Positions 1-64,000 of a stretch of 64,000 nt of DNA are shown in pieces. The stretch spans positions 2,976,001 through 3,040,000 of the forward strand of contig NZ_CP120468.1 in NCBI RefSeq assembly GCF_029490015.1. Direction: 5' to 3'. The stretch is from Halobaculum limi (GTDB lineage: Archaea; Halobacteriota; Halobacteria; Halobacteriales; Haloferacaceae). Positions within the stretch are counted from its first letter, which is position 1. Each line of letters starts with the position of its first letter. A program made the translations under genes and the position numbers. The notes beneath the pieces were generated by a model. That model had not been told where the DNA came from. It searched no databases and was given only the letters and a program-made list of their open reading frames with translations.

Positions 1-1795
<1,795 letters not shown>

Positions 1796-1951
1796 CTATT
1801 TTCACAAACCGTTGGTACACAGGTAGTGTTCAGACGGCGGCACGATAATTTGGTATCGCAAGATGCGGTGTATCACTTCGAGACCGCCCACACAGCAGCA
1901 CCCAGCGCCGCTTCCCCGAGGCTTATCCCCCGAGCCTCGAATTCCGGTGGT

Positions 1952-3136
1952 ATGGCGACGAAACTCCCCGAATCGGAGTTCGACGCGCGACTCGCAGAGG
2001 TACGCGGCCGCCTGGCCGACACCGACGCGGACGCGGCGACGTTCTTCACCGCGACGAGTATCGAGTACGTCTCCGGCTTCCACCACATCCAGACCGAGCG
2101 ACCGGTCGTCCTCGCGGTCACGCAGGACCGAATGGAGGTCACTGTCCCCCGTCTGGAGGTCGAACGCGTCGAACCGAACCCCCGCATCGACGCCGTCCAC
2201 CACTACTTCGACTACCCGCAGGGGGCACCGCTCGAGACGGCCGTCGAGATGCTGGCGGGGATGGGCGTCGAGTCGGTCGTCTCCGACGCCGACGGCGCGC
2301 CGGGCGTGATGGGGTACGAGGGCCCCGCGCTCTCGGAGTTCGTCGACGTGGAGAGTCAGTCGTGGGTCGACCGGATGCGCTGGGAGAAGACCGACGCCGA
2401 GGTGGACCTCGTGCGCGAGTCCGCGAAGTGGGCGAACCTCGCTCACCGCTATCTCGCCGACTACACCGAGGTCGGCGCACATCCCGTGACGGTCAGTCAG
2501 CAGGCAACGACCGACGCCTCGCGTGCGATGCTCGACACGCTGGGTGACCGCTATGCAGTTCGCACGCGCGGGAGCGGCCCCGTCCACGCGGGCTACATCT
2601 CGGGGTCTGAGACCGCCCTTCCGCACGGCCACACCCCTAACGAACGACTCTCGGAAGGTGACGTCCTCGTCACTGGAGCCTCTGCGAACATCGACGGCTA
2701 CCACTCGGAACTGGAGCGGACGATGTTCGTCGGCGAACCGAGCGACGAACAGGTCCACTACTTCGAGTTGATGGTCGAAGCCCAGGACATCGCTATCGAC
2801 GCCCTCGGCCCCGGCGCGTCTATCGCTGGCGTCGACGAGGCCGTCCACGACTACTTCGTCGAACAGGGCATCGAGGACACCGCCCAGCACCACGTCGGCC
2901 ACAACATCGGCCTCGCAGGCCACGAACCCCCGTACATCGACCGCGGCTGGGACGACTACGACCACGTCGCGGAGGGCGACGAACTGATGGCACCCGGACA
3001 GATATACACCATCGAACCGGGCATCTACACCGACGACTTCGGCTACCGCCACTCCGACACCATCGCCATCACCGAGAACGGCACCGAGTGGCTGACGTTC
3101 TTCCCCCGCGACCTGGAGTCGAATATCATCCGCTGA
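1952..3136 (+). CDS. Creatinase-like M24 family hydrolase (lacks metal ligands)
   Basis: 394 aa with the pita-bread fold of M24 peptidases: N-terminal creatinase-type domain (about 1-150) and a catalytic domain. The motif HVGHNIGLAGHE and the TIEPGIY strand are present. The metal-binding Asp, Asp and last Glu of true aminopeptidases are replaced: VTGASANIDGYHSELERT has Gly and Glu where Asp is expected, and GYRHSD replaces GxRxED. The ELERT and GYR..D..ITENG segments resemble creatinase, which is metal independent. A metal-free C-N hydrolase is therefore more likely than a proline peptidase. The ATG at 1952 is preferred over an upstream in-frame one at 1826 because a CTTATC box lies about 28 bases before it and homologues begin near here. 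Confidence 0.8.
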   Translation: MATKLPESEFDARLAEVRGRLADTDADAATFFTATSIEYVSGFHHIQTERPVVLAVTQDRMEVTVPRLEVERVEPNPRIDAVHHYFDYPQGAPLETAVEMLAGMGVESVVSDADGAPGVMGYEGPALSEFVDVESQSWVDRMRWEKTDAEVDLVRESAKWANLAHRYLADYTEVGAHPVTVSQQATTDASRAMLDTLGDRYAVRTRGSGPVHAGYISGSETALPHGHTPNERLSEGDVLVTGASANIDGYHSELERTMFVGEPSDEQVHYFELMVEAQDIAIDALGPGASIAGVDEAVHDYFVEQGIEDTAQHHVGHNIGLAGHEPPYIDRGWDDYDHVAEGDELMAPGQIYTIEPGIYTDDFGYRHSDTIAITENGTEWLTFFPRDLESNIIR

Positions 3137-3518
3137 CCGCGTTTCGCTGGGGGTCGTTGTCGGGTCCGAACGCGTGACCGCTGTTTTTCGATCTCAGTCT
3201 GTGCTGCCCGCAACGTCACAACAGCATCGCCTGTCGACACGCCGGCCATCGACCTCGTGATAGCCAGTGTTGGCTGACGTTCGTCGGCACGAACGTGATG
3301 TTCGTGGCAGCGGAGCCGACGAGCGGGGGTGTATTCGTGCTGTGAACTGCCGTCTCGCGGACGAACAGGCGTCGCAGACGCTAACCTACTGGACGGTACC
3401 TGACGTGGCATACACGGTATAGCGCGATATAAAATCCGCATCTCGCCAGATCGGCAGGGCTGTTCCGGTCGCATCGCCCGTCGGAGCGTTCTTGCGTCGG
3501 CGGGCGCGAGCGACGGTA
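3137..3518. other. Intergenic region, no gene seen
   Basis: About 380 bases without a convincing coding frame; open frames here lack haloarchaeal codon bias and recognisable motifs. It contains an AT-rich GATATAAAAT stretch near 3427-3437, a possible distant promoter element for the following HAD-like gene. Confidence 0.4.
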
Positions 3519-4127
3519 ATGGCCGCTGTCTCCTTCGCGCTGTTCGGAACGCTCGTCGACGCCGACCTGCCGGCGGACCCCGCCGCCGCCGTCGGCGAGG
3601 AACTGCGTGCTCGCGGTGTGACGCTCCCCGACGACTGGCACGAGGCGTACCACGAGACGCACGTCGACGCGCCCGACGGCGCCGAAGTGCCGTTGCCAGC
3701 ACACGTCAGTCGCGCACTCGTCTCCCGCGGCGTCGACGCCCCCGGCAACGCACCGCGTCGTGCGGTCGTCGCGGCGTTCGACCCCGAGGTACGGACGCGT
3801 ACAGGAGCGGTCGAGGCCGTCGCGGCCGCCAGCGAACGTGGGCCAGTCGGCTTGTTGGTCAACTGCGCCGTCCCGGAACTCGTGGGACGAACACTCGTCA
3901 GGTCGGCCCTCTCGCGCGACGACTTCGACGCCATCGTCACGAGCGTCGCGTGCGGGTGGCGTAAGCCGGACGCACGGGCGTTCGAGCGTGTCGCCGACGC
4001 ACTCGACGTGTCGCCCGAAGCCCTCACTCACGTCGGTTCGGACCCCGCAGTCGACGGCGCGGTTCGCGACGCAGGCGGGCGGTACGTCGACGCCAGCGAG
4101 TCGCTCCCGGAGGCGTGGCCGCCGTAG
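3519..4127 (+). CDS. HAD-superfamily protein lacking the catalytic aspartate
   Basis: 202 aa related to the haloacid dehalogenase-type HAD family. Motif I reads VSFALFGTLVD, where FDLFGTL is expected: the nucleophilic Asp is Ala at residue 7. Motif II (LLVNC) has Asn for Ser/Thr. The Lys of motif III is kept (WRKPDARAF). Motif IV reads HVGSDPAVDGA instead of the usual VGDS/VGDD. Three of four motifs thus depart from consensus, so hydrolase activity is doubtful and a binding or regulatory role is possible. The ATG at 3519 is chosen because the fold begins at once with motif I; the 9 upstream in-frame codons are Arg/Ala-rich and unlike the protein. Confidence 0.75.
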   Translation: MAAVSFALFGTLVDADLPADPAAAVGEELRARGVTLPDDWHEAYHETHVDAPDGAEVPLPAHVSRALVSRGVDAPGNAPRRAVVAAFDPEVRTRTGAVEAVAAASERGPVGLLVNCAVPELVGRTLVRSALSRDDFDAIVTSVACGWRKPDARAFERVADALDVSPEALTHVGSDPAVDGAVRDAGGRYVDASESLPEAWPP

Positions 4128-4202
4128 GTCCGCGGTCGCACCGACTACACGAATTGATACTCGCGCGAATACTATTTTACACTGGGATATTCTGGAAACT
4201 GT

Positions 4203-5123
4203 ATGGCATCCAGCGGATCTCAGACGGACGTCGATACCGACGTCGACACCGCCGTAGACATCGACGAGCGGATCGACGAGGCAGACGATGACTTGAACGC
4301 GGACGCGGTAGATGCGCTGTCCGGACTACAGGCGGCCTCCGAGCAGGTCGCGAGTTCGACGACCGAGATCGCGGGCCTCGCAGGCCAGCAGTCAGACGAC
4401 ATGCGGACCGTGAGCGACGAGATGGCGAACCTGTCGGCGGCCGTCGAGGAGGTCGCGTCCTCGGCCGAGGAGGTTGCACAGGCGTCTAACGAAGCCGAGA
4501 TCGCCGCCGAGGAGGGCGAGCGATCGGCCGCCGAGGCGATGGACGCGATCCGAGCGGTCGCCGACGCGGCCGACTCGATGACGACCGGGATTGAACGGAT
4601 CAGCGACCGTATCGACGACATCGACGCGTTCGTCGACGTGATCGACGACATCGCCGAGCAGACGAACCTGCTGGCGCTCAACGCCAACATCGAGGCCGCC
4701 CGCGCGGGCAGTGAGGGCAACGGCTTCGCCGTCGTCGCGAACGAGGTGAAGGCGTTGGCCGAGGAGTCACAGGAGGAGGCGGAAGCCATCGAGTCGACCG
4801 TCGACGAGATCAAATCCGAGATGGACGAGGTCGTCGACGAGATCGAAGGCAGCAACGAGCGCATCGACCGCGGCGTCGCCCGGACAGAGGAGGCGATGGA
4901 CCAACTGAGCGAGATATCTGACACCGTCTCGGAAGCATCGTCCGGCGTCAGCGAGGTGGCCCGCGCCACCGACGAACAGGCGGCGTCTGCCGAGGAGGTG
5001 TCGGCGATGGTCGAAGGCTCTGCGGAGAACGCCGACCAGATCGCAGCCGAGGCCGACGAGATCGCTGCCGCTGTCGAAGAACAGACGAGCGAGATCGGGA
5101 CCGTCGTCGAGGAACTCCGCTAA
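4203..5123 (+). CDS. Soluble methyl-accepting transducer (signalling domain only)
   Basis: 306 aa, no transmembrane segment, almost entirely a long antiparallel coiled coil. The conserved MCP hairpin tip that contacts CheA/CheW is seen around residues 147-185 ([20 protein letters not shown], then [16 protein letters not shown]). Flanking heptads rich in Glu/Ala match methylation helices. No PAS, GAF, globin or other sensor domain can be recognised in the first 45 residues, which are an acidic low-complexity stretch. Such sensorless transducers presumably receive input from a partner protein. A TATA-like CTATTTTACA lies about 30 bases before the ATG, fitting leaderless transcription. It ends 4 bases before the convergent DUF2070 gene. 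Confidence 0.92.
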
Positions 5124-5127
5124 GGCG

Positions 5128-7053
5128 TCACGCTCCGGTCACGAAGAACAGTAGTACCGAGATAGCGAGCGACGCGAGGATGACCGCCGCCGCGAGTGCG
5201 CCACCCATCGAGACGGCGGCGTTGGCGTGACTCGCGAGTGACTCCGTCCGGTCGTTCCCGAACACCGTCACTTCGGCGTGTTCTGTCGCCATCCCCGACT
5301 CCACAGGCTCCACGTCGTCGTCCGCGTCGGCGACGACGCCGGTGACGACGTCCGTGAGGTCGTCGTGGTCGATGACAGCACCCACCTGATTGTCCGCCTC
5401 GACCGTGTTGACGACGTGCGTGTCGGTTGTCATCACCTCCGCCTCGTCGACGCCGGTCGCGTCGACGACGGCGTCGACGAGGTGGCCGCGCAGACCCGGT
5501 TCCATATTGTTGCCGTCAACGAGGACGTACGCCGTCCGCTGGGGGTCGCCGTCGACCGTCACAGCCGTCACCATCGCGCGGACGCCGAGGGGGCCGATAC
5601 CCTCCTCGGGCACCCAGTCGGTGCGCTCCCACGCCACGCCGATACCGAGGTCACCACGGGGCGCGACCGACAGTTGTTCGCCGGCGCGTTCGGCCGCGCG
5701 GATCATGTCGAACGACCGCGTCGATCCCGGCGTGACGTGGCCTAGGTCAGGACCGTCGAGGCCGTTGTTGGAGTTGTGCGCGTCCACCAGTAACACGTCG
5801 TCGAGACCGCTCGTCCGCGCTTCTGCGGCCGTCGAGAGGCCGACGGCGTACTCTACGTCGTCGGCGAACCCCGGTGCGAACGTCGACACCAAGAGCGCAT
5901 CGTCGTCGAACCGCTGCCCGAGCAACGACGCCTCGCCCGCCTTCGCGCGGACGCTCTCGGTCGCGTCCGACGAGTACGTGATCTGGTCGTAGGCACGGTC
6001 GGCCGCCTCGATGACGGTGTCCACCTCGCGTTCGGTGACGAGGTTGAAGTCGTGACCGGCGGTCGCGTGCGGTGGGAACGCGAGGCCGTCAGTCGACCGT
6101 GCGACTCGAACGGGAAGGTTCCCGCCGCCGATTTCGCCCATCGGGCCGGGGTGGATCATCGGCAGGACCCATCGCGCCTTCTCGGTGCCGTCGGTCGACT
6201 GGAACGAGAGGACAGTGACGGGAACGACCGCCTCCTCGCCCAACTGCTCGAAAAAGTCCTCCAGTTCGCGGCTCCCCTCCGCGATGTGCCCGATGAAGCC
6301 GCGGAGGAAGTCGAGGACGGAGACACCGAGCGTGTTGCGCCACGGCCGGTCGACGACGTAGAGGAACGTCCACACGGCCGCGGCGTACAGGACAGACGTT
6401 GCCGCGAGGAGGAAGAAGTGGTCGGGGCTGATGGCCGACAACTCTGCTGGGGCCTCCGAGGGCCGCGCGAGATACGGCATCAAGAACGTGTCCAACAGCG
6501 GACCGCCCGCTTCCATCACGTGGAGCGTCCCGCTGTAGATGAACAGCAACACCGCCGCAGTCGCAGTCTGGAGGCTGGCGGGCACCGCCGCGACGAGCAA
6601 CGACGACCGCGAGACGGCCATAATCACGAGGAGCCGAAACGCGAACACCGACGCCAGCGCAACGACGAGGACGTCGAAGACGAATCGCTGGCCGAGTGGG
6701 GTGAGGTACGCCACCAGTGCTCCGACGGTGAGGAAGCCGACGATGACGACCTCACACACCAGCGCCAACAGCGACGAGCGGTTGGGCGTGAGTTTCCCGC
6801 CGACGACGCGGTCGACCCACGCGGTGCCGAGGCCGGCGACGATGGTCGGGATGCCGATGAAGAACACGCCCTCCCACGCGTCGCGCCCGACAAACAGGAC
6901 GCCACGCCACACCTCCGTCGCTTCGGGGCGCTCGAAGGCACCGACGCCCGCGACGGCGGCGAGGAGGAGGGCGAACGCGACCGACGTGTACCACGACGGG
7001 GCGCGGAAGATGAACCGCGACAACCCGGCGAGGTTGCTCTGGGTCGCAGTCAT
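5128..7053 (-). CDS. DUF2070 family membrane protein
   Basis: 641 aa. Roughly seven to eight hydrophobic segments occupy residues 20-270, followed by a large soluble domain (about 280-610) and a final transmembrane helix near 615-638. The arrangement and length fit DUF2070, a conserved archaeal family of unknown function. The soluble part contains conserved-looking motifs such as MIHPGPMGEIGGGNLP and LLVDAHNSNNG, rich in His, Asp and Asn, which look like a possible metal or active site. The ATG at 7051-7053 is the natural start. It is transcribed alone, convergent with the transducer gene. Confidence 0.88.
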   Translation of the reverse strand: MTATQSNLAGLSRFIFRAPSWYTSVAFALLLAAVAGVGAFERPEATEVWRGVLFVGRDAWEGVFFIGIPTIVAGLGTAWVDRVVGGKLTPNRSSLLALVCEVVIVGFLTVGALVAYLTPLGQRFVFDVLVVALASVFAFRLLVIMAVSRSSLLVAAVPASLQTATAAVLLFIYSGTLHVMEAGGPLLDTFLMPYLARPSEAPAELSAISPDHFFLLAATSVLYAAAVWTFLYVVDRPWRNTLGVSVLDFLRGFIGHIAEGSRELEDFFEQLGEEAVVPVTVLSFQSTDGTEKARWVLPMIHPGPMGEIGGGNLPVRVARSTDGLAFPPHATAGHDFNLVTEREVDTVIEAADRAYDQITYSSDATESVRAKAGEASLLGQRFDDDALLVSTFAPGFADDVEYAVGLSTAAEARTSGLDDVLLVDAHNSNNGLDGPDLGHVTPGSTRSFDMIRAAERAGEQLSVAPRGDLGIGVAWERTDWVPEEGIGPLGVRAMVTAVTVDGDPQRTAYVLVDGNNMEPGLRGHLVDAVVDATGVDEAEVMTTDTHVVNTVEADNQVGAVIDHDDLTDVVTGVVADADDDVEPVESGMATEHAEVTVFGNDRTESLASHANAAVSMGGALAAAVILASLAISVLLFFVTGA

Positions 7054-7234
7054 GTGCGTTGCCGATGGCGAACGAGGTCCGCACCTAAAAAGGAGGCGTA
7101 CTCACTGTGGGAGTTGCTACCGTGAGTCGCAGACCGAGTTTCAGTTCCGAATCAGATTCACGGACAGTGGTTTTTCGAACGTAACCGAATAGTAAAAACC
7201 GCGTGACTGCGGCGAGAATCGGAGCGAAGTTCGA

Positions 7235-7789
7235 CTACTCGCAGATGGCGACGAAGTTCTCGAACACTTCCTCGCCGCGTTCGGTGTGGCTGACCTCGGG
7301 GTGCCACTGGACGCCGTACAACTCGCGGTCGGGGTCGCTCATCGCCTCGACGCCGCAGACGTCGCTGTCGGCGGTGACGTGGAAGCCCTCCGGCGGTTCG
7401 ACGACTTCGTCGGCGTGACTCGCCCAGGTGCGCGTCTCCGGTGCGAGCGACCCGACGAGTGGGTCGTCTTCGTCGATGATCCGGACATCGACGTCGGCGT
7501 AGCCGCCGTAGTCACCCGACTCGACGCGCCCGCCGAGTTCGTCGGCGATGAACTGGAGACCGAGACAGATGCCGAGGACCGGGACGCCCAACTCGAGGTA
7601 CTCGCTACAGCGACCGACGCGGTCCATACTCGGCCCGCCCGAGAGGACGATGCCGTCGGCGTCGATGTCTGCAGGGTCGGTGTCGTTGTCGAGAATCTCC
7701 GTGTCGACGCCGAGGTCGCGAAGCGCCCGGCCTTCGAGGTGCGTGAACTGCCCGTGGTTGTCGATGACCACGATGCGCGGTTCGCTCAT
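7235..7789 (-). CDS. guaAA: GMP synthase, glutamine amidotransferase subunit A
   Basis: 184 aa class-I glutamine amidotransferase. Archaea commonly encode GMP synthetase as separate amidotransferase and ATP-pyrophosphatase subunits, and this is the former. The nucleophile elbow GICLGLQ carries Cys75, and the catalytic His163/Glu165 lie in QWHPEVSHTE. It supplies ammonia for converting XMP to GMP. The start ATG at 7787-7789 gives the expected N-terminus (SEPRIVVIDNHGQF); the 36 upstream in-frame codons are unlike the family. The synthetase subunit is not in this window. Confidence 0.92.
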   Translation of the reverse strand: MSEPRIVVIDNHGQFTHLEGRALRDLGVDTEILDNDTDPADIDADGIVLSGGPSMDRVGRCSEYLELGVPVLGICLGLQFIADELGGRVESGDYGGYADVDVRIIDEDDPLVGSLAPETRTWASHADEVVEPPEGFHVTADSDVCGVEAMSDPDRELYGVQWHPEVSHTERGEEVFENFVAICE

Positions 7790-7897
7790 ACCGCAGGTTG
7801 CGTGGACGTGGTGAAAAACGGCCCGCTTCGCGCCCGGGGATGCACAGACGTGTGTATCGGAGTAGGGTGTGCGAGCGAAAGCCCCAGCGACCGGCAC

Positions 7898-8461
7898 TCA
7901 CTCGTCGTCGTAGCGGTCGCGGGCCGTCGAGAAGCCGAGTTCGCCGAGTTCGTCGCCGCGTCGACTCTCGCGTTCGGCGACCGCCTCGGGGTCCGGACTC
8001 GCGTCGTCGTCAATGCGGGCGAACGACTTGTGGACCTTCGTGTGACACCACCGGCAGAGGCCGACCGTGATCTCGTGGGATTGCTTCCGATTCTCGCCGT
8101 CGTCGTGCGGTTTCGTTCCACTGGTTCGGTTCGTCGGATTCTCCCCATACGAGAGGTGGTGCGCTTCGATGAGTGGGCGGCGCTCGTCGTGTGCGATCCG
8201 AACCTCGTCGAGGCCGCAGCGAACGCACGTCTTGGCGTCGGTCGTCGACCGATAGTGCGGGCAGTCCCACCAGTCGACGTCCTCGTCGGCGACGACGCAC
8301 TCGTAGTCCGCCCGGCGGCGTTCAGCCGCGAACTCCGGGTCGTCGCCGGCGCGGTCGAGGGCAAAGCGACAGCGGCCGTCGCCGGTCAGATGGTCACACC
8401 GCCCGGCGAACTCGTAAGGGTCGTCGACGCCGACTGGCGTCCCGTCGGGCGTCCGCTCCAT
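7898..8461 (-). CDS. HNH-type zinc-finger protein
   Basis: 187 aa. A Cys-x2-Cys (CVRCG) precedes EAHHLSYGE, and a second CRWCHTKVH follows about 35 residues later, the arrangement of a zinc-stabilised HNH nuclease domain (about residues 78-145). The N-terminal part (CDHLTGDGRCRFAL) holds further Cys and may bind a second metal; the C-terminus is an acidic tail. A nuclease role is inferred from the fold only; no phage or restriction partner lies next to it. It is a single haloarchaeal-type gene. Confidence 0.75.
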   Translation of the reverse strand: MERTPDGTPVGVDDPYEFAGRCDHLTGDGRCRFALDRAGDDPEFAAERRRADYECVVADEDVDWWDCPHYRSTTDAKTCVRCGLDEVRIAHDERRPLIEAHHLSYGENPTNRTSGTKPHDDGENRKQSHEITVGLCRWCHTKVHKSFARIDDDASPDPEAVAERESRRGDELGELGFSTARDRYDDE

Positions 8462-8494
8462 ACTCGAGGAGGGTGCGCCCGTCGGTAAAAAGGC

Positions 8495-8638
8495 TCACTC
8501 GCGCGGGACGCTGATGTCCTGCATATCGCCGCCGCAGTCGGGACACTCCCCCGGCGCGTGCGGCGCCTCGATGCGCGTGGAACAGTCGCGGCACTCGAAG
8601 GTGCGAACCGCTCCCGTGTGGTATGGATCGTCCTTCAT
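8495..8638 (-). CDS. Zinc-ribbon microprotein (rubrerythrin-like, DUF7129-like)
   Basis: 47 aa, read from the ATG at 8636-8638. Two zinc knuckles are visible, ECRDCST and ECPDCGGDM, spaced as in a single rubredoxin-type zinc ribbon. Proteins of this size and pattern are common in haloarchaea and often annotated as rubrerythrin-like domain proteins. The function is unknown; roles in protein contacts or redox are guesses. It sits alone between an HNH protein and an M48 protease. Confidence 0.8.
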   Translation of the reverse strand: MKDDPYHTGAVRTFECRDCSTRIEAPHAPGECPDCGGDMQDISVPRE

Positions 8639-8724
8639 ACAGTATGATAACACGCCTCACAATTGTAAGCATATCGACCACGTAACACGACGGCTCCGAT
8701 TCGTCGCGCAGTACGGTGGTTTTC

Positions 8725-9774
8725 TCAGGCGTCGCCGCGCTCGACGTCGGCAGTGAGCGCACGCAGACGGCTGACCCGGTCTGCGACCGACGGATGCGCA
8801 CGCGTCTCGACGCGGAATCCGTTCAGGCCGTCGTGTTCCGTCGGCTTGGCGCGGGTGTCGCCGTGGCGAACACCCTTTCCGAACCCGCCGGGCAGGAGAC
8901 AGAGGCCGTGGAGGCCAGCGTCCTGCCTAGCGTCGGTCTCGGGGCGGTCGTCGGCGTCGCCGAGGCGTTCGAGCAGCGTCGCTAGCGTCGCCGGCGACCC
9001 GGTGAGTCGGGCGGCCGCGCGGTCGGCGGCGAACTCGCGGGTCCGCGAGAGCGACCGCGCGAGGAACACCACCGGCGTCGCCGCGACGCCGAGCAACACC
9101 CCGCCGAGCAACACCATCGCGAGAACGAGCGCCAGGAACGCCCCGAGCGAGGTGAGCGACAGCGGTGCGCCCGGGAGCGACGGCGTCGCGAGCGCGTACA
9201 GGAGGATACCCCCGACGAGGGCGAGGGTGGGGCCCGCGCCGGACACCTCGTTGAGACCCAGGTCGCGCCACAGCGAGTAGTCGCCGTTGACGACCGCGGG
9301 GAGGAACGCCGCGACGGTCAACACCGCAGCGTCGTGGTTCTGGAGGTGTGCGAGTTCGTGCGCGAGGACGGCGTCGAGTTCGTCGTCGTCGCAGGCGTCG
9401 AGCAGGCCCGTGGAGACGACGACGGTGCCGCGGCCGCCGCCCGACAGCGAGCAACTGTTGGGCGTGTCGGCGTCGACGACTGCGAGCCGGGGCGTCGGCG
9501 CGTCGAGCGCACGGGCCAGTCGAGAGAGGCGGGCGTGGAGGTCCGGGTACGTCTCCTCGTCGACGAGGCGGGCGTCGTCACCGAGGACGTCCCGCCGGAC
9601 GTACCACACTTGCGCGGCGACGGCGACCACGAGCACCGGGAGTGCGATCACGAACGGGGAGACGCCGAGCCACGGCGTGAGCAGCGCACCGGCGACGCCG
9701 GCGAACGCGCCTGTGACGAGGAGGGCGGCCACGCCGGTGGCGGCGGTGTGGAGGGCGAGCGAGCGGTCGACCAT
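8725..9774 (-). CDS. M48 family membrane metalloprotease (HtpX-like)
   Basis: 349 aa zinc protease. Two N-terminal transmembrane helices (about 10-35 and 40-58) precede the catalytic motif AVLAHELAHLQNH with His139, Glu140 and His143; the third ligand is Glu247 in SRTREFAADRAA. Two more hydrophobic segments lie between them (about 185-235). HtpX-type enzymes degrade misfolded membrane proteins. The ATG at 9772-9774 is chosen; the in-frame upstream extension is low-complexity and overlaps the divergent operon. It is divergent from the DUF4129-DUF58 operon with 57 bases between starts, so the two may share a control region. Confidence 0.9.
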   Translation of the reverse strand: MVDRSLALHTAATGVAALLVTGAFAGVAGALLTPWLGVSPFVIALPVLVVAVAAQVWYVRRDVLGDDARLVDEETYPDLHARLSRLARALDAPTPRLAVVDADTPNSCSLSGGGRGTVVVSTGLLDACDDDELDAVLAHELAHLQNHDAAVLTVAAFLPAVVNGDYSLWRDLGLNEVSGAGPTLALVGGILLYALATPSLPGAPLSLTSLGAFLALVLAMVLLGGVLLGVAATPVVFLARSLSRTREFAADRAAARLTGSPATLATLLERLGDADDRPETDARQDAGLHGLCLLPGGFGKGVRHGDTRAKPTEHDGLNGFRVETRAHPSVADRVSRLRALTADVERGDA

Positions 9775-9831
9775 TTCGATCCAGACTGGTCCCCGAGAAA
9801 ACATATACCTCCGGGTCTGTGTTCTGGACGA

Positions 9832-10911
9832 ATGGGATACGACCCCGCTCGTGTCGCCCTCGCCCTCCTCGCCATCGCGGTCGTCGCCCTCTCGACGACG
9901 CTGTTCCCCGCCGCCGGACTCGGTTCGTACCCGGCGGCCGACCGCGGCGGCGGTGGCGGCGCGGCCGACCCCGTCCCCGTGACCGCGACGCCCTCGGTAC
10001 CGTCGACGCCAACACCACAAGACAGCGCCGACGAATCGACCGCGACGCCGACGGCGACGCCGACAGCGACACCCACCGCCACGCCCGCGGCGGCGAGCAG
10101 TCCGCCGAGCGGTGGCTGGTTCGTCACCGGTATCGCCGAACTCGTGGGCGTGGTGTTCGCTCTCCTCGTCGTCGGCGGCGTCGGCGCGGTGCTTGTCACC
10201 GCCGGTGGGATGGCGTACGAGCGCACGACCCTCCCGTCCGGGCGGCTTCCGCGGATCCAAATTGCGGTACGAGCGGTTCCGCAGGCGACGATGGCGGTTC
10301 TCGTCGGCACGGGGTCGACCGCCGCCGCCGTCGCTGGGACGGTCGGGTCGATTGCTGGTGGCCTCACGTCCGGCGTGGGGAAGACGCTCGCCTCGATAGG
10401 CTCAGGCGTCGCCAGTACGCTGGCAATCGCCGGGAGCGGCGTCGGGTCGCTCTCGCTCCCGTCGCTGTCGCTGTCTGGGCTGTTCGGCGGCCTCGGACCG
10501 ACGCCCGGGTCGGAGCGTCGACGCCCGACCGACGACGCTCGGGGCGAGGAGGTGACGCGACCGACCACTGCTGACCAGCCGGCCGAACCGTCGCCGCCTG
10601 AAACCGTCCGCGAGGCGTGGCGACGGCTCCGTGACTCGGTGCCAGGTGACGGGAAATCGTCGTGGACGCCGGGCCACCTCGCACGTCGCTCGGTCGACCG
10701 CGGCTACCCGTCTGACGCGGTCGCAACGCTCACGCGAGCGTTCCGTGGAACCCGGTACGGCGGGTGGCCGCCGGACGGCGAGCACCGCGACCGTGCGCTC
10801 GACGCGTACGACCGCCTGCGTGGGTGGCGAACTGGGGACGACGTGCCGAGCGACGATGCAGCGGACGACGGCGCTGATAACGTCGGAGACGACGGAGGTG
10901 ACGACCGATGA
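9832..10911 (+). CDS. DUF4129-type membrane protein, operon copy 1
   Basis: 359 aa. An N-terminal signal anchor (about 8-28) is followed by a Thr/Pro/Ala-rich linker with tandem TPTA units (about 55-90), a transmembrane helix near 100-125 and a Gly/Ser-rich hydrophobic stretch. The C-terminal 100 residues carry the DUF4129-like pattern (VREAWRRL...PGHLARRSVDRGYP...FRGTRYGG). The stop codon overlaps the next start (ATGA), so translation is coupled. DUF4129 proteins accompany MoxR ATPases, DUF58 and transglutaminase-like proteins, suggesting cell-surface assembly, but no function is proven. Confidence 0.78.
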   Translation: MGYDPARVALALLAIAVVALSTTLFPAAGLGSYPAADRGGGGGAADPVPVTATPSVPSTPTPQDSADESTATPTATPTATPTATPAAASSPPSGGWFVTGIAELVGVVFALLVVGGVGAVLVTAGGMAYERTTLPSGRLPRIQIAVRAVPQATMAVLVGTGSTAAAVAGTVGSIAGGLTSGVGKTLASIGSGVASTLAIAGSGVGSLSLPSLSLSGLFGGLGPTPGSERRRPTDDARGEEVTRPTTADQPAEPSPPETVREAWRRLRDSVPGDGKSSWTPGHLARRSVDRGYPSDAVATLTRAFRGTRYGGWPPDGEHRDRALDAYDRLRGWRTGDDVPSDDAADDGADNVGDDGGDDR

Positions 10912-11729
10912 TCGACCTCGACGCCCGTGACGCACTCGCGGCTGTTGCGGTGTTCGCGACGGGCGGCGCAGTCGCGGTGCTGGCAGGAGTGCCTGTTGGG
11001 TCGGTGTCGGCGGTGCGGGCCAGTCAGTTGGCGGTGGTCGTCGGTCTCGCCGCCGTCGTCACCGCGGGGTGGCTCCTCCGCGACCGCCTCGTGTTACCGT
11101 CGCAGCGTCGCGGCCCGCGGGTCGGCGGCGACCCCCGAGGCCCGTGGGACGACCCGCTGGTTCGCCCGGAACCCGAGCGCGTCGAACTCGGGGCGGAGCG
11201 GCCACTCGGCGCGGCCATCACCGTCGCCGCCGAGGACGACGACCTACTGACCGCCGAACACGGTCCCGGGAAACGCATCGCCCGCGTCCGCGCACAGCGG
11301 CGACTGCGCGACGCGGTCGAGCGAGAACTCGTCGCCGTCGAGGGCTGTTCAGACCGCGAGGCGGCCGAGCGCGTGGAATCGGGAGCCTGGACCGACGACG
11401 ACCGCGCGGCGGCGTTCCTCGCGGAGGGGCCGCCGCCGTCGCTCCCACCGCTGGTGCGCCTGCGTGACTGGCTCGCGGGGAAGCGGACGGCCCGCGGCGT
11501 CCACGCGGCGGTGGGAGAACTCGAACGACTGGCCGAGCGTGACCGATCGAGCGTCGGGCACGACGAGTCCGGTCGGCCGACCCGACGGGCGACGACCGGC
11601 GAGTGGTCGAACGCGTCCGAGGCATCCGGCGAAGGCGACGCGGAAGGTTCGGACGACGACGGACAGACCACCGAACCACCCGAACGAGAGCGGGTGTACC
11701 CCAAGCCGCGGTCGGAGGTGTCGCGATGA
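10908..11729 (+). CDS. DUF7269-like membrane protein, operon copy 1
   Basis: 273 aa. Two transmembrane helices (about 8-28 and 38-58) precede a soluble, Arg/Glu-rich domain with the pattern VERELVAVEGCSDREAAERV and SGAWTDDDRAAAFL, and a disordered acidic tail from about 200. The paralogous gene at 22720-23406 shares the layout and the motif GxWTDDxxAAxFL. It overlaps both neighbours by 4 bases. It is probably a membrane partner of the DUF58 protein; the precise role is unknown. Confidence 0.72.
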   Translation: MIDLDARDALAAVAVFATGGAVAVLAGVPVGSVSAVRASQLAVVVGLAAVVTAGWLLRDRLVLPSQRRGPRVGGDPRGPWDDPLVRPEPERVELGAERPLGAAITVAAEDDDLLTAEHGPGKRIARVRAQRRLRDAVERELVAVEGCSDREAAERVESGAWTDDDRAAAFLAEGPPPSLPPLVRLRDWLAGKRTARGVHAAVGELERLAERDRSSVGHDESGRPTRRATTGEWSNASEASGEGDAEGSDDDGQTTEPPERERVYPKPRSEVSR

Positions 11730-12982
11730 GCGTCCGAACGCGGTCGCGGTGGGTTCCGGGCCTGCTCGTGGCGCTGGTGTGTGCCGTGAGCGGCGTCGCC
11801 CTCGCCGACCCGGTCGTGTTCCTCGCGTCCGGCGTCGGCCTCGCGTTCGTCGCGTACGGCGCGGTCGCGGGCGACCCCAGCCCCGAGTCGCTCGTCGTCG
11901 AACGGTCGATCGACGAGGTGGAACCACGCGCGGGCGATGCCGTCTCCGTCACCGTCGAGGCGACGAACGTCGGGCAGGGCTACCTCCCGGACGTGCGCGT
12001 GGTCGACGGCGTCCCCGACGGCGTCGCCGTCGTCGACGGGTCGCCGCGGGCGGGCGGCGTGCTCGCACCTGGTGAGTCGCTGGAGGCGACCTACTCGGTG
12101 TCGGCCCGGCGCGGCACCCACGCGTTCGGCGAGGCGGTTGCCGTCGCGCGGAGTATCACCGGCGCGAGCGAACTCCGCGAGACGGCTGGCGGCGACGAGA
12201 CCATCCGGGTTCGCTCGGGCGGCGATGCGGTGCCCCTACGCGAGCAGACCGAGGCCGCCGTCGGGCGTGTCGAGACGGACGAAGCCGGCGAGGGCGTCGC
12301 CTTCCACTCCGTGCGGGCGTACCAGCAGGGCGACCCCGTCAAACGGGTCGACTGGCGACGCTTCGCCCGAACCGGGGAACTGTCGACCGTCGAGTACCGC
12401 GAGGAACGAGCGGCGACGGTCGTCCTCGTCGTCGACGCACGCGAGGAGAGTCGTCGCGTCCGACGGGCGGGCGAGTCCGACACCGGTCGACTGAGCCGCG
12501 ACGCGGCCGTCGAACTCGCGCGGGAACTGCTCTCGCGCAACGACGCCGTCGGCGTCGCCATCTGGGGGGAGGAGGGCGGCTACCTCCCACCGAGTCGCGA
12601 CCGCGAGGTAGCAGGCCGCGCCATCGAGCGACTACTGGAGACGCCGACCGAGATTCCGTCGGAACTCGACCTCCGCATCCGGGGGCTGTGGGACCCGAAC
12701 ACGCTCACGCGGCACCTGCCGACGAACGCGCAGGTCGTGTGCTGCACGCCGCTGGCCGACGACCGACCCGTCGAGGCCGCTGAGACCTGGGTCGCCAACG
12801 GTCACGCCGTGACCGTCGTCTCGCCAGATCCCACGGGCGACACCCACGGCGGGCGCGTCGCCGCCCGCGAGCGTCGCCACCGGGCGCGAGAACTCCGCGG
12901 GTTCGGCGCACGGGTGGCCGACTGGTCGCCCGACGAACCGCTGGCGACTGCGGTCGAACGCGCGGGGGTGCGGTGGCAATGA
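11726..12982 (+). CDS. DUF58 domain protein, operon copy 1
   Basis: 418 aa. Two N-terminal transmembrane helices (about 8-45) are followed by a beta-rich domain and the DUF58 signature GDPVKRVDWRRFARTGELSTV, then a von Willebrand A-like Rossmann domain (VVLVVDAREES..., VGVAIWGEE..., TVVSPDPTG). The usual DxSxS metal site appears degenerate (DAREES). DUF58 proteins work with MoxR ATPases, by analogy as chaperone clients or adaptors. The start at 11726 overlaps the upstream stop (ATGA) and is preferred to an in-frame start at 11603 that would run through the previous gene. Confidence 0.88.
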   Translation: MSVRTRSRWVPGLLVALVCAVSGVALADPVVFLASGVGLAFVAYGAVAGDPSPESLVVERSIDEVEPRAGDAVSVTVEATNVGQGYLPDVRVVDGVPDGVAVVDGSPRAGGVLAPGESLEATYSVSARRGTHAFGEAVAVARSITGASELRETAGGDETIRVRSGGDAVPLREQTEAAVGRVETDEAGEGVAFHSVRAYQQGDPVKRVDWRRFARTGELSTVEYREERAATVVLVVDAREESRRVRRAGESDTGRLSRDAAVELARELLSRNDAVGVAIWGEEGGYLPPSRDREVAGRAIERLLETPTEIPSELDLRIRGLWDPNTLTRHLPTNAQVVCCTPLADDRPVEAAETWVANGHAVTVVSPDPTGDTHGGRVAARERRHRARELRGFGARVADWSPDEPLATAVERAGVRWQ

Positions 12983-14466
12983 CCGCTCCCGTTCGCCCGC
13001 CGGAGTCGTCGCCGTCACCGACCGGGAGCGGCATCGCGTTCGCTTCCCTCGTCGTCGCTGGCGTCTCGCTGGCGGCGTCGGTCGATCCGGTCGTCGCGGC
13101 GAGCGTCGTCGTCTCGGCAGTCGGCGGCGGCCTGCTGTGGGCGTCGCTGCGCGGCCTCCGTGGAGACGCCCGGTCGACCGCGCTCGGCGGCGTCGGTGTT
13201 GCCGTCGCGACGTTTCTCCTGCCGGGCGGCCCGGCGCTGCTGCTGGCGCTGGGCGGCGGCTACGCCGCGTCCGCACTCGTGGCGTGTAGCGCCGTCGCGT
13301 TCCTCCTCGTCGCCTGTGAGGGTGCTGTCGGCCTCCGAACGGCGGCGACGACGCTTCGCACGCCGCTCGCAGTCGCGGCGGCCGCGCCCATCGCGACGCT
13401 GGTGGTGCTCGCACCCACGATGTCGCTGGGCGGAGCGGCGCTCAACTCGGTGGCCGTCGCCTTCGGTCGACTGCTCGGCGGGTCGCTCGTCGTCGTCATC
13501 GTCGTCCTCCAGGTCGCCGGACTGGCGGCCGCGCTGTTGCTCCCGCACGCGACTGCGACGCTGGAGCGACTGCTCGGACCAGACCGCTATCAGCCGCCTG
13601 CGGTCGTCCGCGCCGCCGCGCTCCGCCCGACCGACGTGCCGAAGTGGTACTGGGTCGCGCTGTTGGCGCAGGCCGCGTTCGCACCCGGAATTCGAGTCCC
13701 CGCAGTCACGGTACTGTACACGGTTCCGACCGTCGGCCCGATGTTCCGCGTACTCCTTGACGGCGGCCTACTCGCGGGAAGCGCGATGCTCGTCGCTGGC
13801 AGCCTCGCGCTGGTCGTCCTCGGCGGGATGGTGCAGTCGGCCGTCGTCCGCGCCGTCGGCGAAGACCCCGCACAGCGAGTGCTGACGGCCGCGCCAGCGG
13901 TGCTCGGCGTGGCGACACTGCTCGTCACGGCGCTCGTGGAGGCGGTCGGCGCGGGCGGGCCGACGCTCGCGGGCACCGGCATCAGCCTCGCGTACACGGG
14001 CTGGCTGTTCGTCGCTGGTGCACCCATCGCCGCATTCGTGACGGTGCAGGTCGTCGCGACGCTGACCGGCGACGCCGCCTTCGACGGCCTCGTCCCCGAC
14101 CACGGCCCCGGGTTCGCGCTCGCGGCCACCGCGGGGGTCGGGGCTGCTGTCGCCGGGAGCGTCGCGGGCGCGAACCCGATAGCGGTCGTCGGAGCCGTCG
14201 CCCTCGCACTCGTCGCGTGGGGAACGGGCGAACACGCCGCCGGCCTCGGCAGGCAACTGGGGAGAGACGCCGACACGACGACCGTCGAGTACGTCCGCGC
14301 GACGGGACTCCTCGCGGTCGGTGCGGCCGCGACGCTCGGCTGTGCGGCGCTGGCGTATCTCGGTCCACCGCTGTCGGTCGGTGGCGACCGGGCGCTCGTG
14401 GCACTCGCGTTCCTCTTGGTAGCACTGGTGACACTCACCGCGCGACTCGGGTTCGCCACCGAGTGA
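12979..14466 (+). CDS. Polytopic membrane protein (DUF7519-like), operon copy 1
   Basis: 495 aa with about 13-14 hydrophobic segments over most of its length. The C-terminal third contains GEHAAGLGRQLGRDADTT (about residue 417 onward), also found in the short paralogue at 20886-21380. Last gene of the coupled operon; its ATG overlaps the DUF58 stop. An alternative GTG two codons upstream is possible. No catalytic motif is visible. It may form the membrane core of the complex made with the DUF58 and DUF4129 proteins. Confidence 0.78.
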   Translation: MTAPVRPPESSPSPTGSGIAFASLVVAGVSLAASVDPVVAASVVVSAVGGGLLWASLRGLRGDARSTALGGVGVAVATFLLPGGPALLLALGGGYAASALVACSAVAFLLVACEGAVGLRTAATTLRTPLAVAAAAPIATLVVLAPTMSLGGAALNSVAVAFGRLLGGSLVVVIVVLQVAGLAAALLLPHATATLERLLGPDRYQPPAVVRAAALRPTDVPKWYWVALLAQAAFAPGIRVPAVTVLYTVPTVGPMFRVLLDGGLLAGSAMLVAGSLALVVLGGMVQSAVVRAVGEDPAQRVLTAAPAVLGVATLLVTALVEAVGAGGPTLAGTGISLAYTGWLFVAGAPIAAFVTVQVVATLTGDAAFDGLVPDHGPGFALAATAGVGAAVAGSVAGANPIAVVGAVALALVAWGTGEHAAGLGRQLGRDADTTTVEYVRATGLLAVGAAATLGCAALAYLGPPLSVGGDRALVALAFLLVALVTLTARLGFATE

Positions 14467-14520
14467 CTGACGACCCGTCCAAGGGGTACGTTCATACGGT
14501 CGGGCGATGCACCACCTGTC

Positions 14521-14901
14521 GTGCGACTGATCCACCGCTCGGGTGCCATCCATCCCGAGGAGGGTGAGCCGACGGCCCCCCGAGCGCACGTGTTGGCCTC
14601 GGAGGTAGAGGTGGCCGACTCGGTGTTCTCACAGATGCGTGGGCTGATGTTCCGCCGCTCGATTCCCGACGACTACGGCCTCCTGTTTAGCTTCGACACC
14701 GCGGAGTCGCGGAGCCTCCACATGCTGTTCGTCCCGTTCCCCATCGACGCAATCTGGCTGGTCGACGGCGAGGTGACGAAGGTGAAGCGCCTGCGCCCGT
14801 GGGTCGGTCTCGGCTGGGGAACCGCAGACACCATCATCGAACTCCCCGCGGGCGCGGCCGACGAGGTCGAACCGGGCGACAAAATCGAAGTCGAATCATA
14901 G
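14521..14901 (+). CDS. DUF192 family protein
   Basis: 126 aa beginning at a GTG. It shows the DUF192 pattern: an early strand, then QMRGLMFRRSIPDDYGLLFSF, LHMLFVPFPIDAIWL, and a C-terminal PAGAADEVEPGDKIE. DUF192 proteins are small beta-barrel proteins of unknown function, often secreted or membrane-associated in bacteria; this one has no signal peptide. It begins 54 bases after the preceding operon and may be a separate transcript. Confidence 0.88.
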   Translation: MRLIHRSGAIHPEEGEPTAPRAHVLASEVEVADSVFSQMRGLMFRRSIPDDYGLLFSFDTAESRSLHMLFVPFPIDAIWLVDGEVTKVKRLRPWVGLGWGTADTIIELPAGAADEVEPGDKIEVES

Positions 14902-14949
14902 CCGAAGCGTAGCCGAACCCGACCGGCGACGCAGTCGGCGGGTAGCGTT

Positions 14950-15315
14950 ATGTCGAATCCCCACGTAGCCGACAGTATGCGCCGGGCGACGCTCGCAGGA
15001 GCACTCCTCGCCGGGAAAGGTCTCGACGCCGTCTCGACGGTCGTCGTCCTCCACCTCTCAGACTCCGTCCGCGAGTCAGTGCCGCTGTCGCGGGCGCTGA
15101 TGGCGTGGTTCGGCCCCGTCGGCGGGATGGCACTCCTCACAGTCATCACGCTGGTCGTCGTCGGCCTCCTCGCGGAGTCGGGCGTCATCATCGACCGCCT
15201 CGCCGACGGCGACACCCCCGACTGGTACGTCCCTCGCCTCCGCGCAACCGTGTACCTCGGCTGTGCGACGTGGTTCGGTCTGATCGGCCTGTGGAACTTC
15301 TCACACCTCTTGTAG
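14950..15315 (+). CDS. Small membrane protein, haloarchaeal
   Basis: 121 aa with three to four predicted membrane segments (about 13-35, 50-85 and 100-120). The pattern LLAGKGLDAVSTVVVL followed by VPLSRALMAWFGPVGG resembles DUF5658-type proteins, but I am not certain. The ATG at 14950 lies 48 bases after the DUF192 stop. Function unknown. Confidence 0.65.
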   Translation: MSNPHVADSMRRATLAGALLAGKGLDAVSTVVVLHLSDSVRESVPLSRALMAWFGPVGGMALLTVITLVVVGLLAESGVIIDRLADGDTPDWYVPRLRATVYLGCATWFGLIGLWNFSHLL

Positions 15316-15386
15316 CCTGTCACGTCGCCAGCGGCCCGCTGTCACGGTTCCTGAGGTATTTATCGGATGCGACCCTACCGACGGTC

Positions 15387-15716
15387 GTGAGCTACGTCGT
15401 CGAGGTGAAACCGTCCGCCCGGAAGGCCAACGCCGCCGTCGGCCACGCCGTCCTCCACGAGGGCGTCCGCCGCGAGTTCGGCGACCGCTCGGCGGCGGAG
15501 GCGTGGGCCGACGGCCTCTCGACGGGCGCAGACCGGCCGGTGTGGATCCACGCCGCCCACCCCGCCGACCGCAGCGACGTGGACGGCTATCTCGTCTCCC
15601 GCCAGCGGCAACTCCTCAACCTCGACGGCGCGTACGACAAGCGCCGCCGTCGCCTCCGCGGCGACGAGGGCAGCACGCCCGGCACGCTCGAAGCCTACAC
15701 CGACGGCGGAGAGTAG
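15387..15716 (+). CDS. Conserved haloarchaeal protein of unknown function
   Basis: 109 aa from a GTG start. A GGTATTTATC TATA-like box (about 15352-15362) lies roughly 30 bases before the GTG and supports this start. The protein (YVVEVKPSARKANAAVGHAVLHEG...VWIHAAHPADRSDVDGYLVSRQRQLL) is soluble, basic in the middle and has no recognised catalytic motif. Codon use is typical of the genome. No function can be assigned. Confidence 0.65.
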   Translation: MSYVVEVKPSARKANAAVGHAVLHEGVRREFGDRSAAEAWADGLSTGADRPVWIHAAHPADRSDVDGYLVSRQRQLLNLDGAYDKRRRRLRGDEGSTPGTLEAYTDGGE

Positions 15717-15823
15717 ATCCGAGCGAGGATCGATACGAGCATAAAACGCTTGCGCGGTCGGATTCCAACGTGACGCACAACCGAGCAGTCCTTACCACGG
15801 ATCCGGACGAACGACTGGACGAG

Positions 15824-16297
15824 ATGGTAGCAACTGGCGACGACGCGCCGACGTTCACCGCGACGTACAAGGGCAGCGACCACGAGACGTTCGACCTCGC
15901 GGAGCACCTCGGGGACGGGCCCGTCGTGCTCGCGTTCTTCCCGGGGGCGTTCACGCCGCCGTGTTCCAACGAGATGGTGGCGTTGCAGGAGCACCACGAC
16001 CGCTTCGCTGACGCGGGCGCGACGCTGTTCGGCGTCAGCGCCGACTCGGCGTTCTCGCTGGGCGCGTTCGCAGATACGTACGACCTGGAGTTCGACCTCG
16101 TCAGCGACATGCCCGGCGACGCCATCGAAGCGTACGGCCTGACGATGGACATCCCCGACCTGGGGCTGTACGACGTCGCCAACCGCGCGGTGTTCGTCGT
16201 CGACAGCGACGGGCAGGTGACGTACTCGTGGGTCGCCGACGACCCGACGAACGAACCCGACTACGAGGACCTGATCGAGGCGGCCGCGTCGGCGTAA
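15824..16297 (+). CDS. Peroxiredoxin, 1-Cys type (AhpC/TSA family)
   Basis: 157 aa thioredoxin-fold peroxidase. The active-site loop PGAFTPPCSNEM carries the peroxidatic Cys47 with Thr44, and an Arg occurs in VANRAVFVVD. Cys47 is the only cysteine, so resolution must use an external thiol such as thioredoxin. It reduces hydrogen peroxide or organic hydroperoxides in the cytoplasm. The start at 15824 gives the normal family N-terminus. Two other candidate redox partners in the window are the thioredoxin at 41374 and the glutaredoxin at 56087. Confidence 0.92.
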   Translation: MVATGDDAPTFTATYKGSDHETFDLAEHLGDGPVVLAFFPGAFTPPCSNEMVALQEHHDRFADAGATLFGVSADSAFSLGAFADTYDLEFDLVSDMPGDAIEAYGLTMDIPDLGLYDVANRAVFVVDSDGQVTYSWVADDPTNEPDYEDLIEAAASA

Positions 16298-16451
16298 CCG
16301 GGCGTCCCGCGCAGGGCGGCGCTACACCGACGACTGAAGCCGGGGCGTATCGCTCAGCAGGCGCGTGAGAGGAGACGTGCGGGCGTATGGAGCAGCCACA
16401 CCGACAGGTGCGCTGGTGACGAGATAGTCAGTCGCCGCGCTCCGACTGGTC

Positions 16452-17252
16452 TTAGCCGGGGTCGCGAGCGGTCAACAACCCTTCTGCCATCAGTCGCCGA
16501 GCGATCACGACGAGTCCGTTCTCGAACCCGTCGCCGAAGACTGCTCGTTCCTCGTGGGTGTCTGGCACGATCGAACTCACGAGGATCGTCCCGCGGTCGA
16601 CCAGAAGGAGTCGGCCGATCGCCGTGTCGTCGTCGCTGGGCTCCGCGGCCTGGAGCCACCCCAGCCCGGACGTGAACGTCGTGGCCGCCGGCACGGCCGC
16701 CTCGATTCGCTCTCGAAGTGGCTCGGTAAGCGCGCCGATGAGCACGTCGACCCCGCCACCGACGTCGTTGAGGGTGGCGACGAGGTCATCGGTCAGCAGT
16801 GACTCGTCGCCCACTACCAAGACGACTTCCTCCGTCGCTTGCTCGACGAGTTGGTTCGTCCGGTTTTTGATCGCGCCGCGTCCGAACATCGACCACACCT
16901 CCTGAACGGGGGTGTCCTCGGCCTCGTCGATCACCTCGATCGAGTCCAGCGCACGGTGGAGACGGTCGATTCGGTCCTCGTACTGGTCGCGCAGGGTGTC
17001 GGTCGCCTCCTCGAGTGGAACCGCCCGGAACTGCTGCGGACTCGAGTGCTGTATCTCGACCAGGCCGTGTGCCTCCAGCACTCGGATGGCGTCGTACACC
17101 CGCGTCCGGGGGACCTCCGTCATCTCGCTCAGTCGCTTTGCTGTTCCCGTGTGGAGGCGGGACAAGCCGACGAAACATCGCGCCTCGTACTCCTTCAAGC
17201 CGAGTTGCTGGAGGACCTCGATTGCGTCCTCCAAACTATCTGTTGTATCCAT
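16452..17252 (-). CDS. TrmB-family transcriptional regulator (1 of a divergent pair)
   Basis: 266 aa. An N-terminal winged helix (about 12-80: LQQLGLKEYEARCFVGL...PRTRVYDAIRVLEAHGLVEI) is followed by a short coiled coil and a C-terminal sensor-like domain (VVLVVGDESLLTDDLVATL...). The domain order matches TrmB-type haloarchaeal regulators. It is about 40% alike by eye to the protein at 17641-18438, with identical PRTRVYDA recognition-helix residues, so both may read the same DNA. The ATG at 17252 is used; a TTG nine bases upstream is less likely. The ligand is unknown. Confidence 0.85.
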   Translation of the reverse strand: MDTTDSLEDAIEVLQQLGLKEYEARCFVGLSRLHTGTAKRLSEMTEVPRTRVYDAIRVLEAHGLVEIQHSSPQQFRAVPLEEATDTLRDQYEDRIDRLHRALDSIEVIDEAEDTPVQEVWSMFGRGAIKNRTNQLVEQATEEVVLVVGDESLLTDDLVATLNDVGGGVDVLIGALTEPLRERIEAAVPAATTFTSGLGWLQAAEPSDDDTAIGRLLLVDRGTILVSSIVPDTHEERAVFGDGFENGLVVIARRLMAEGLLTARDPG

Positions 17253-17640
17253 CTGTCCCAACCTCCCGGGGGCGTCCCCAGTGAGTCCCTTGAGAATTCG
17301 CGCCAGTACGGATAGGTATTGTCACTCAATCAGTGACTCTGTGTGAACGTTCGAAGCAGATCAACGTAGTAGCGACCGTTAGCTCCGATCTTCGGGCGCA
17401 ATGACGAATGTTGTTGTGAGTTTTTGCGTGACAATATTGCAGAGTCGGTCAGCAGTCAGAGAAAGTCAGCTGTACGAAAGTTTGTAGAGTCACTCAATTA
17501 ATCACAAAACAGATTTACACACAGACCACTAGCCGTTACATCAGCACAGCGTTCAGTTCTGTGTTCCGCCCACCGTGCTGCCGTGTGCCGGCCTGCCCCG
17601 CTCCGTGGCTGGGGTCACGACGGCTGGAGTCCCCTGATCG
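17253..17640. promoter_or_regulatory. Divergent control region with GTCACTCAAT repeats
   Basis: 388 AT-rich bases between two divergent TrmB genes. GTCACT-CAATC-AGTGAC at 17321-17337 is a perfect 6-base inverted repeat. A second copy of GTCACTCAAT starts at 17489, followed by TAATCAC. These are candidate operators for one or both regulators. No coding frame is convincing. Confidence 0.5.
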
Positions 17641-18438
17641 ATGAACAACGAGACAGACGACGACCCACAGTCCGTCGCCATCCACCAACTCGAACGATTC
17701 GGGTTGAGTGGCTACGCCGCGCGGACGTTCGTGGCGCTGGCCAGCCTCGGCACGGGGACGGCCAGAGACGTCAGCGAGGCGTCGGCAGTCCCGCGGACGC
17801 GGGTGTACGACGCGGTCGACGAGTTACACGACCGCGGACTCGTCGACGTCCTCCAATCGTCGCCCAAGGAGTTCTGGGCCATCTCCGCCGAGACCGCGAG
17901 TCGGACGTTCGAGCGCGAACTCCAACACCGCACGGACCGCCTGCAAACGGCGCTTCGCGAACTCGAACCCGCCGAACGGCGGACCGAACAGCGCGGCGTC
18001 TGGACGGTAACCGGGGAGCCTGCAGTCACGGAACGGGTCGTGGACTGCTTCGACAGCGCGGAGGAGGAAATCGTGTACATGACCGTCGAGGACCTCCTCA
18101 CCGAGGATCTGGTCGAGGCGTTGAGCGAGGCCGCACGGCGAGGCGTTTCGATCAAACTCGGCGGGGTGTCGACCGAGGTTCAAGAGCGCGTGCAAGACGA
18201 GATTCCCGGCGCGACGATGTTCGAGTCGCTGTGGGTCTGGTCGGACACGTCCGCAGGACGCCTGCTGATGGTCGACGGGCGAAAGACGCTCGTGAGTGCG
18301 CTCGTCAACGGTGCTGACGCGAGTCCGACCGATCCGCGGTCGGAGACCGCCATCTGGGGCGAGGGCGACACGAACAGTCTGGTCGTGGTGCTGAAAGCGA
18401 TCTTCACCTGGCGACTCGACGAGACCGAGTCGGCGTAA
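17641..18438 (+). CDS. TrmB-family transcriptional regulator (2 of a divergent pair)
   Basis: 265 aa paralogue of the divergent gene at 16452-17252. The winged helix (LERFGLSGYAARTFVALASLG...PRTRVYDAVDELHDRGLVDVLQSSP) occupies about 12-80, then a coiled coil with Arg/Glu and a C-terminal domain (EEIVYMTVEDLLTEDLVEAL...). The matching domain layout and head-to-head placement point to a duplication with possible cross-regulation. The ATG at 17641 gives the family N-terminus. Confidence 0.85.
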   Translation: MNNETDDDPQSVAIHQLERFGLSGYAARTFVALASLGTGTARDVSEASAVPRTRVYDAVDELHDRGLVDVLQSSPKEFWAISAETASRTFERELQHRTDRLQTALRELEPAERRTEQRGVWTVTGEPAVTERVVDCFDSAEEEIVYMTVEDLLTEDLVEALSEAARRGVSIKLGGVSTEVQERVQDEIPGATMFESLWVWSDTSAGRLLMVDGRKTLVSALVNGADASPTDPRSETAIWGEGDTNSLVVVLKAIFTWRLDETESA

Positions 18439-18456
18439 GAGATCGGGCCACCACCG

Positions 18457-18789
18457 TCAGGGACTCGCTACCGACACTCCTCCGGGAAGTGAATCGAGCA
18501 GCGTTTCGACTTGTTCGTCGGGGTGATAGCGGACATCCCCGTTTCTGTGGTCGAGCTCGATGACACCGTACTCGGTGAGTTTCGGCAAGTGCGTGTGTCG
18601 GAGTTGTACAGCGAGTGTCTCGTGGGTCTGAGGGTGGCCGTTCTCGAACGTAGACCCGCCGTCGTGCAACACGTCGACGAGTTCTTCGAACGTCATCGAC
18701 CCGGTAGCCTCCTGACGAAGGTGGTGGATGACCTGCCGTCGGGTGTGGTCGGCGACGAGTCGAAGACAGTCATCGAGAGCGGTTGTCAC
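18457..18789 (-). CDS. DUF7344-like winged-helix protein
   Basis: 110 aa from a GTG at 18787-18789. The pattern DDCLRLVADHTRRQVIHHLR, followed by LAVQLRHTHLPKLTEYGVIELDHRNGDVRYH, is the ArsR-like winged helix common in haloarchaea and grouped as DUF7344. Likely a DNA-binding regulator. It is convergent with the TrmB gene, ending 18 bases away. An AT-rich stretch at 18809-18835 may hold its promoter. Confidence 0.82.
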   Translation of the reverse strand: MTTALDDCLRLVADHTRRQVIHHLRQEATGSMTFEELVDVLHDGGSTFENGHPQTHETLAVQLRHTHLPKLTEYGVIELDHRNGDVRYHPDEQVETLLDSLPGGVSVASP

Positions 18790-19024
18790 ACCGTACTACA
18801 CGATTCATACTATCTTCAATTGTATCGATATTTATCTGTGAAAGTTTTTTGATTATGTGGGTCACAATCGGGGGACGTGTCTGTTCTCGCTCCCGTGGGG
18901 GCTGAGTTGTCGGCAGTCGGTAGAATCCGACGGCGGGGGACTGTCGAGGCGGTCGCGTCGGCGTACCCCGAGGGAGAGCGGAAGCGGACACAAGACACTT
19001 TCCTGACGCACGTGGGCAGTCGGT

Positions 19025-19423
19025 GTGCTCCGACCAGAGACGCGAACTGCCAGTATCGCCGCTCTCGCGGCGTTTTTGCTGGTCTTCGGCGGGTTGACCG
19101 CCCACCGCGTGTTCGACGTCGGCCTCCCGACAGCCATCCAGTCCGCCCTCGTGTGGACCGGCGCGGCGGTGGTTGTCACGGCCGTCGCGACGATTTCGTA
19201 TCGCGAATGGCGATTTATCGACTGCTGGATCGTCGCACTCGGGCCGACGCTCGGGTTTACCGTGAACCTCTTCGAGCCGTTCACCTCACCCACCGGTGCG
19301 ACCGTCGCTCTCTCGGTGTACGCAACGGTTACGGCCGCTGTCGTCGCGTCGGTGCTGGCGCTCGTCGGATACACGATCGGGGCGAGCGTCGAAGGAGTCG
19401 TGGAGGTCGACGACCGGAATTAG
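19025..19423 (+). CDS. Small four-helix membrane protein
   Basis: 132 aa starting at GTG 19025, with four hydrophobic helices (about 10-27, 38-58, 68-85, 95-125) and a short acidic tail. No motif or family is recognised. The coding frame is supported by hydrophobic periodicity and codon bias. It lies between the DUF7344 gene and the tRNA region. Confidence 0.55.
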   Translation: MLRPETRTASIAALAAFLLVFGGLTAHRVFDVGLPTAIQSALVWTGAAVVVTAVATISYREWRFIDCWIVALGPTLGFTVNLFEPFTSPTGATVALSVYATVTAAVVASVLALVGYTIGASVEGVVEVDDRN

Positions 19424-19499
19424 GCGTCAAACGAGAGACGCCAGCGGCGACACGAGTGCGAGCACACGAGGTGCTCGCCGTGAGGTGTCGCCGGAAAAG

Positions 19500-19520
19500 C
19501 GCCGAGGGAGAGATTTGAAC
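19500..19520. repeat. Duplicated 3' end of tRNA-Ser (possible attachment site)
   Basis: A 21-base direct copy of 19646-19666, which is the 3' end of the tRNA-Ser gene (acceptor strand plus T-arm) with one flanking base. Exact repeats of tRNA 3' ends are hallmarks of integrase attachment sites. The sequence between the copies is only 125 bases and holds no integrase. An inverted copy of the T-arm part (near GCTCAAATCTC, 19557-19567) follows. Confidence 0.75.
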
Positions 19521-19646
19521 ACGGTCGTTTCGCTCGCATTCGCTCGCTCACTCCCTGCTCAAATCTCACCGGAAGTACTGCCACGCCGGCGCGGTTCCTC
19601 GCGGTTCGCGACGCTCACCGCTCGTCACGTTGCGCCTCCTGAGAAC

Positions 19647-19730
19647 GCCGAGGGAGAGATTTGAACTCCCGAGTCCGAATGGACAGCAGATTTCGAATCT
19701 GCCGCCTTGGCCAGGCTAGGCTACCTCGGC
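19647..19730 (-). tRNA. tRNA-Ser(CGA)
   Basis: 84 bases on the minus strand. The acceptor stem GCCGAGG pairs with CCTCGGC. The anticodon stem GCAGA/TCTGC encloses loop TTCGAAA, giving anticodon CGA, which reads UCG serine codons. A long variable arm (TGTCCATTCGGACTC region) is present, as in class II tRNAs, and the T-arm has TTCAAAT. CCA is not encoded. Its 3' end is duplicated about 146 bases downstream. Confidence 0.95.
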
Positions 19731-19843
19731 TCATTCCTACGTCCGGTGGTTAGCCTGTAAACCGTTTCGGTTCGGTACCTGCGTGTCAACGGATCGCGAG
19801 GATAACCCCGAGACTTATTCCGCGGCGGGCGTGCGCGTGTGGT

Positions 19844-20818
19844 ATGGACGTTCCCGACGCGAGCGCGGCCTGTTCGGACGTGCTCGACACCCTCCGCTCC
19901 GCGATCATTGCCGAAGACGCCTTCTTCGAGGACATCCTCATCGGCCTGCTCTCACGGGGCCACGTCCTCATCGAGGACGTCCCAGGCACGGGCAAGACGC
20001 TCACCGCGCGGTCGATGGCGACGGCACTCGGCCTGTCGTTCTCGCGCGTGCAGTTCACGCCCGACCTCCTCCCCTCTGACGTGACCGGAACGACGGTGTA
20101 CGACGAGGGCACCGGCGAGTTCGAGTTCAGTGAGGGCCCCATCTTCGCGAACGTCGTCCTCGCCGACGAGATCAACCGCGCTCCGCCGAAGACGCAGGCG
20201 GCGCTACTGGAGGCGATGGAAGAAGAGCAGGTGACCGTCGACGGCACCACCTACGAACTGCCAGACCCGTTCTTCCTCATCGCGACGCAAAATCCGGTCG
20301 AGCAGGCGGGGAACTTCCCGCTACCGGAGGCGCAACTCGACCGCTTCGCGGTGAAGACGTCGATGGGCTACCCCGACCTCGACGGTGAGATCGAACTCCT
20401 CCGTCGTCGCGCGGGGCGCGTCGAACAAGACCCGAGCGTCGACCGCGTCCTCGACGAACGGCGGGTGAAGGGAACGCGGGAGGCCCCCGAGTCCGTCCGC
20501 GTCCACGACGACCTGTTGGAGTACATCGCCCGGATCACCCGCGCGACCCGGGAGGACCGCCGCGTCGAGGTCGGCGTCTCCCCGCGTGGCACGCAACGCC
20601 TGTTCGAGGCGACGCGGTCGGCGGCGACGCTCGCGGGCCGGGAGTTCGTCACGCCCGACGACGTGAAGCGGGTCGCCGCGCCCGTCCTCGCACACCGCCT
20701 CGTCCTCACGCCGGACGCGAAGGTCGACGACGTGGCGAAAGCCGACGTGTTGCAGGCAGTCCTCGACCGCGTCGAGGTGCCCACCGTCCAGAACGCGGAA
20801 GTCGAAGCCGACGACTGA
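19844..20818 (+). CDS. MoxR-type AAA ATPase
   Basis: 324 aa. Walker A is EDVPGTGKT (about 44-52) and Walker B is VLADEINRAPPKTQAALLEAMEE, typical of MoxR. IATQNPVEQAGNFPLPEAQLDRF holds sensor 1 and an arginine finger region. MoxR ATPases act as chaperones for assembling complexes, usually with DUF58/vWA partners. It is convergent with the second DUF4129-DUF58 operon and ends 68 bases from it, and may serve both operon copies since copy 1 has no MoxR gene. The ATG at 19844 follows a TATA-like CTTATTCC about 30 bases upstream. Confidence 0.93.
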   Translation: MDVPDASAACSDVLDTLRSAIIAEDAFFEDILIGLLSRGHVLIEDVPGTGKTLTARSMATALGLSFSRVQFTPDLLPSDVTGTTVYDEGTGEFEFSEGPIFANVVLADEINRAPPKTQAALLEAMEEEQVTVDGTTYELPDPFFLIATQNPVEQAGNFPLPEAQLDRFAVKTSMGYPDLDGEIELLRRRAGRVEQDPSVDRVLDERRVKGTREAPESVRVHDDLLEYIARITRATREDRRVEVGVSPRGTQRLFEATRSAATLAGREFVTPDDVKRVAAPVLAHRLVLTPDAKVDDVAKADVLQAVLDRVEVPTVQNAEVEADD

Positions 20819-20885
20819 CTGATGCCCAACGCGGTCGGAGCCGTGGACTGATCCGATCGCGGCCAGTCGTCAGTCGGCGGAGTGC

Positions 20886-21380
20886 TCACCGAACCGCACT
20901 CACCAGCGCAATCGCCCCGACCAACAGGAACACCAGCGCGACGACTGGCTGTCCCCCCGCGGCCGCGGAGTAGACGCCGAACGTCACCGCACCAGCGACC
21001 GCGCCGACCGACACCGACCCCGCCGCGTGCGTCACGAGGTTGCGCGTCACGTCGGTTCCGCGCCCCAACTGCTCGCCCAGTCCGACGGCGTGTTCGCCCA
21101 GGTCCCACGACAGTGCGGCCGCGATGCCGCCGACGAGCAGCGGTCCCGCCCCTGCGCCTGCGAGGCCCCCAGCGACGAGGACGCCGACACAGAGCGTGAT
21201 CGACCCGATGCCTAGCAAGCGTCGCGACCCTGCGAGGCTGCCGACCGCGACGAACACGGTTGCCACAGCCGCGAGGCCGCCGCCGGTCGGCGACACGAGC
21301 GTGAGCGCCGCCGTGCCGACGGCCGCCGCCAGTCCGGCCATCGCGACGCCCAACCGAGGCGGCTTTCGCGTGACGGTCAC
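20886..21380 (-). CDS. Short DUF7519-like membrane protein, operon copy 2
   Basis: 164 aa from a GTG that overlaps the DUF58 stop (GTGA). It has about five hydrophobic helices and the motif WDLGEHAVGLGEQLGRGTDVT, which matches the C-terminal third of the 495-aa protein of copy 1. It therefore represents only that C-terminal part, by truncation or by fusion in the other copy. Last gene of the operon. Confidence 0.72.
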   Translation of the reverse strand: MTVTRKPPRLGVAMAGLAAAVGTAALTLVSPTGGGLAAVATVFVAVGSLAGSRRLLGIGSITLCVGVLVAGGLAGAGAGPLLVGGIAAALSWDLGEHAVGLGEQLGRGTDVTRNLVTHAAGSVSVGAVAGAVTFGVYSAAAGGQPVVALVFLLVGAIALVSAVR

Positions 21381-22723
21381 GTCGACCACCGCGCCGAAGC
21401 GCGTGCCAGTTCGGTCGCCAGCGGTTCGTCTCCCCAGTCGAGGACGCGCAGGCCCGCCGAGCGAAGTCGCGAGACGCGGTTCGCCCGCTCGATGCGGGCG
21501 AGGCGGTGGCCCGTCGTGTCGTCTGCAGTCGGGTCCGGCGAGACGACCGTCACCGCGTGGCCGTACGCGTCGAGTCGACGGGCGACCGTCACCGCGTAGT
21601 CGTCGACCAGCGGCGAGCAGAAGATGACCTGCGCGTCCGAGGGGAGCCACCGCCGAAAGCGACGCACCCACGAGGTGGCGAGGAAGCGCTCGTCGCTGGG
21701 CGTCGGTGCCAGCGCGGGGTGGGTCGCGAGCAGTTCGCGGGCGCGGGCGGCGTGGTCGTCGCCGACGCCGGGTTCGAGCCAACAGTCGCCCGGCCCGAAC
21801 GCCGCGATGCCGACGCGGTCGCCCGTGTCGAGCAGCGCCGGCACCGCCTGTGAGGCGGCCTCGACGCTCCGCTCGACGGCGTTCGGCGACTCGGGGTTCG
21901 GCCCCCGATACGCCTCCTCGCGGGCGTCGATACAGACGACGACCGTCGCCGCTCGCTCCTCGCGGAACTCCGAGGTGGACAGTTCACCCGTTCGGGCGTA
22001 TCGCGCCCAGTTGATCCGCTTTGCGGGGTCGCCGTGGCGGTACTCGCGGGTAGAGTGAAACTCCAACCCCGACCCGCCGACGTCGGTGGGGACCCGTCCC
22101 GAATAGACGGTCGTCAGCCCCCGAAGCGGGAGCGACCCCGACGCCTCCAGTTCCGGCGCACACCGGAGCGTCGTCGTCCCAGTGGCGTCGAGGCGGGCGT
22201 CGCGTTCACGCGACCCGCTGGGGTTGCGTGCGATGACGTGGACGGGGTCCCAGTCGTGTGCGCCCCGCACCGCCGTCACGGTGTACTGCACCGCCGCGGT
22301 CCGCCCGGGACGAAGCGCCGTCCCGAGGCGGGCGGGTTGCTCCGTCGCCAGCGCCGCGGGCACGCCGTCGATGAGGCGCAGGTCCGGCAACACGCCGTCG
22401 CCGTCGTTGCGGACGCGAAGCGTCACAGTCACCTCGTCGCCGGGGTCGGGCGAGGCGTCGGACACCTCCCGTTCGAGCGTCACGTCGAGTTCGGGTGCGG
22501 CGTCACCACGGGCGTAGGCGGCGAACGCGACGCCGAGCGCTCCCACGAGCACCAGCGGCGGGTGACGCAGGAGGACCCCGATACCGACCGGGACGAGTGC
22601 GAGCGCGGCCATCCCTGCCCATCGACCCGTCGGAACGACACCGCGGGGTCGGATCGCCTCCAGCGGGTCGACGTTGCGACCGTTCGCGCCGCTAGCGCCG
22701 TTCTCGTGGGGGCGACCGCTCAT
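21377..22723 (-). CDS. DUF58 domain protein, operon copy 2
   Basis: 448 aa. Two transmembrane helices (about 38-75), a beta-rich domain with CARDB-like repeats (VTVTLRVRNDGDGVLPDL) and the DUF58 signature GDPAKRINWARYARTGELS, then a vWA-like domain (VVVCIDAREEA..., VGIAAFGPG..., TVVSPDPTAD). The DxSxS metal motif is replaced by DAREEA. It overlaps its neighbours by 4 bases on both sides. It is clearly a paralogue of 11726-12982. Confidence 0.88.
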   Translation of the reverse strand: MSGRPHENGASGANGRNVDPLEAIRPRGVVPTGRWAGMAALALVPVGIGVLLRHPPLVLVGALGVAFAAYARGDAAPELDVTLEREVSDASPDPGDEVTVTLRVRNDGDGVLPDLRLIDGVPAALATEQPARLGTALRPGRTAAVQYTVTAVRGAHDWDPVHVIARNPSGSRERDARLDATGTTTLRCAPELEASGSLPLRGLTTVYSGRVPTDVGGSGLEFHSTREYRHGDPAKRINWARYARTGELSTSEFREERAATVVVCIDAREEAYRGPNPESPNAVERSVEAASQAVPALLDTGDRVGIAAFGPGDCWLEPGVGDDHAARARELLATHPALAPTPSDERFLATSWVRRFRRWLPSDAQVIFCSPLVDDYAVTVARRLDAYGHAVTVVSPDPTADDTTGHRLARIERANRVSRLRSAGLRVLDWGDEPLATELARASARWST

Positions 22724-23406
22724 CGGCGCACCTCCTCGAGCGTGTCACGGACGGCGTCAATTCGCTGTCTCCCCGCCGCACGTGCCGCCTCGACGGCGTG
22801 GCGAGCGGTCGTGCGGCGGCCCGTTCCGTATCGGTCGGAGGTGTCGTCGTCGCGTCCGGGGCGGTCCTGGTCGCGAGCGGCCGCCAGTGCGTCGACCGAC
22901 CGACGGACGCCGAATCGAAACTCCACGTCGGAGCCGATAAGACTCCGCACGCGTGCCGCGGGCGGCGGGGGCACGTCGGTTCCGAGGAACCACCCTGCGA
23001 CTGGGTCGTCAGTCCACGTCCCGCCGTCGACGGCGGCCTCGACTTCGTCGGCAGTGTAGTCGCCGCGCGAGCGAAGCGTCTCGGCGGCGACCCGGTGGAG
23101 GTGGCGGTGAAACTCTCGGCGGCGCTTGATGCTGGATCGGGAGAGTCCCTTCGCGGAGACGAGTTCGTCGTCCTCGTCGCCGGGGACGGGCACCTCGTAG
23201 CGGTCCTCGGGGTCGCCCGTCTCGCTTGCACGAGCGTCGGTCGACCGCGCGTCGTTGGCGTAGCGAATCCCCTGAACCAGCGCGAGGACGCCCGCACCGG
23301 TGACGAACACGTACGTCAGGTCGAACAGGCCCGCGATGCCTCGTTGGACGACGACGACGAACCCGAACACGACGGCGACCGCGCCGACGATGGCGGTCGC
23401 CCTCAT
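22720..23406 (-). CDS. DUF7269-like membrane protein, operon copy 2
   Basis: 228 aa. Two N-terminal transmembrane helices (about 5-45), then a soluble basic/acidic domain (RREFHRHLHRVAAETL...GGTWTDDPVAGWFLGTD) and a charged tail. It matches the copy-1 protein at 10908-11729 in size order, position and motif. Start and stop overlap the neighbouring genes by 4 bases. Confidence 0.72.
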   Translation of the reverse strand: MRATAIVGAVAVVFGFVVVVQRGIAGLFDLTYVFVTGAGVLALVQGIRYANDARSTDARASETGDPEDRYEVPVPGDEDDELVSAKGLSRSSIKRRREFHRHLHRVAAETLRSRGDYTADEVEAAVDGGTWTDDPVAGWFLGTDVPPPPAARVRSLIGSDVEFRFGVRRSVDALAAARDQDRPGRDDDTSDRYGTGRRTTARHAVEAARAAGRQRIDAVRDTLEEVRR

Positions 23407-24416
23407 CGGGTGTCACCCCAGCGCGGCCCTCGGTCGCGGCCCGACTCGTCTGTGTCGTCGTCGCCGAGGCCGTCACCCGCGTACGCCGCCTCGATCCGGC
23501 GGAGTGCGTTGATGGCCTCGCGTTCACGCTCGGAAGTCGCGGGTTCGCCGCCGTAGCGAACCGCCTCGAACACGTCCGTCAGGGCCGTCACGTCCTCGCG
23601 GTCCATCCCGGCGTCGACGGCGGCAGCAGCGAACTCGGCAGGCGTCGTCGAGTGAGGGTTCTCTACCGGGAGGGCGGCGGTCATCTCGCGCCACGCGCGG
23701 TACACCTCGTTGTCGAGGTCGGCGTCTGACTCCAGTCGGTCGGCCGCCTGGCCCGCCCGGACGCCGACCTCGTGGCGGACTTCCGCTTGTGGTGGCTCCG
23801 GCGGGTCGTCGGCGAGCATCTCGTCGTCGTCGCCCGTCGAGACGAACAACAGGAGGACGCTCCCGATAATCGCGACGACAAGCAACAGGCCAACCAACAG
23901 CGTCGGCGTCGAAACAGCCTCACCGGCCGCGTTCGACCCCGATGACCCGCCGCCACCGGGTAGGAATGTCGCGTTTTCCGACATCGAGTCGCCGATGCCG
24001 AGTGCCAGTTGTGACGGGTCGGAGCCACACGAGATGAGGACCAAGTACAACACGCCCAGCGGGAACAGCGCCGAGGCGACGAACATCCCGCTGATGAGCC
24101 ACGACTCAGTCGTGCGGTACATCGCGAGGAGGAAGCCGGCGACGCCGAGGAGCAACACGGCCTGCACGAGCGGTCTGGTGAGGAACTCGACGCACACGCG
24201 CAGCGACAGGCGAGCTTCACCAGACGGCTCGTCGCCGCCGAGGTCGAGCATCCCGTCGTCGTCCTGGCCGACGCCGGCGTCGTCGGGCACCGTGCCCGCG
24301 CCGAAGCCGCCGCTCGGAGTCGTCGTCGTCGCCGAGTCCAAGGTGGCGGCAGCGACGCCCAAGGCGAGCACCGCGAGGAGGGCAAGCGCCGCAGTGGCCA
24401 GCGTTCGTCTATCCAC
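23403..24416 (-). CDS. DUF4129-type membrane protein, operon copy 2
   Basis: 337 aa from a GTG at 24414-24416. Signal-anchor helix (about 5-25), Gly/Asp-rich extracytoplasmic linker, three membrane helices (about 85-140), a further helix near 170-190, then the cytoplasmic DUF4129-like domain (VYRAWREMTAALP...PAEFAAAAVDAGMDREDV...FEAVRYGG). First gene of the coupled minus-strand operon. Confidence 0.78.
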   Translation of the reverse strand: MDRRTLATAALALLAVLALGVAAATLDSATTTTPSGGFGAGTVPDDAGVGQDDDGMLDLGGDEPSGEARLSLRVCVEFLTRPLVQAVLLLGVAGFLLAMYRTTESWLISGMFVASALFPLGVLYLVLISCGSDPSQLALGIGDSMSENATFLPGGGGSSGSNAAGEAVSTPTLLVGLLLVVAIIGSVLLLFVSTGDDDEMLADDPPEPPQAEVRHEVGVRAGQAADRLESDADLDNEVYRAWREMTAALPVENPHSTTPAEFAAAAVDAGMDREDVTALTDVFEAVRYGGEPATSEREREAINALRRIEAAYAGDGLGDDDTDESGRDRGPRWGDTR

Positions 24417-24524
24417 GTGTGGGTCGGTAACGCGGGCCTGGTGTCAAAGGTTTCGACAGGATGGGGGACCCGTCGCCGTCCAGTGATCCGGAGAGGCCGA
24501 TCAAAGGATGTTGACGTAACCAAC

Positions 24525-24541
24525 ACACATATATATGAATA
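24525..24541 (+). promoter_or_regulatory. Strong TATA element before histidine kinase
   Basis: An alternating AT run (CACATATATATGAA) about 25-35 bases before the ATG at 24563, in otherwise GC-rich DNA, fits a haloarchaeal TATA box for a leaderless transcript. Confidence 0.55.
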
Positions 24542-24562
24542 GTAGCGAGCGAGTATCAGTAG

Positions 24563-25735
24563 ATGTCAGAGGGGGTGCAGGGCACGCAGACCGCTCACGG
24601 AATCGGGGGACAAACAGAGCGGTGTGAGTCGTTTCGACACCTCCACGCCGCGACTCGTCGGATGATGAGCGCCGAGTCGGCGAGTGCGGTCGCCGCAGTC
24701 GCGGTCGAGGCGGGGAGAGACGTCTTAGGCTTCGAATTGAACGGCGTCCGACTCGTCAGGCAACGGCCGACGCGACTCGTCCCCGTGGCGTACGACGACG
24801 GCGTCGTGGACGTTGCCGGCGACCTGGGTGAGTACCGCCACGGAGAGTGCGTCCACTGGGACGCCCTCGACGCCGGCGAACCCGTCGTGTATCAAGACCT
24901 GAGTGAACTCGACGCCGACGGCGACCTCTCGGGTGAGGGGAGTATGCTGGTGTGTCCGCTCGGCGACCACGGCGTTCTCACGGTGGGGACGCTCGACGAG
25001 AACGCCATCGACGACGAGGCCGTCGCCGCCGCACAGGTGCTCGCAACGAACACCGAGGCGGCGTTGGACCGGGCCGAGCGTGAGCGACGCCTCCAACGAG
25101 AGCGTGAGCGTCTCGACCGCTTCGCGGGCATCGTCGCCCACGAGTTCCGCAACCCCGTCACTATCGCAGCGGGCCACCTCGAAGTGGCCGAAGACAAGCA
25201 CGTGGGCGAGGCCGACCCGCACATCGACGTGAGTAAGCGGGCCGTCGATCGGATGGACCGCCTCATCGACAGCCTCCTCGAGATGGTCACCGGCGGCGAG
25301 TACATCGACGAGACCGAACAGGTGTCGGTCACGGCGCTTGCACAGGACGTGTGGGCGGTGTCGCCGTCGCTGCACGGACGGCTTCACTGCCCCGACCCCG
25401 TCACGGTCGAGGCAGACCCCCACCGACTTCGGACGGTCCTCGAAAATCTCCTCGGGAACGCTGTCGCCAACGCGGCGTCGGACGTGACTGTCACCGTCGG
25501 GACGCTCGACGACCGCGCGGGCTTTTTTGTCGCCGACGACGGCCCCGGGTTCGACCCACTCGCTCCCGACCGACTGTTCGAGTACGGTGCGACGGCCGAC
25601 GCCGAGGGGACGGGTCTGGGCCTCGCCATCGTCCGCGACGTCGCGGAGGCACACGGCTGGCGCGTTCGGGCGACGCTCGCGGACGACGGCGGCGCACGCG
25701 TGGAGTTCCACACCGACCCGAACTACGGCGAGTAG
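24563..25735 (+). CDS. GAF-sensor histidine kinase
   Basis: 390 aa, soluble. Residues about 30-170 resemble a GAF domain, followed by a coiled coil and the HisKA box GIVAHEFRNPVTIA with phospho-acceptor His193. The HATPase part has the N box (ENLLGNAVANA), G1 (DDGPGF) and G2 (GTGLGLAIV). It lacks membrane helices and a receiver domain. No response regulator is adjacent, so the output is unknown. Confidence 0.92.
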   Translation: MSEGVQGTQTAHGIGGQTERCESFRHLHAATRRMMSAESASAVAAVAVEAGRDVLGFELNGVRLVRQRPTRLVPVAYDDGVVDVAGDLGEYRHGECVHWDALDAGEPVVYQDLSELDADGDLSGEGSMLVCPLGDHGVLTVGTLDENAIDDEAVAAAQVLATNTEAALDRAERERRLQRERERLDRFAGIVAHEFRNPVTIAAGHLEVAEDKHVGEADPHIDVSKRAVDRMDRLIDSLLEMVTGGEYIDETEQVSVTALAQDVWAVSPSLHGRLHCPDPVTVEADPHRLRTVLENLLGNAVANAASDVTVTVGTLDDRAGFFVADDGPGFDPLAPDRLFEYGATADAEGTGLGLAIVRDVAEAHGWRVRATLADDGGARVEFHTDPNYGE

Positions 25736-25755
25736 CGACCCGGACGCGATCGCGC

Positions 25756-26802
25756 TCAGTACGTCAACAGCACCTGCACCGCCGACGCGGGGTCGTCGTC
25801 GAGGATGTCGTACGCCTCCGGCGCCTCCGACACTGGCAGGCGATGGGTGACGAGACGCTCCGTCTCGATATCGCGAAGGCGTCGCCACGCGGTCTGGAGT
25901 CGTCGACTCACGCTCCAGCGACCGCGGCGTTCGGGTGCGAGCGTGCTCACCTGACTCGCACGCAGGTCGATTCGACTCCGGTGGAAGCGGTCGTCGAGGC
26001 TGAGCGTCACCGGTTTCGTCCCGTACCACGACCCGACGACCACGCGACCGTCGTAGCCGGTGGCCGCGATAGCGTCGTCGAGCGCCGCCGGGTTCCCCGA
26101 CAGTTCGTACGTGAGGTCGGCGCGGCCGGGCTCCGCCGCCGTGTCACGCGCCGCACCGGTGAACGAGTCGGTGGACGGGTCGAACAGGTCGGCGAGGTCC
26201 GTCGTCGACGGCGACACCGACCGGTCGGCACCCAGTGCGGTCGACAACTCGCGTCGCGAGTCGTGAATCTCGACGGTCACCAGTTCCTCCAGCGGGAACG
26301 TCGACAGTATCGCGGTCGTCAACAGGCCGATGACGCCCTGGCCGACGACGACCGCACGCTCACCGAGCGCCGGTTCGCCGTCGTGGACGAGCGTCACCGC
26401 CGTCTCGACGTTCGGGAGAAACACCGCTTGCTCGGGCGAGATACCGTCGGGAACTCGACAGACTGCGTCGACGCCGACGGTGAACTCGCTGGCGTGCGGG
26501 TGAAAGGCGAGGACGGTCTCGCCGCGCCACTCCGGGTCGACGTCGTCGCCGATACCGGTGACGGTGCCGACGGTCGCGTAGCCGTACGGAAACGGGTACG
26601 AGAACGACCCGCCGAGCGATTCGAGCGTCTCGTCGGCAGCCGTCTCGGGGCTCACTTCGCCGCGGTACAACAGGAGTTCGGTGCCGGGGCTGATGGCCGA
26701 GACGGACGCCTCAACGACGAGTTCGTCCGGATCGGGGTCGGAGACGCTCGTCTCGCGAACGGCTACCTCGTAGGGTGCGGTGAAGTACACCGTTCGTGCC
26801 AC
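25756..26802 (-). CDS. MDR-family dehydrogenase (BchC-like branch)
   Basis: 348 aa medium-chain dehydrogenase/reductase. The N-terminal GroES-like domain has SAISPGTELLLYRG instead of a zinc-binding Cys-His pair, and the structural zinc lobe is absent. The Rossmann fold starts at VVGQGVIGLLT (about 148-158). The sequence resembles zinc-independent relatives annotated as 2-desacetyl-2-hydroxyethyl bacteriochlorophyllide dehydrogenase-like; the real substrate is unknown as haloarchaea lack bacteriochlorophyll. The ATG at 26802 follows normal codon bias. Confidence 0.82.
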   Translation of the reverse strand: MARTVYFTAPYEVAVRETSVSDPDPDELVVEASVSAISPGTELLLYRGEVSPETAADETLESLGGSFSYPFPYGYATVGTVTGIGDDVDPEWRGETVLAFHPHASEFTVGVDAVCRVPDGISPEQAVFLPNVETAVTLVHDGEPALGERAVVVGQGVIGLLTTAILSTFPLEELVTVEIHDSRRELSTALGADRSVSPSTTDLADLFDPSTDSFTGAARDTAAEPGRADLTYELSGNPAALDDAIAATGYDGRVVVGSWYGTKPVTLSLDDRFHRSRIDLRASQVSTLAPERRGRWSVSRRLQTAWRRLRDIETERLVTHRLPVSEAPEAYDILDDDPASAVQVLLTY

Positions 26803-26944
26803 GCGTTACGCCACCTCCGAACGGATGGCGACACGGAATCGGTTTGAACGCAAGCGCCGATGGGACCGAATCCGACGGACGGCGTGGGCTGTCATCTTCG
26901 GAATCAAGGGACGAGGTGGCATAAATACTGGCCACCGGCCGGGG

Positions 26945-27373
26945 TCACTCGGACTTGGGAGCGCCGACGGTGAGGACCGGCACGTCCGCGAGGCGCACCA
27001 CCCGTGCGGTGACGCTCCCGAGCAGGTATCGCTCCAGTCCCGTCCGTCCGTGGGTGCCCATCACGATGAGGTCGATGTCGGCGTCCTCGGCGTACTCGAG
27101 TATCTCCCGGTGAATCATCCCCGACCGAACCGCAGTCTCGACCGTAACGCCGGCACTTTCTCCCCGTTCGGCGATAGCCTCGACTGACTCCTTCGCGTCC
27201 GACTCCAGGGTGTCGTACATCGACCCGAATCCTTCGTTGACCGTGTACACGGGTTCGACGACCGCAAGCGCGTGCAGCGTCGCGTTGAACGTCTTCGCGA
27301 GGTCGAGCGCCTGTTCGACCGCCCCCTCGACTGCTGCGCTCCCGTCGGTCGGGACGAGAATCCGCTCGTACAT
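26945..27373 (-). CDS. Universal stress protein (UspA family)
   Basis: 142 aa single-domain protein. MYERILVPTDGSAAVEGA opens the fold, and the ATP-binding motif GTHGRTGLERYLLGSVT is intact, so nucleotide binding is expected. The start at 27373 gives the family N-terminus; 35 upstream in-frame codons are unlikely to be translated. Confidence 0.93.
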   Translation of the reverse strand: MYERILVPTDGSAAVEGAVEQALDLAKTFNATLHALAVVEPVYTVNEGFGSMYDTLESDAKESVEAIAERGESAGVTVETAVRSGMIHREILEYAEDADIDLIVMGTHGRTGLERYLLGSVTARVVRLADVPVLTVGAPKSE

Positions 27374-27546
27374 ACGAATATTGACACGTCGTGGTCGCTT
27401 GGTTCCGACGGTGGTTCTCACAGGACAGGATTCTGCAGCGGTCGGCTCCGTGCCACACGTCTCGTGACGCTTCGGCACGTCGCCGGTGGAGTAATCTGAC
27501 TGTATCGTGACGACTCGATTAATCCGTCACGAGTCGTCTCTCTGGT

Positions 27547-27981
27547 ATGGCTATCGTAGCACAAATCGAACAGGAGATCGTATCGCAAGTGGGCGAGTGG
27601 GACGGCGTCGAAGTCGTCGAGAAACAGCGCGGGGCGACGGAGTTCCGCCTCGGTGAGGAGGACTTCGGCCACATCGACGACGACGGGTCACTCGACCTGC
27701 CGCTGTCGACAGCGCTTCGGTCGGCGTTGGTCGACGCCGGGCGGACGGAACCGCACCCAGTGTACAAGCGGACCGGATGGACGACCTACTGGATCGACGG
27801 CGAGGACGACGTCGACGAGGCGGTGGAACTCCTCCGGTTGGCGTACGTCTACTACGCGTTCAAGGCCGCCAAGCGCACCGGCGACGACAGCCGGGTGGCA
27901 GACATCGACATCGACGTCGAACTCGCGTCGGTTGGGGCCGACGAGGCGGTTCGCGACGCGATGATGAAGGTCGTCGACTGA
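27547..27981 (+). CDS. Luciferase-domain protein (DUF5519-like)
   Basis: 144 aa. The opening IEQEIVSQVGEWDGVEVV followed by RGATEFRLGEEDFGHIDDDGSLDLPL, and the PVYKRTGWTTYWIDGEDD motif, match the small alpha/beta family called luciferase domain or DUF5519. There is no evidence for light emission; the name comes from remote similarity. The start is tight: a TATA-like ATTAATC lies about 30 bases upstream. Confidence 0.8.
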   Translation: MAIVAQIEQEIVSQVGEWDGVEVVEKQRGATEFRLGEEDFGHIDDDGSLDLPLSTALRSALVDAGRTEPHPVYKRTGWTTYWIDGEDDVDEAVELLRLAYVYYAFKAAKRTGDDSRVADIDIDVELASVGADEAVRDAMMKVVD

Positions 27982-28110
27982 CGCGCCACGCCGTCGGCTG
28001 ACGCGCACATCCCCGCCGCCGCGACTTTCAGGCGGTGAGACGAGAGATCCGACGAACACCGGCAGTCTCTCGCCTGTATCCTTTATACTCACAGACTGCC
28101 CACCGAACGT

Positions 28111-28953
28111 ATGCACGCCGCGTCGCGCCCACTCACTTCTCGGACGCTCCGGGCCGCGGCCGCCTCGTACCGTCGGGGGACGCCCGTCCCTCGTGGGCCG
28201 ACCGGTCGCGTCGACCTCACCGACCTCCTCGCCGACCCGTACGCCGACCCCGCAGACGCGGAGCGTCGCCTCGCGCTCACCGAGCGACGACTGTTCGACG
28301 CTGGCGACCGTCGGGCGGTGTTTCTCACGGTGTACGGCACCGTCACGAGTCGCGTCCGTCGCGGCCTCGCGAGCGACCGCTTCGCCGACCCCGAGTGGGT
28401 CGGAGCGTACCTCACCGCGTTCGCGAACCGCTATCGGACGGCGCTTTCGGCGTACGAGTGCGGCGAGCGTGACCGTGTTCCCCGGGCGTGGCGACTGGCG
28501 TTCGACGCCGCACTCGCGGGCGACACCCTCGTCACACAGGATGCGCTGTTGGGCATCAACGCCCACGTCGTCCACGACCTCGCACTCGCACTCGTCGACG
28601 TGGGCGTCCACCCCAAGCCCGCACGCCGGGCCGACCACGACGCCGTGAACGCGATCTTAGCCGAGTTGGTCGACGTGGAACAGGATCTGCTCGCGGCCCG
28701 GTACGCGCCGGGGTTGGCCGACCTCGACGAGGCTGGCGGCCGCATCGACGAGGCCGCCGCGTTCCTCACGCTGGCAGAGGGCCGCGACTGGGCGTGGCAC
28801 TGTGCGGTCGCACTCGCCGACGGCGGACCGCTCGCTCGTCGGACCGTCCGATGGCTGCTCGACCGCGTCTCCGCGGGTGCCGGACGACTCGTACTCGCTC
28901 CGTCCCGCTACGGCGGGGCCCGCGACCGACTCCTGGCGCTCGAACGGTCCTGA
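28111..28953 (+). CDS. DUF5995 family protein
   Basis: 280 aa, alpha-helical and soluble. The diagnostic DALLGINAHVVHDLALAL is present (about 147-165), with WVGAYLTAFANRYRTAL before it. DUF5995 proteins are conserved in haloarchaea and actinobacteria with unknown function; the buried His-x3-His-Asp pattern hints at metal binding. The ATG at 28111 follows a TTTATACTC box about 30 bases upstream. Confidence 0.85.
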   Translation: MHAASRPLTSRTLRAAAASYRRGTPVPRGPTGRVDLTDLLADPYADPADAERRLALTERRLFDAGDRRAVFLTVYGTVTSRVRRGLASDRFADPEWVGAYLTAFANRYRTALSAYECGERDRVPRAWRLAFDAALAGDTLVTQDALLGINAHVVHDLALALVDVGVHPKPARRADHDAVNAILAELVDVEQDLLAARYAPGLADLDEAGGRIDEAAAFLTLAEGRDWAWHCAVALADGGPLARRTVRWLLDRVSAGAGRLVLAPSRYGGARDRLLALERS

Positions 28954-29013
28954 CCGGGATGCAACGCGGTCGTGGGACGAACGCTTATCCGCCCGACGTG
29001 TTCACGATGGCCT

Positions 29014-29511
29014 ATGCGACGACGTGCCCTCCTCGCGGCCCTCTCGACGACGTGTGTCGCCGGTTGCCTGAGCGACGGCGGCGGTTCCGACGGACCGACG
29101 CGAAGCGATCGAGATGAGACAGCCGGGACTGAGACGACCGCCGTCGGTCCCGACCAGACCCCCACCGGAACAGACGACTCGCAGACGCTGACACCAACTG
29201 AGGGGGCGGGGACGATTCGGGTCGGAAACGACGCCGACGTTCGTGCAGAGGTTCGCGTCGAGATTCACGACCTCGACGGCGACGACGGCGGATTCTATCG
29301 GTGGATACTCGTAGACGCCGGCGACACAACCGCCGTTTCGTTCTCGGTCGACGCGCCCGGCGACTACCGCGCCGTCGCCACGCTCCCGGATCTAGGCGAC
29401 AGGGAGGTGAACCGGACCGCGACCACGCGGTGGTCGGTCGGATCGGTCGATGCGCCGGGGACGATCGTCGTGACGGTGACAGCAGACTCCCTCCGGGTCA
29501 CGACCGAGTGA
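29014..29511 (+). CDS. Lipoprotein of unknown function
   Basis: 165 aa. The N-terminus MRRRALLAALSTTCVAGC ends in a lipobox with Cys18 as lipid anchor; two or three Arg suggest Tat export, usual in haloarchaea. A Thr/Asp-rich linker follows, then a beta-sandwich-like domain (TIRVGNDADVRAEVRVEIHDL...). The ATG at 29014 is preferred over one 42 bases upstream because it places the Arg pair at the start. A CTTATCC box lies about 30 bases before it. Confidence 0.82.
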   Translation: MRRRALLAALSTTCVAGCLSDGGGSDGPTRSDRDETAGTETTAVGPDQTPTGTDDSQTLTPTEGAGTIRVGNDADVRAEVRVEIHDLDGDDGGFYRWILVDAGDTTAVSFSVDAPGDYRAVATLPDLGDREVNRTATTRWSVGSVDAPGTIVVTVTADSLRVTTE

Positions 29512-29542
29512 GCGAGGACCACGACGGACTCCGTACGAGAAA

Positions 29543-29962
29543 TCAGGCGTTGCGGAGAAGTCGTCGGACCGCACTAGCGGCCTCTTCGAACGCCCGTACG
29601 TCGAGTTCGTCCGTCGTGAGTAACACGCCGACGTCGTCTTCGATGACACGCGCGAGGAACCCGCGCTCGTGGAACCGAACTGTGAACGAGTACGGACCGA
29701 TGGCGTCTGCGGTCGTTCCCGACCCCGTCGACGTGCGGATCGGTATCTCGTCGAATCCGACCCGTTCGAGTTCGACCAGCGGCCGCTTGACAGCGCGGAC
29801 GTCGGTCGTCTCGTCGTAGAGGTCAGAACGCGTGTACAGCACGTCGAAGGAGTCGCGTGTGAAGCCGATGACGCTCCGAAGGTCGTCTCCCAGTCCGGTC
29901 CGGGCGGCGGTCACGATGGCGTCGGTGTTGGCTGCGTCGAGCGGTATTTCACGGTCTTGCAT
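29543..29962 (-). CDS. Conserved haloarchaeal protein (DUF7522-like)
   Basis: 139 aa soluble protein. The phrase LRSVIGFTRDSFDVLYTRSDLYDETTDVRAVKRPL is typical of a small haloarchaeal family of unknown function often encoded near regulators; the DUF number is from memory. No catalytic residues are evident. Convergent with the lipoprotein gene. Confidence 0.7.
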   Translation of the reverse strand: MQDREIPLDAANTDAIVTAARTGLGDDLRSVIGFTRDSFDVLYTRSDLYDETTDVRAVKRPLVELERVGFDEIPIRTSTGSGTTADAIGPYSFTVRFHERGFLARVIEDDVGVLLTTDELDVRAFEEAASAVRRLLRNA

Positions 29963-30189
29963 CTCTATGTGAGTATTACGACAGGTTCAGTATCAACGCT
30001 TTCGGCGATCGGAGCGCTCTGGGATCCGCCGAACACGCCGGGTGTATCGCCGGATCGGCCCGGAGTACTCGTGTGTCGACCGATACTGATCGCGTGGCTA
30101 CCAGCGAGCGATCGAGTAGCGACAGGAGAGTAACAGTCGAGATATCGGCCCGAGGAACAATTATGTCAACTGTACACAATAGTCGCAGT

Positions 30190-31251
30190 ATGCGAGCCGC
30201 AGTCTTGCGCGAACACGGCGAACCACTGGAGATTACCGACGTCGACGACCCGGAGCCGAGTCCCGGCGGCGTCGTCGTCGACGTAGAGGCGTGCGGCATC
30301 TGCCGGTCGGACTGGCACGGCTGGCAAGGCGACTGGGACTGGCTAGGGATCAAACCCGAGCCAGGACAGATCCTCGGGCACGAACCCGCGGGCCACGTCG
30401 TCGCCGTCGGCGAGGGAGTGGAATCGTTCGCGGAGGGTGACCACGTCGCAATCCCGTTCAACCTCGGCGACGGAACCTGTATGCAGTGTCGCACCGGCCA
30501 CGGCAACACCTGTGAGCAACCGATGCCGCTCGGCTTCGTCGACGCGGTCCCCGGCGCGTTCGCAGAGCAAGTCCACGTCCCCGCCGCCGACCACAACCTC
30601 GTGCACCTCCCCGACGGCGTGAGTTCGGTCGATATGGCAGGTCTCGGCTGTCGGTTTATGACCGCCTTCCACGGTCTCGCGCACCGCGCGCCCGTCGCGG
30701 CGGGCGACTGGGTGGCAATCCACGGCGTCGGCGGCGTCGGCCTCTCGGCGGTCCACATCGCCGACGCCCTCGGGGCGAACGTCGTCGCCGTCGACCTCGA
30801 CGACGGCAAACTCGCGAAGGCGAAAGAACTGGGTGCGGCGGAGACGGTCAACGCCGCCGACACCGACGACGTCCCGGGCGCGGTGACGGCACTCTCGGAC
30901 GGTGGCTGTCACGTCTCGGTCGACGCCCTCGGCATCGGCGAGACGTGTCGCAACTCCGTGCTCAGTCTCGAGACGCGCGGCACCCACGTCCAAATCGGGC
31001 TCACCACCGCCGAGGAGCGTGGGATGGTCGAACTCCCGACCGACGTGATGACGATGAAAGAGATCGAGTTCGTCGGATCGCTTGGCCTGCCGCCGACGCG
31101 CTACGACGAGATATTCCGGATGGTCGCCGGCGGGAAACTCGATCCCAGCGCCGTCGTCAGCGAGACGGTTGCGCTGGAGGACGTGAACCAGAAACTGGAG
31201 GCGATGACGACGTTCGAGACGGAGGGGATTCCGGTGATCGACGAGTTCTGA
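30190..31251 (+). CDS. Zinc-dependent alcohol dehydrogenase (MDR family)
   Basis: 353 aa. Catalytic zinc ligands are in CGICRSDWHGW and GHEPAGHV. The structural zinc site DGTCMQCRTGHGNTC keeps three of four Cys; the first is Asp, a variant seen in relatives. The Rossmann motif is GVGGVGLSAV, and DLDDGKLAKAKELGA suggests an acidic residue for NAD preference. Substrate unknown. The start at 30190 is preferred to 30163 since an AATTAT box lies about 27 bases before it. Confidence 0.9.
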   Translation: MRAAVLREHGEPLEITDVDDPEPSPGGVVVDVEACGICRSDWHGWQGDWDWLGIKPEPGQILGHEPAGHVVAVGEGVESFAEGDHVAIPFNLGDGTCMQCRTGHGNTCEQPMPLGFVDAVPGAFAEQVHVPAADHNLVHLPDGVSSVDMAGLGCRFMTAFHGLAHRAPVAAGDWVAIHGVGGVGLSAVHIADALGANVVAVDLDDGKLAKAKELGAAETVNAADTDDVPGAVTALSDGGCHVSVDALGIGETCRNSVLSLETRGTHVQIGLTTAEERGMVELPTDVMTMKEIEFVGSLGLPPTRYDEIFRMVAGGKLDPSAVVSETVALEDVNQKLEAMTTFETEGIPVIDEF

Positions 31252-31279
31252 GCGGTCCGAAGAGCGCCGCGACGCTTCG

Positions 31280-32146
31280 TCAGTAGAGGTGTTCTGCGAC
31301 CTCTGTCTTGTGGCTACCGGGACCACCGGCCGACGCGGGTCGACGCGCCAGTTGCTCGTCGATGCGGCGGCGGAGGTCGGCGACTCGATTGCCGACGCTG
31401 GCCGCGTCGTGGAGGATCGGATACGTGACCTCCAGCGAGTCGTACAGGAACTGACTGAGCGATCCTCCACTCTCCCGAGAGAGCAAGATTGCGGCCGTGT
31501 GGAAATCGCCAGTCTGTCGCTCGGTGACGAGTCGTTCACACTGACGCTCGATCGCCTGCAGGTCCTCGCGGACCGCCCGCAATTCGGTGTACTGACACTC
31601 CACAAACGGGCGCGAACCGATCGCAGCGAGGTCGTCGCGGAGGGCAGACAGCGTCGTCCCGGCCCGTTCGAGCGCCGTTCGTTCACGCTGGAGCGTCGAC
31701 CGGGTCGCGCGTCGGTCCTCGATCCCCCGTGTAATTGCGGTGATGAGTTGCGATTTCACGTCTGCCGAGAACCGGCCCCCTCCAGCCAACACCGCCGCGA
31801 ACGTCGCACCGAACTCCGCTTCGATGCTCTCGGCGTACGTCTCTCCGTACTCCGCCTCGTAGTGGTCGGTCGCCATCACCGTCTGTCGATACGCCTTCCG
31901 GACGTCCGAACACGCCGACTGGCCGCAGTCACGCGCTTGGTCGGGCGCCGTTGCTCGGGCGAACGCCGGTCCCGCGTTCCCCACCTGCCGGGGCGACGGG
32001 CCCTCGGGGTCGACCCGTGAGACGAGCGTCCGAAATCGCTTGAACGCAGACACCTCTGTGGCGAGTACGTCGTCCTCGCGTTCCACACACTGGATCGCCT
32101 GGTCGATACTGCCCACCCCCTTCGCTCCCCCGGCAGAATATCCCAT
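31280..32146 (-). CDS. Coiled-coil protein (DUF7260-like)
   Basis: 288 aa, largely helical with long Arg/Glu-rich coiled coils (about 130-275). Features are AIQCVEREDDVLATEVSAFKRF at the N-terminus and CSDVRKAYRQTVMATDHYEAEYGE. It resembles the haloarchaeal DUF7260 family. No membrane segment or signal. The ATG at 32146 follows an AT-rich stretch, whereas the longer in-frame version would cross the ppk1 promoter. Confidence 0.7.
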   Translation of the reverse strand: MGYSAGGAKGVGSIDQAIQCVEREDDVLATEVSAFKRFRTLVSRVDPEGPSPRQVGNAGPAFARATAPDQARDCGQSACSDVRKAYRQTVMATDHYEAEYGETYAESIEAEFGATFAAVLAGGGRFSADVKSQLITAITRGIEDRRATRSTLQRERTALERAGTTLSALRDDLAAIGSRPFVECQYTELRAVREDLQAIERQCERLVTERQTGDFHTAAILLSRESGGSLSQFLYDSLEVTYPILHDAASVGNRVADLRRRIDEQLARRPASAGGPGSHKTEVAEHLY

Positions 32147-32255
32147 ACGACGGGCGTCACCCGGTCCAGTTGAGAAGGTTGCTAGGAGCAGTACATAGGT
32201 ATCAATACCACTCAGTGCGCCAAAACACTGGTAGGGCCCTTGAGAAGCCTGTTCG

Positions 32256-32298
32256 GCGGGTTTAACCCACCACTCTTTAGCCGGATACCTACGTAGGT
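32256..32298 (+). promoter_or_regulatory. ppk1 upstream palindromes
   Basis: GGGTT-T-AACCC at 32258-32268 is a 5-base inverted repeat, and ACCTACGTAGGT at 32287-32298 is a perfect 12-base palindrome, 20-31 bases before the ppk1 ATG, where the TATA box or transcription start should lie. Candidate operator; regulator unknown. Confidence 0.4.
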
Positions 32299-32317
32299 GA
32301 GACCGTATATCAGTCCA

Positions 32318-34843
32318 ATGTCGTCTCACGACCTGTCGAGTCCCCGACTCTATCTCAACCGCGAACTCTCCGAACTCGCGTTTCAAGAACGCGTCCTCTC
32401 GGAGGGACTCGACGACCGAAACCCGCTGTTAGACCGCCTCCGCTACGTGGCGTACTTCACGAAGAACACAGACGAGTTCTTCATGAAGCGCGTCGGAGGG
32501 TTGAAACAACAGATCGACGCCGGCGTCACCACCGAGAGTCCCGACGGTCGCACGCCGCGCCAACAGCACACGGAGGTCCTCGAAACGGCGCGGCCGCTGT
32601 TCGAGCGGCAGGACACGGCGTGGACAGAGGACCTCAAGCCCACGCTCGCCGACGCCGGCATCGTCGTCCACGACTACGAGGACCTCCCCGCAGAGCCACG
32701 AGCACAACTGCGAGACCACTTCGAAGAGTCGGTGCTGCCGACGCTGACGCCGCTGGCGTTCGACCCCGCACATCCGTTCCCGTTTATCTCGAATCTCTCA
32801 CTGTCGTTGGCGGTCATCTCGGTGTCGTCGGACCTCGACCACCCGCGGTTCACGCGGATCAAGATCCCACAGAACCGCTCGCGGTTCGTTCCCGTCCCCG
32901 GGACCGACCACGAGTACGTCCTGCTGGAAGACCTGATCGAGGAAAATATCGACCTGTTGCTCCCTGACCTCGACATCGTCGACGTCGCGATGTTCAAAGT
33001 GACGCGCAACGCCGAGGTTCGCCGGGACGAGGAGGTCGCCGAGGACCTCATCGACATGATCGAAGAGGTGATCGAACAGCGGCGCTTCGCGACCGTCGTC
33101 CGTCTCGAAGTCGACGCCGACATCTCTCAAGAGGCGCTGTCTGTTCTCAAAGAGCAATTGTCCGTCTCGGACGCCGAGGTGTACAGACGCGAGGGACTGG
33201 TCGACTACCAGTGTCTGTTCGAGTTGACCGACATCGACCGACCCGACCTGAAGGCGCCGGCGTGGACACCACAGCCACACCCGCAGTTGGGAGCGCCACA
33301 GGGGCGTGAGTCCGCTGAGGACGACGCGGTCATCTTCGACCGAATCCGCGAGGCCGACCGTCTCGTGCACCATCCGTACCACACCTTCGAGGGGACCGTC
33401 CAGCGGTTCCTCCGGGCGGCCGCGAACGACCCTGACGTCCTCGCGGTGAAGGCGGCCATTTACCGGACCGCGAGCGACTCGAAGGTGATCCAGAGCCTCA
33501 TCGATGCCGCCGACAACGGCAAACAGGTGGCGGTGATGGTAGAGTTGAAAGCGCGGTTCGACGAGCAGAACAACCTCGAATGGGTGCGTCGACTCGAAGA
33601 GGAAGGCATCCACGTCGCCTACGGAACGGTCGGCCTCAAGACACACACGAAGACTGCGCTCGTCGTCCGGCAGGAGGAAGACGGCGTCAGACTCTACTCA
33701 CACGTCGGCACCGGCAACTACCACTCCGAGACCGCGAAAGGGTATGTCGACCTGGGCGTGTTGACCGCTGACCATGACATCGGGCAGGACCTCACGAAGG
33801 TGTTCAATTTCTTCACGGGGCCGACGCTCGACGACCGCTTCCGCAAACTGCTGATCGCGCCGGTGACGATGCGCGAGCGGTTCACCCGGTACATCAGACG
33901 CGAGGCCGCACACGCTCGCGCCGGCGAGGGCGGCCGGATCGTCGTCAAACTCAACGGATTAGAGGACCCCGAAATCGTCGAGGAACTGTACAAGGCGTCG
34001 CGGGCGGGCGTCGACATCGACCTGATCGTGCGGGACATCTGTCGACTCCGCCCCGGACTGGAGGACGTCAGCGAGACGATCACCGTCCACAGCATCGTCG
34101 GGCGGTTCCTCGAACACTCGCGCATCTTCTACTTCGAGAACGCGGGCGACCCCGAGTGGTACATCGGGTCGGCCGACTGGATGACGCGCAACCTCGACAA
34201 CCGCGTCGAGGCGGTCGCACCCATCGACTCGCGTGCGATCCGGCGGCAACTCCGCTTCGTCCTCGAAGCGTCGCTCCTGGACAACCGCCGGCGCTGGGTG
34301 ATGAACGCCGACGGCACGTACGACCAGGTCTCTCCCGACGAAGGTGAGACCGTCATCGACGTACAGGAGGTGTTGATGGACGCGACCGAACGGGCCGTCC
34401 GCTCGAACGGACCGCTCGGCATCGACGTCGACGAGGCCCTCATTCCGTGTGATCTCCTCGTCGAACCCACCGGCGAGACCACCGACGACAGGACGACCGG
34501 TGGCGTCGATCTCACCGCGGCCGAGACGAACGCGGACCCGAGCGCCAACGGGACCGGGTCGGTCTGGGACAATGAGTCGTCTGAGACGATTCGTTCCGGT
34601 GACGGACAAGCAGCTGAGGAAGTCTCCATAGAAGGAGGCGACAAGGCGCCGGCCACAGGCGCAGTCGCGATGGACGGCGTCGACGCCGCGGACGTGCTCG
34701 ATCGACACGACGACCAGTGGTACCGGCCCGACAGCGAGACGTACGGTTGGGCCGTCAGAACCGCCGACGGCGACCGTCGCTACTACAAGACCCGCGACGG
34801 CGCGGCCGCACGACTCCGTGCGGAGTACGAAGCGGACGAGTGA
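32318..34843 (+). CDS. ppk1: Polyphosphate kinase 1, with C-terminal extension
   Basis: 841 aa. Reversibly polymerises ATP gamma-phosphate into polyphosphate. The N-terminal helical domain starts YLNRELSELAFQERVL, and the catalytic half has HVGTGNYHSETAKGY with the phospho-accepting His462 and a second conserved His591 in VHSIVGRFLEHSR. Core homology ends near residue 695; about 145 further residues comprise an acidic low-complexity linker and a terminal small domain (DQWYRPDSETYGWAVRTADG). Normal PPK1 is about 690 aa. The start at 32318 follows family alignment. Confidence 0.96.
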   Translation: MSSHDLSSPRLYLNRELSELAFQERVLSEGLDDRNPLLDRLRYVAYFTKNTDEFFMKRVGGLKQQIDAGVTTESPDGRTPRQQHTEVLETARPLFERQDTAWTEDLKPTLADAGIVVHDYEDLPAEPRAQLRDHFEESVLPTLTPLAFDPAHPFPFISNLSLSLAVISVSSDLDHPRFTRIKIPQNRSRFVPVPGTDHEYVLLEDLIEENIDLLLPDLDIVDVAMFKVTRNAEVRRDEEVAEDLIDMIEEVIEQRRFATVVRLEVDADISQEALSVLKEQLSVSDAEVYRREGLVDYQCLFELTDIDRPDLKAPAWTPQPHPQLGAPQGRESAEDDAVIFDRIREADRLVHHPYHTFEGTVQRFLRAAANDPDVLAVKAAIYRTASDSKVIQSLIDAADNGKQVAVMVELKARFDEQNNLEWVRRLEEEGIHVAYGTVGLKTHTKTALVVRQEEDGVRLYSHVGTGNYHSETAKGYVDLGVLTADHDIGQDLTKVFNFFTGPTLDDRFRKLLIAPVTMRERFTRYIRREAAHARAGEGGRIVVKLNGLEDPEIVEELYKASRAGVDIDLIVRDICRLRPGLEDVSETITVHSIVGRFLEHSRIFYFENAGDPEWYIGSADWMTRNLDNRVEAVAPIDSRAIRRQLRFVLEASLLDNRRRWVMNADGTYDQVSPDEGETVIDVQEVLMDATERAVRSNGPLGIDVDEALIPCDLLVEPTGETTDDRTTGGVDLTAAETNADPSANGTGSVWDNESSETIRSGDGQAAEEVSIEGGDKAPATGAVAMDGVDAADVLDRHDDQWYRPDSETYGWAVRTADGDRRYYKTRDGAAARLRAEYEADE

Positions 34844-34933
34844 GCGGCGGCGTCACTGTCAGTGACAGTCTCGTGTGCGCTCCCCAAGAGAGAAATCTTA
34901 CCGCCAGCGCGAGAAGCGATCTGAGAGCGCAGA

Positions 34934-35503
34934 TTAGACGAGCAGTTGGATGTCGGCGTCGGCCATATCCTGGATCGCCGTCGCCGCGCCGACGCCAGTC
35001 GTGACGCCGTCGTAGAAGTCGTCCTCGTCGTAGTCCATCAGTTCGATCGTCATCTGACACGCCTGGAACTCGACGCCCATGTCCAGCGAGGTCTGAATCA
35101 GTTCCTCGATGGTGGCCGTGTCGTTGTCGGCGATGCGCTTGCCCATCATCGCAGTCGTCATCCGGTCCATCCCCGGAAGCGCGCCGACGATGTTCGGGAC
35201 GGGCATGTTCGGGTTGCCGACGGCGCTCAGTTTGAGGTTCTTCGAGCGCTCCTCGTGGAGGATGTCGAGTCCCCAGAACGTGTGGAACACCGTCACCTCG
35301 TAGCCGAAGGCGGCGGCGGTGCTCGCGAGGATGAGCGGCGGATACGCCATGTCCAGCGTCCCCTTCGTCGCGATGATCGACATCTTCGGGGTCGACTCCT
35401 CCTCGGTGACTGCCGCCAGCGACTCCTCGAGTTCCTCGACGCGTGCGGCCAACTCCGCACGCGAGGGCGTTTCGTCGGGCTGGGTCGGCGTGTCCGTGCT
35501 CAT
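34934..35503 (-). CDS. DsrE/DsrF/DrsH-like sulfur carrier protein
   Basis: 189 aa. An N-terminal acidic coiled coil (about 10-35) precedes the DsrE-like fold: MSIIATKGTLDMAYPPLILASTAAAFGYEVTVFHTFWGL. Cys in EFQACQMTIELM is the likely persulfide-carrying residue. Such proteins shuttle sulfane sulfur with TusA. The TusA gene lies immediately upstream; its stop overlaps an alternative GTG start (35512) and ends 6 bases before this ATG, so they form one transcript. Confidence 0.9.
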   Translation of the reverse strand: MSTDTPTQPDETPSRAELAARVEELEESLAAVTEEESTPKMSIIATKGTLDMAYPPLILASTAAAFGYEVTVFHTFWGLDILHEERSKNLKLSAVGNPNMPVPNIVGALPGMDRMTTAMMGKRIADNDTATIEELIQTSLDMGVEFQACQMTIELMDYDEDDFYDGVTTGVGAATAIQDMADADIQLLV

Positions 35504-35508
35504 CGTGG

Positions 35509-35754
35509 TCACTCCGTCTTGCGGACGTAGTGGGTGAACACGTCCCCGTCTTCCTCCTGGGCGAGCATCTCGACGCCCGGCGTTCCCTCAGCCCACCCGG
35601 CGAGGTCGCTCATACTGCCGGAGTCGGTGGCGATCACTTCGAGCACGTCGCCGACGGCGAGGTCGTCGACGGCGGACTTCGTCTTGATCACCGGCATCGG
35701 GCACGATGCACCTTTCACGTCGAGCGTCTCCGCGATATCGAATTCGGCGTTCAT
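35509..35754 (-). CDS. TusA-family sulfur carrier protein 1
   Basis: 81 aa. The hallmark CPMP motif in VKGASCPMPVIKTKSAV holds the sulfur-carrying Cys, followed by a two-layer alpha/beta fold ending HYVRKTE. It is the first gene of a two-gene operon with the DsrE-like protein. Its promoter has AAGATAAAAC (minus strand, 35771-35780) as TATA box and an inverted repeat TATTG-CA-CAATA directly upstream. Confidence 0.92.
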   Translation of the reverse strand: MNAEFDIAETLDVKGASCPMPVIKTKSAVDDLAVGDVLEVIATDSGSMSDLAGWAEGTPGVEMLAQEEDGDVFTHYVRKTE

Positions 35755-35785
35755 AGTGGTGTTCGCTCCTGTTTTATCTTGGAGC

Positions 35786-35797
35786 TATTGCACAATA
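35786..35797. promoter_or_regulatory. Inverted repeat TATTG-N2-CAATA upstream of tusA operon
   Basis: Perfect 5-base arms with a 2-base spacer, 6-8 bases upstream of the TATA box of the TusA-DsrE operon. The right half extends to CACAATACTGT, a half-site that recurs at other promoters in the block. Confidence 0.6.
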
Positions 35798-35963
35798 CTG
35801 TGTCGTCCTGTAAAAGAATGTCGATCCGGAAAAGATGGCTCGAAGTCGCAGACTCGAAGCCTCCGAACCGGGTTTAGGGCGAATCAAGCGACAGACCGAG
35901 TGCGTCCCACACGAGACACCCACACGTGCGTGAGTGTACGCGACGGGCACAGACGAGGCAGGA

Positions 35964-35982
35964 TTGTGTCCATCACACACAA
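35964..35982. promoter_or_regulatory. Inverted repeat TTGTGT-N7-ACACAA before HTH regulator
   Basis: Six-base arms separated by 7 bases, immediately before a CACTTATAC TATA box (35983-35991) that is 30-38 bases from the ATG. Possible autoregulatory operator, differing from the TATTG/CAATA motif. Confidence 0.4.
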
Positions 35983-36020
35983 CACTTATACCGCGGCGTG
36001 ATCAAATAATTCGTATAGCT

Positions 36021-36419
36021 ATGCCTGATTCGATGGCCGAACAACTCCAGCAGGATATGGAGTGTGAGGGGCTCCTCGAGTGCTTCCACGGGCTGAAACA
36101 ACTCGACAAAGACTGTTTCGCCGTGTTAGTCGAGTCGACTGAGCCGCTGACGATCGACGAAGTCGCCGACCGAGTCGACCGCGAGCGCTCGACCGCGTAC
36201 CGTGCGGTCCAGCGACTGCTGTCGGCCGGATTCATCCAGAAAGAACAGATCAACTACGACCAAGGCGGCTACTACCACGTGTACCGGCCGACGGACCCGT
36301 CACAGATCGCCGACAGTATGCAGCGGATGCTCAACGACTGGTACGCCAAGATGGGCCAACTCATCGGCGAGTTCGAGGACAAGTACGAGGATCCAGAACG
36401 CGCCGTCGCAGAGAACTGA
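36021..36419 (+). CDS. Cysteine-containing winged-HTH regulator
   Basis: 132 aa. The wHTH lies about 28-90 (DCFAVLVESTEPLTIDEVADRV...RSTAYRAVQRLLSAGFIQK...YYHVYRP), of TrmB/MarR-like type, with a C-terminal dimerising helix (about 94-125). Three cysteines, Cys15, Cys21 and Cys32, cluster in the N-terminus; cysteine is rare in such proteins, so thiol, persulfide or metal sensing is plausible. Placed beside the TusA-DsrE operon and within a sulfur gene block, it is the best local candidate for the shared promoter motif. The ATG at 36021 is chosen by TATA spacing. Confidence 0.82.
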   Translation: MPDSMAEQLQQDMECEGLLECFHGLKQLDKDCFAVLVESTEPLTIDEVADRVDRERSTAYRAVQRLLSAGFIQKEQINYDQGGYYHVYRPTDPSQIADSMQRMLNDWYAKMGQLIGEFEDKYEDPERAVAEN

Positions 36420-36590
36420 CCGGCACCGACAGTCTCGCCGAACGCTCAGCGTCGCTCGTTGCGCTCCTCTCGCCCCTTTTGCATCTGCGTAGCGGCCCCG
36501 ACTAGTCAGCGTCACCGGAGTAGTAGCCTGCACGCTGGTATCGCTCCGGGGCTGGGAAACGTATAGTATATCCACCACACATCGTCGTGT

Positions 36591-37094
36591 ATGGGATTGT
36601 TGGTTCCCTACGACGCCTCGCCGCTCTCGAAAGCGGCGCTCATCCGTGCAGCGCAGTTCGACACTATCCTCGAAGAGGGGGTAACTGTTCTGACGGTCGT
36701 CCCGCGCAACAACACCTCGTACGCTCGCGAACGTGGGTGGATCGCTCCCGGGGAGGGGTACGATCAAGACGAAATCGTCGAGACGCTCGAAGAGACGGTC
36801 CAGGCTCTCGCACCGGACGCGACCTTCGAGGTCGAGTTCGTGAGCCGAAACGCACCGTACGGAACGATCGCGAACCGGATCCGACGGCACGCCACCGCCC
36901 ACGACGTCAGTATCGTGTTCATCGGGAGCGAGAACGCGGGGCGGATGGTCGGATCGCTCAGCGTTGGCTCGGCGATCAGTTCCGGGTCGGGCTACGACAC
37001 AATGATCATCTCGCAGGAGGTCCCCGCGAAGATCGAGAAGCTCGAAGAGCAGATGCCGATCGACGACCTCCTCGAAGCGGGAGAGCAATCTTGA
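36591..37094 (+). CDS. Universal stress protein-like, degenerate ATP site
   Basis: 167 aa. Opens MGLLVPYDASPLSKAALIRAAQ, like UspA. The nucleotide motif reads GSENAGRMVGSLSVGSA, with Gly-Ser kept but the first GxxG altered, so ATP binding is uncertain. A C-terminal helix (VPAKIEKLEEQMPIDDLLEAG) is an extension. A TATA-like GTATAGTATATCC lies about 30 bases before the ATG. Confidence 0.82.
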   Translation: MGLLVPYDASPLSKAALIRAAQFDTILEEGVTVLTVVPRNNTSYARERGWIAPGEGYDQDEIVETLEETVQALAPDATFEVEFVSRNAPYGTIANRIRRHATAHDVSIVFIGSENAGRMVGSLSVGSAISSGSGYDTMIISQEVPAKIEKLEEQMPIDDLLEAGEQS

Positions 37095-37164
37095 TCCACC
37101 CACCAGTGCCGCCCGTTCGACGCTGAAGGCCCGACGACCGATCTGACTCCGCGCGACGACTCGT

Positions 37165-38022
37165 CTACCGCGGCGTCACAGACGCGGGCGGAACGAGGAG
37201 GACGTTGTTGTTCCCCTGTGCGACGACCGACTCGGCGGTGCTACCGAGTAACAGCCGACGCAGGCGACTGGTCCCCCGTGCGCCGATCAGCGTCGTGGTC
37301 GCGCCGACGCGCCGTTCCTCGGCGAGTATCTCGTCGACGACGCCGCCGGACCGGACGTTCGTCTCCACGTCGATTCCCATCCGGTCGCGGAGGTCGGTCG
37401 CTAACTCTGCGAGGCGGTCGCGCGCCTCGTCGGTCGCGTCGTCCACCTCCCTCTGTTCGTGACCCCGCACGTGGAGGAGGTACGCTCGCTCGGTCGCTCC
37501 GGAGAGATGCGGGAAGAACTCGTACGCACGCTGTGCGTTCTGCGAGAAGTCCGTCGCGTACAGCGTGTCTCTGAACAGGTGTTCTTTCTTGACCGCGGGC
37601 CCGGTCTCGGTGGTCTCGATCCGTTCGGCGAGGAGCGGTCTGACCGCGGTGCGAGCGACGTTGCGGACGGTACTGCCGATGAGGCGGTTCCGCAGCGGCG
37701 ACTCACCACGAGAGCCGACGACGATCATGTCGGCGTCAAGGCGTTCGGCGAGGCCGTTGATCCGTCGGTGCGGGGTCCCGCGTGCGACGTGGGTTTCGAC
37801 CTCGAACCCGGCCTCCTCGAACACCCGCTGTTGGGAGCCGAGTGCCCTCCGCGCGTTCGACGCGATGTCCATCCCCGGAAGTCCGCTGGAGACGTTGTCC
37901 GGGACGACCGTGAGCAGATGAACCTCCCTCACACCGATGTTCGCGAGACATTCGAGACACGTTCGCGACTCGATGGCGGCTTCGTTAGCTTCCGAGCGGT
38001 CTGTTGCGAAGACGATGCGCAT
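37165..38022 (-). CDS. Tandem universal stress protein
   Basis: 285 aa with two UspA domains. Domain 1 (1-140) begins MRIVFATDRSEANEAA and has GSRGESPLRNRLIGSTV. Domain 2 (about 150-280) begins TLYATDFSQNAQRA and has GARGTSRLRRLLLGSTA. Both ATP motifs are intact. Two Cys in CLECLANIG lie in domain 1. Divergent from the racemase gene; the shared spacer carries two copies of the CAATA half-site. Confidence 0.9.
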   Translation of the reverse strand: MRIVFATDRSEANEAAIESRTCLECLANIGVREVHLLTVVPDNVSSGLPGMDIASNARRALGSQQRVFEEAGFEVETHVARGTPHRRINGLAERLDADMIVVGSRGESPLRNRLIGSTVRNVARTAVRPLLAERIETTETGPAVKKEHLFRDTLYATDFSQNAQRAYEFFPHLSGATERAYLLHVRGHEQREVDDATDEARDRLAELATDLRDRMGIDVETNVRSGGVVDEILAEERRVGATTTLIGARGTSRLRRLLLGSTAESVVAQGNNNVLLVPPASVTPR

Positions 38023-38042
38023 ACTCGGGCCTACGCGGCCGA

Positions 38043-38073
38043 ACAATACTATTGTTTTGGTAGTGCAATACTG
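38043..38073. promoter_or_regulatory. Paired CAATA/TATTG sites between Usp and racemase genes
   Basis: ACAATA-C-TATTGT at 38043-38055 is a palindrome with arms in the outward order, and GCAATACTGTTG at 38065-38076 is a further half-site. They lie 21-54 bases from the Usp start and 65-98 from the racemase start. Confidence 0.5.
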
Positions 38074-38140
38074 TTGCCCAACTCCTCGCTCGGGGGCGCT
38101 TCCCGTACACTCATCCCGTTCGCCTGCGCGGTGAGAGGCG

Positions 38141-45526: not shown

Positions 45527-46668
45527 CCGAACACGTCGTCATCGTCGGCGCGGGAACCGGGGGGAGCGTGCTGGCGAACGACCTCGCCGAGCGACTCGAC
45601 ACCGAGATACACGCGGGCGACGTGCAAGTCACGCTGATCAATGACAGCCCGGACCACGTCTACAAGCCGGTCTGGCTGTACGTCCCGTTCGGCATGCGCG
45701 AACCCGAAGACGGCAGACGCCCGCTCTCTGAGTTAGTCGACGACCGGATCGAACTCCGCATCGACCGCGTTACGGCGATCGACACCGATGAGAAGCGCCT
45801 GACCGTCCGCGACGGCGACGGGCCGGTCGCGTACGACCGCCTCGTCCTCGCGACGGGGTCGACGCTCCAGCCAGCGGAGGTACCCGGCCTCGCGGAGGGT
45901 GGGTACGACTACTACAGCGAACAGGGCGCAGAGGCGCTCCGCGAGGAGTTGCTCTCGTTCACCGAAGGACACCTCGTGTTGAGCGTCATCGGCACGCCGC
46001 ACATGTGCCCGGCCGCGCCGCTGGAGTTCGTGTTTATGGCCGACGCGTGGTTCCGCGAGCGTGGCCTCCGCGAGGACATCGACATCACCTACACCTACCC
46101 GATCAATCGCGTCCACGGCAACCCACACATCGCCGAGTGGGCCGCGCCGAAGTTCGAGGAGCGTGACATCCGCGTGGAGACGTTTTTCAACGCGGAGGAG
46201 GTCGACCCCGAGGCACAGACCGTTCGCTCGATGGAGGGGACGGAACTCGAGTACGACCTCCTCGTGTCCATCCCGCCGCACGCGGGCGTGGATATCATCG
46301 AGGAGGCCGGCCTCGGCGACGGTGGCTGGGTGGACGTGGACAAGCACACGCTGGAGGCACAGGCCGCCGAGGGCGTGTACGCGCTCGGTGACACCGCAGC
46401 GACAGGGGTACCCAACGCCGGCAGCGTCGCCCACTACCAGGCGGGCGTCGTCGCCCAGCGTATCGCCAGCGAGGTGCGCGACCGTCCCGCGACGGCGACG
46501 TACGACGGCAAGACGCTGTGTTTCATCGAGACCGGGATGGACGAGGCGTCGTTCGTCGAGTTCGACTACGAGCGTCCCCCGTCGCCAGCGCCGCCGTCGA
46601 AGAAACTCCACTGGTCGAAACTCGCATACAACGAGTCGTACTGGCTGACCGCACGGGGGTTGTTGTAG
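45523..46668 (+). CDS. Sulfide:quinone oxidoreductase-like flavoprotein
   Basis: 381 aa FAD-dependent pyridine-nucleotide-disulfide-type protein. The FAD dinucleotide motif is VVIVGAGTGGSVLAN; the second GD box is GVYALGDTAA. Cys162 in PHMCPAAPLEFVF and Cys333 in KTLCFIETG match the pair that bridges polysulfide in SQR. The third Cys of type I enzymes is not seen. The C-terminal KKLHWSKLAYNESYWL is typical. It would oxidise sulfide to sulfane sulfur and reduce quinone at the membrane. Confidence 0.92.
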   Translation: MTEHVVIVGAGTGGSVLANDLAERLDTEIHAGDVQVTLINDSPDHVYKPVWLYVPFGMREPEDGRRPLSELVDDRIELRIDRVTAIDTDEKRLTVRDGDGPVAYDRLVLATGSTLQPAEVPGLAEGGYDYYSEQGAEALREELLSFTEGHLVLSVIGTPHMCPAAPLEFVFMADAWFRERGLREDIDITYTYPINRVHGNPHIAEWAAPKFEERDIRVETFFNAEEVDPEAQTVRSMEGTELEYDLLVSIPPHAGVDIIEEAGLGDGGWVDVDKHTLEAQAAEGVYALGDTAATGVPNAGSVAHYQAGVVAQRIASEVRDRPATATYDGKTLCFIETGMDEASFVEFDYERPPSPAPPSKKLHWSKLAYNESYWLTARGLL

Positions 46669-46669
46669 G

Positions 46670-47290
46670 ATGGCCGAGTCCGAATCCACGCCCCGGACCG
46701 ATCTAGAAGAAGCGATCGCCGAGAACCCCGAGGCGGTCGCCGACTTCGTCGAGCGACTGGACGCCGTCAACGAACTGCTCGACGTCCTCGCGCTGGGCGA
46801 GCACGCACTCAGCGACGAGATGGTCCGGGAGTTGTCCGGGACCGCCTCGACGCTCGCGGAGTCTGCCGACGGCCTCGCGACCGACGAGACTGTGGCGCTG
46901 GCGGCGGCCGTCGGCGACAACGGGGAGGACCTCGCCGAGGCGATGGACACCATCCTCACGCTCCAGCGGTCGGGTGCGCTCGACGACCTCGCAGAACTCG
47001 CGCAGGTCGGGTCGCTCGCGTCGGCCGCGCTGAGCGACGAGATGGTCCGGTCGCTGGCCGGCACCGGTAGCGGCCTCGCGGAAGTCGCCGACACCGCGGC
47101 CGACGACGACACCCGCGAGGGCGTCAAGCGACTCCTCGGTGCCGTCGGCGAAGCCGAGCAGAGAGACCCCGAACGCGTCGGGGGTATCGGGGCCGTCCGC
47201 GCACTCCGCGACCCGGAGGTGCAGTACGGTCTCGGCTACCTGCTCACAGTCGCCGGTGCGCTCGGGCGAGCACGGGCGGGCGAGGAGTGA
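46670..47290 (+). CDS. DUF1641 family protein
   Basis: 206 aa, helical, with two repeats around ALSDEMVRELSGTASTLAE and ALSDEMVRSLAGTGSGLAEV. DUF1641 proteins accompany SQR-like and formate dehydrogenase genes. The ATG follows the flavoprotein stop with one base between. Its role may be docking the flavoprotein at the membrane, but that is a guess. Confidence 0.88.
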   Translation: MAESESTPRTDLEEAIAENPEAVADFVERLDAVNELLDVLALGEHALSDEMVRELSGTASTLAESADGLATDETVALAAAVGDNGEDLAEAMDTILTLQRSGALDDLAELAQVGSLASAALSDEMVRSLAGTGSGLAEVADTAADDDTREGVKRLLGAVGEAEQRDPERVGGIGAVRALRDPEVQYGLGYLLTVAGALGRARAGEE

Positions 47291-47336
47291 CTGCGGCGTA
47301 GGTTTTTGTCACGCGCTCGTCTCGTTGCACGCAACG

Positions 47337-49352
47337 ATGACGAGCGGACCAACCGACGACACGATGCCGTACGGCGCGTGGCCCTCACCGATCGACGCCG
47401 AGACGGTCGCCAGCGCCGGCATCGAGTTCGGCCACCTCACCGTCGACGACGAGACGGTCTTCTGGCGCGAGCAACGCCCCGAGGAGGACGGCCGCGGCGT
47501 CGTCGTTCGCGCCGATGACGGCGACGCCATCGACGTGACGCCCGCGGAAGTGAACGTCCGCACCCTCGTCCACGAGTACGGCGGTGGCGACTTCACCGTC
47601 CACGACGGCGTCGTCTACTTCGCCGACTACGACGACCAGCGGGTGTACCGCCAGGCTGTCGCGAGCGACGGCGATCCCGAACCGATCACACCCGCTCCCG
47701 AGACGGAGCGAGGCCTCCGCTACGCCGACTTTGCGGTCGCTCCCGACGGGGAGTCTCTCTACTGCGTCCGCGAGGACCACGACGCCGCGGCGGGCGATGA
47801 CGGCGCTGACGAGCCACAGACCTCGCTAGTTCGGATCAGAACCGACGACGATAGCGCTCCCGACGTCGTCGCCGTGGGCCACGACTTCTACGCGTCGCCG
47901 ACGCTGTCGCCGGCGGGCGACCGCCTCGCGTGGCTCACGTGGGACCACCCGCGGATGCCGTGGGACGGCACCGAACTCCACCTGGCCGACGTCGCCGAGG
48001 ATGGCACACTCGCCGACGAGCGAGTCGTCTTGGGTGGGCCCGAGGAGTCCGTCTTCCAACCGACGTGGGGGCCTGGCGGGACGCTCTACGCCGCCTCCGA
48101 CCGGACGGGATGGTGGAACATCTACCGTCACGAGGAGGACGCTGAGAGCGAAGCAGACGACGAGTGGACGTGTCTCCACGAGGAAGACGCGGAGTACGGC
48201 GCCCCGCAGTGGGTGTTCGGCCTCGCGACGTACGTACCCCTCGACGACGGCGACGTGATCGCAGTGGCGACCCGCGACGGCGAGCAGTCGCTCGAACGCC
48301 TCGCGCCCGACGGGACGCGGACTGAACTCGACGTGCCCATTGAGGTGTTCGGGCAACGAGGTCATCCGATGCTTCGCACCGATGGGAGCGCCGTCTATAC
48401 CGTCGCCAGCGGCCCCGGGACGCCGCCACACCTCGTGCGGTGGACGCCCGAGGAAGGCATGACCGTCGTCCGCGAGGGCGACGACGACAGTGTCGACTCG
48501 GCGTACGTCTCGACGCCCGACCACGTCACCGTCCCAACCCGGGACGGTGCTGAGACGCACGCGTTCGTCTATCCGCCGACGAACCCCGACGCCCGAGCGC
48601 CTGACGGGGAGCGACCGCCGCTGGTCATAACGGCCCATGGAGGGCCGACGAGTGCGACGTCGCCGACCTACAACCTCACGACGCAGTTCTTCACTTCGCG
48701 CGGGTTCGCCGTCGCGGACGTGAACTACCGCGGGTCGACGGGATACGGCCGTGCGTACCGGGAGGCACTGTACGGCGAATGGGGCGTCCGTGACGTGGAA
48801 GACTGTCTGGACGTGGCTCGACACCTCGCGGAGACTGGACGGGTCGACGGCGACCGCGTGGCCGTCCGCGGCGGCAGCGCCGGCGGGTTCGTCGTCCTCG
48901 CCGCCCTCGCGTTCCACGACGAAGTCGCGGCGGGCACGAGTTACTTCGGCGTCGCCGACCTGGGTCGTCTCGCGGAACTCACCCACAAGTTTGAGTCCCG
49001 CTACCTCGACCAGTTGGTCGGGCCCTACGCGGAGTCTCGGGAGACGTACGAGGCGCGGTCGCCGGTGAACCACGCCGCGGACATCGCCGCGCCGGTGTTA
49101 CTCTTGCAAGGCGAGGACGACCCCGTAGTCCCGCTCTCGCAGGCAGAGGAGATGGCCGACGCCCTCGCGGCGACGGGCGTCCCCCACGACCTCGTCGTCT
49201 TCGAAGGAGAGCAACACGGCTTCCGCCGAACCGACTCGCGGCGGCGGGCACACGAGGCGGAGTTAGCGTTCTACGGGACGGTGTTCGGGTTTGACCCCGC
49301 AGACGACCTGGCTGACGCCAACCCGGATCTGACTGTCGTCGACGACGACTAA
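47337..49352 (+). CDS. S9 family serine peptidase (prolyl oligopeptidase type)
   Basis: 671 aa. N-terminal beta-propeller (about 20-400) and C-terminal alpha/beta-hydrolase domain. The Ser nucleophile is in RGGSAGGF, Asp in DDPVVPLSQ and His in GEQHGFRR. Typical of acylaminoacyl- or dipeptidyl-peptidase types. Lacks a signal peptide. The ATG at 47337 is chosen; a longer in-frame start at 47139 would overlap DUF1641. Confidence 0.93.
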   Translation: MTSGPTDDTMPYGAWPSPIDAETVASAGIEFGHLTVDDETVFWREQRPEEDGRGVVVRADDGDAIDVTPAEVNVRTLVHEYGGGDFTVHDGVVYFADYDDQRVYRQAVASDGDPEPITPAPETERGLRYADFAVAPDGESLYCVREDHDAAAGDDGADEPQTSLVRIRTDDDSAPDVVAVGHDFYASPTLSPAGDRLAWLTWDHPRMPWDGTELHLADVAEDGTLADERVVLGGPEESVFQPTWGPGGTLYAASDRTGWWNIYRHEEDAESEADDEWTCLHEEDAEYGAPQWVFGLATYVPLDDGDVIAVATRDGEQSLERLAPDGTRTELDVPIEVFGQRGHPMLRTDGSAVYTVASGPGTPPHLVRWTPEEGMTVVREGDDDSVDSAYVSTPDHVTVPTRDGAETHAFVYPPTNPDARAPDGERPPLVITAHGGPTSATSPTYNLTTQFFTSRGFAVADVNYRGSTGYGRAYREALYGEWGVRDVEDCLDVARHLAETGRVDGDRVAVRGGSAGGFVVLAALAFHDEVAAGTSYFGVADLGRLAELTHKFESRYLDQLVGPYAESRETYEARSPVNHAADIAAPVLLLQGEDDPVVPLSQAEEMADALAATGVPHDLVVFEGEQHGFRRTDSRRRAHEAELAFYGTVFGFDPADDLADANPDLTVVDDD

Positions 49353-49471
49353 TCTGGGACGTCTCGCCCCTAATTGCGACGACCGCTCCGCGGCGTGAAC
49401 AGCGAGCGTCCCGGACGAACTTGCCAGACGCAAACACCACGGATTTGTCTGTCGCGGACAACACTCTGGTA

Positions 49472-49843
49472 ATGACCACGATCCGCCCGGACGAACTGGA
49501 TGAGCGCCTCACCTCGTCCGACGAGGCGCCCTTCTTGCTCGACATCCGGCCGACGTCGGCGTTCGAATCGGGCGCTATCGAGCGCAGTCACAACGTCCCC
49601 GTGTACGACGACTTGCGCGGCGGCGACGAGTCGGCGCTGCACGCCCACCTCGACGAGATACCGACCGGTCGGGACGTCGTCGTCGTGTGCAAGATGGGCG
49701 TCGTCGCCAAGCGGGCGACGAGCGTGCTCAACGCAGAGGGGTACGACGCGGCGACGTTGCTGGGCGGGATGAGCGGATGGAACGGGTATCAGAACGGCTC
49801 GATCAGCTACAAACTGCGGTCGCTCCTCTGGAGCCTTCGGTAG
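49472..49843 (+). CDS. Rhodanese-domain protein
   Basis: 123 aa single rhodanese domain. FLLDIRPTSAFESGAI and VVVCKMGVVAKRA with an active-site Cys. The ATG at 49472 gives a standard N-terminus. A sulfurtransferase outside the main sulfur block but near it. Confidence 0.9.
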   Translation: MTTIRPDELDERLTSSDEAPFLLDIRPTSAFESGAIERSHNVPVYDDLRGGDESALHAHLDEIPTGRDVVVVCKMGVVAKRATSVLNAEGYDAATLLGGMSGWNGYQNGSISYKLRSLLWSLR

Positions 49844-49900
49844 GATCGCACACATCACTGCGAAGACGGTCGGTCACAGCGTCGACTGGAGCGAACGTCC

Positions 49901-50716
49901 TCACAGGTCGCTCCGCTGGAACGCTCCATAGCCAATCGCTACGGGAACGACGGCCCACGCGACGAGTGCGAGCGCGGCGACGGCGGGCGAGACGTACCAC
50001 GCGGTCACCTCGGCGGCGACCGGCGGGACCACCCCAGCGTCGAGCGTCTCCCCGAGGAGGTACGCAGACGCCGTCCGCGGGCCGACGAACGTGGCTGCCG
50101 TCGACCACGCCACCGGCTCTGGCCCGGGAGAACGGAATCGGAACAGCACCGCCTCGACGACGGCGACGATGACATTCCACGAGAGGACGAGTCCGAGGTA
50201 CGACCCGAACGCGGCGGCGATTACCCGACGGGAGGTGGACAGTGCCATCGACAGCGCCGCAGCCAACCACACGAAGACGATGCCGTAGCCGACTGTGACC
50301 GCGACGAACCCGAGGTAGCGTCCGGCGTCGAACGCCGGATACGTCGCGGCCATCCCGAGTCCGGTGAGGCCCGTCGCGACGCCGACGACGCCTGCAAACA
50401 GCGCCGTCCGGCCTGCCAAGTTGCCGGCGACGAGCGCCGCTCGCGAGTGTGGCATCGACAGCGTGAGGACGGCGGTTCCCGTCTCTCGTTCGGTCACGAC
50501 CGCGTCGTAGCCGACGACGATGCCTGCCAGTGGGACGAGCAGGCTCACGCCGGGAGCGAGCAAGTCGAGATAGCCCTCGAAACTCGGCTCGCCCACGTAC
50601 ACGATGAGTGCCGCAAGCCCGCCGAACCCGAGGAGGAAACCACACACCAGCGCGAGCGTGCCTCGCTCCCGTGCCGTCCCGCGGAGGTTGCCCCTGGCGA
50701 TAACGCGCCAACTCAC
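49901..50716 (-). CDS. ABC transporter permease 2
   Basis: 271 aa from GTG 50716 with six membrane segments. VTERETGTAVLTLSMPHSRAALVAGNLAGR is the conserved ABC-2 loop; a paralogue of the next permease. Translationally coupled by a GTGA overlap. Confidence 0.88.
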   Translation of the reverse strand: MSWRVIARGNLRGTARERGTLALVCGFLLGFGGLAALIVYVGEPSFEGYLDLLAPGVSLLVPLAGIVVGYDAVVTERETGTAVLTLSMPHSRAALVAGNLAGRTALFAGVVGVATGLTGLGMAATYPAFDAGRYLGFVAVTVGYGIVFVWLAAALSMALSTSRRVIAAAFGSYLGLVLSWNVIVAVVEAVLFRFRSPGPEPVAWSTAATFVGPRTASAYLLGETLDAGVVPPVAAEVTAWYVSPAVAALALVAWAVVPVAIGYGAFQRSDL

Positions 50717-51540
50717 AGGTCACTCCCCCGGAACCGAAGGTAGCCCGCGAGCGTCGGCCCGACAACCCACGCGTGCAACAGGCCGACCGCGACCCAGCCG
50801 TCGAGATACCACGGCGACTCCACGCCGGAGACTCCAGACGCACCACTCGCCGCCGTCGCGACGTACGTGTCGAGCACGCGCCGATACAGCATCCCTGGCT
50901 CCGCACCGTGGAGGAATCGCGCCCAATCGGGGAGCGTCTCCTCAGCGAGGTCAAGGTACGCGAGCGCCTGCAAGAGGAGGCCATCGAGTTGCGGCCACGC
51001 GACGGCGAATAGGAAGAACACGCCGAACGTGAGCACGGTCGCTCGGCGTAACGAGGCGGTGAGCGTCGACAGCGCCAGTCCGATAGCGAGGTACGCCCCT
51101 CCAAACAGCAGCGTCGCGCCGAGATACGTCACGAGCGTCGCCGGGTCGACCGTCCCGAACGGGTACGCGACGAGCGCCGCGCCCAAGAGCACGCCTACGA
51201 TGGTCGTCCCGGCGAAGATGACGCCGCGACCGGCCGCTTTCCCGAGGACGACGTCACCCCGCGAGTGCGGAAACGAGAGGACGAGCGTGAGTCGGCCGCT
51301 GGTTCGCTCGCCGACGACGGCCCGATAGCTGAGGAGGAGGCCGAACAGCGGGACCACGAACAAGAGGAGTTCTCGGATGGAGGCGTCGTAGTCTGTCATC
51401 GTCGGCTCTGGAACGCTCGTCGGGAGGGCGTAGCCGACGAACACGAACCCGAGGGCGACGAGCGCCGTCCCGGCTTTGACCGTGCGGTCGCCCCACAGCG
51501 CACGCAGTTCCTTGCGGGCGACCGGCAGCCAGCGCATCAT
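50713..51540 (-). CDS. ABC transporter permease 1
   Basis: 275 aa with six membrane segments; VGERTSGRLTLVLSFPHSRGDVVLGKAAGR matches the ABC-2 type loop. It overlaps the ATPase stop by 4 bases (ATGA). Long extracytoplasmic loop around residues 180-230. Confidence 0.88.
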   Translation of the reverse strand: MMRWLPVARKELRALWGDRTVKAGTALVALGFVFVGYALPTSVPEPTMTDYDASIRELLLFVVPLFGLLLSYRAVVGERTSGRLTLVLSFPHSRGDVVLGKAAGRGVIFAGTTIVGVLLGAALVAYPFGTVDPATLVTYLGATLLFGGAYLAIGLALSTLTASLRRATVLTFGVFFLFAVAWPQLDGLLLQALAYLDLAEETLPDWARFLHGAEPGMLYRRVLDTYVATAASGASGVSGVESPWYLDGWVAVGLLHAWVVGPTLAGYLRFRGSDL

Positions 51541-52451
51541 CCGCTTCGCTCCGTGTACTGGACGAACAGGTCCTCCAGCGACGCCTCCGCGGTCGCGATG
51601 TCGAGCACGTCGGCCCCACGCTCGTTCAGCGTCAACAGCACGTCCATCTTCGTCCCCTTCAGGCAGGTGACGCCGAGACGGCCCTCGTCGTCGATCCACG
51701 CATCCTCGACGCCGTCGACCGCACTGACCGCCTCGCAGTGGCCGTTCACCTCCCCAGCGAGGGTGACGTGGAGGCGCGTCTCGCTGCCTGCTGTCTCGCG
51801 CAAGCCGTCGATGGTGTCGACGGCGACGAGGCTTCCGTGGTGCATAATGCCCACGCGGTCAGCGACCGCCTCGATCTGTTCGAGGATGTGACTCGAGAAA
51901 AAGACGGTCGCGCCACGCTCGTTCTCCTCGAGAATCGTCTCCCGCATCGCTCGCGCCCCGGCGGGGTCGAGCCCGGAGGTGGGTTCGTCGAGAACGAGCA
52001 AGTCCGGTTCACCGACGAGCGCCATCGCGAACACGAGTCGCTGGGCCATCCCTTTCGAGTAGTCGGTCGCCTCGCGGTCGGCGGCGTCGGTGATGCCGAC
52101 GCGATCCAGTAGTGCGAGTGGGTCGCCGTCGACGCCCTTCGACTCCATCGCGAACTCGACGTGCTGACGGCCGGTCAGTCCAGTGTAGACGCCGTACCCC
52201 TCCGGGAGGACACCCATCCGCTCGCGAGCAGCGACACCCGCAGTCCGGCAGTCGTGGCCGAACACCGACAGCGACCCCGTCGTTGGGCGGATGAAATCTA
52301 GGAGCATATTGATCATCGTCGACTTCCCGGCCCCGTTGTGGCCGAGGAAGCCGAACACCTCACCCTGTTCGACGGTCAGGTCGACCCGGTCGACGGCCGT
52401 GAACGAGCCGTAGCGCTTCGTCACGTCGGTGATATCGATTGCGTTCGTCAC
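51537..52451 (-). CDS. ABC transporter ATP-binding protein
   Basis: 304 aa from GTG 52451. Walker A GHNGAGKST, signature YSKGMAQRLVF and Walker B LLVLDEPTSG are intact; a C-terminal domain of about 80 residues follows, as in drug/copper exporters of the ABC-2 (NosF-like) type. First gene of a three-gene exporter operon; substrate unknown. Confidence 0.93.
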   Translation of the reverse strand: MTNAIDITDVTKRYGSFTAVDRVDLTVEQGEVFGFLGHNGAGKSTMINMLLDFIRPTTGSLSVFGHDCRTAGVAARERMGVLPEGYGVYTGLTGRQHVEFAMESKGVDGDPLALLDRVGITDAADREATDYSKGMAQRLVFAMALVGEPDLLVLDEPTSGLDPAGARAMRETILEENERGATVFFSSHILEQIEAVADRVGIMHHGSLVAVDTIDGLRETAGSETRLHVTLAGEVNGHCEAVSAVDGVEDAWIDDEGRLGVTCLKGTKMDVLLTLNERGADVLDIATAEASLEDLFVQYTERSG

Positions 52452-52567
52452 GTCATCACCGAAGGGTCGTCGCGTCGCTCCATCCGGCGGGGCCGGCGTC
52501 AGTGGACGCTATCGCGTTCACAACAGTTGTCATATCGCCGTGTAGGTGACGACACCTGATAAACCAC

Positions 52568-52583
52568 CTGAACAGACGTTCAG
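52568..52583. promoter_or_regulatory. TetR-type operator CTGAAC-AGAC-GTTCAG
   Basis: Six-base inverted repeat with a 4-base spacer, next to a GTTTATCAG TATA-like box (minus strand, 52555-52563) and about 117 bases before the ABC operon start. Such TGAAC...GTTCA sites are typical TetR-family targets; no TetR gene is in the window. Confidence 0.5.
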
Positions 52584-52772
52584 TAGAATCGAGCGGTGTT
52601 GACTCATCAGTCGCAGCTAGTATTGAGACCCGCTGAATGGAGGACCGCTCGCACCACTACAGAAACTCGTATCTCTTGACCTCAGCGTACATTCGAAACC
52701 ACTACTCCCAGTAGGATTCGACTGACTCGCCAGCAAGTCGCGCACGTACGAACAGATACGAGAAGTAAGCTA

Positions 52773-53190
52773 CCCACGACTGAAGTCGTGGGCTTTCCCC
52801 CGCAAGGGGTTTCGGCCCACGCTTCGTCCACCGCCGAGGGCGGGTTGCACGACGGCAGGTCGGTCACACGGAGGGGTTTCCTGCGTGGTGTTCCGACCCG
52901 TGGTCTGCGTCCGAAGCCGTCTCACACCGCGTTACTTATCGGTGGACTCCCCTCGTTTCATCGACGCTTGATACGACGAGAGCGACGAGGCGTCATCCGT
53001 CCCCGATGTCAGGGCGTGCTTACGAACGCCCCTCCACGGTCAACACGTTTGGCCGACCAGGAGTGTGCCCGACGCTACGGGACGCGAGATCATAACTCGA
53101 ACGGTGGCGAAACCGGCGTGTCGTCGCCCGAGGAACGTGTCGAGCCTGTCGGCTTCCTCCCACGACTACAGTCGTGGGCTTTCGCCTCGA
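52773..53190. mobile_element. IS200/IS605-like remnant or MITE
   Basis: Two nearly identical hairpins in direct orientation, at 52773-52792 and 53159-53178 (CCCACGACT..AGTCGTGGG, loops GA and AC), each followed by GGCTTTC or CTTTC. Such hairpins end haloarchaeal IS200/IS605 and IS1341-type elements. The 390 bases between hold no intact TnpA or TnpB; a 138-codon frame across it has no family feature. Interpreted as a deletion derivative. Confidence 0.6.
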
Positions 53191-53403
53191 ACTTCTGTGA
53201 GTGAGGACGTAGCCGAGACAGAGGAGCCAGCCCTGCGGTTTCGACACTAATCCCCAAGTTCGGTCAATACTACCCGGGACTCCAGTAGCAGACAATGTCT
53301 CAAAGCCAGTGATCGATTCGACGGCTGGTCCGACGACAGTGAAGAACGCGACGAGATAGATGACGAGCACAGCGACGAGTTCAACTGGGTGAGTGGAGCT
53401 CAT
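53191..53403 (-). pseudogene. Membrane protein truncated at the IS remnant
   Basis: From ATG 53403 the minus strand reads MSSTHPVELVAVLVIYLVAF and a single membrane helix, continuing to about 53190 and then into the mobile-element remnant, with a stop only at 53020. It looks like the N-terminus of a small membrane protein whose 3' part was replaced by the element. Low certainty. Confidence 0.35.
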
Positions 53404-53596
53404 CGGCTGTCGGATACTGAGTGGTAGAACGAGAGACAATTAAAGGCACTTTCGACTGGTGGCCTAGTCGAGTAGACACTTTTGCCTCGTGAAGTCCGTT
53501 AGTGTTGACATTGAGTCGGTAGTATTCAGCGGCCCACTGGGTTTCGTTTCATCGGTGAGCGGGAGAATTAACTGCTCAGGAGGTGCCGCAACTGTG

Positions 53597-53887
53597 TCAG
53601 GATCGGGTCGAGAGTCGCCAGTTAGTGCCGTGCGTCCGAAACGCGGCGACGACGAACACGAGAGCAAGTGCGAAGAGCAACAGGCGGAGACTGTTGCTGA
53701 GTATCGAATCCGCGACGTACCCGCTCTCGGCTAGCAGTTCGACAATTCCACCGGCGGCAACACTCGTGGCCCCAAGTCCCCAATAGTTGGGGTGGCCCGT
53801 CTCGACGTATTCTCTCAGTGTCCCAGCCAGACAGACGAGGCCGCACACAGCAGTAACACAGATCCAGACGAGGGCAGAATCCACCAT
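53597..53887 (-). CDS. Small three-helix membrane protein
   Basis: 96 aa from ATG 53887 with three hydrophobic helices (about 5-24, 36-52, 66-84). No known family. GC content is lower than the surroundings, in keeping with an accessory region around the mobile-element remnant. Confidence 0.5.
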   Translation of the reverse strand: MVDSALVWICVTAVCGLVCLAGTLREYVETGHPNYWGLGATSVAAGGIVELLAESGYVADSILSNSLRLLLFALALVFVVAAFRTHGTNWRLSTRS

Positions 53888-53952
53888 CGATTTTGAGCAA
53901 CTGTCTATTCACGGGTAGTTAACAGTTCGGTATAGCGACATCTCGCAGTCGC

Positions 53953-55371
53953 TCACGGGTGTGCGAGTTTCCAGAATCCCATCGGGACGACGCCGAGAAG
54001 TGGCAGCGACACTATCAAAAGCACCCACGAAATGGACGGACCGACTGGCGTGGTAGCCACCACGCCGCCGCCAATGGTGATGAGAGCGACCGATCCGACC
54101 GCAGCACCGACGAACCGTCGGTCGAGTGGCGAGAGATCGGTCGACCGAAGCGGGAGGTCGAACGCCTCGACAAATGTCTGTGGGTTGCTAACTGGACCGA
54201 GCGTCAGTTCGGTTTCGTCGTCGCCCCAGCCCATCGTCACGGTGATCGTTCGCGTCCCGAAGTACCGGTCTGCGGGTCGCGTTTCGACGACCGCAGCGTC
54301 ACGGAGTTCGCGTATTGGTGTGACCCACTGTGGCTCGTCGGTTAATCGGTCTTGAGCGACAATCTGGTCGCCCACTCGTGAATACGTCATCCACCCGTCC
54401 GTAAGCACGACCTCCACGACATCACCGACGAGTAGAAGGCTCAGGAGGAGGAGTCCAGCGAGACCGCTCGCGATCCAAAGCGTCAGTGAGGGCGCTCCCG
54501 CCCCGAGAAACGTGGGAACGCCGAGCCAGACGAACGTGGCTAACACGACGTAGAACGGCCCGGTCTTGGAAACCACACGCCAGACTGCGGCCGCCACGAC
54601 CGAACGCTGATCGACGTCAACGGTGGCCGATGGTCGTCCCACGGGAACGTCGACGTGGTCGGCTGTGGTGTCGCTATCGGGGCCAGACAGCCACCCTGTA
54701 AGTCGTCCACCGCCGCCGCGTTCTGCACGGATGCCAGACCACTCGAAGAGCACCTTCACCACCACGAACGCGACGAGAACGGGCGTCGCTCCCCCAATCG
54801 TGACGACGAACAGGAAGAGCGCGAGCAAAAACCCCTGCCGGGCGGGAATCTCGACGACAGCGAACGGAGAGACCTCTACATACCGGCCGTTACGGAAGTA
54901 GGTAACAGCCGTCTCGGCGACCTGACCGACGGCGAGGATGGCGACGCTGAGTAGTACCTCCGGGCGGCCCAAGATATCGAGGACGGCGACGACTTCCGAG
55001 AGTGGAGCGAGGACGAAGAACCCGATCCACAGGCCACCGCTGACGACCGCGACGGCGAACGGGACGTTCCGCGGATAGATGGGCGGCAACCGATCGTGAA
55101 GGCGGACACTCCCCCGTTTCTCGACGAGGTCGCTCTCGGAGACGTCGAAGATGCCGTTTTCACGGTCGGTGGCGGGTGGCCTGCCAGCGAACAGCGCCTT
55201 CACTCCTGCGAGTGGTAACACCACCAGCAGTTCGAGCGCATAGATGGCGACGAGCGTCTCGGGATCCCAGCCGAGCCACACCACCCCCGCGAGCGGGATG
55301 GCGTTGGCAACGAGAACAGCGAGAATCCCCAGCGGAGTCTGTGGAGTGTCGCCGTGCCGGACGGAGGGCAT
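53953..55371 (-). CDS. DUF6498-type membrane protein
   Basis: 472 aa. About ten membrane helices; NAIPLAGVVWLGWDPETLVAIYALELLVV is the DUF6498 signature at the N-terminus. A soluble insertion (about 330-420) contains a PH-like beta segment (VVLTDGWMTYSRVGDQIVAQDRL). Function unknown. Confidence 0.82.
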   Translation of the reverse strand: MPSVRHGDTPQTPLGILAVLVANAIPLAGVVWLGWDPETLVAIYALELLVVLPLAGVKALFAGRPPATDRENGIFDVSESDLVEKRGSVRLHDRLPPIYPRNVPFAVAVVSGGLWIGFFVLAPLSEVVAVLDILGRPEVLLSVAILAVGQVAETAVTYFRNGRYVEVSPFAVVEIPARQGFLLALFLFVVTIGGATPVLVAFVVVKVLFEWSGIRAERGGGGRLTGWLSGPDSDTTADHVDVPVGRPSATVDVDQRSVVAAAVWRVVSKTGPFYVVLATFVWLGVPTFLGAGAPSLTLWIASGLAGLLLLSLLLVGDVVEVVLTDGWMTYSRVGDQIVAQDRLTDEPQWVTPIRELRDAAVVETRPADRYFGTRTITVTMGWGDDETELTLGPVSNPQTFVEAFDLPLRSTDLSPLDRRFVGAAVGSVALITIGGGVVATTPVGPSISWVLLIVSLPLLGVVPMGFWKLAHP

Positions 55372-55681
55372 TGGTCGTACTCATTCTCAACGAGAGATAT
55401 ATCCGATGAAAACGTATCGTAACTGGACTGCGTACAGCCAGCGTCTCGCCGGCTACGCTTGTGTGGTTACCACGCTTCTGTCGAGCTCTGAGGGCTGCAA
55501 TAGGCGGATCTGTCGAACCCCCCACCCGGTGATAGAGGATGTGCTGGCTGTAGAGGTCGTGTACCCCGATCGAACACCGCTCGCCTCACGTCACCAGTGA
55601 AGCAGACCGTCCTGATACCTCTATCAACGGAAGTGCGTGGCCGCCTCGGCTATGTGTGATCGAGGTCGTGATAGATCGGCT
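55372..55681. other. Intergenic region, no gene seen
   Basis: About 310 bases. An AGATATATCC box at 55396-55406 may be the promoter of the DUF6498 gene. The rest has no believable frame. Confidence 0.35.
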
Positions 55682-55945
55682 ATGGAACGATTGTATCTGT
55701 ACAGCAGTTCGATAGCGGTAATTGGACTTTCCATTGGGTTCCCCGCAGCGTTGTCAGTAATTTCTGGCGACCGTAGTGTCCCGATACTGCTTATGACAAT
55801 CGGTGGGGGCGGGATGGTTGCTACTGCTGGCTACGAAGTAGTACGCTCCAACCCTGCTGAATTTGAGATTCCCGCTGGTATCCTGTTTGCCTTGGTCGGT
55901 GCCGCCTGCCTGAGCCTTCTCGGAGCCGTTCTTTCTGCAGCGTGA
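55682..55945 (+). CDS. Small membrane protein
   Basis: 87 aa from ATG 55682 (MERLYLYSSSIAVIG), three hydrophobic helices. An in-frame start 45 bases upstream adds an unlike Arg-rich segment. Codon use is more AT-rich than usual here, hinting at acquired DNA. No family recognised. Confidence 0.5.
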   Translation: MERLYLYSSSIAVIGLSIGFPAALSVISGDRSVPILLMTIGGGGMVATAGYEVVRSNPAEFEIPAGILFALVGAACLSLLGAVLSAA

Positions 55946-56086
55946 CTGAGCCCGGCATCTCGGTGAACTACCCCGCTTCCAGACAGACCGACACGTCGCT
56001 GGCGACGGATTTTGGCCTGTAGGCCATCGCAGAGGTGGAGAGACAGGACTGCGGGAAGGCGAAGACCGCGTTGCCCGTTGTCTCGC

Positions 56087-56488
56087 TCAGAACGGCGCGT
56101 CCGGCCCTTCAGCAGACTCTGCGTCGCCGTTGGCTACCGGACCGTCAGCGTTGAGGGTCTCCGCGAGGTCACCGCGTTCTTCCAGTTCCGCGAGAATGTC
56201 GCTGCCGCCGACGAACTCCCCGTCAACGAACGTCTGCGGGATGGTCTCCCACCCGCTCTCGGCCTCCAGCGCCTCGCGGAAGGCCTCGAGGTTCTTGAGC
56301 GTGTCAACGGTTGCCACGTCCGAGCGGTACTGGCTGATCAGGCCGAATGCCCGCTTGGAGTAGCCGCACTGGGGCATCCGCGCGTCACCCTTCATAAACA
56401 GCACCACCTCGTGGTCGGCGATGGTGTCGGCGACGCGGTCGTGTGCCTCCTCGGCGTCGATTCCTTGGTCCATCGGGTCGAACGTCAT
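56087..56488 (-). CDS. Monothiol glutaredoxin (Grx4-type)
   Basis: 133 aa. Active site MPQCGYSKR with Cys41 (CGYS, compared with the canonical CGFS); TIPQTFVDGEFVGGSDI holds the cis-Pro and glutathione-binding elements. CGFS-type glutaredoxins bind and transfer Fe-S clusters. A disordered acidic tail of about 25 residues follows. Confidence 0.92.
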   Translation of the reverse strand: MTFDPMDQGIDAEEAHDRVADTIADHEVVLFMKGDARMPQCGYSKRAFGLISQYRSDVATVDTLKNLEAFREALEAESGWETIPQTFVDGEFVGGSDILAELEERGDLAETLNADGPVANGDAESAEGPDAPF

Positions 56489-56589
56489 ACCCGTCCGTAT
56501 CGCTCGGAGGCGGTTATGTCTGTTTGCGGCGGCGACAATGCCGGCGCGCTAGAACCGTCGTGAACGCTTTCGCCGAGACGGGACGCGCG

Positions 56590-56841
56590 TCACTCGGTCG
56601 CGTCGTTGGTGTCGCCGTGGCGGAGCAACGGCGAGTCGGCGTTTTCACACCCCTCGACGCCACAGACACCCGCGTCGTCGCCCGCACGCTCGACACCCGC
56701 GGAGAGATGTCCGATCTGCCAGTCGACGTCGTGGCTTGTCGCTCGTTCGTGGTCGGCGAGCGCCGTTCGGGCCGCCCGAAGCGACTCGAACACAGACTCG
56801 TACGCACAGTCCGTGCATCGAACGAGTACGTCGGCGTCCAT
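56590..56841 (-). CDS. Cys/His-rich small protein
   Basis: 83 aa from ATG 56841. CTDCAYESVF plus HERATSHDVDWQ make a C2H2-like site; CGVEGCEN near the C-terminus may bind a second zinc. Similar small haloarchaeal proteins exist (DUF7542-like, from memory). The function is unknown. Confidence 0.65.
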   Translation of the reverse strand: MDADVLVRCTDCAYESVFESLRAARTALADHERATSHDVDWQIGHLSAGVERAGDDAGVCGVEGCENADSPLLRHGDTNDATE

Positions 56842-56939
56842 CGGGTGGAATGAGGCAGTGACCGAACCTAAAGGGAACGCTCCGCGTCGGCAGTCGCAAG
56901 CGAACGGTCGTCGAGTCGCCGAGCGACAATCACCCGAGT

Positions 56940-58118
56940 TCAGAATCCGAACACGGGGACGTATCGGAAGGTGAGGTACGCACCGACCGTCGCGATGGCG
57001 GGGACGACGTTCTGCATCAGCACGACCCGTGCGGTCGTCGCAGGGTCGAACAGTTCCCCACCCTGCGGGATGCGGTCGGCGTCTTCCTCGCCGATCGGGG
57101 GGACGGGTTCTCCGGCCTCGTCGGCGGCCAGTGCGTCGACCGTGACGGGTGGCGTCTTGTCGTCGCGGACGGCGTCGGGAAGCGTCACCGTCCGCGTCGC
57201 TCGGCCCCAACCGAGGCCGATGATCGACACGGTGGCGATGATGACGAAACTCGCGGGGATGCCGAGTACCGAGAGGAACACGACGAGCGTCGAACTGATC
57301 GAGGCGACGACGATGGCGGCCGTCAGCGGCAGTTCCGTGATGTCGCTCCCCATCGTATCCAGCGTCCGCCGGGCGATAGTGAACGCACCGATGGCGACGG
57401 CCACACCGCCGAGGATGATCGCGGGGTTCATCGCGAGTTCGCCGCTGCCCACCAGCGGTGCGACCGCGTTGGCGATGTTCGAGGTGCCCGAACTGAACGC
57501 CATCAGACAGCCGATAGCGATGACCGTCACCGTCCCGCCCAGTTCCTTCCGGTTCGTCGTCTCGTGGAGTCGGGGCACCGGAATCGCGCCGGAGCGGTCG
57601 ACCACGAGTAATGGTCCTGAACTCCGGTCGATCGCGACCAGTCGATTGAGTCGCGCGTAGAAGTAGCGCCCAATGATGAGCGCCACCCAGAAGCCAATGA
57701 TCGGCGAGACCCCCCACCAGATGACGATCTCACCCATCACAGCGAAGTCGAGCACACCCCCAGCGAGCGCCAACCCCGCGATGGCACCCACGGCCGTCAT
57801 CGACGTCGAGGCGGGCACGCCGAAGACGTTGCCCACGAACAGCGCGATTCCGATGAAGAACAGCACCGCGATGGACGATTCGAGCGTGAAGATCCCCGGG
57901 TTGGTGACGAGTTCGGAGCCGAGTTTCGTGACGACGTTGCGACCGATCGTCCACGCGCCGAGGAAGAAGAACACCCCCATCAGCGCCGCCGCCGCGGTCT
58001 TCGAGATGGCGTCGGACCCCACGGCTGGCCCGAACGCCGGCCCGGTCGTCGACCCGCCGATGTTGTACGCCACGAACATCGAGATCAACACCCCGACGAC
58101 GAGCAGCAGTTCGACCAC
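56940..58118 (-). CDS. PiT-family inorganic phosphate transporter
   Basis: 392 aa from GTG 58118, about ten membrane helices. The PiT repeat signatures occur as VAYNIGGSTTGPAFGP, FGVPASTSMTAVGAIAG and MAFSSGTSNIANAVAPLVGSG. Takes up phosphate with a cation. Coupled to the upstream repeat-protein gene by a TAGTG overlap. Confidence 0.93.
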   Translation of the reverse strand: MVELLLVVGVLISMFVAYNIGGSTTGPAFGPAVGSDAISKTAAAALMGVFFFLGAWTIGRNVVTKLGSELVTNPGIFTLESSIAVLFFIGIALFVGNVFGVPASTSMTAVGAIAGLALAGGVLDFAVMGEIVIWWGVSPIIGFWVALIIGRYFYARLNRLVAIDRSSGPLLVVDRSGAIPVPRLHETTNRKELGGTVTVIAIGCLMAFSSGTSNIANAVAPLVGSGELAMNPAIILGGVAVAIGAFTIARRTLDTMGSDITELPLTAAIVVASISSTLVVFLSVLGIPASFVIIATVSIIGLGWGRATRTVTLPDAVRDDKTPPVTVDALAADEAGEPVPPIGEEDADRIPQGGELFDPATTARVVLMQNVVPAIATVGAYLTFRYVPVFGF

Positions 58119-59203
58119 TATTGCGCCTCCGCCGAGTCGGTCTCGGTGTCGTCGTCCGCGTCCGTGTCGTCGTCATCTGCGTCGTCGCTCGCGTCACCGT
58201 CTGCATCCTCGTCCGCCGACTCCTCCGCCCCGAGTCGTTCTTCGACGGTCTTCTCCACCGTCTCGTCGACCTTCTCTTCGACCGTCTCCTCGACCGTTTT
58301 CTCCACCGTCTCGCCGACTGTCTCCTCAACGGTCTTCTCGACGGTTTCTCCGACCGTTTCTTCGACTGTCTCCCCGACGGTCTCGTCGATCTTCTCTTCG
58401 ACGGTTTTCTCGACCGTCTCGTCGACGGTTTCCCCTACTGTTTCCTCGACCGTCTTCTCCACTGTCTCACCGACGGTCTCCTCGACGGTTTCGCCAACAG
58501 TCTCTTCGACCGTTTTCTCGACTGTCTCGCCAACCTTCTCTTCGACCGTCTCCTCGACCGTTTTCTCGACTGTCTCGCCAACCTTCTCTTCGACTGTCTC
58601 GTCGACCGTCTTCTCCACTGTCTCGCCGACCGTCTCCTCGACAGTTTCGCCAACGGTCTCTTCGACGGTCTTCTCCACCGTCTCGCCAACCTTCTCTTCG
58701 ACCGTCTCGTCTACCGTCTTGTCCACTGTCTCGTCCACTGTCTCCGAGACCGTCTTGTCTACCGTCTCCGCGACCGTCTTCTCCACTGTCTCACCGACCG
58801 TCTTGTCTACCGTCTCCGCGACCGTTTTCTCGACTGTCTCGCCGACTGTCTTGTCTACCGTCTCCGCGACGGTGTCTTCGACCGTTTTGTCCACAGTTTC
58901 TGCGACTGTCTTTTCAACAGTCTCACCGACCGTCTTATCGACCGTCTCGTCCACCGTCTCCTTGACCGTCTCGTCCACCGTCTCTTTGACTGTCTCGTCG
59001 ACTGTCTCCTTGACCGCCGTCGTCATCCAGTCGGGATCGAACCGGGCCATCTTCCACGCGACGTGAATCACGTACGAGACGAGGACACCGAACCCGAACG
59101 CGACGCCGACGGCGGTTTCGACGGTCAGAATTAGTCCGACAGAGACAGCGATCAACAGTCCGTACGTCAGGTCGACGATTGAGTCGACACGGCTCGGGTT
59201 CAT
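58118..59203 (-). CDS. Membrane-anchored protein of 65 tetrapeptide repeats
   Basis: 361 aa. Two N-terminal membrane helices (about 12-50), then 65 uninterrupted four-residue units from residue 65 to 324 of the form x-E/K-T-V (KETV, DETV, GETV, EKTV, AETV, DKTV, EETV, EEKV). An acidic Asp/Glu tail (325-361) ends it. A Val every fourth residue would place a slowly winding hydrophobic stripe along a very long helix or make a regular fibre. Its stop overlaps the start of the PiT transporter gene. Function unknown. Confidence 0.85.
   Translation of the reverse strand: MNPSRVDSIVDLTYGLLIAVSVGLILTVETAVGVAFGFGVLVSYVIHVAWKMARFDPDWMTTAVKETVDETVKETVDETVKETVDETVDKTVGETVEKTVAETVDKTVEDTVAETVDKTVGETVEKTVAETVDKTVGETVEKTVAETVDKTVSETVDETVDKTVDETVEEKVGETVEKTVEETVGETVEETVGETVEKTVDETVEEKVGETVEKTVEETVEEKVGETVEKTVEETVGETVEETVGETVEKTVEETVGETVDETVEKTVEEKIDETVGETVEETVGETVEKTVEETVGETVEKTVEETVEEKVDETVEKTVEERLGAEESADEDADGDASDDADDDDTDADDDTETDSAEAQ
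58230..59010. repeat. 12-base-period tandem coding repeat
   Basis: The tetrapeptide array is encoded by 65 degenerate 12-base units of the type GTCTCGTCGACC (plus strand). All frames are therefore open, producing long spurious ORFs on both strands. Such an array is prone to slippage and to length variation between strains. Confidence 0.85.
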
Positions 59204-59583
59204 CGCTCACCGAGGACACCACGATATCTACACGTCGAGGGACACCCACCACAGCGTGCGGCTACGAGAAAACGCATTACCATTGTTAGTGGTCATCCAC
59301 GCAAGTACCTTGGCATAGAGAAACCCTGTGTGGGACGACTTCTGACGGCTTGCTCCGATTCGAGAGCCGGTTCGAGACGTCTCGGGTTCGGCCCCATCGA
59401 GACGGGAGCGAAAATCCCAACACTGCGTGTATCTGATTCTGTGGGTTCTGGGAGTCCATATCGAACTCCAACCCGCAAGCACCGAAGCGCGTAGCGCCGA
59501 GGGAGTAGGGTTGGGTAGTTACTACATCGAATCAGTCACTCGAAACCCCCTGAATCGGGAGATCACGCCGCGGGTGTCAGGAG
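59204..59583. other. Non-coding or decayed region
   Basis: About 380 bases with lower GC. One plus-strand frame near 59470-59560 (STEARSAEGVGLGS) reads like the C-terminus of a transposon-type protein but has no upstream gene. I cannot assign it. Confidence 0.35.
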
Positions 59584-60900
59584 TCACACCCTCGCGTCAG
59601 TTATCGCCGCTGCAACCGCGGCGCTCGCTCGGTTGACGTTCCGCGCGCTCGCTTCGACTGCCACATACTCAGCGAGTTCCCAATCCAGTCTGGACAGCGA
59701 CACCTGTCTGTCAGCATCATAGCGGGCAAGGTCATCGTCGTAGTACTCGATTGCCCCGACGAGTTCATAGAGTCGAAGTCGGTCGAGCGTCCGATGGTCG
59801 CCCTCAGAGAACGCCGTCTTTATCGCCTCAAGCGCACGACGCCGGATCGTGCGCACGGCGTCTGCCGACGTGGGATCGACTGCCTCACCGGCGTCGACCC
59901 GCGCCTGAAGCGTCTCGATGGCTCCAAAGAGCGCGAGTTCTTCGTGTGCTTCGACGATAGCCAACGGGAACGCCTCCTCCGCGCGACGCTCTTCGAGTCG
60001 GGTAGACCGACGCGCGTCTTGTCGAATGTCGCGCAAGGCACGCGCCGCAGGGGTCTCCGCGTCCGAACGGTCCGATATCGAGCTTTCACCATCGAGCCCG
60101 AGTGCCTGGCGGCGGGTGTGAACCCGTTCGGTGAGCGTAGCTGCTGCGGACTTGAGCGTCGCGCGGTGGTTGCGGACGGCGTCACCCCGGCGAAGCCGGT
60201 CGAACAGGTGCTCCGCGTCCCGGAGCGCCCCCTGGGCGCTGTTGAGGGACTCGTCGGTCTCCGCGACAGTCAGCGCGGCAGTCGCATCATCGGGGTCCAC
60301 TGAGAGCACGCGGTTCAGGTTCCCGAGACAGCTGCGAATCAGACTCGCGATCGCATCGTGGACCACGACCGCGTCGGTTGGGTCGGTGCCGATGTACGCC
60401 CACTTCCGTCTGAACACACCGAGGTCCTCCCGGAGCGACTCAGCGTCGGCCTGAACGTCCGGGACCGACCGATCACCGTCGATCGCGGCCCACCCGCCGA
60501 CGACGTAGCCAACCGACGATCGAGCTCGTCGGAGCCGACCCGCACGTTCCCACGGTGTATGCGCCTCAGTCGTTCGCGCGAGTGCAGCTGTCGCTTGTTC
60601 GCGTGCCCGAGTCAATCGGGCGCGTATCGCACCGTTCGGGATCGTATCAGCGTCGAACGACGCTGGTACCCTGTCAAGATCCTCCCGGATTGCCGCCTCG
60701 GTCTCCGCAAGGTGGTTGGCCCCCATCGTAACTGGGAGCGACTCAGGAATTGATGGCGGTGGGTCCGAGACGATCGACGCGAGTTCCGCACCGGTGATCG
60801 TTGGGTCATTCTCGAACGTAGGCACCGAACACCCTGCGAGTGACCCGACGGTGGCGGTCCCCATCGCCGCGAGGAGACGCCGCCGTGTGTGTTCACACAT
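59584..60900 (-). CDS. Twin-arginine lipoprotein, helical
   Basis: 438 aa. HTRRRLLAAMGTATVGSLAGC is a Tat signal with lipobox Cys about residue 24. The mature part is almost wholly alpha-helical with many Arg/Glu, no catalytic motif. The ATG at 60900 overlaps the upstream stop by 8 bases (an alternative ATG at 60906 also overlaps), so it is coupled to the next lipoprotein. Confidence 0.75.
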   Translation of the reverse strand: MCEHTRRRLLAAMGTATVGSLAGCSVPTFENDPTITGAELASIVSDPPPSIPESLPVTMGANHLAETEAAIREDLDRVPASFDADTIPNGAIRARLTRAREQATAALARTTEAHTPWERAGRLRRARSSVGYVVGGWAAIDGDRSVPDVQADAESLREDLGVFRRKWAYIGTDPTDAVVVHDAIASLIRSCLGNLNRVLSVDPDDATAALTVAETDESLNSAQGALRDAEHLFDRLRRGDAVRNHRATLKSAAATLTERVHTRRQALGLDGESSISDRSDAETPAARALRDIRQDARRSTRLEERRAEEAFPLAIVEAHEELALFGAIETLQARVDAGEAVDPTSADAVRTIRRRALEAIKTAFSEGDHRTLDRLRLYELVGAIEYYDDDLARYDADRQVSLSRLDWELAEYVAVEASARNVNRASAAVAAAITDARV

Positions 60901-61576
60901 CGCCATCCTCCGCGGTGTTAGCCGTGGCGTTCGTCGCGGGGACCGCGTCGGCCGTGATCGGGTTCTCACGGTTCGGCGGGCCGCGTTCGGAACACGACCT
61001 GCTGCTACTTCCAGAGCCGTAATTCGTGATCCGGTCGGGGTCGAGCACCTCAGGGATACGGATCAGCCACGCAGTAGACTCGCGGGCGTCCGCCTCACAG
61101 GCGACGTCCGCGTCTCGGAGGATGCGGCCGAACTCTGTGTCGATGCTCGTCTCCGTCCACGACACGCCACACAACTGGAGCGTATAACAGGCGCGGACGG
61201 GGTACCGCTCGACGTAGATCGTCTCGGCGTCGAATGCCGTCTCCGCGAGAAATGCCCGCGCGTCCGCGGCGCCATCGAGGTCAGCGAACTCGATCTGGTC
61301 TGCCGTCTCTCTACTCGCGATGAACGTCGGTCGGCGCCGTCGCGTGCTGTCGCCGTCGCTGGCCACCGTCGAGTCCCACAGCAGTAGGTCATCGCTCGCG
61401 GCACGAAGCCGGCGGTGCGGCAAGACGGAGTCGGGGTCGAACCGTTGACGGCGACCGCCACCGGTCGACGTCCCACGCCCGCCGCCGCTGTTGCTTCCGT
61501 TGCAACCGGCCAACGCCGCGAGTGTGCCTGCGGCTGCTATGAGGGTCCGTCGTCTGGTCAGGGTGGAGGGCACCAT
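60893..61576 (-). CDS. Twin-arginine lipoprotein
   Basis: 227 aa. TRRRTLIAAAGTLAALAGC is a Tat signal ending in the lipobox Cys. A Gly-rich linker is followed by a compact domain with the segment ADQIEFADLDGAADARAFL and four Cys (ACYTLQLCG, VACEAD, RSC) that could form disulfides. First gene of the pair. The function is unknown. Confidence 0.75.
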   Translation of the reverse strand: MVPSTLTRRRTLIAAAGTLAALAGCNGSNSGGGRGTSTGGGRRQRFDPDSVLPHRRLRAASDDLLLWDSTVASDGDSTRRRRPTFIASRETADQIEFADLDGAADARAFLAETAFDAETIYVERYPVRACYTLQLCGVSWTETSIDTEFGRILRDADVACEADARESTAWLIRIPEVLDPDRITNYGSGSSSRSCSERGPPNRENPITADAVPATNATANTAEDGDV

Positions 61577-61885
61577 TCATCTCCCGTCTCACACGAGCGG
61601 GTGATGTGTCTTGTTCTTCGACACCTCACTCAGTGTGGGCTGCGACGCCCAGTGCCTGCGCTACGTCGTGATGTCCCTCTCAGATTCGTCGATCACTCGG
61701 TCGTGATCGTATGACCCCTCACGCGTGGCGAACCAGCCGTCACACAGCCACACTCAGCCGGCAGAACGAACGGTACTGTCGCTCTCCGCGGGAGTCATCG
61801 CCCGAAGGGAGCTCACAGGCGGTCGTATCCGCCGAGCGTGAGAACGAGAGATGGATATACCACTCCAACCGGCGTCGTGTTCAGT
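61577..61885. other. Divergent spacer, no gene seen
   Basis: About 310 bases between the lipoprotein pair and the zinc microprotein. A GATGGATATACC TATA-like box at about 61849-61860 fits a promoter for the gene at 61886. No believable coding frame. Confidence 0.4.
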
Positions 61886-62083
61886 ATGCCCGACCACGCG
61901 CATCCGTCGCGGGACGCACCCGGGTGGGACGATCCAGACTTCTGTCCATTCTGTGGAACGAGGCTGGCGGATCCGGGGAGTGGATTCATCGATCACCTCG
62001 GTGTCGCCCCCGAGTGTCGCGACCGATTCGACGCCTGGCGTGAGCACGTGACTGGCGATATCGGGGGCGAGTGGGGTGGATGA
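61886..62083 (+). CDS. Zinc-finger microprotein (DUF7501-like)
   Basis: 65 aa. FCPFCGTRLADPGSGFIDHLGVAPECRDRF has Cys-x2-Cys, His and Cys for one zinc, followed by WREHVTGDIGGEW. The pattern matches a common haloarchaeal family of unknown function. The ATG at 61886 is about 27 bases after a TATA-like box. Confidence 0.8.
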   Translation: MPDHAHPSRDAPGWDDPDFCPFCGTRLADPGSGFIDHLGVAPECRDRFDAWREHVTGDIGGEWGG

Positions 62084-62131
62084 ACGAAACAAGTCGCCAC
62101 GCAGCGGTGAGCCGACAGAGGGGTGATCGTC

Positions 62132-63097
62132 GTGGGTGTCGCACCGCTGCGTGAGATTGCCGTCGCGTCGACGATCGACCCAGCAGACCTTCGCGGAGAG
62201 ACGGGCGCAGTGGACGCATACAACTGGCTCTACCGATACCTGACAGTCACCGTCCGCTACACCGATCCCGAAGTATACACTACGGCCGAAGGAACCCAGG
62301 TTCCGAACCTCGTCGGCGTCATCAGAGGTCTGCCGAAGTTCTTCGAGTATCAGTTCTTCCCCATATTCGTCTTCGACGGCACGCCGGCGCCGCTCAAAAA
62401 CCGGGCGCTCGCTCGACGTCGGCGGGAGCGACAGCGGGCGGCCGAGCGAGCCGCCGACGCCCGCGAGCATAACGAAGATCGAGTGGCCGCCCGCTACGCG
62501 TCACGGTCAGTGCGGATTACTGAGACCATTCGGCGGACGACCCGGGAGCTGTACGATATGTTAGATGTACCGTTCCTCGACGCACCGGGCGAGGCAGAAG
62601 CACAGGCGGCGCATATGGCCCGAGCTGAGAATGTGGACTACGCTGTGACCGACGACTACGACGCGCTGTTGTACGGGACACCCCTGACCGTCCGTCAATT
62701 CACGAGCGCTGGTGCACCAGAATGTATGGCGTTCGAGGCGACACTCGAGCGCCACGATATCTCTTGGGAGCAACTCGTGGACGTGGCAATCCTCTGTGGA
62801 ACAGACTACAACGACGGCGTCCCAGGAGTCGGTGCCGCGCGTGCGCTCGCACTGATCCGGCGGTATGGTGACCTTGACGGGGCACTCGCAGCGGTTGATG
62901 CAAGCGTTGCGCACGCTGACCGCATCCGGGCACAGTTTCTGGAGCCGAGCGTCACCGACGACTACAAGGTGTCTCCATCGTGGCACCCCGACCTCCCGGC
63001 CGCCCGGTCTTTTATTCTCGACGAATGGGAGATCCCTGCATCAGTGGTCGCACCGGCATTCGAGCGGCTCGAAGCGGCACGGGATGCATGGGCGTGA
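62132..63097 (+). CDS. FEN1/XPG-type flap endonuclease
   Basis: 321 aa from GTG 62132; a GTG at 62123 is also open, but FEN enzymes need a Gly right after the initiator, as here. Catalytic acids: Asp28, Asp82, Glu154, Glu156, Asp175, Asp177 and Asp225, in AVDAYNWLY, FDGTPAPLK, APGEAEAQ, VTDDYDALLYG and CGTDYNDG. All are present. The helix-hairpin-helix is GVPGVGAARALALI. The usual C-terminal PCNA-interacting motif (QxxLxxFF-like) is not seen. Likely cuts 5' flaps in replication or repair. Confidence 0.9.
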   Translation: MGVAPLREIAVASTIDPADLRGETGAVDAYNWLYRYLTVTVRYTDPEVYTTAEGTQVPNLVGVIRGLPKFFEYQFFPIFVFDGTPAPLKNRALARRRRERQRAAERAADAREHNEDRVAARYASRSVRITETIRRTTRELYDMLDVPFLDAPGEAEAQAAHMARAENVDYAVTDDYDALLYGTPLTVRQFTSAGAPECMAFEATLERHDISWEQLVDVAILCGTDYNDGVPGVGAARALALIRRYGDLDGALAAVDASVAHADRIRAQFLEPSVTDDYKVSPSWHPDLPAARSFILDEWEIPASVVAPAFERLEAARDAWA

Positions 63098-63188
63098 GTA
63101 GCGGTTGAGGGGGTGAAGTCTCACGTCGTGCCAATGGCTGCCATAGTATTTCAACGCCGTCCGCGTACACATCTGCGGGTGTGAACCT

Positions 63189-63641
63189 ATGAGTTCGTCC
63201 AGAAACCCGTTCGAGGAATTGGAGGATCTCCTCGAACGCGTAAGTCGACAGTTCGAGGAATCACCGTATATGTGGGAACCGGAGAGTCGGCTCGGCCGGT
63301 GGACCTCGCAGTTCGAGGCGATGCCGGTCGACCTCGCCGACCACGAGGATGAGTTCGTCGTGACAGTCGACCTGCCGGGGTTCGAACGCGACAACGTCGA
63401 CGTCCGCGTGACGGACCACACGCTCCAGATCGACGCGGACCACGAGGAGGCCGTCGACGAGGAGGCGGAACACTATCTCAGACACGAACGGCGCCACGAG
63501 TCGATGCACCGGTCGATCCGACTACCAGACGAGGTGGACAAAGACAGCGTCAACGCTCAGATGAAAAACGGTGTGTTGACGATCACGCTGCCCAAGATCG
63601 ACGTCGAGGAGGCGCGGTCGATCGACATCCACGTCGAATAA
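63189..63641 (+). CDS. Hsp20/alpha-crystallin small heat-shock protein
   Basis: 150 aa. The alpha-crystallin domain is about 45-140 with DEFVVTVDLPGFERDNVDV and NGVLTITLPK. N-terminal arm MSSSRNPFEELEDLLERV. ATP-independent holdase chaperone. Confidence 0.94.
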   Translation: MSSSRNPFEELEDLLERVSRQFEESPYMWEPESRLGRWTSQFEAMPVDLADHEDEFVVTVDLPGFERDNVDVRVTDHTLQIDADHEEAVDEEAEHYLRHERRHESMHRSIRLPDEVDKDSVNAQMKNGVLTITLPKIDVEEARSIDIHVE

Positions 63642-63668
63642 CCGGTTTCGTCGTCGGGCAGCGTCGTG

Positions 63669-63848
63669 TCACCGTTTGTGCGGGTGGGAGTCGAAGTTTC
63701 CTTCGACGACGACGCCCCCGTGTTCCAACAGCGCCGGGGCGTGCTCCCAGCAACTGTACCAGAGCCGGTGCCCCCGAGCGACGACGACCTCAGAGCGCTC
63801 TCTACAATCGTAACACGGCTGTGTTCGAGCGGCGTGGATAACGCGCAT
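63669..63848 (-). CDS. Small Cys/His protein
   Basis: 59 aa from ATG 63848. CYDCRERSE and WYSCWEHAP give three Cys and a His able to bind one zinc. Codon bias and conserved-looking Trp residues support coding, but no family is recognised. Convergent with the Hsp20 gene. Confidence 0.5.
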   Translation of the reverse strand: MRVIHAARTQPCYDCRERSEVVVARGHRLWYSCWEHAPALLEHGGVVVEGNFDSHPHKR

Positions 63849-63902
63849 ACGTTGTGATGGGTATTGGTGTCGTTCGACGGTTCGGTACTCACCAGAATCT
63901 GC

Positions 63903-64000
63903 TCACGAGAGATGGCGGTCGAACCACTCGGCGGCAATGTTGGCGACCGCCTCCAACTCGCCGTCCCCCTCGAAGAGATGCCCCGCACCGTCGATCACCT
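63903..64000 (-). CDS. Alpha/beta hydrolase C-terminus (dienelactone hydrolase-like, partial)
   Basis: Only the last 31 codons and stop are in the window. VIDGAGHLFEGDGELEAV with the catalytic His and ending AAEWFDRHL matches the end of a dienelactone-hydrolase-type protein. In haloarchaea this domain often follows a phosphoribosyltransferase domain; that part lies beyond the window. Confidence 0.65.
   Translation of the reverse strand, partial: VIDGAGHLFEGDGELEAVANIAAEWFDRHLS

Follow-up and report, generated by a model that had tools for sequence, protein, structure and literature searches.

What does a membrane-anchored protein do whose length is mostly a run of four-residue units, and how is it related to the PiT-family transporter encoded immediately downstream? 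The window analyzed was a 64,000-nucleotide stretch of Halobaculum limi (contig NZ_CP120468.1), in which the two genes lie on the minus strand. Members of the protein family to which the repeat protein belongs are currently annotated as hypothetical.

The tetrad gene and its reading frame

The tetrad-protein gene (58118..59203, minus strand) is an ORF of 361 codons. Residues 1–62 (59018..59203, minus) constitute an N-terminal anchor having two predicted transmembrane helices (ca. 3–27 and 30–54) and the juxtamembrane motif WKMARFDPDWMT. The array follows at residues 64–323 (58235..59014, minus) as 65 consecutive V/I-x-[E/K]-[T/K] tetrads with no break of phase. The leading residue is V in 64 units and I in one, L324 comes directly after the array, and the distance from one V/I/L to the next is exactly four in 65 of 65 cases. 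The second column is mostly E, D, or G (Gly is present in 15 of 66 units), the third is E or K in 64 of 65 units and D in the other, and the fourth is T in 59, K in five, and R in one. The protein ends in an acidic tail (residues ca. 328–361; 58121..58222, minus), predicted to be unstructured, in which 19 of 34 residues are D or E. The array is strongly negative, 91 D/E being set against 27 K/R. The tetrad gene ends in a stop codon that shares one base with the GTG start of the PiT gene (..TAGTG..). The original prediction of an unbroken, strict four-residue array, a two-helix membrane anchor, an Asp-rich tail, and an overlap with the transporter start was accurate.

The array is under selection at the protein level. 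Among 66 units counted, 46 distinct 12-nt sequences were found, with the full set of four codons in use for both Val and Thr. Between units, pN/pS was 0.26 overall, 0.03 in the Val column, and 0.12 in the Thr column; in the two shifted sense frames across the array it was ca. 1.3. One antisense frame that shares the codon boundaries likewise appears constrained. The minus frame is fixed because the anchor is conserved in 125 of the 170 genomes of the taxonomic family, not by openness alone. Slippage as the source of an artefactual array was rejected on the grounds of the pN/pS values and of conservation.

Three long ORFs run antisense to the array on the plus strand (57673-58965, 58121-59134, and 58146-59066); they were interpreted as shadows of the repeat. 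An automated annotation pipeline could choose them instead of the tetrad gene. As candidates for the true gene, they were rejected because the minus frame is fixed by the homology of the anchor, by the overlap with PiT, and by the family.

A haloarchaeal family and its PiT neighbor

Besides the family-level count given above, homologues of the 62-residue anchor were found in 10 of the 11 genomes that represent the genus and, across the order, in 247 of 392 genomes, which cover 70 of 95 genera. When 84,980 species genomes were scanned, 22 relatives emerged, every one haloarchaeal. The invariant residues (P3, D7, D11, G15, A35, F36, G39, H47, W50, K51, M52, R54, F55, D56, P57, W59, and M60) concentrate in the anchor and its WKMxRFDPxWM motif. 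No significant match to the anchor was found in Pfam, NCBIfam, or PHROG, and the PHROG matches of the tetrad protein are confined to the repeat. A viral origin was discarded: phage records contained no anchor match, and viral contigs contained no confirmed relative. CdrL_M (PF24252) scored above its cut-off by composition, with no single stretch passing; identity with CdrL was rejected, as the RHH and DZR domains are absent, and the CdrL proper of the same genome is encoded at a separate locus and has no tetrads. The match to DUF445 (PF04286; 38.4 bits, cut-off 33.8) covers only repeat residues 63–316, leaves the anchor unmatched, and is probably compositional as well. With both cut-offs passed on the repeat alone, the family is at risk of automated mislabeling. 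The best match among solved structures (E = 0.004) was low-complexity and was not accepted as a relative. A search of open-access papers found none that deals with the tetrad family or with its haloarchaeal PiT.

The transporter (56940..58118, minus; 392 aa) matches PF01384 at 137.5 bits (cut-off 33.7) and aligns with TmPiT (6l85). Both of its GANDVANA signatures are replaced: NIGGSTTGPAFG and SSGTSNIANA lie opposite IGANDVANS and HGANDVANA of TmPiT, and neither retains the conserved Asp. Its sole NCBIfam match is to the CysP sulfate permease (NF053884), at 157.9 bits against a cut-off of 400. The predicted phosphate transporter is supported by its PHO4 homology, but with the GANDVANA aspartates lost and a best NCBIfam model (CysP) that falls below its cut-off, phosphate is an unproven substrate. 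The genome contains four PHO4 genes, and all four of the encoded proteins (56940-58118, L077, L078, and L080) are without the first GANDVANA signature, having NIGGS.. or WAIGAGS.. instead. In the stretch that separates PiT from a glutaredoxin gene (56087-56488) is a small ORF (56590-56841, minus) with a CxxC and a CxxxxC pair.

The predicted coupling to a PiT-family gene was supported by comparison. In a sample of 106 homologue genes picked for breadth rather than at random, 84 had a PiT gene within 1.5 kb. The tetrad gene was immediately upstream and co-oriented in 56 of these, divergent in 23, and otherwise placed in five (one, L109, being a joining artefact); 28 of the 56 co-oriented upstream genes had a start/stop overlap. 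About 20 of the sampled homologues, in Halorubrum-like and in related and other genera, had no PiT nearby. When the PiT subtype was defined by a best E ≤ 1e-131 (ca. 60–86% identity), it was present in 121 of the 125 family genomes with the anchor and in 6 of the 45 without it (Fisher p = 2e-27, uncorrected for phylogeny). The co-occurrence also holds where the two genes are apart (e.g. G118, G045, G056, and G017). In genera having both states (g1, g5, g8, g9, g20, g23, g26, and mostly g19), anchor and PiT subtype were present or absent together, which may reflect joint transfer in the adjacent cases. One genome, G132, has the tetrad protein and no PiT of this subtype. When the flanks of the four PHO4 genes of the H. 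limi genome were scanned for period 4, a tetrad gene was found only beside 56940-58118. Two loci (L129:2369-6620 and L130:3014-7386) each carry two tetrad genes on opposite strands, one short (117 aa) and one longer (194–199 aa), together with two PiT genes that lie between these or next to them.

Periodicity and predicted structure of the array

The hydrophobicity spectrum of 101 homologues peaks at exactly 4.0 (4.93 vs. ca. 0.1 at 3.5–3.65, or about 40 times the power), and Val accounts for 92% of their unit-leading residues. Individual periods range from 3.76 to 4.01, with 39 homologues at 4.00; values near 3.75–3.85 were obtained for L113 and L129, and the divergent L051 (47% anchor identity) still has a period near 4. 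Hydrophobic residues every four positions were retained in all complete homologues examined. The longest strict run per homologue spans 5 to 67 positions (median 30), the 67 of the window protein including M60. Between close relatives, array indels comprise whole units, and tail indels are of arbitrary size: 30 of 36 gaps were multiples of four, and the six exceptions lay, by position, in the tail. Shorter relatives have a few tetrads, then ordinary heptad-like sequence, and then a conserved RVDRRPR motif. The original prediction had named PiT-adjacent homologues without any repeat as contrary evidence; the sample contained none, and even its shortest complete members have 5–8 tetrads that lead into ordinary coiled coil. 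Because repeat number varies from 5 to 66 units, it is unlikely that the array serves as a ruler.

The post-array motif, R-[VI]-[DE]-RRPR, is conserved in L042, L054, L124, and many other relatives and is missing from the window protein. At the end of the L052 array, the frame enters a lysine/serine/proline-rich sequence in a manner resembling a frameshift, either real or an assembly error.

AlphaFold2 modeled the monomer with a mean pLDDT of 63.5 and a pTM of 0.32. The anchor was predicted as two helices (3–27 and 30–54; pLDDT 60–80), the array as helix throughout at low pLDDT (54–69), and the tail as unstructured (pLDDT under 50). Regarding the original suggestion of a long, rigid helix or fiber, the model thus favors the helix, at low confidence, but a rigid rod is plausible and unproven. 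Val, Thr, and Gly are poor helix formers, which counts against a helical array. Across the protein family, alternation of E with K at i, i+4 is more frequent than expected (549 observed vs. 392), and K-K pairs at this spacing are depleted (42 vs. 176), as expected for a helix. Compared to shuffled unit orders, the alternation has a z of ca. 15–16 over the family and ca. 3 for the window protein. The 8-mer VGETVEKT has been duplicated, which contributes to the pattern, and such inheritance could explain it in part. Single alpha-helix rods of the ER/K type, whose residues are almost entirely charged, have the same i, i+4 alternation; in the window array, however, Val makes up a quarter of the residues and Thr most of another quarter.

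On an ideal helix of 3.6 residues per turn, a four-residue stripe moves by 40 degrees per unit and completes a circle in nine units (ca. 54 Å). Coiled coils have been described with ca. 3.33 to 3.9 residues per turn; the local value of 3.8 in YadA is the most extreme case known, ca. 3.9 is the expected upper limit, and a period of 4.0 is said to be outside the accessible range (PMC4786415). A literature search on four-residue coiled-coil periods found nothing direct besides that paper. The window array is beyond the described range because its period is 4.00; some relatives (3.76–3.9) fall within it. The array resembles the right-handed hendecad (11/3) and pentadecad (15/4) coiled coils of the YadA stalk (PMC4786415) in placing hydrophobics four residues apart on a helix, and L113 and L129 resemble them in having periods near 3.75–3.85; the window array differs in holding four-residue spacings only. 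Alpha/beta coiled coils with beta-layers, which arise by insertions of two or six residues that give hexads or nonads (PMC4786415), also fall outside the ordinary periodicity range, but the window array is made solely of four-residue steps.

Possible roles of the tetrad protein

The reading that we favor, and to which we would give about an even chance, is that the tetrad protein is an accessory membrane protein of one subtype of haloarchaeal PiT-family anion transporter and that copies of its cytoplasmic helix array associate with one another to form a rod. The conserved transmembrane hairpin would lie beside the transporter and contact it physically, with both ends probably cytoplasmic because of K51/R54 and R5. 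The V-x-[E/K]-T array would extend as a helix into the cytoplasm, where Val at every fourth residue would form a right-handed spiral stripe through which copies could pack into a rod or bundle. E and K at i, i+4 would form intrahelical salt bridges that fit the high-salt cytoplasm. Such a bundle may influence transport by oligomerizing or clustering the transporter, or by offering it to a partner. The length of the array would drift in whole units and would not itself be the message. The PiT linkage in two independent layouts (upstream co-oriented and divergent) argues for an accessory role; that about a fifth of the sampled homologues are away from PiT argues against it. A simple bundle is not guaranteed because the exact period of 4.0 exceeds the stated coiled-coil range (PMC4786415). 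A further proposal, tentative and rather doubtful, is that pure-tetrad arrays form an unprecedented, strongly right-handed helical supercoil of four-residue steps, with no three-residue step, that serves as the oligomerization rod of a PiT accessory subunit across the haloarchaea.

Low AlphaFold2 confidence, the abundance of Val, Thr, and Gly, the large net negative charge, and the variable array length would also be consistent with a disordered acidic bristle, i.e. a membrane-tethered, extended, salt-soluble polyelectrolyte whose Val period stems merely from duplication of 12-nt units. We consider this unlikely: pN/pS in the Val column is 0.03, the array keeps its phase while the tail tolerates indels of any size, the period stays near 4 in divergent members such as L051, and charges alternate at i, i+4. 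The original prediction that the array might bind cations or phosphate at the membrane face found no indication in its favor. The array and tail are acidic, as such a buffer would be, but acidic protein surfaces are common to haloarchaea generally, the array contains no site-like pattern, and its E and K residues are mostly paired with each other; this role is highly improbable.

Two other explanations concern the transporter itself. In other archaea, helical PhoU-like proteins (DUF47) are encoded with PiT and have been proposed to gate the transporter in response to a signal. By analogy, the tetrad protein could be a regulatory subunit that gates its neighbor according to cell phosphate or another signal, with the array transmitting or reporting that signal. 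Its position beside PiT, its co-occurrence with the PiT subtype, the conserved juxtamembrane motif, and the C-terminal RVDRRPR motif of many relatives are compatible with this idea. The tetrad protein differs, however, in being a membrane-anchored repeat rod with no DUF47/PhoU match and no ligand-binding domain, and the RVDRRPR motif is missing from the window protein, so we judge a regulatory subunit not likely. A function independent of PiT, with adjacency due to an inherited neighborhood or joint transfer, would accommodate the ca. 20 homologues that have no PiT within reach and the case of G132, but the two different adjacent layouts across genera and the near-complete co-occurrence render it decidedly improbable.

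This analysis defines an unnamed protein family that is found in most of the haloarchaeal genera sampled and is tied to one PiT subtype. With homologues whose periods run from ca. 3.76 to exactly 4.0, the stated limit of coiled-coil geometry becomes testable on natural proteins.
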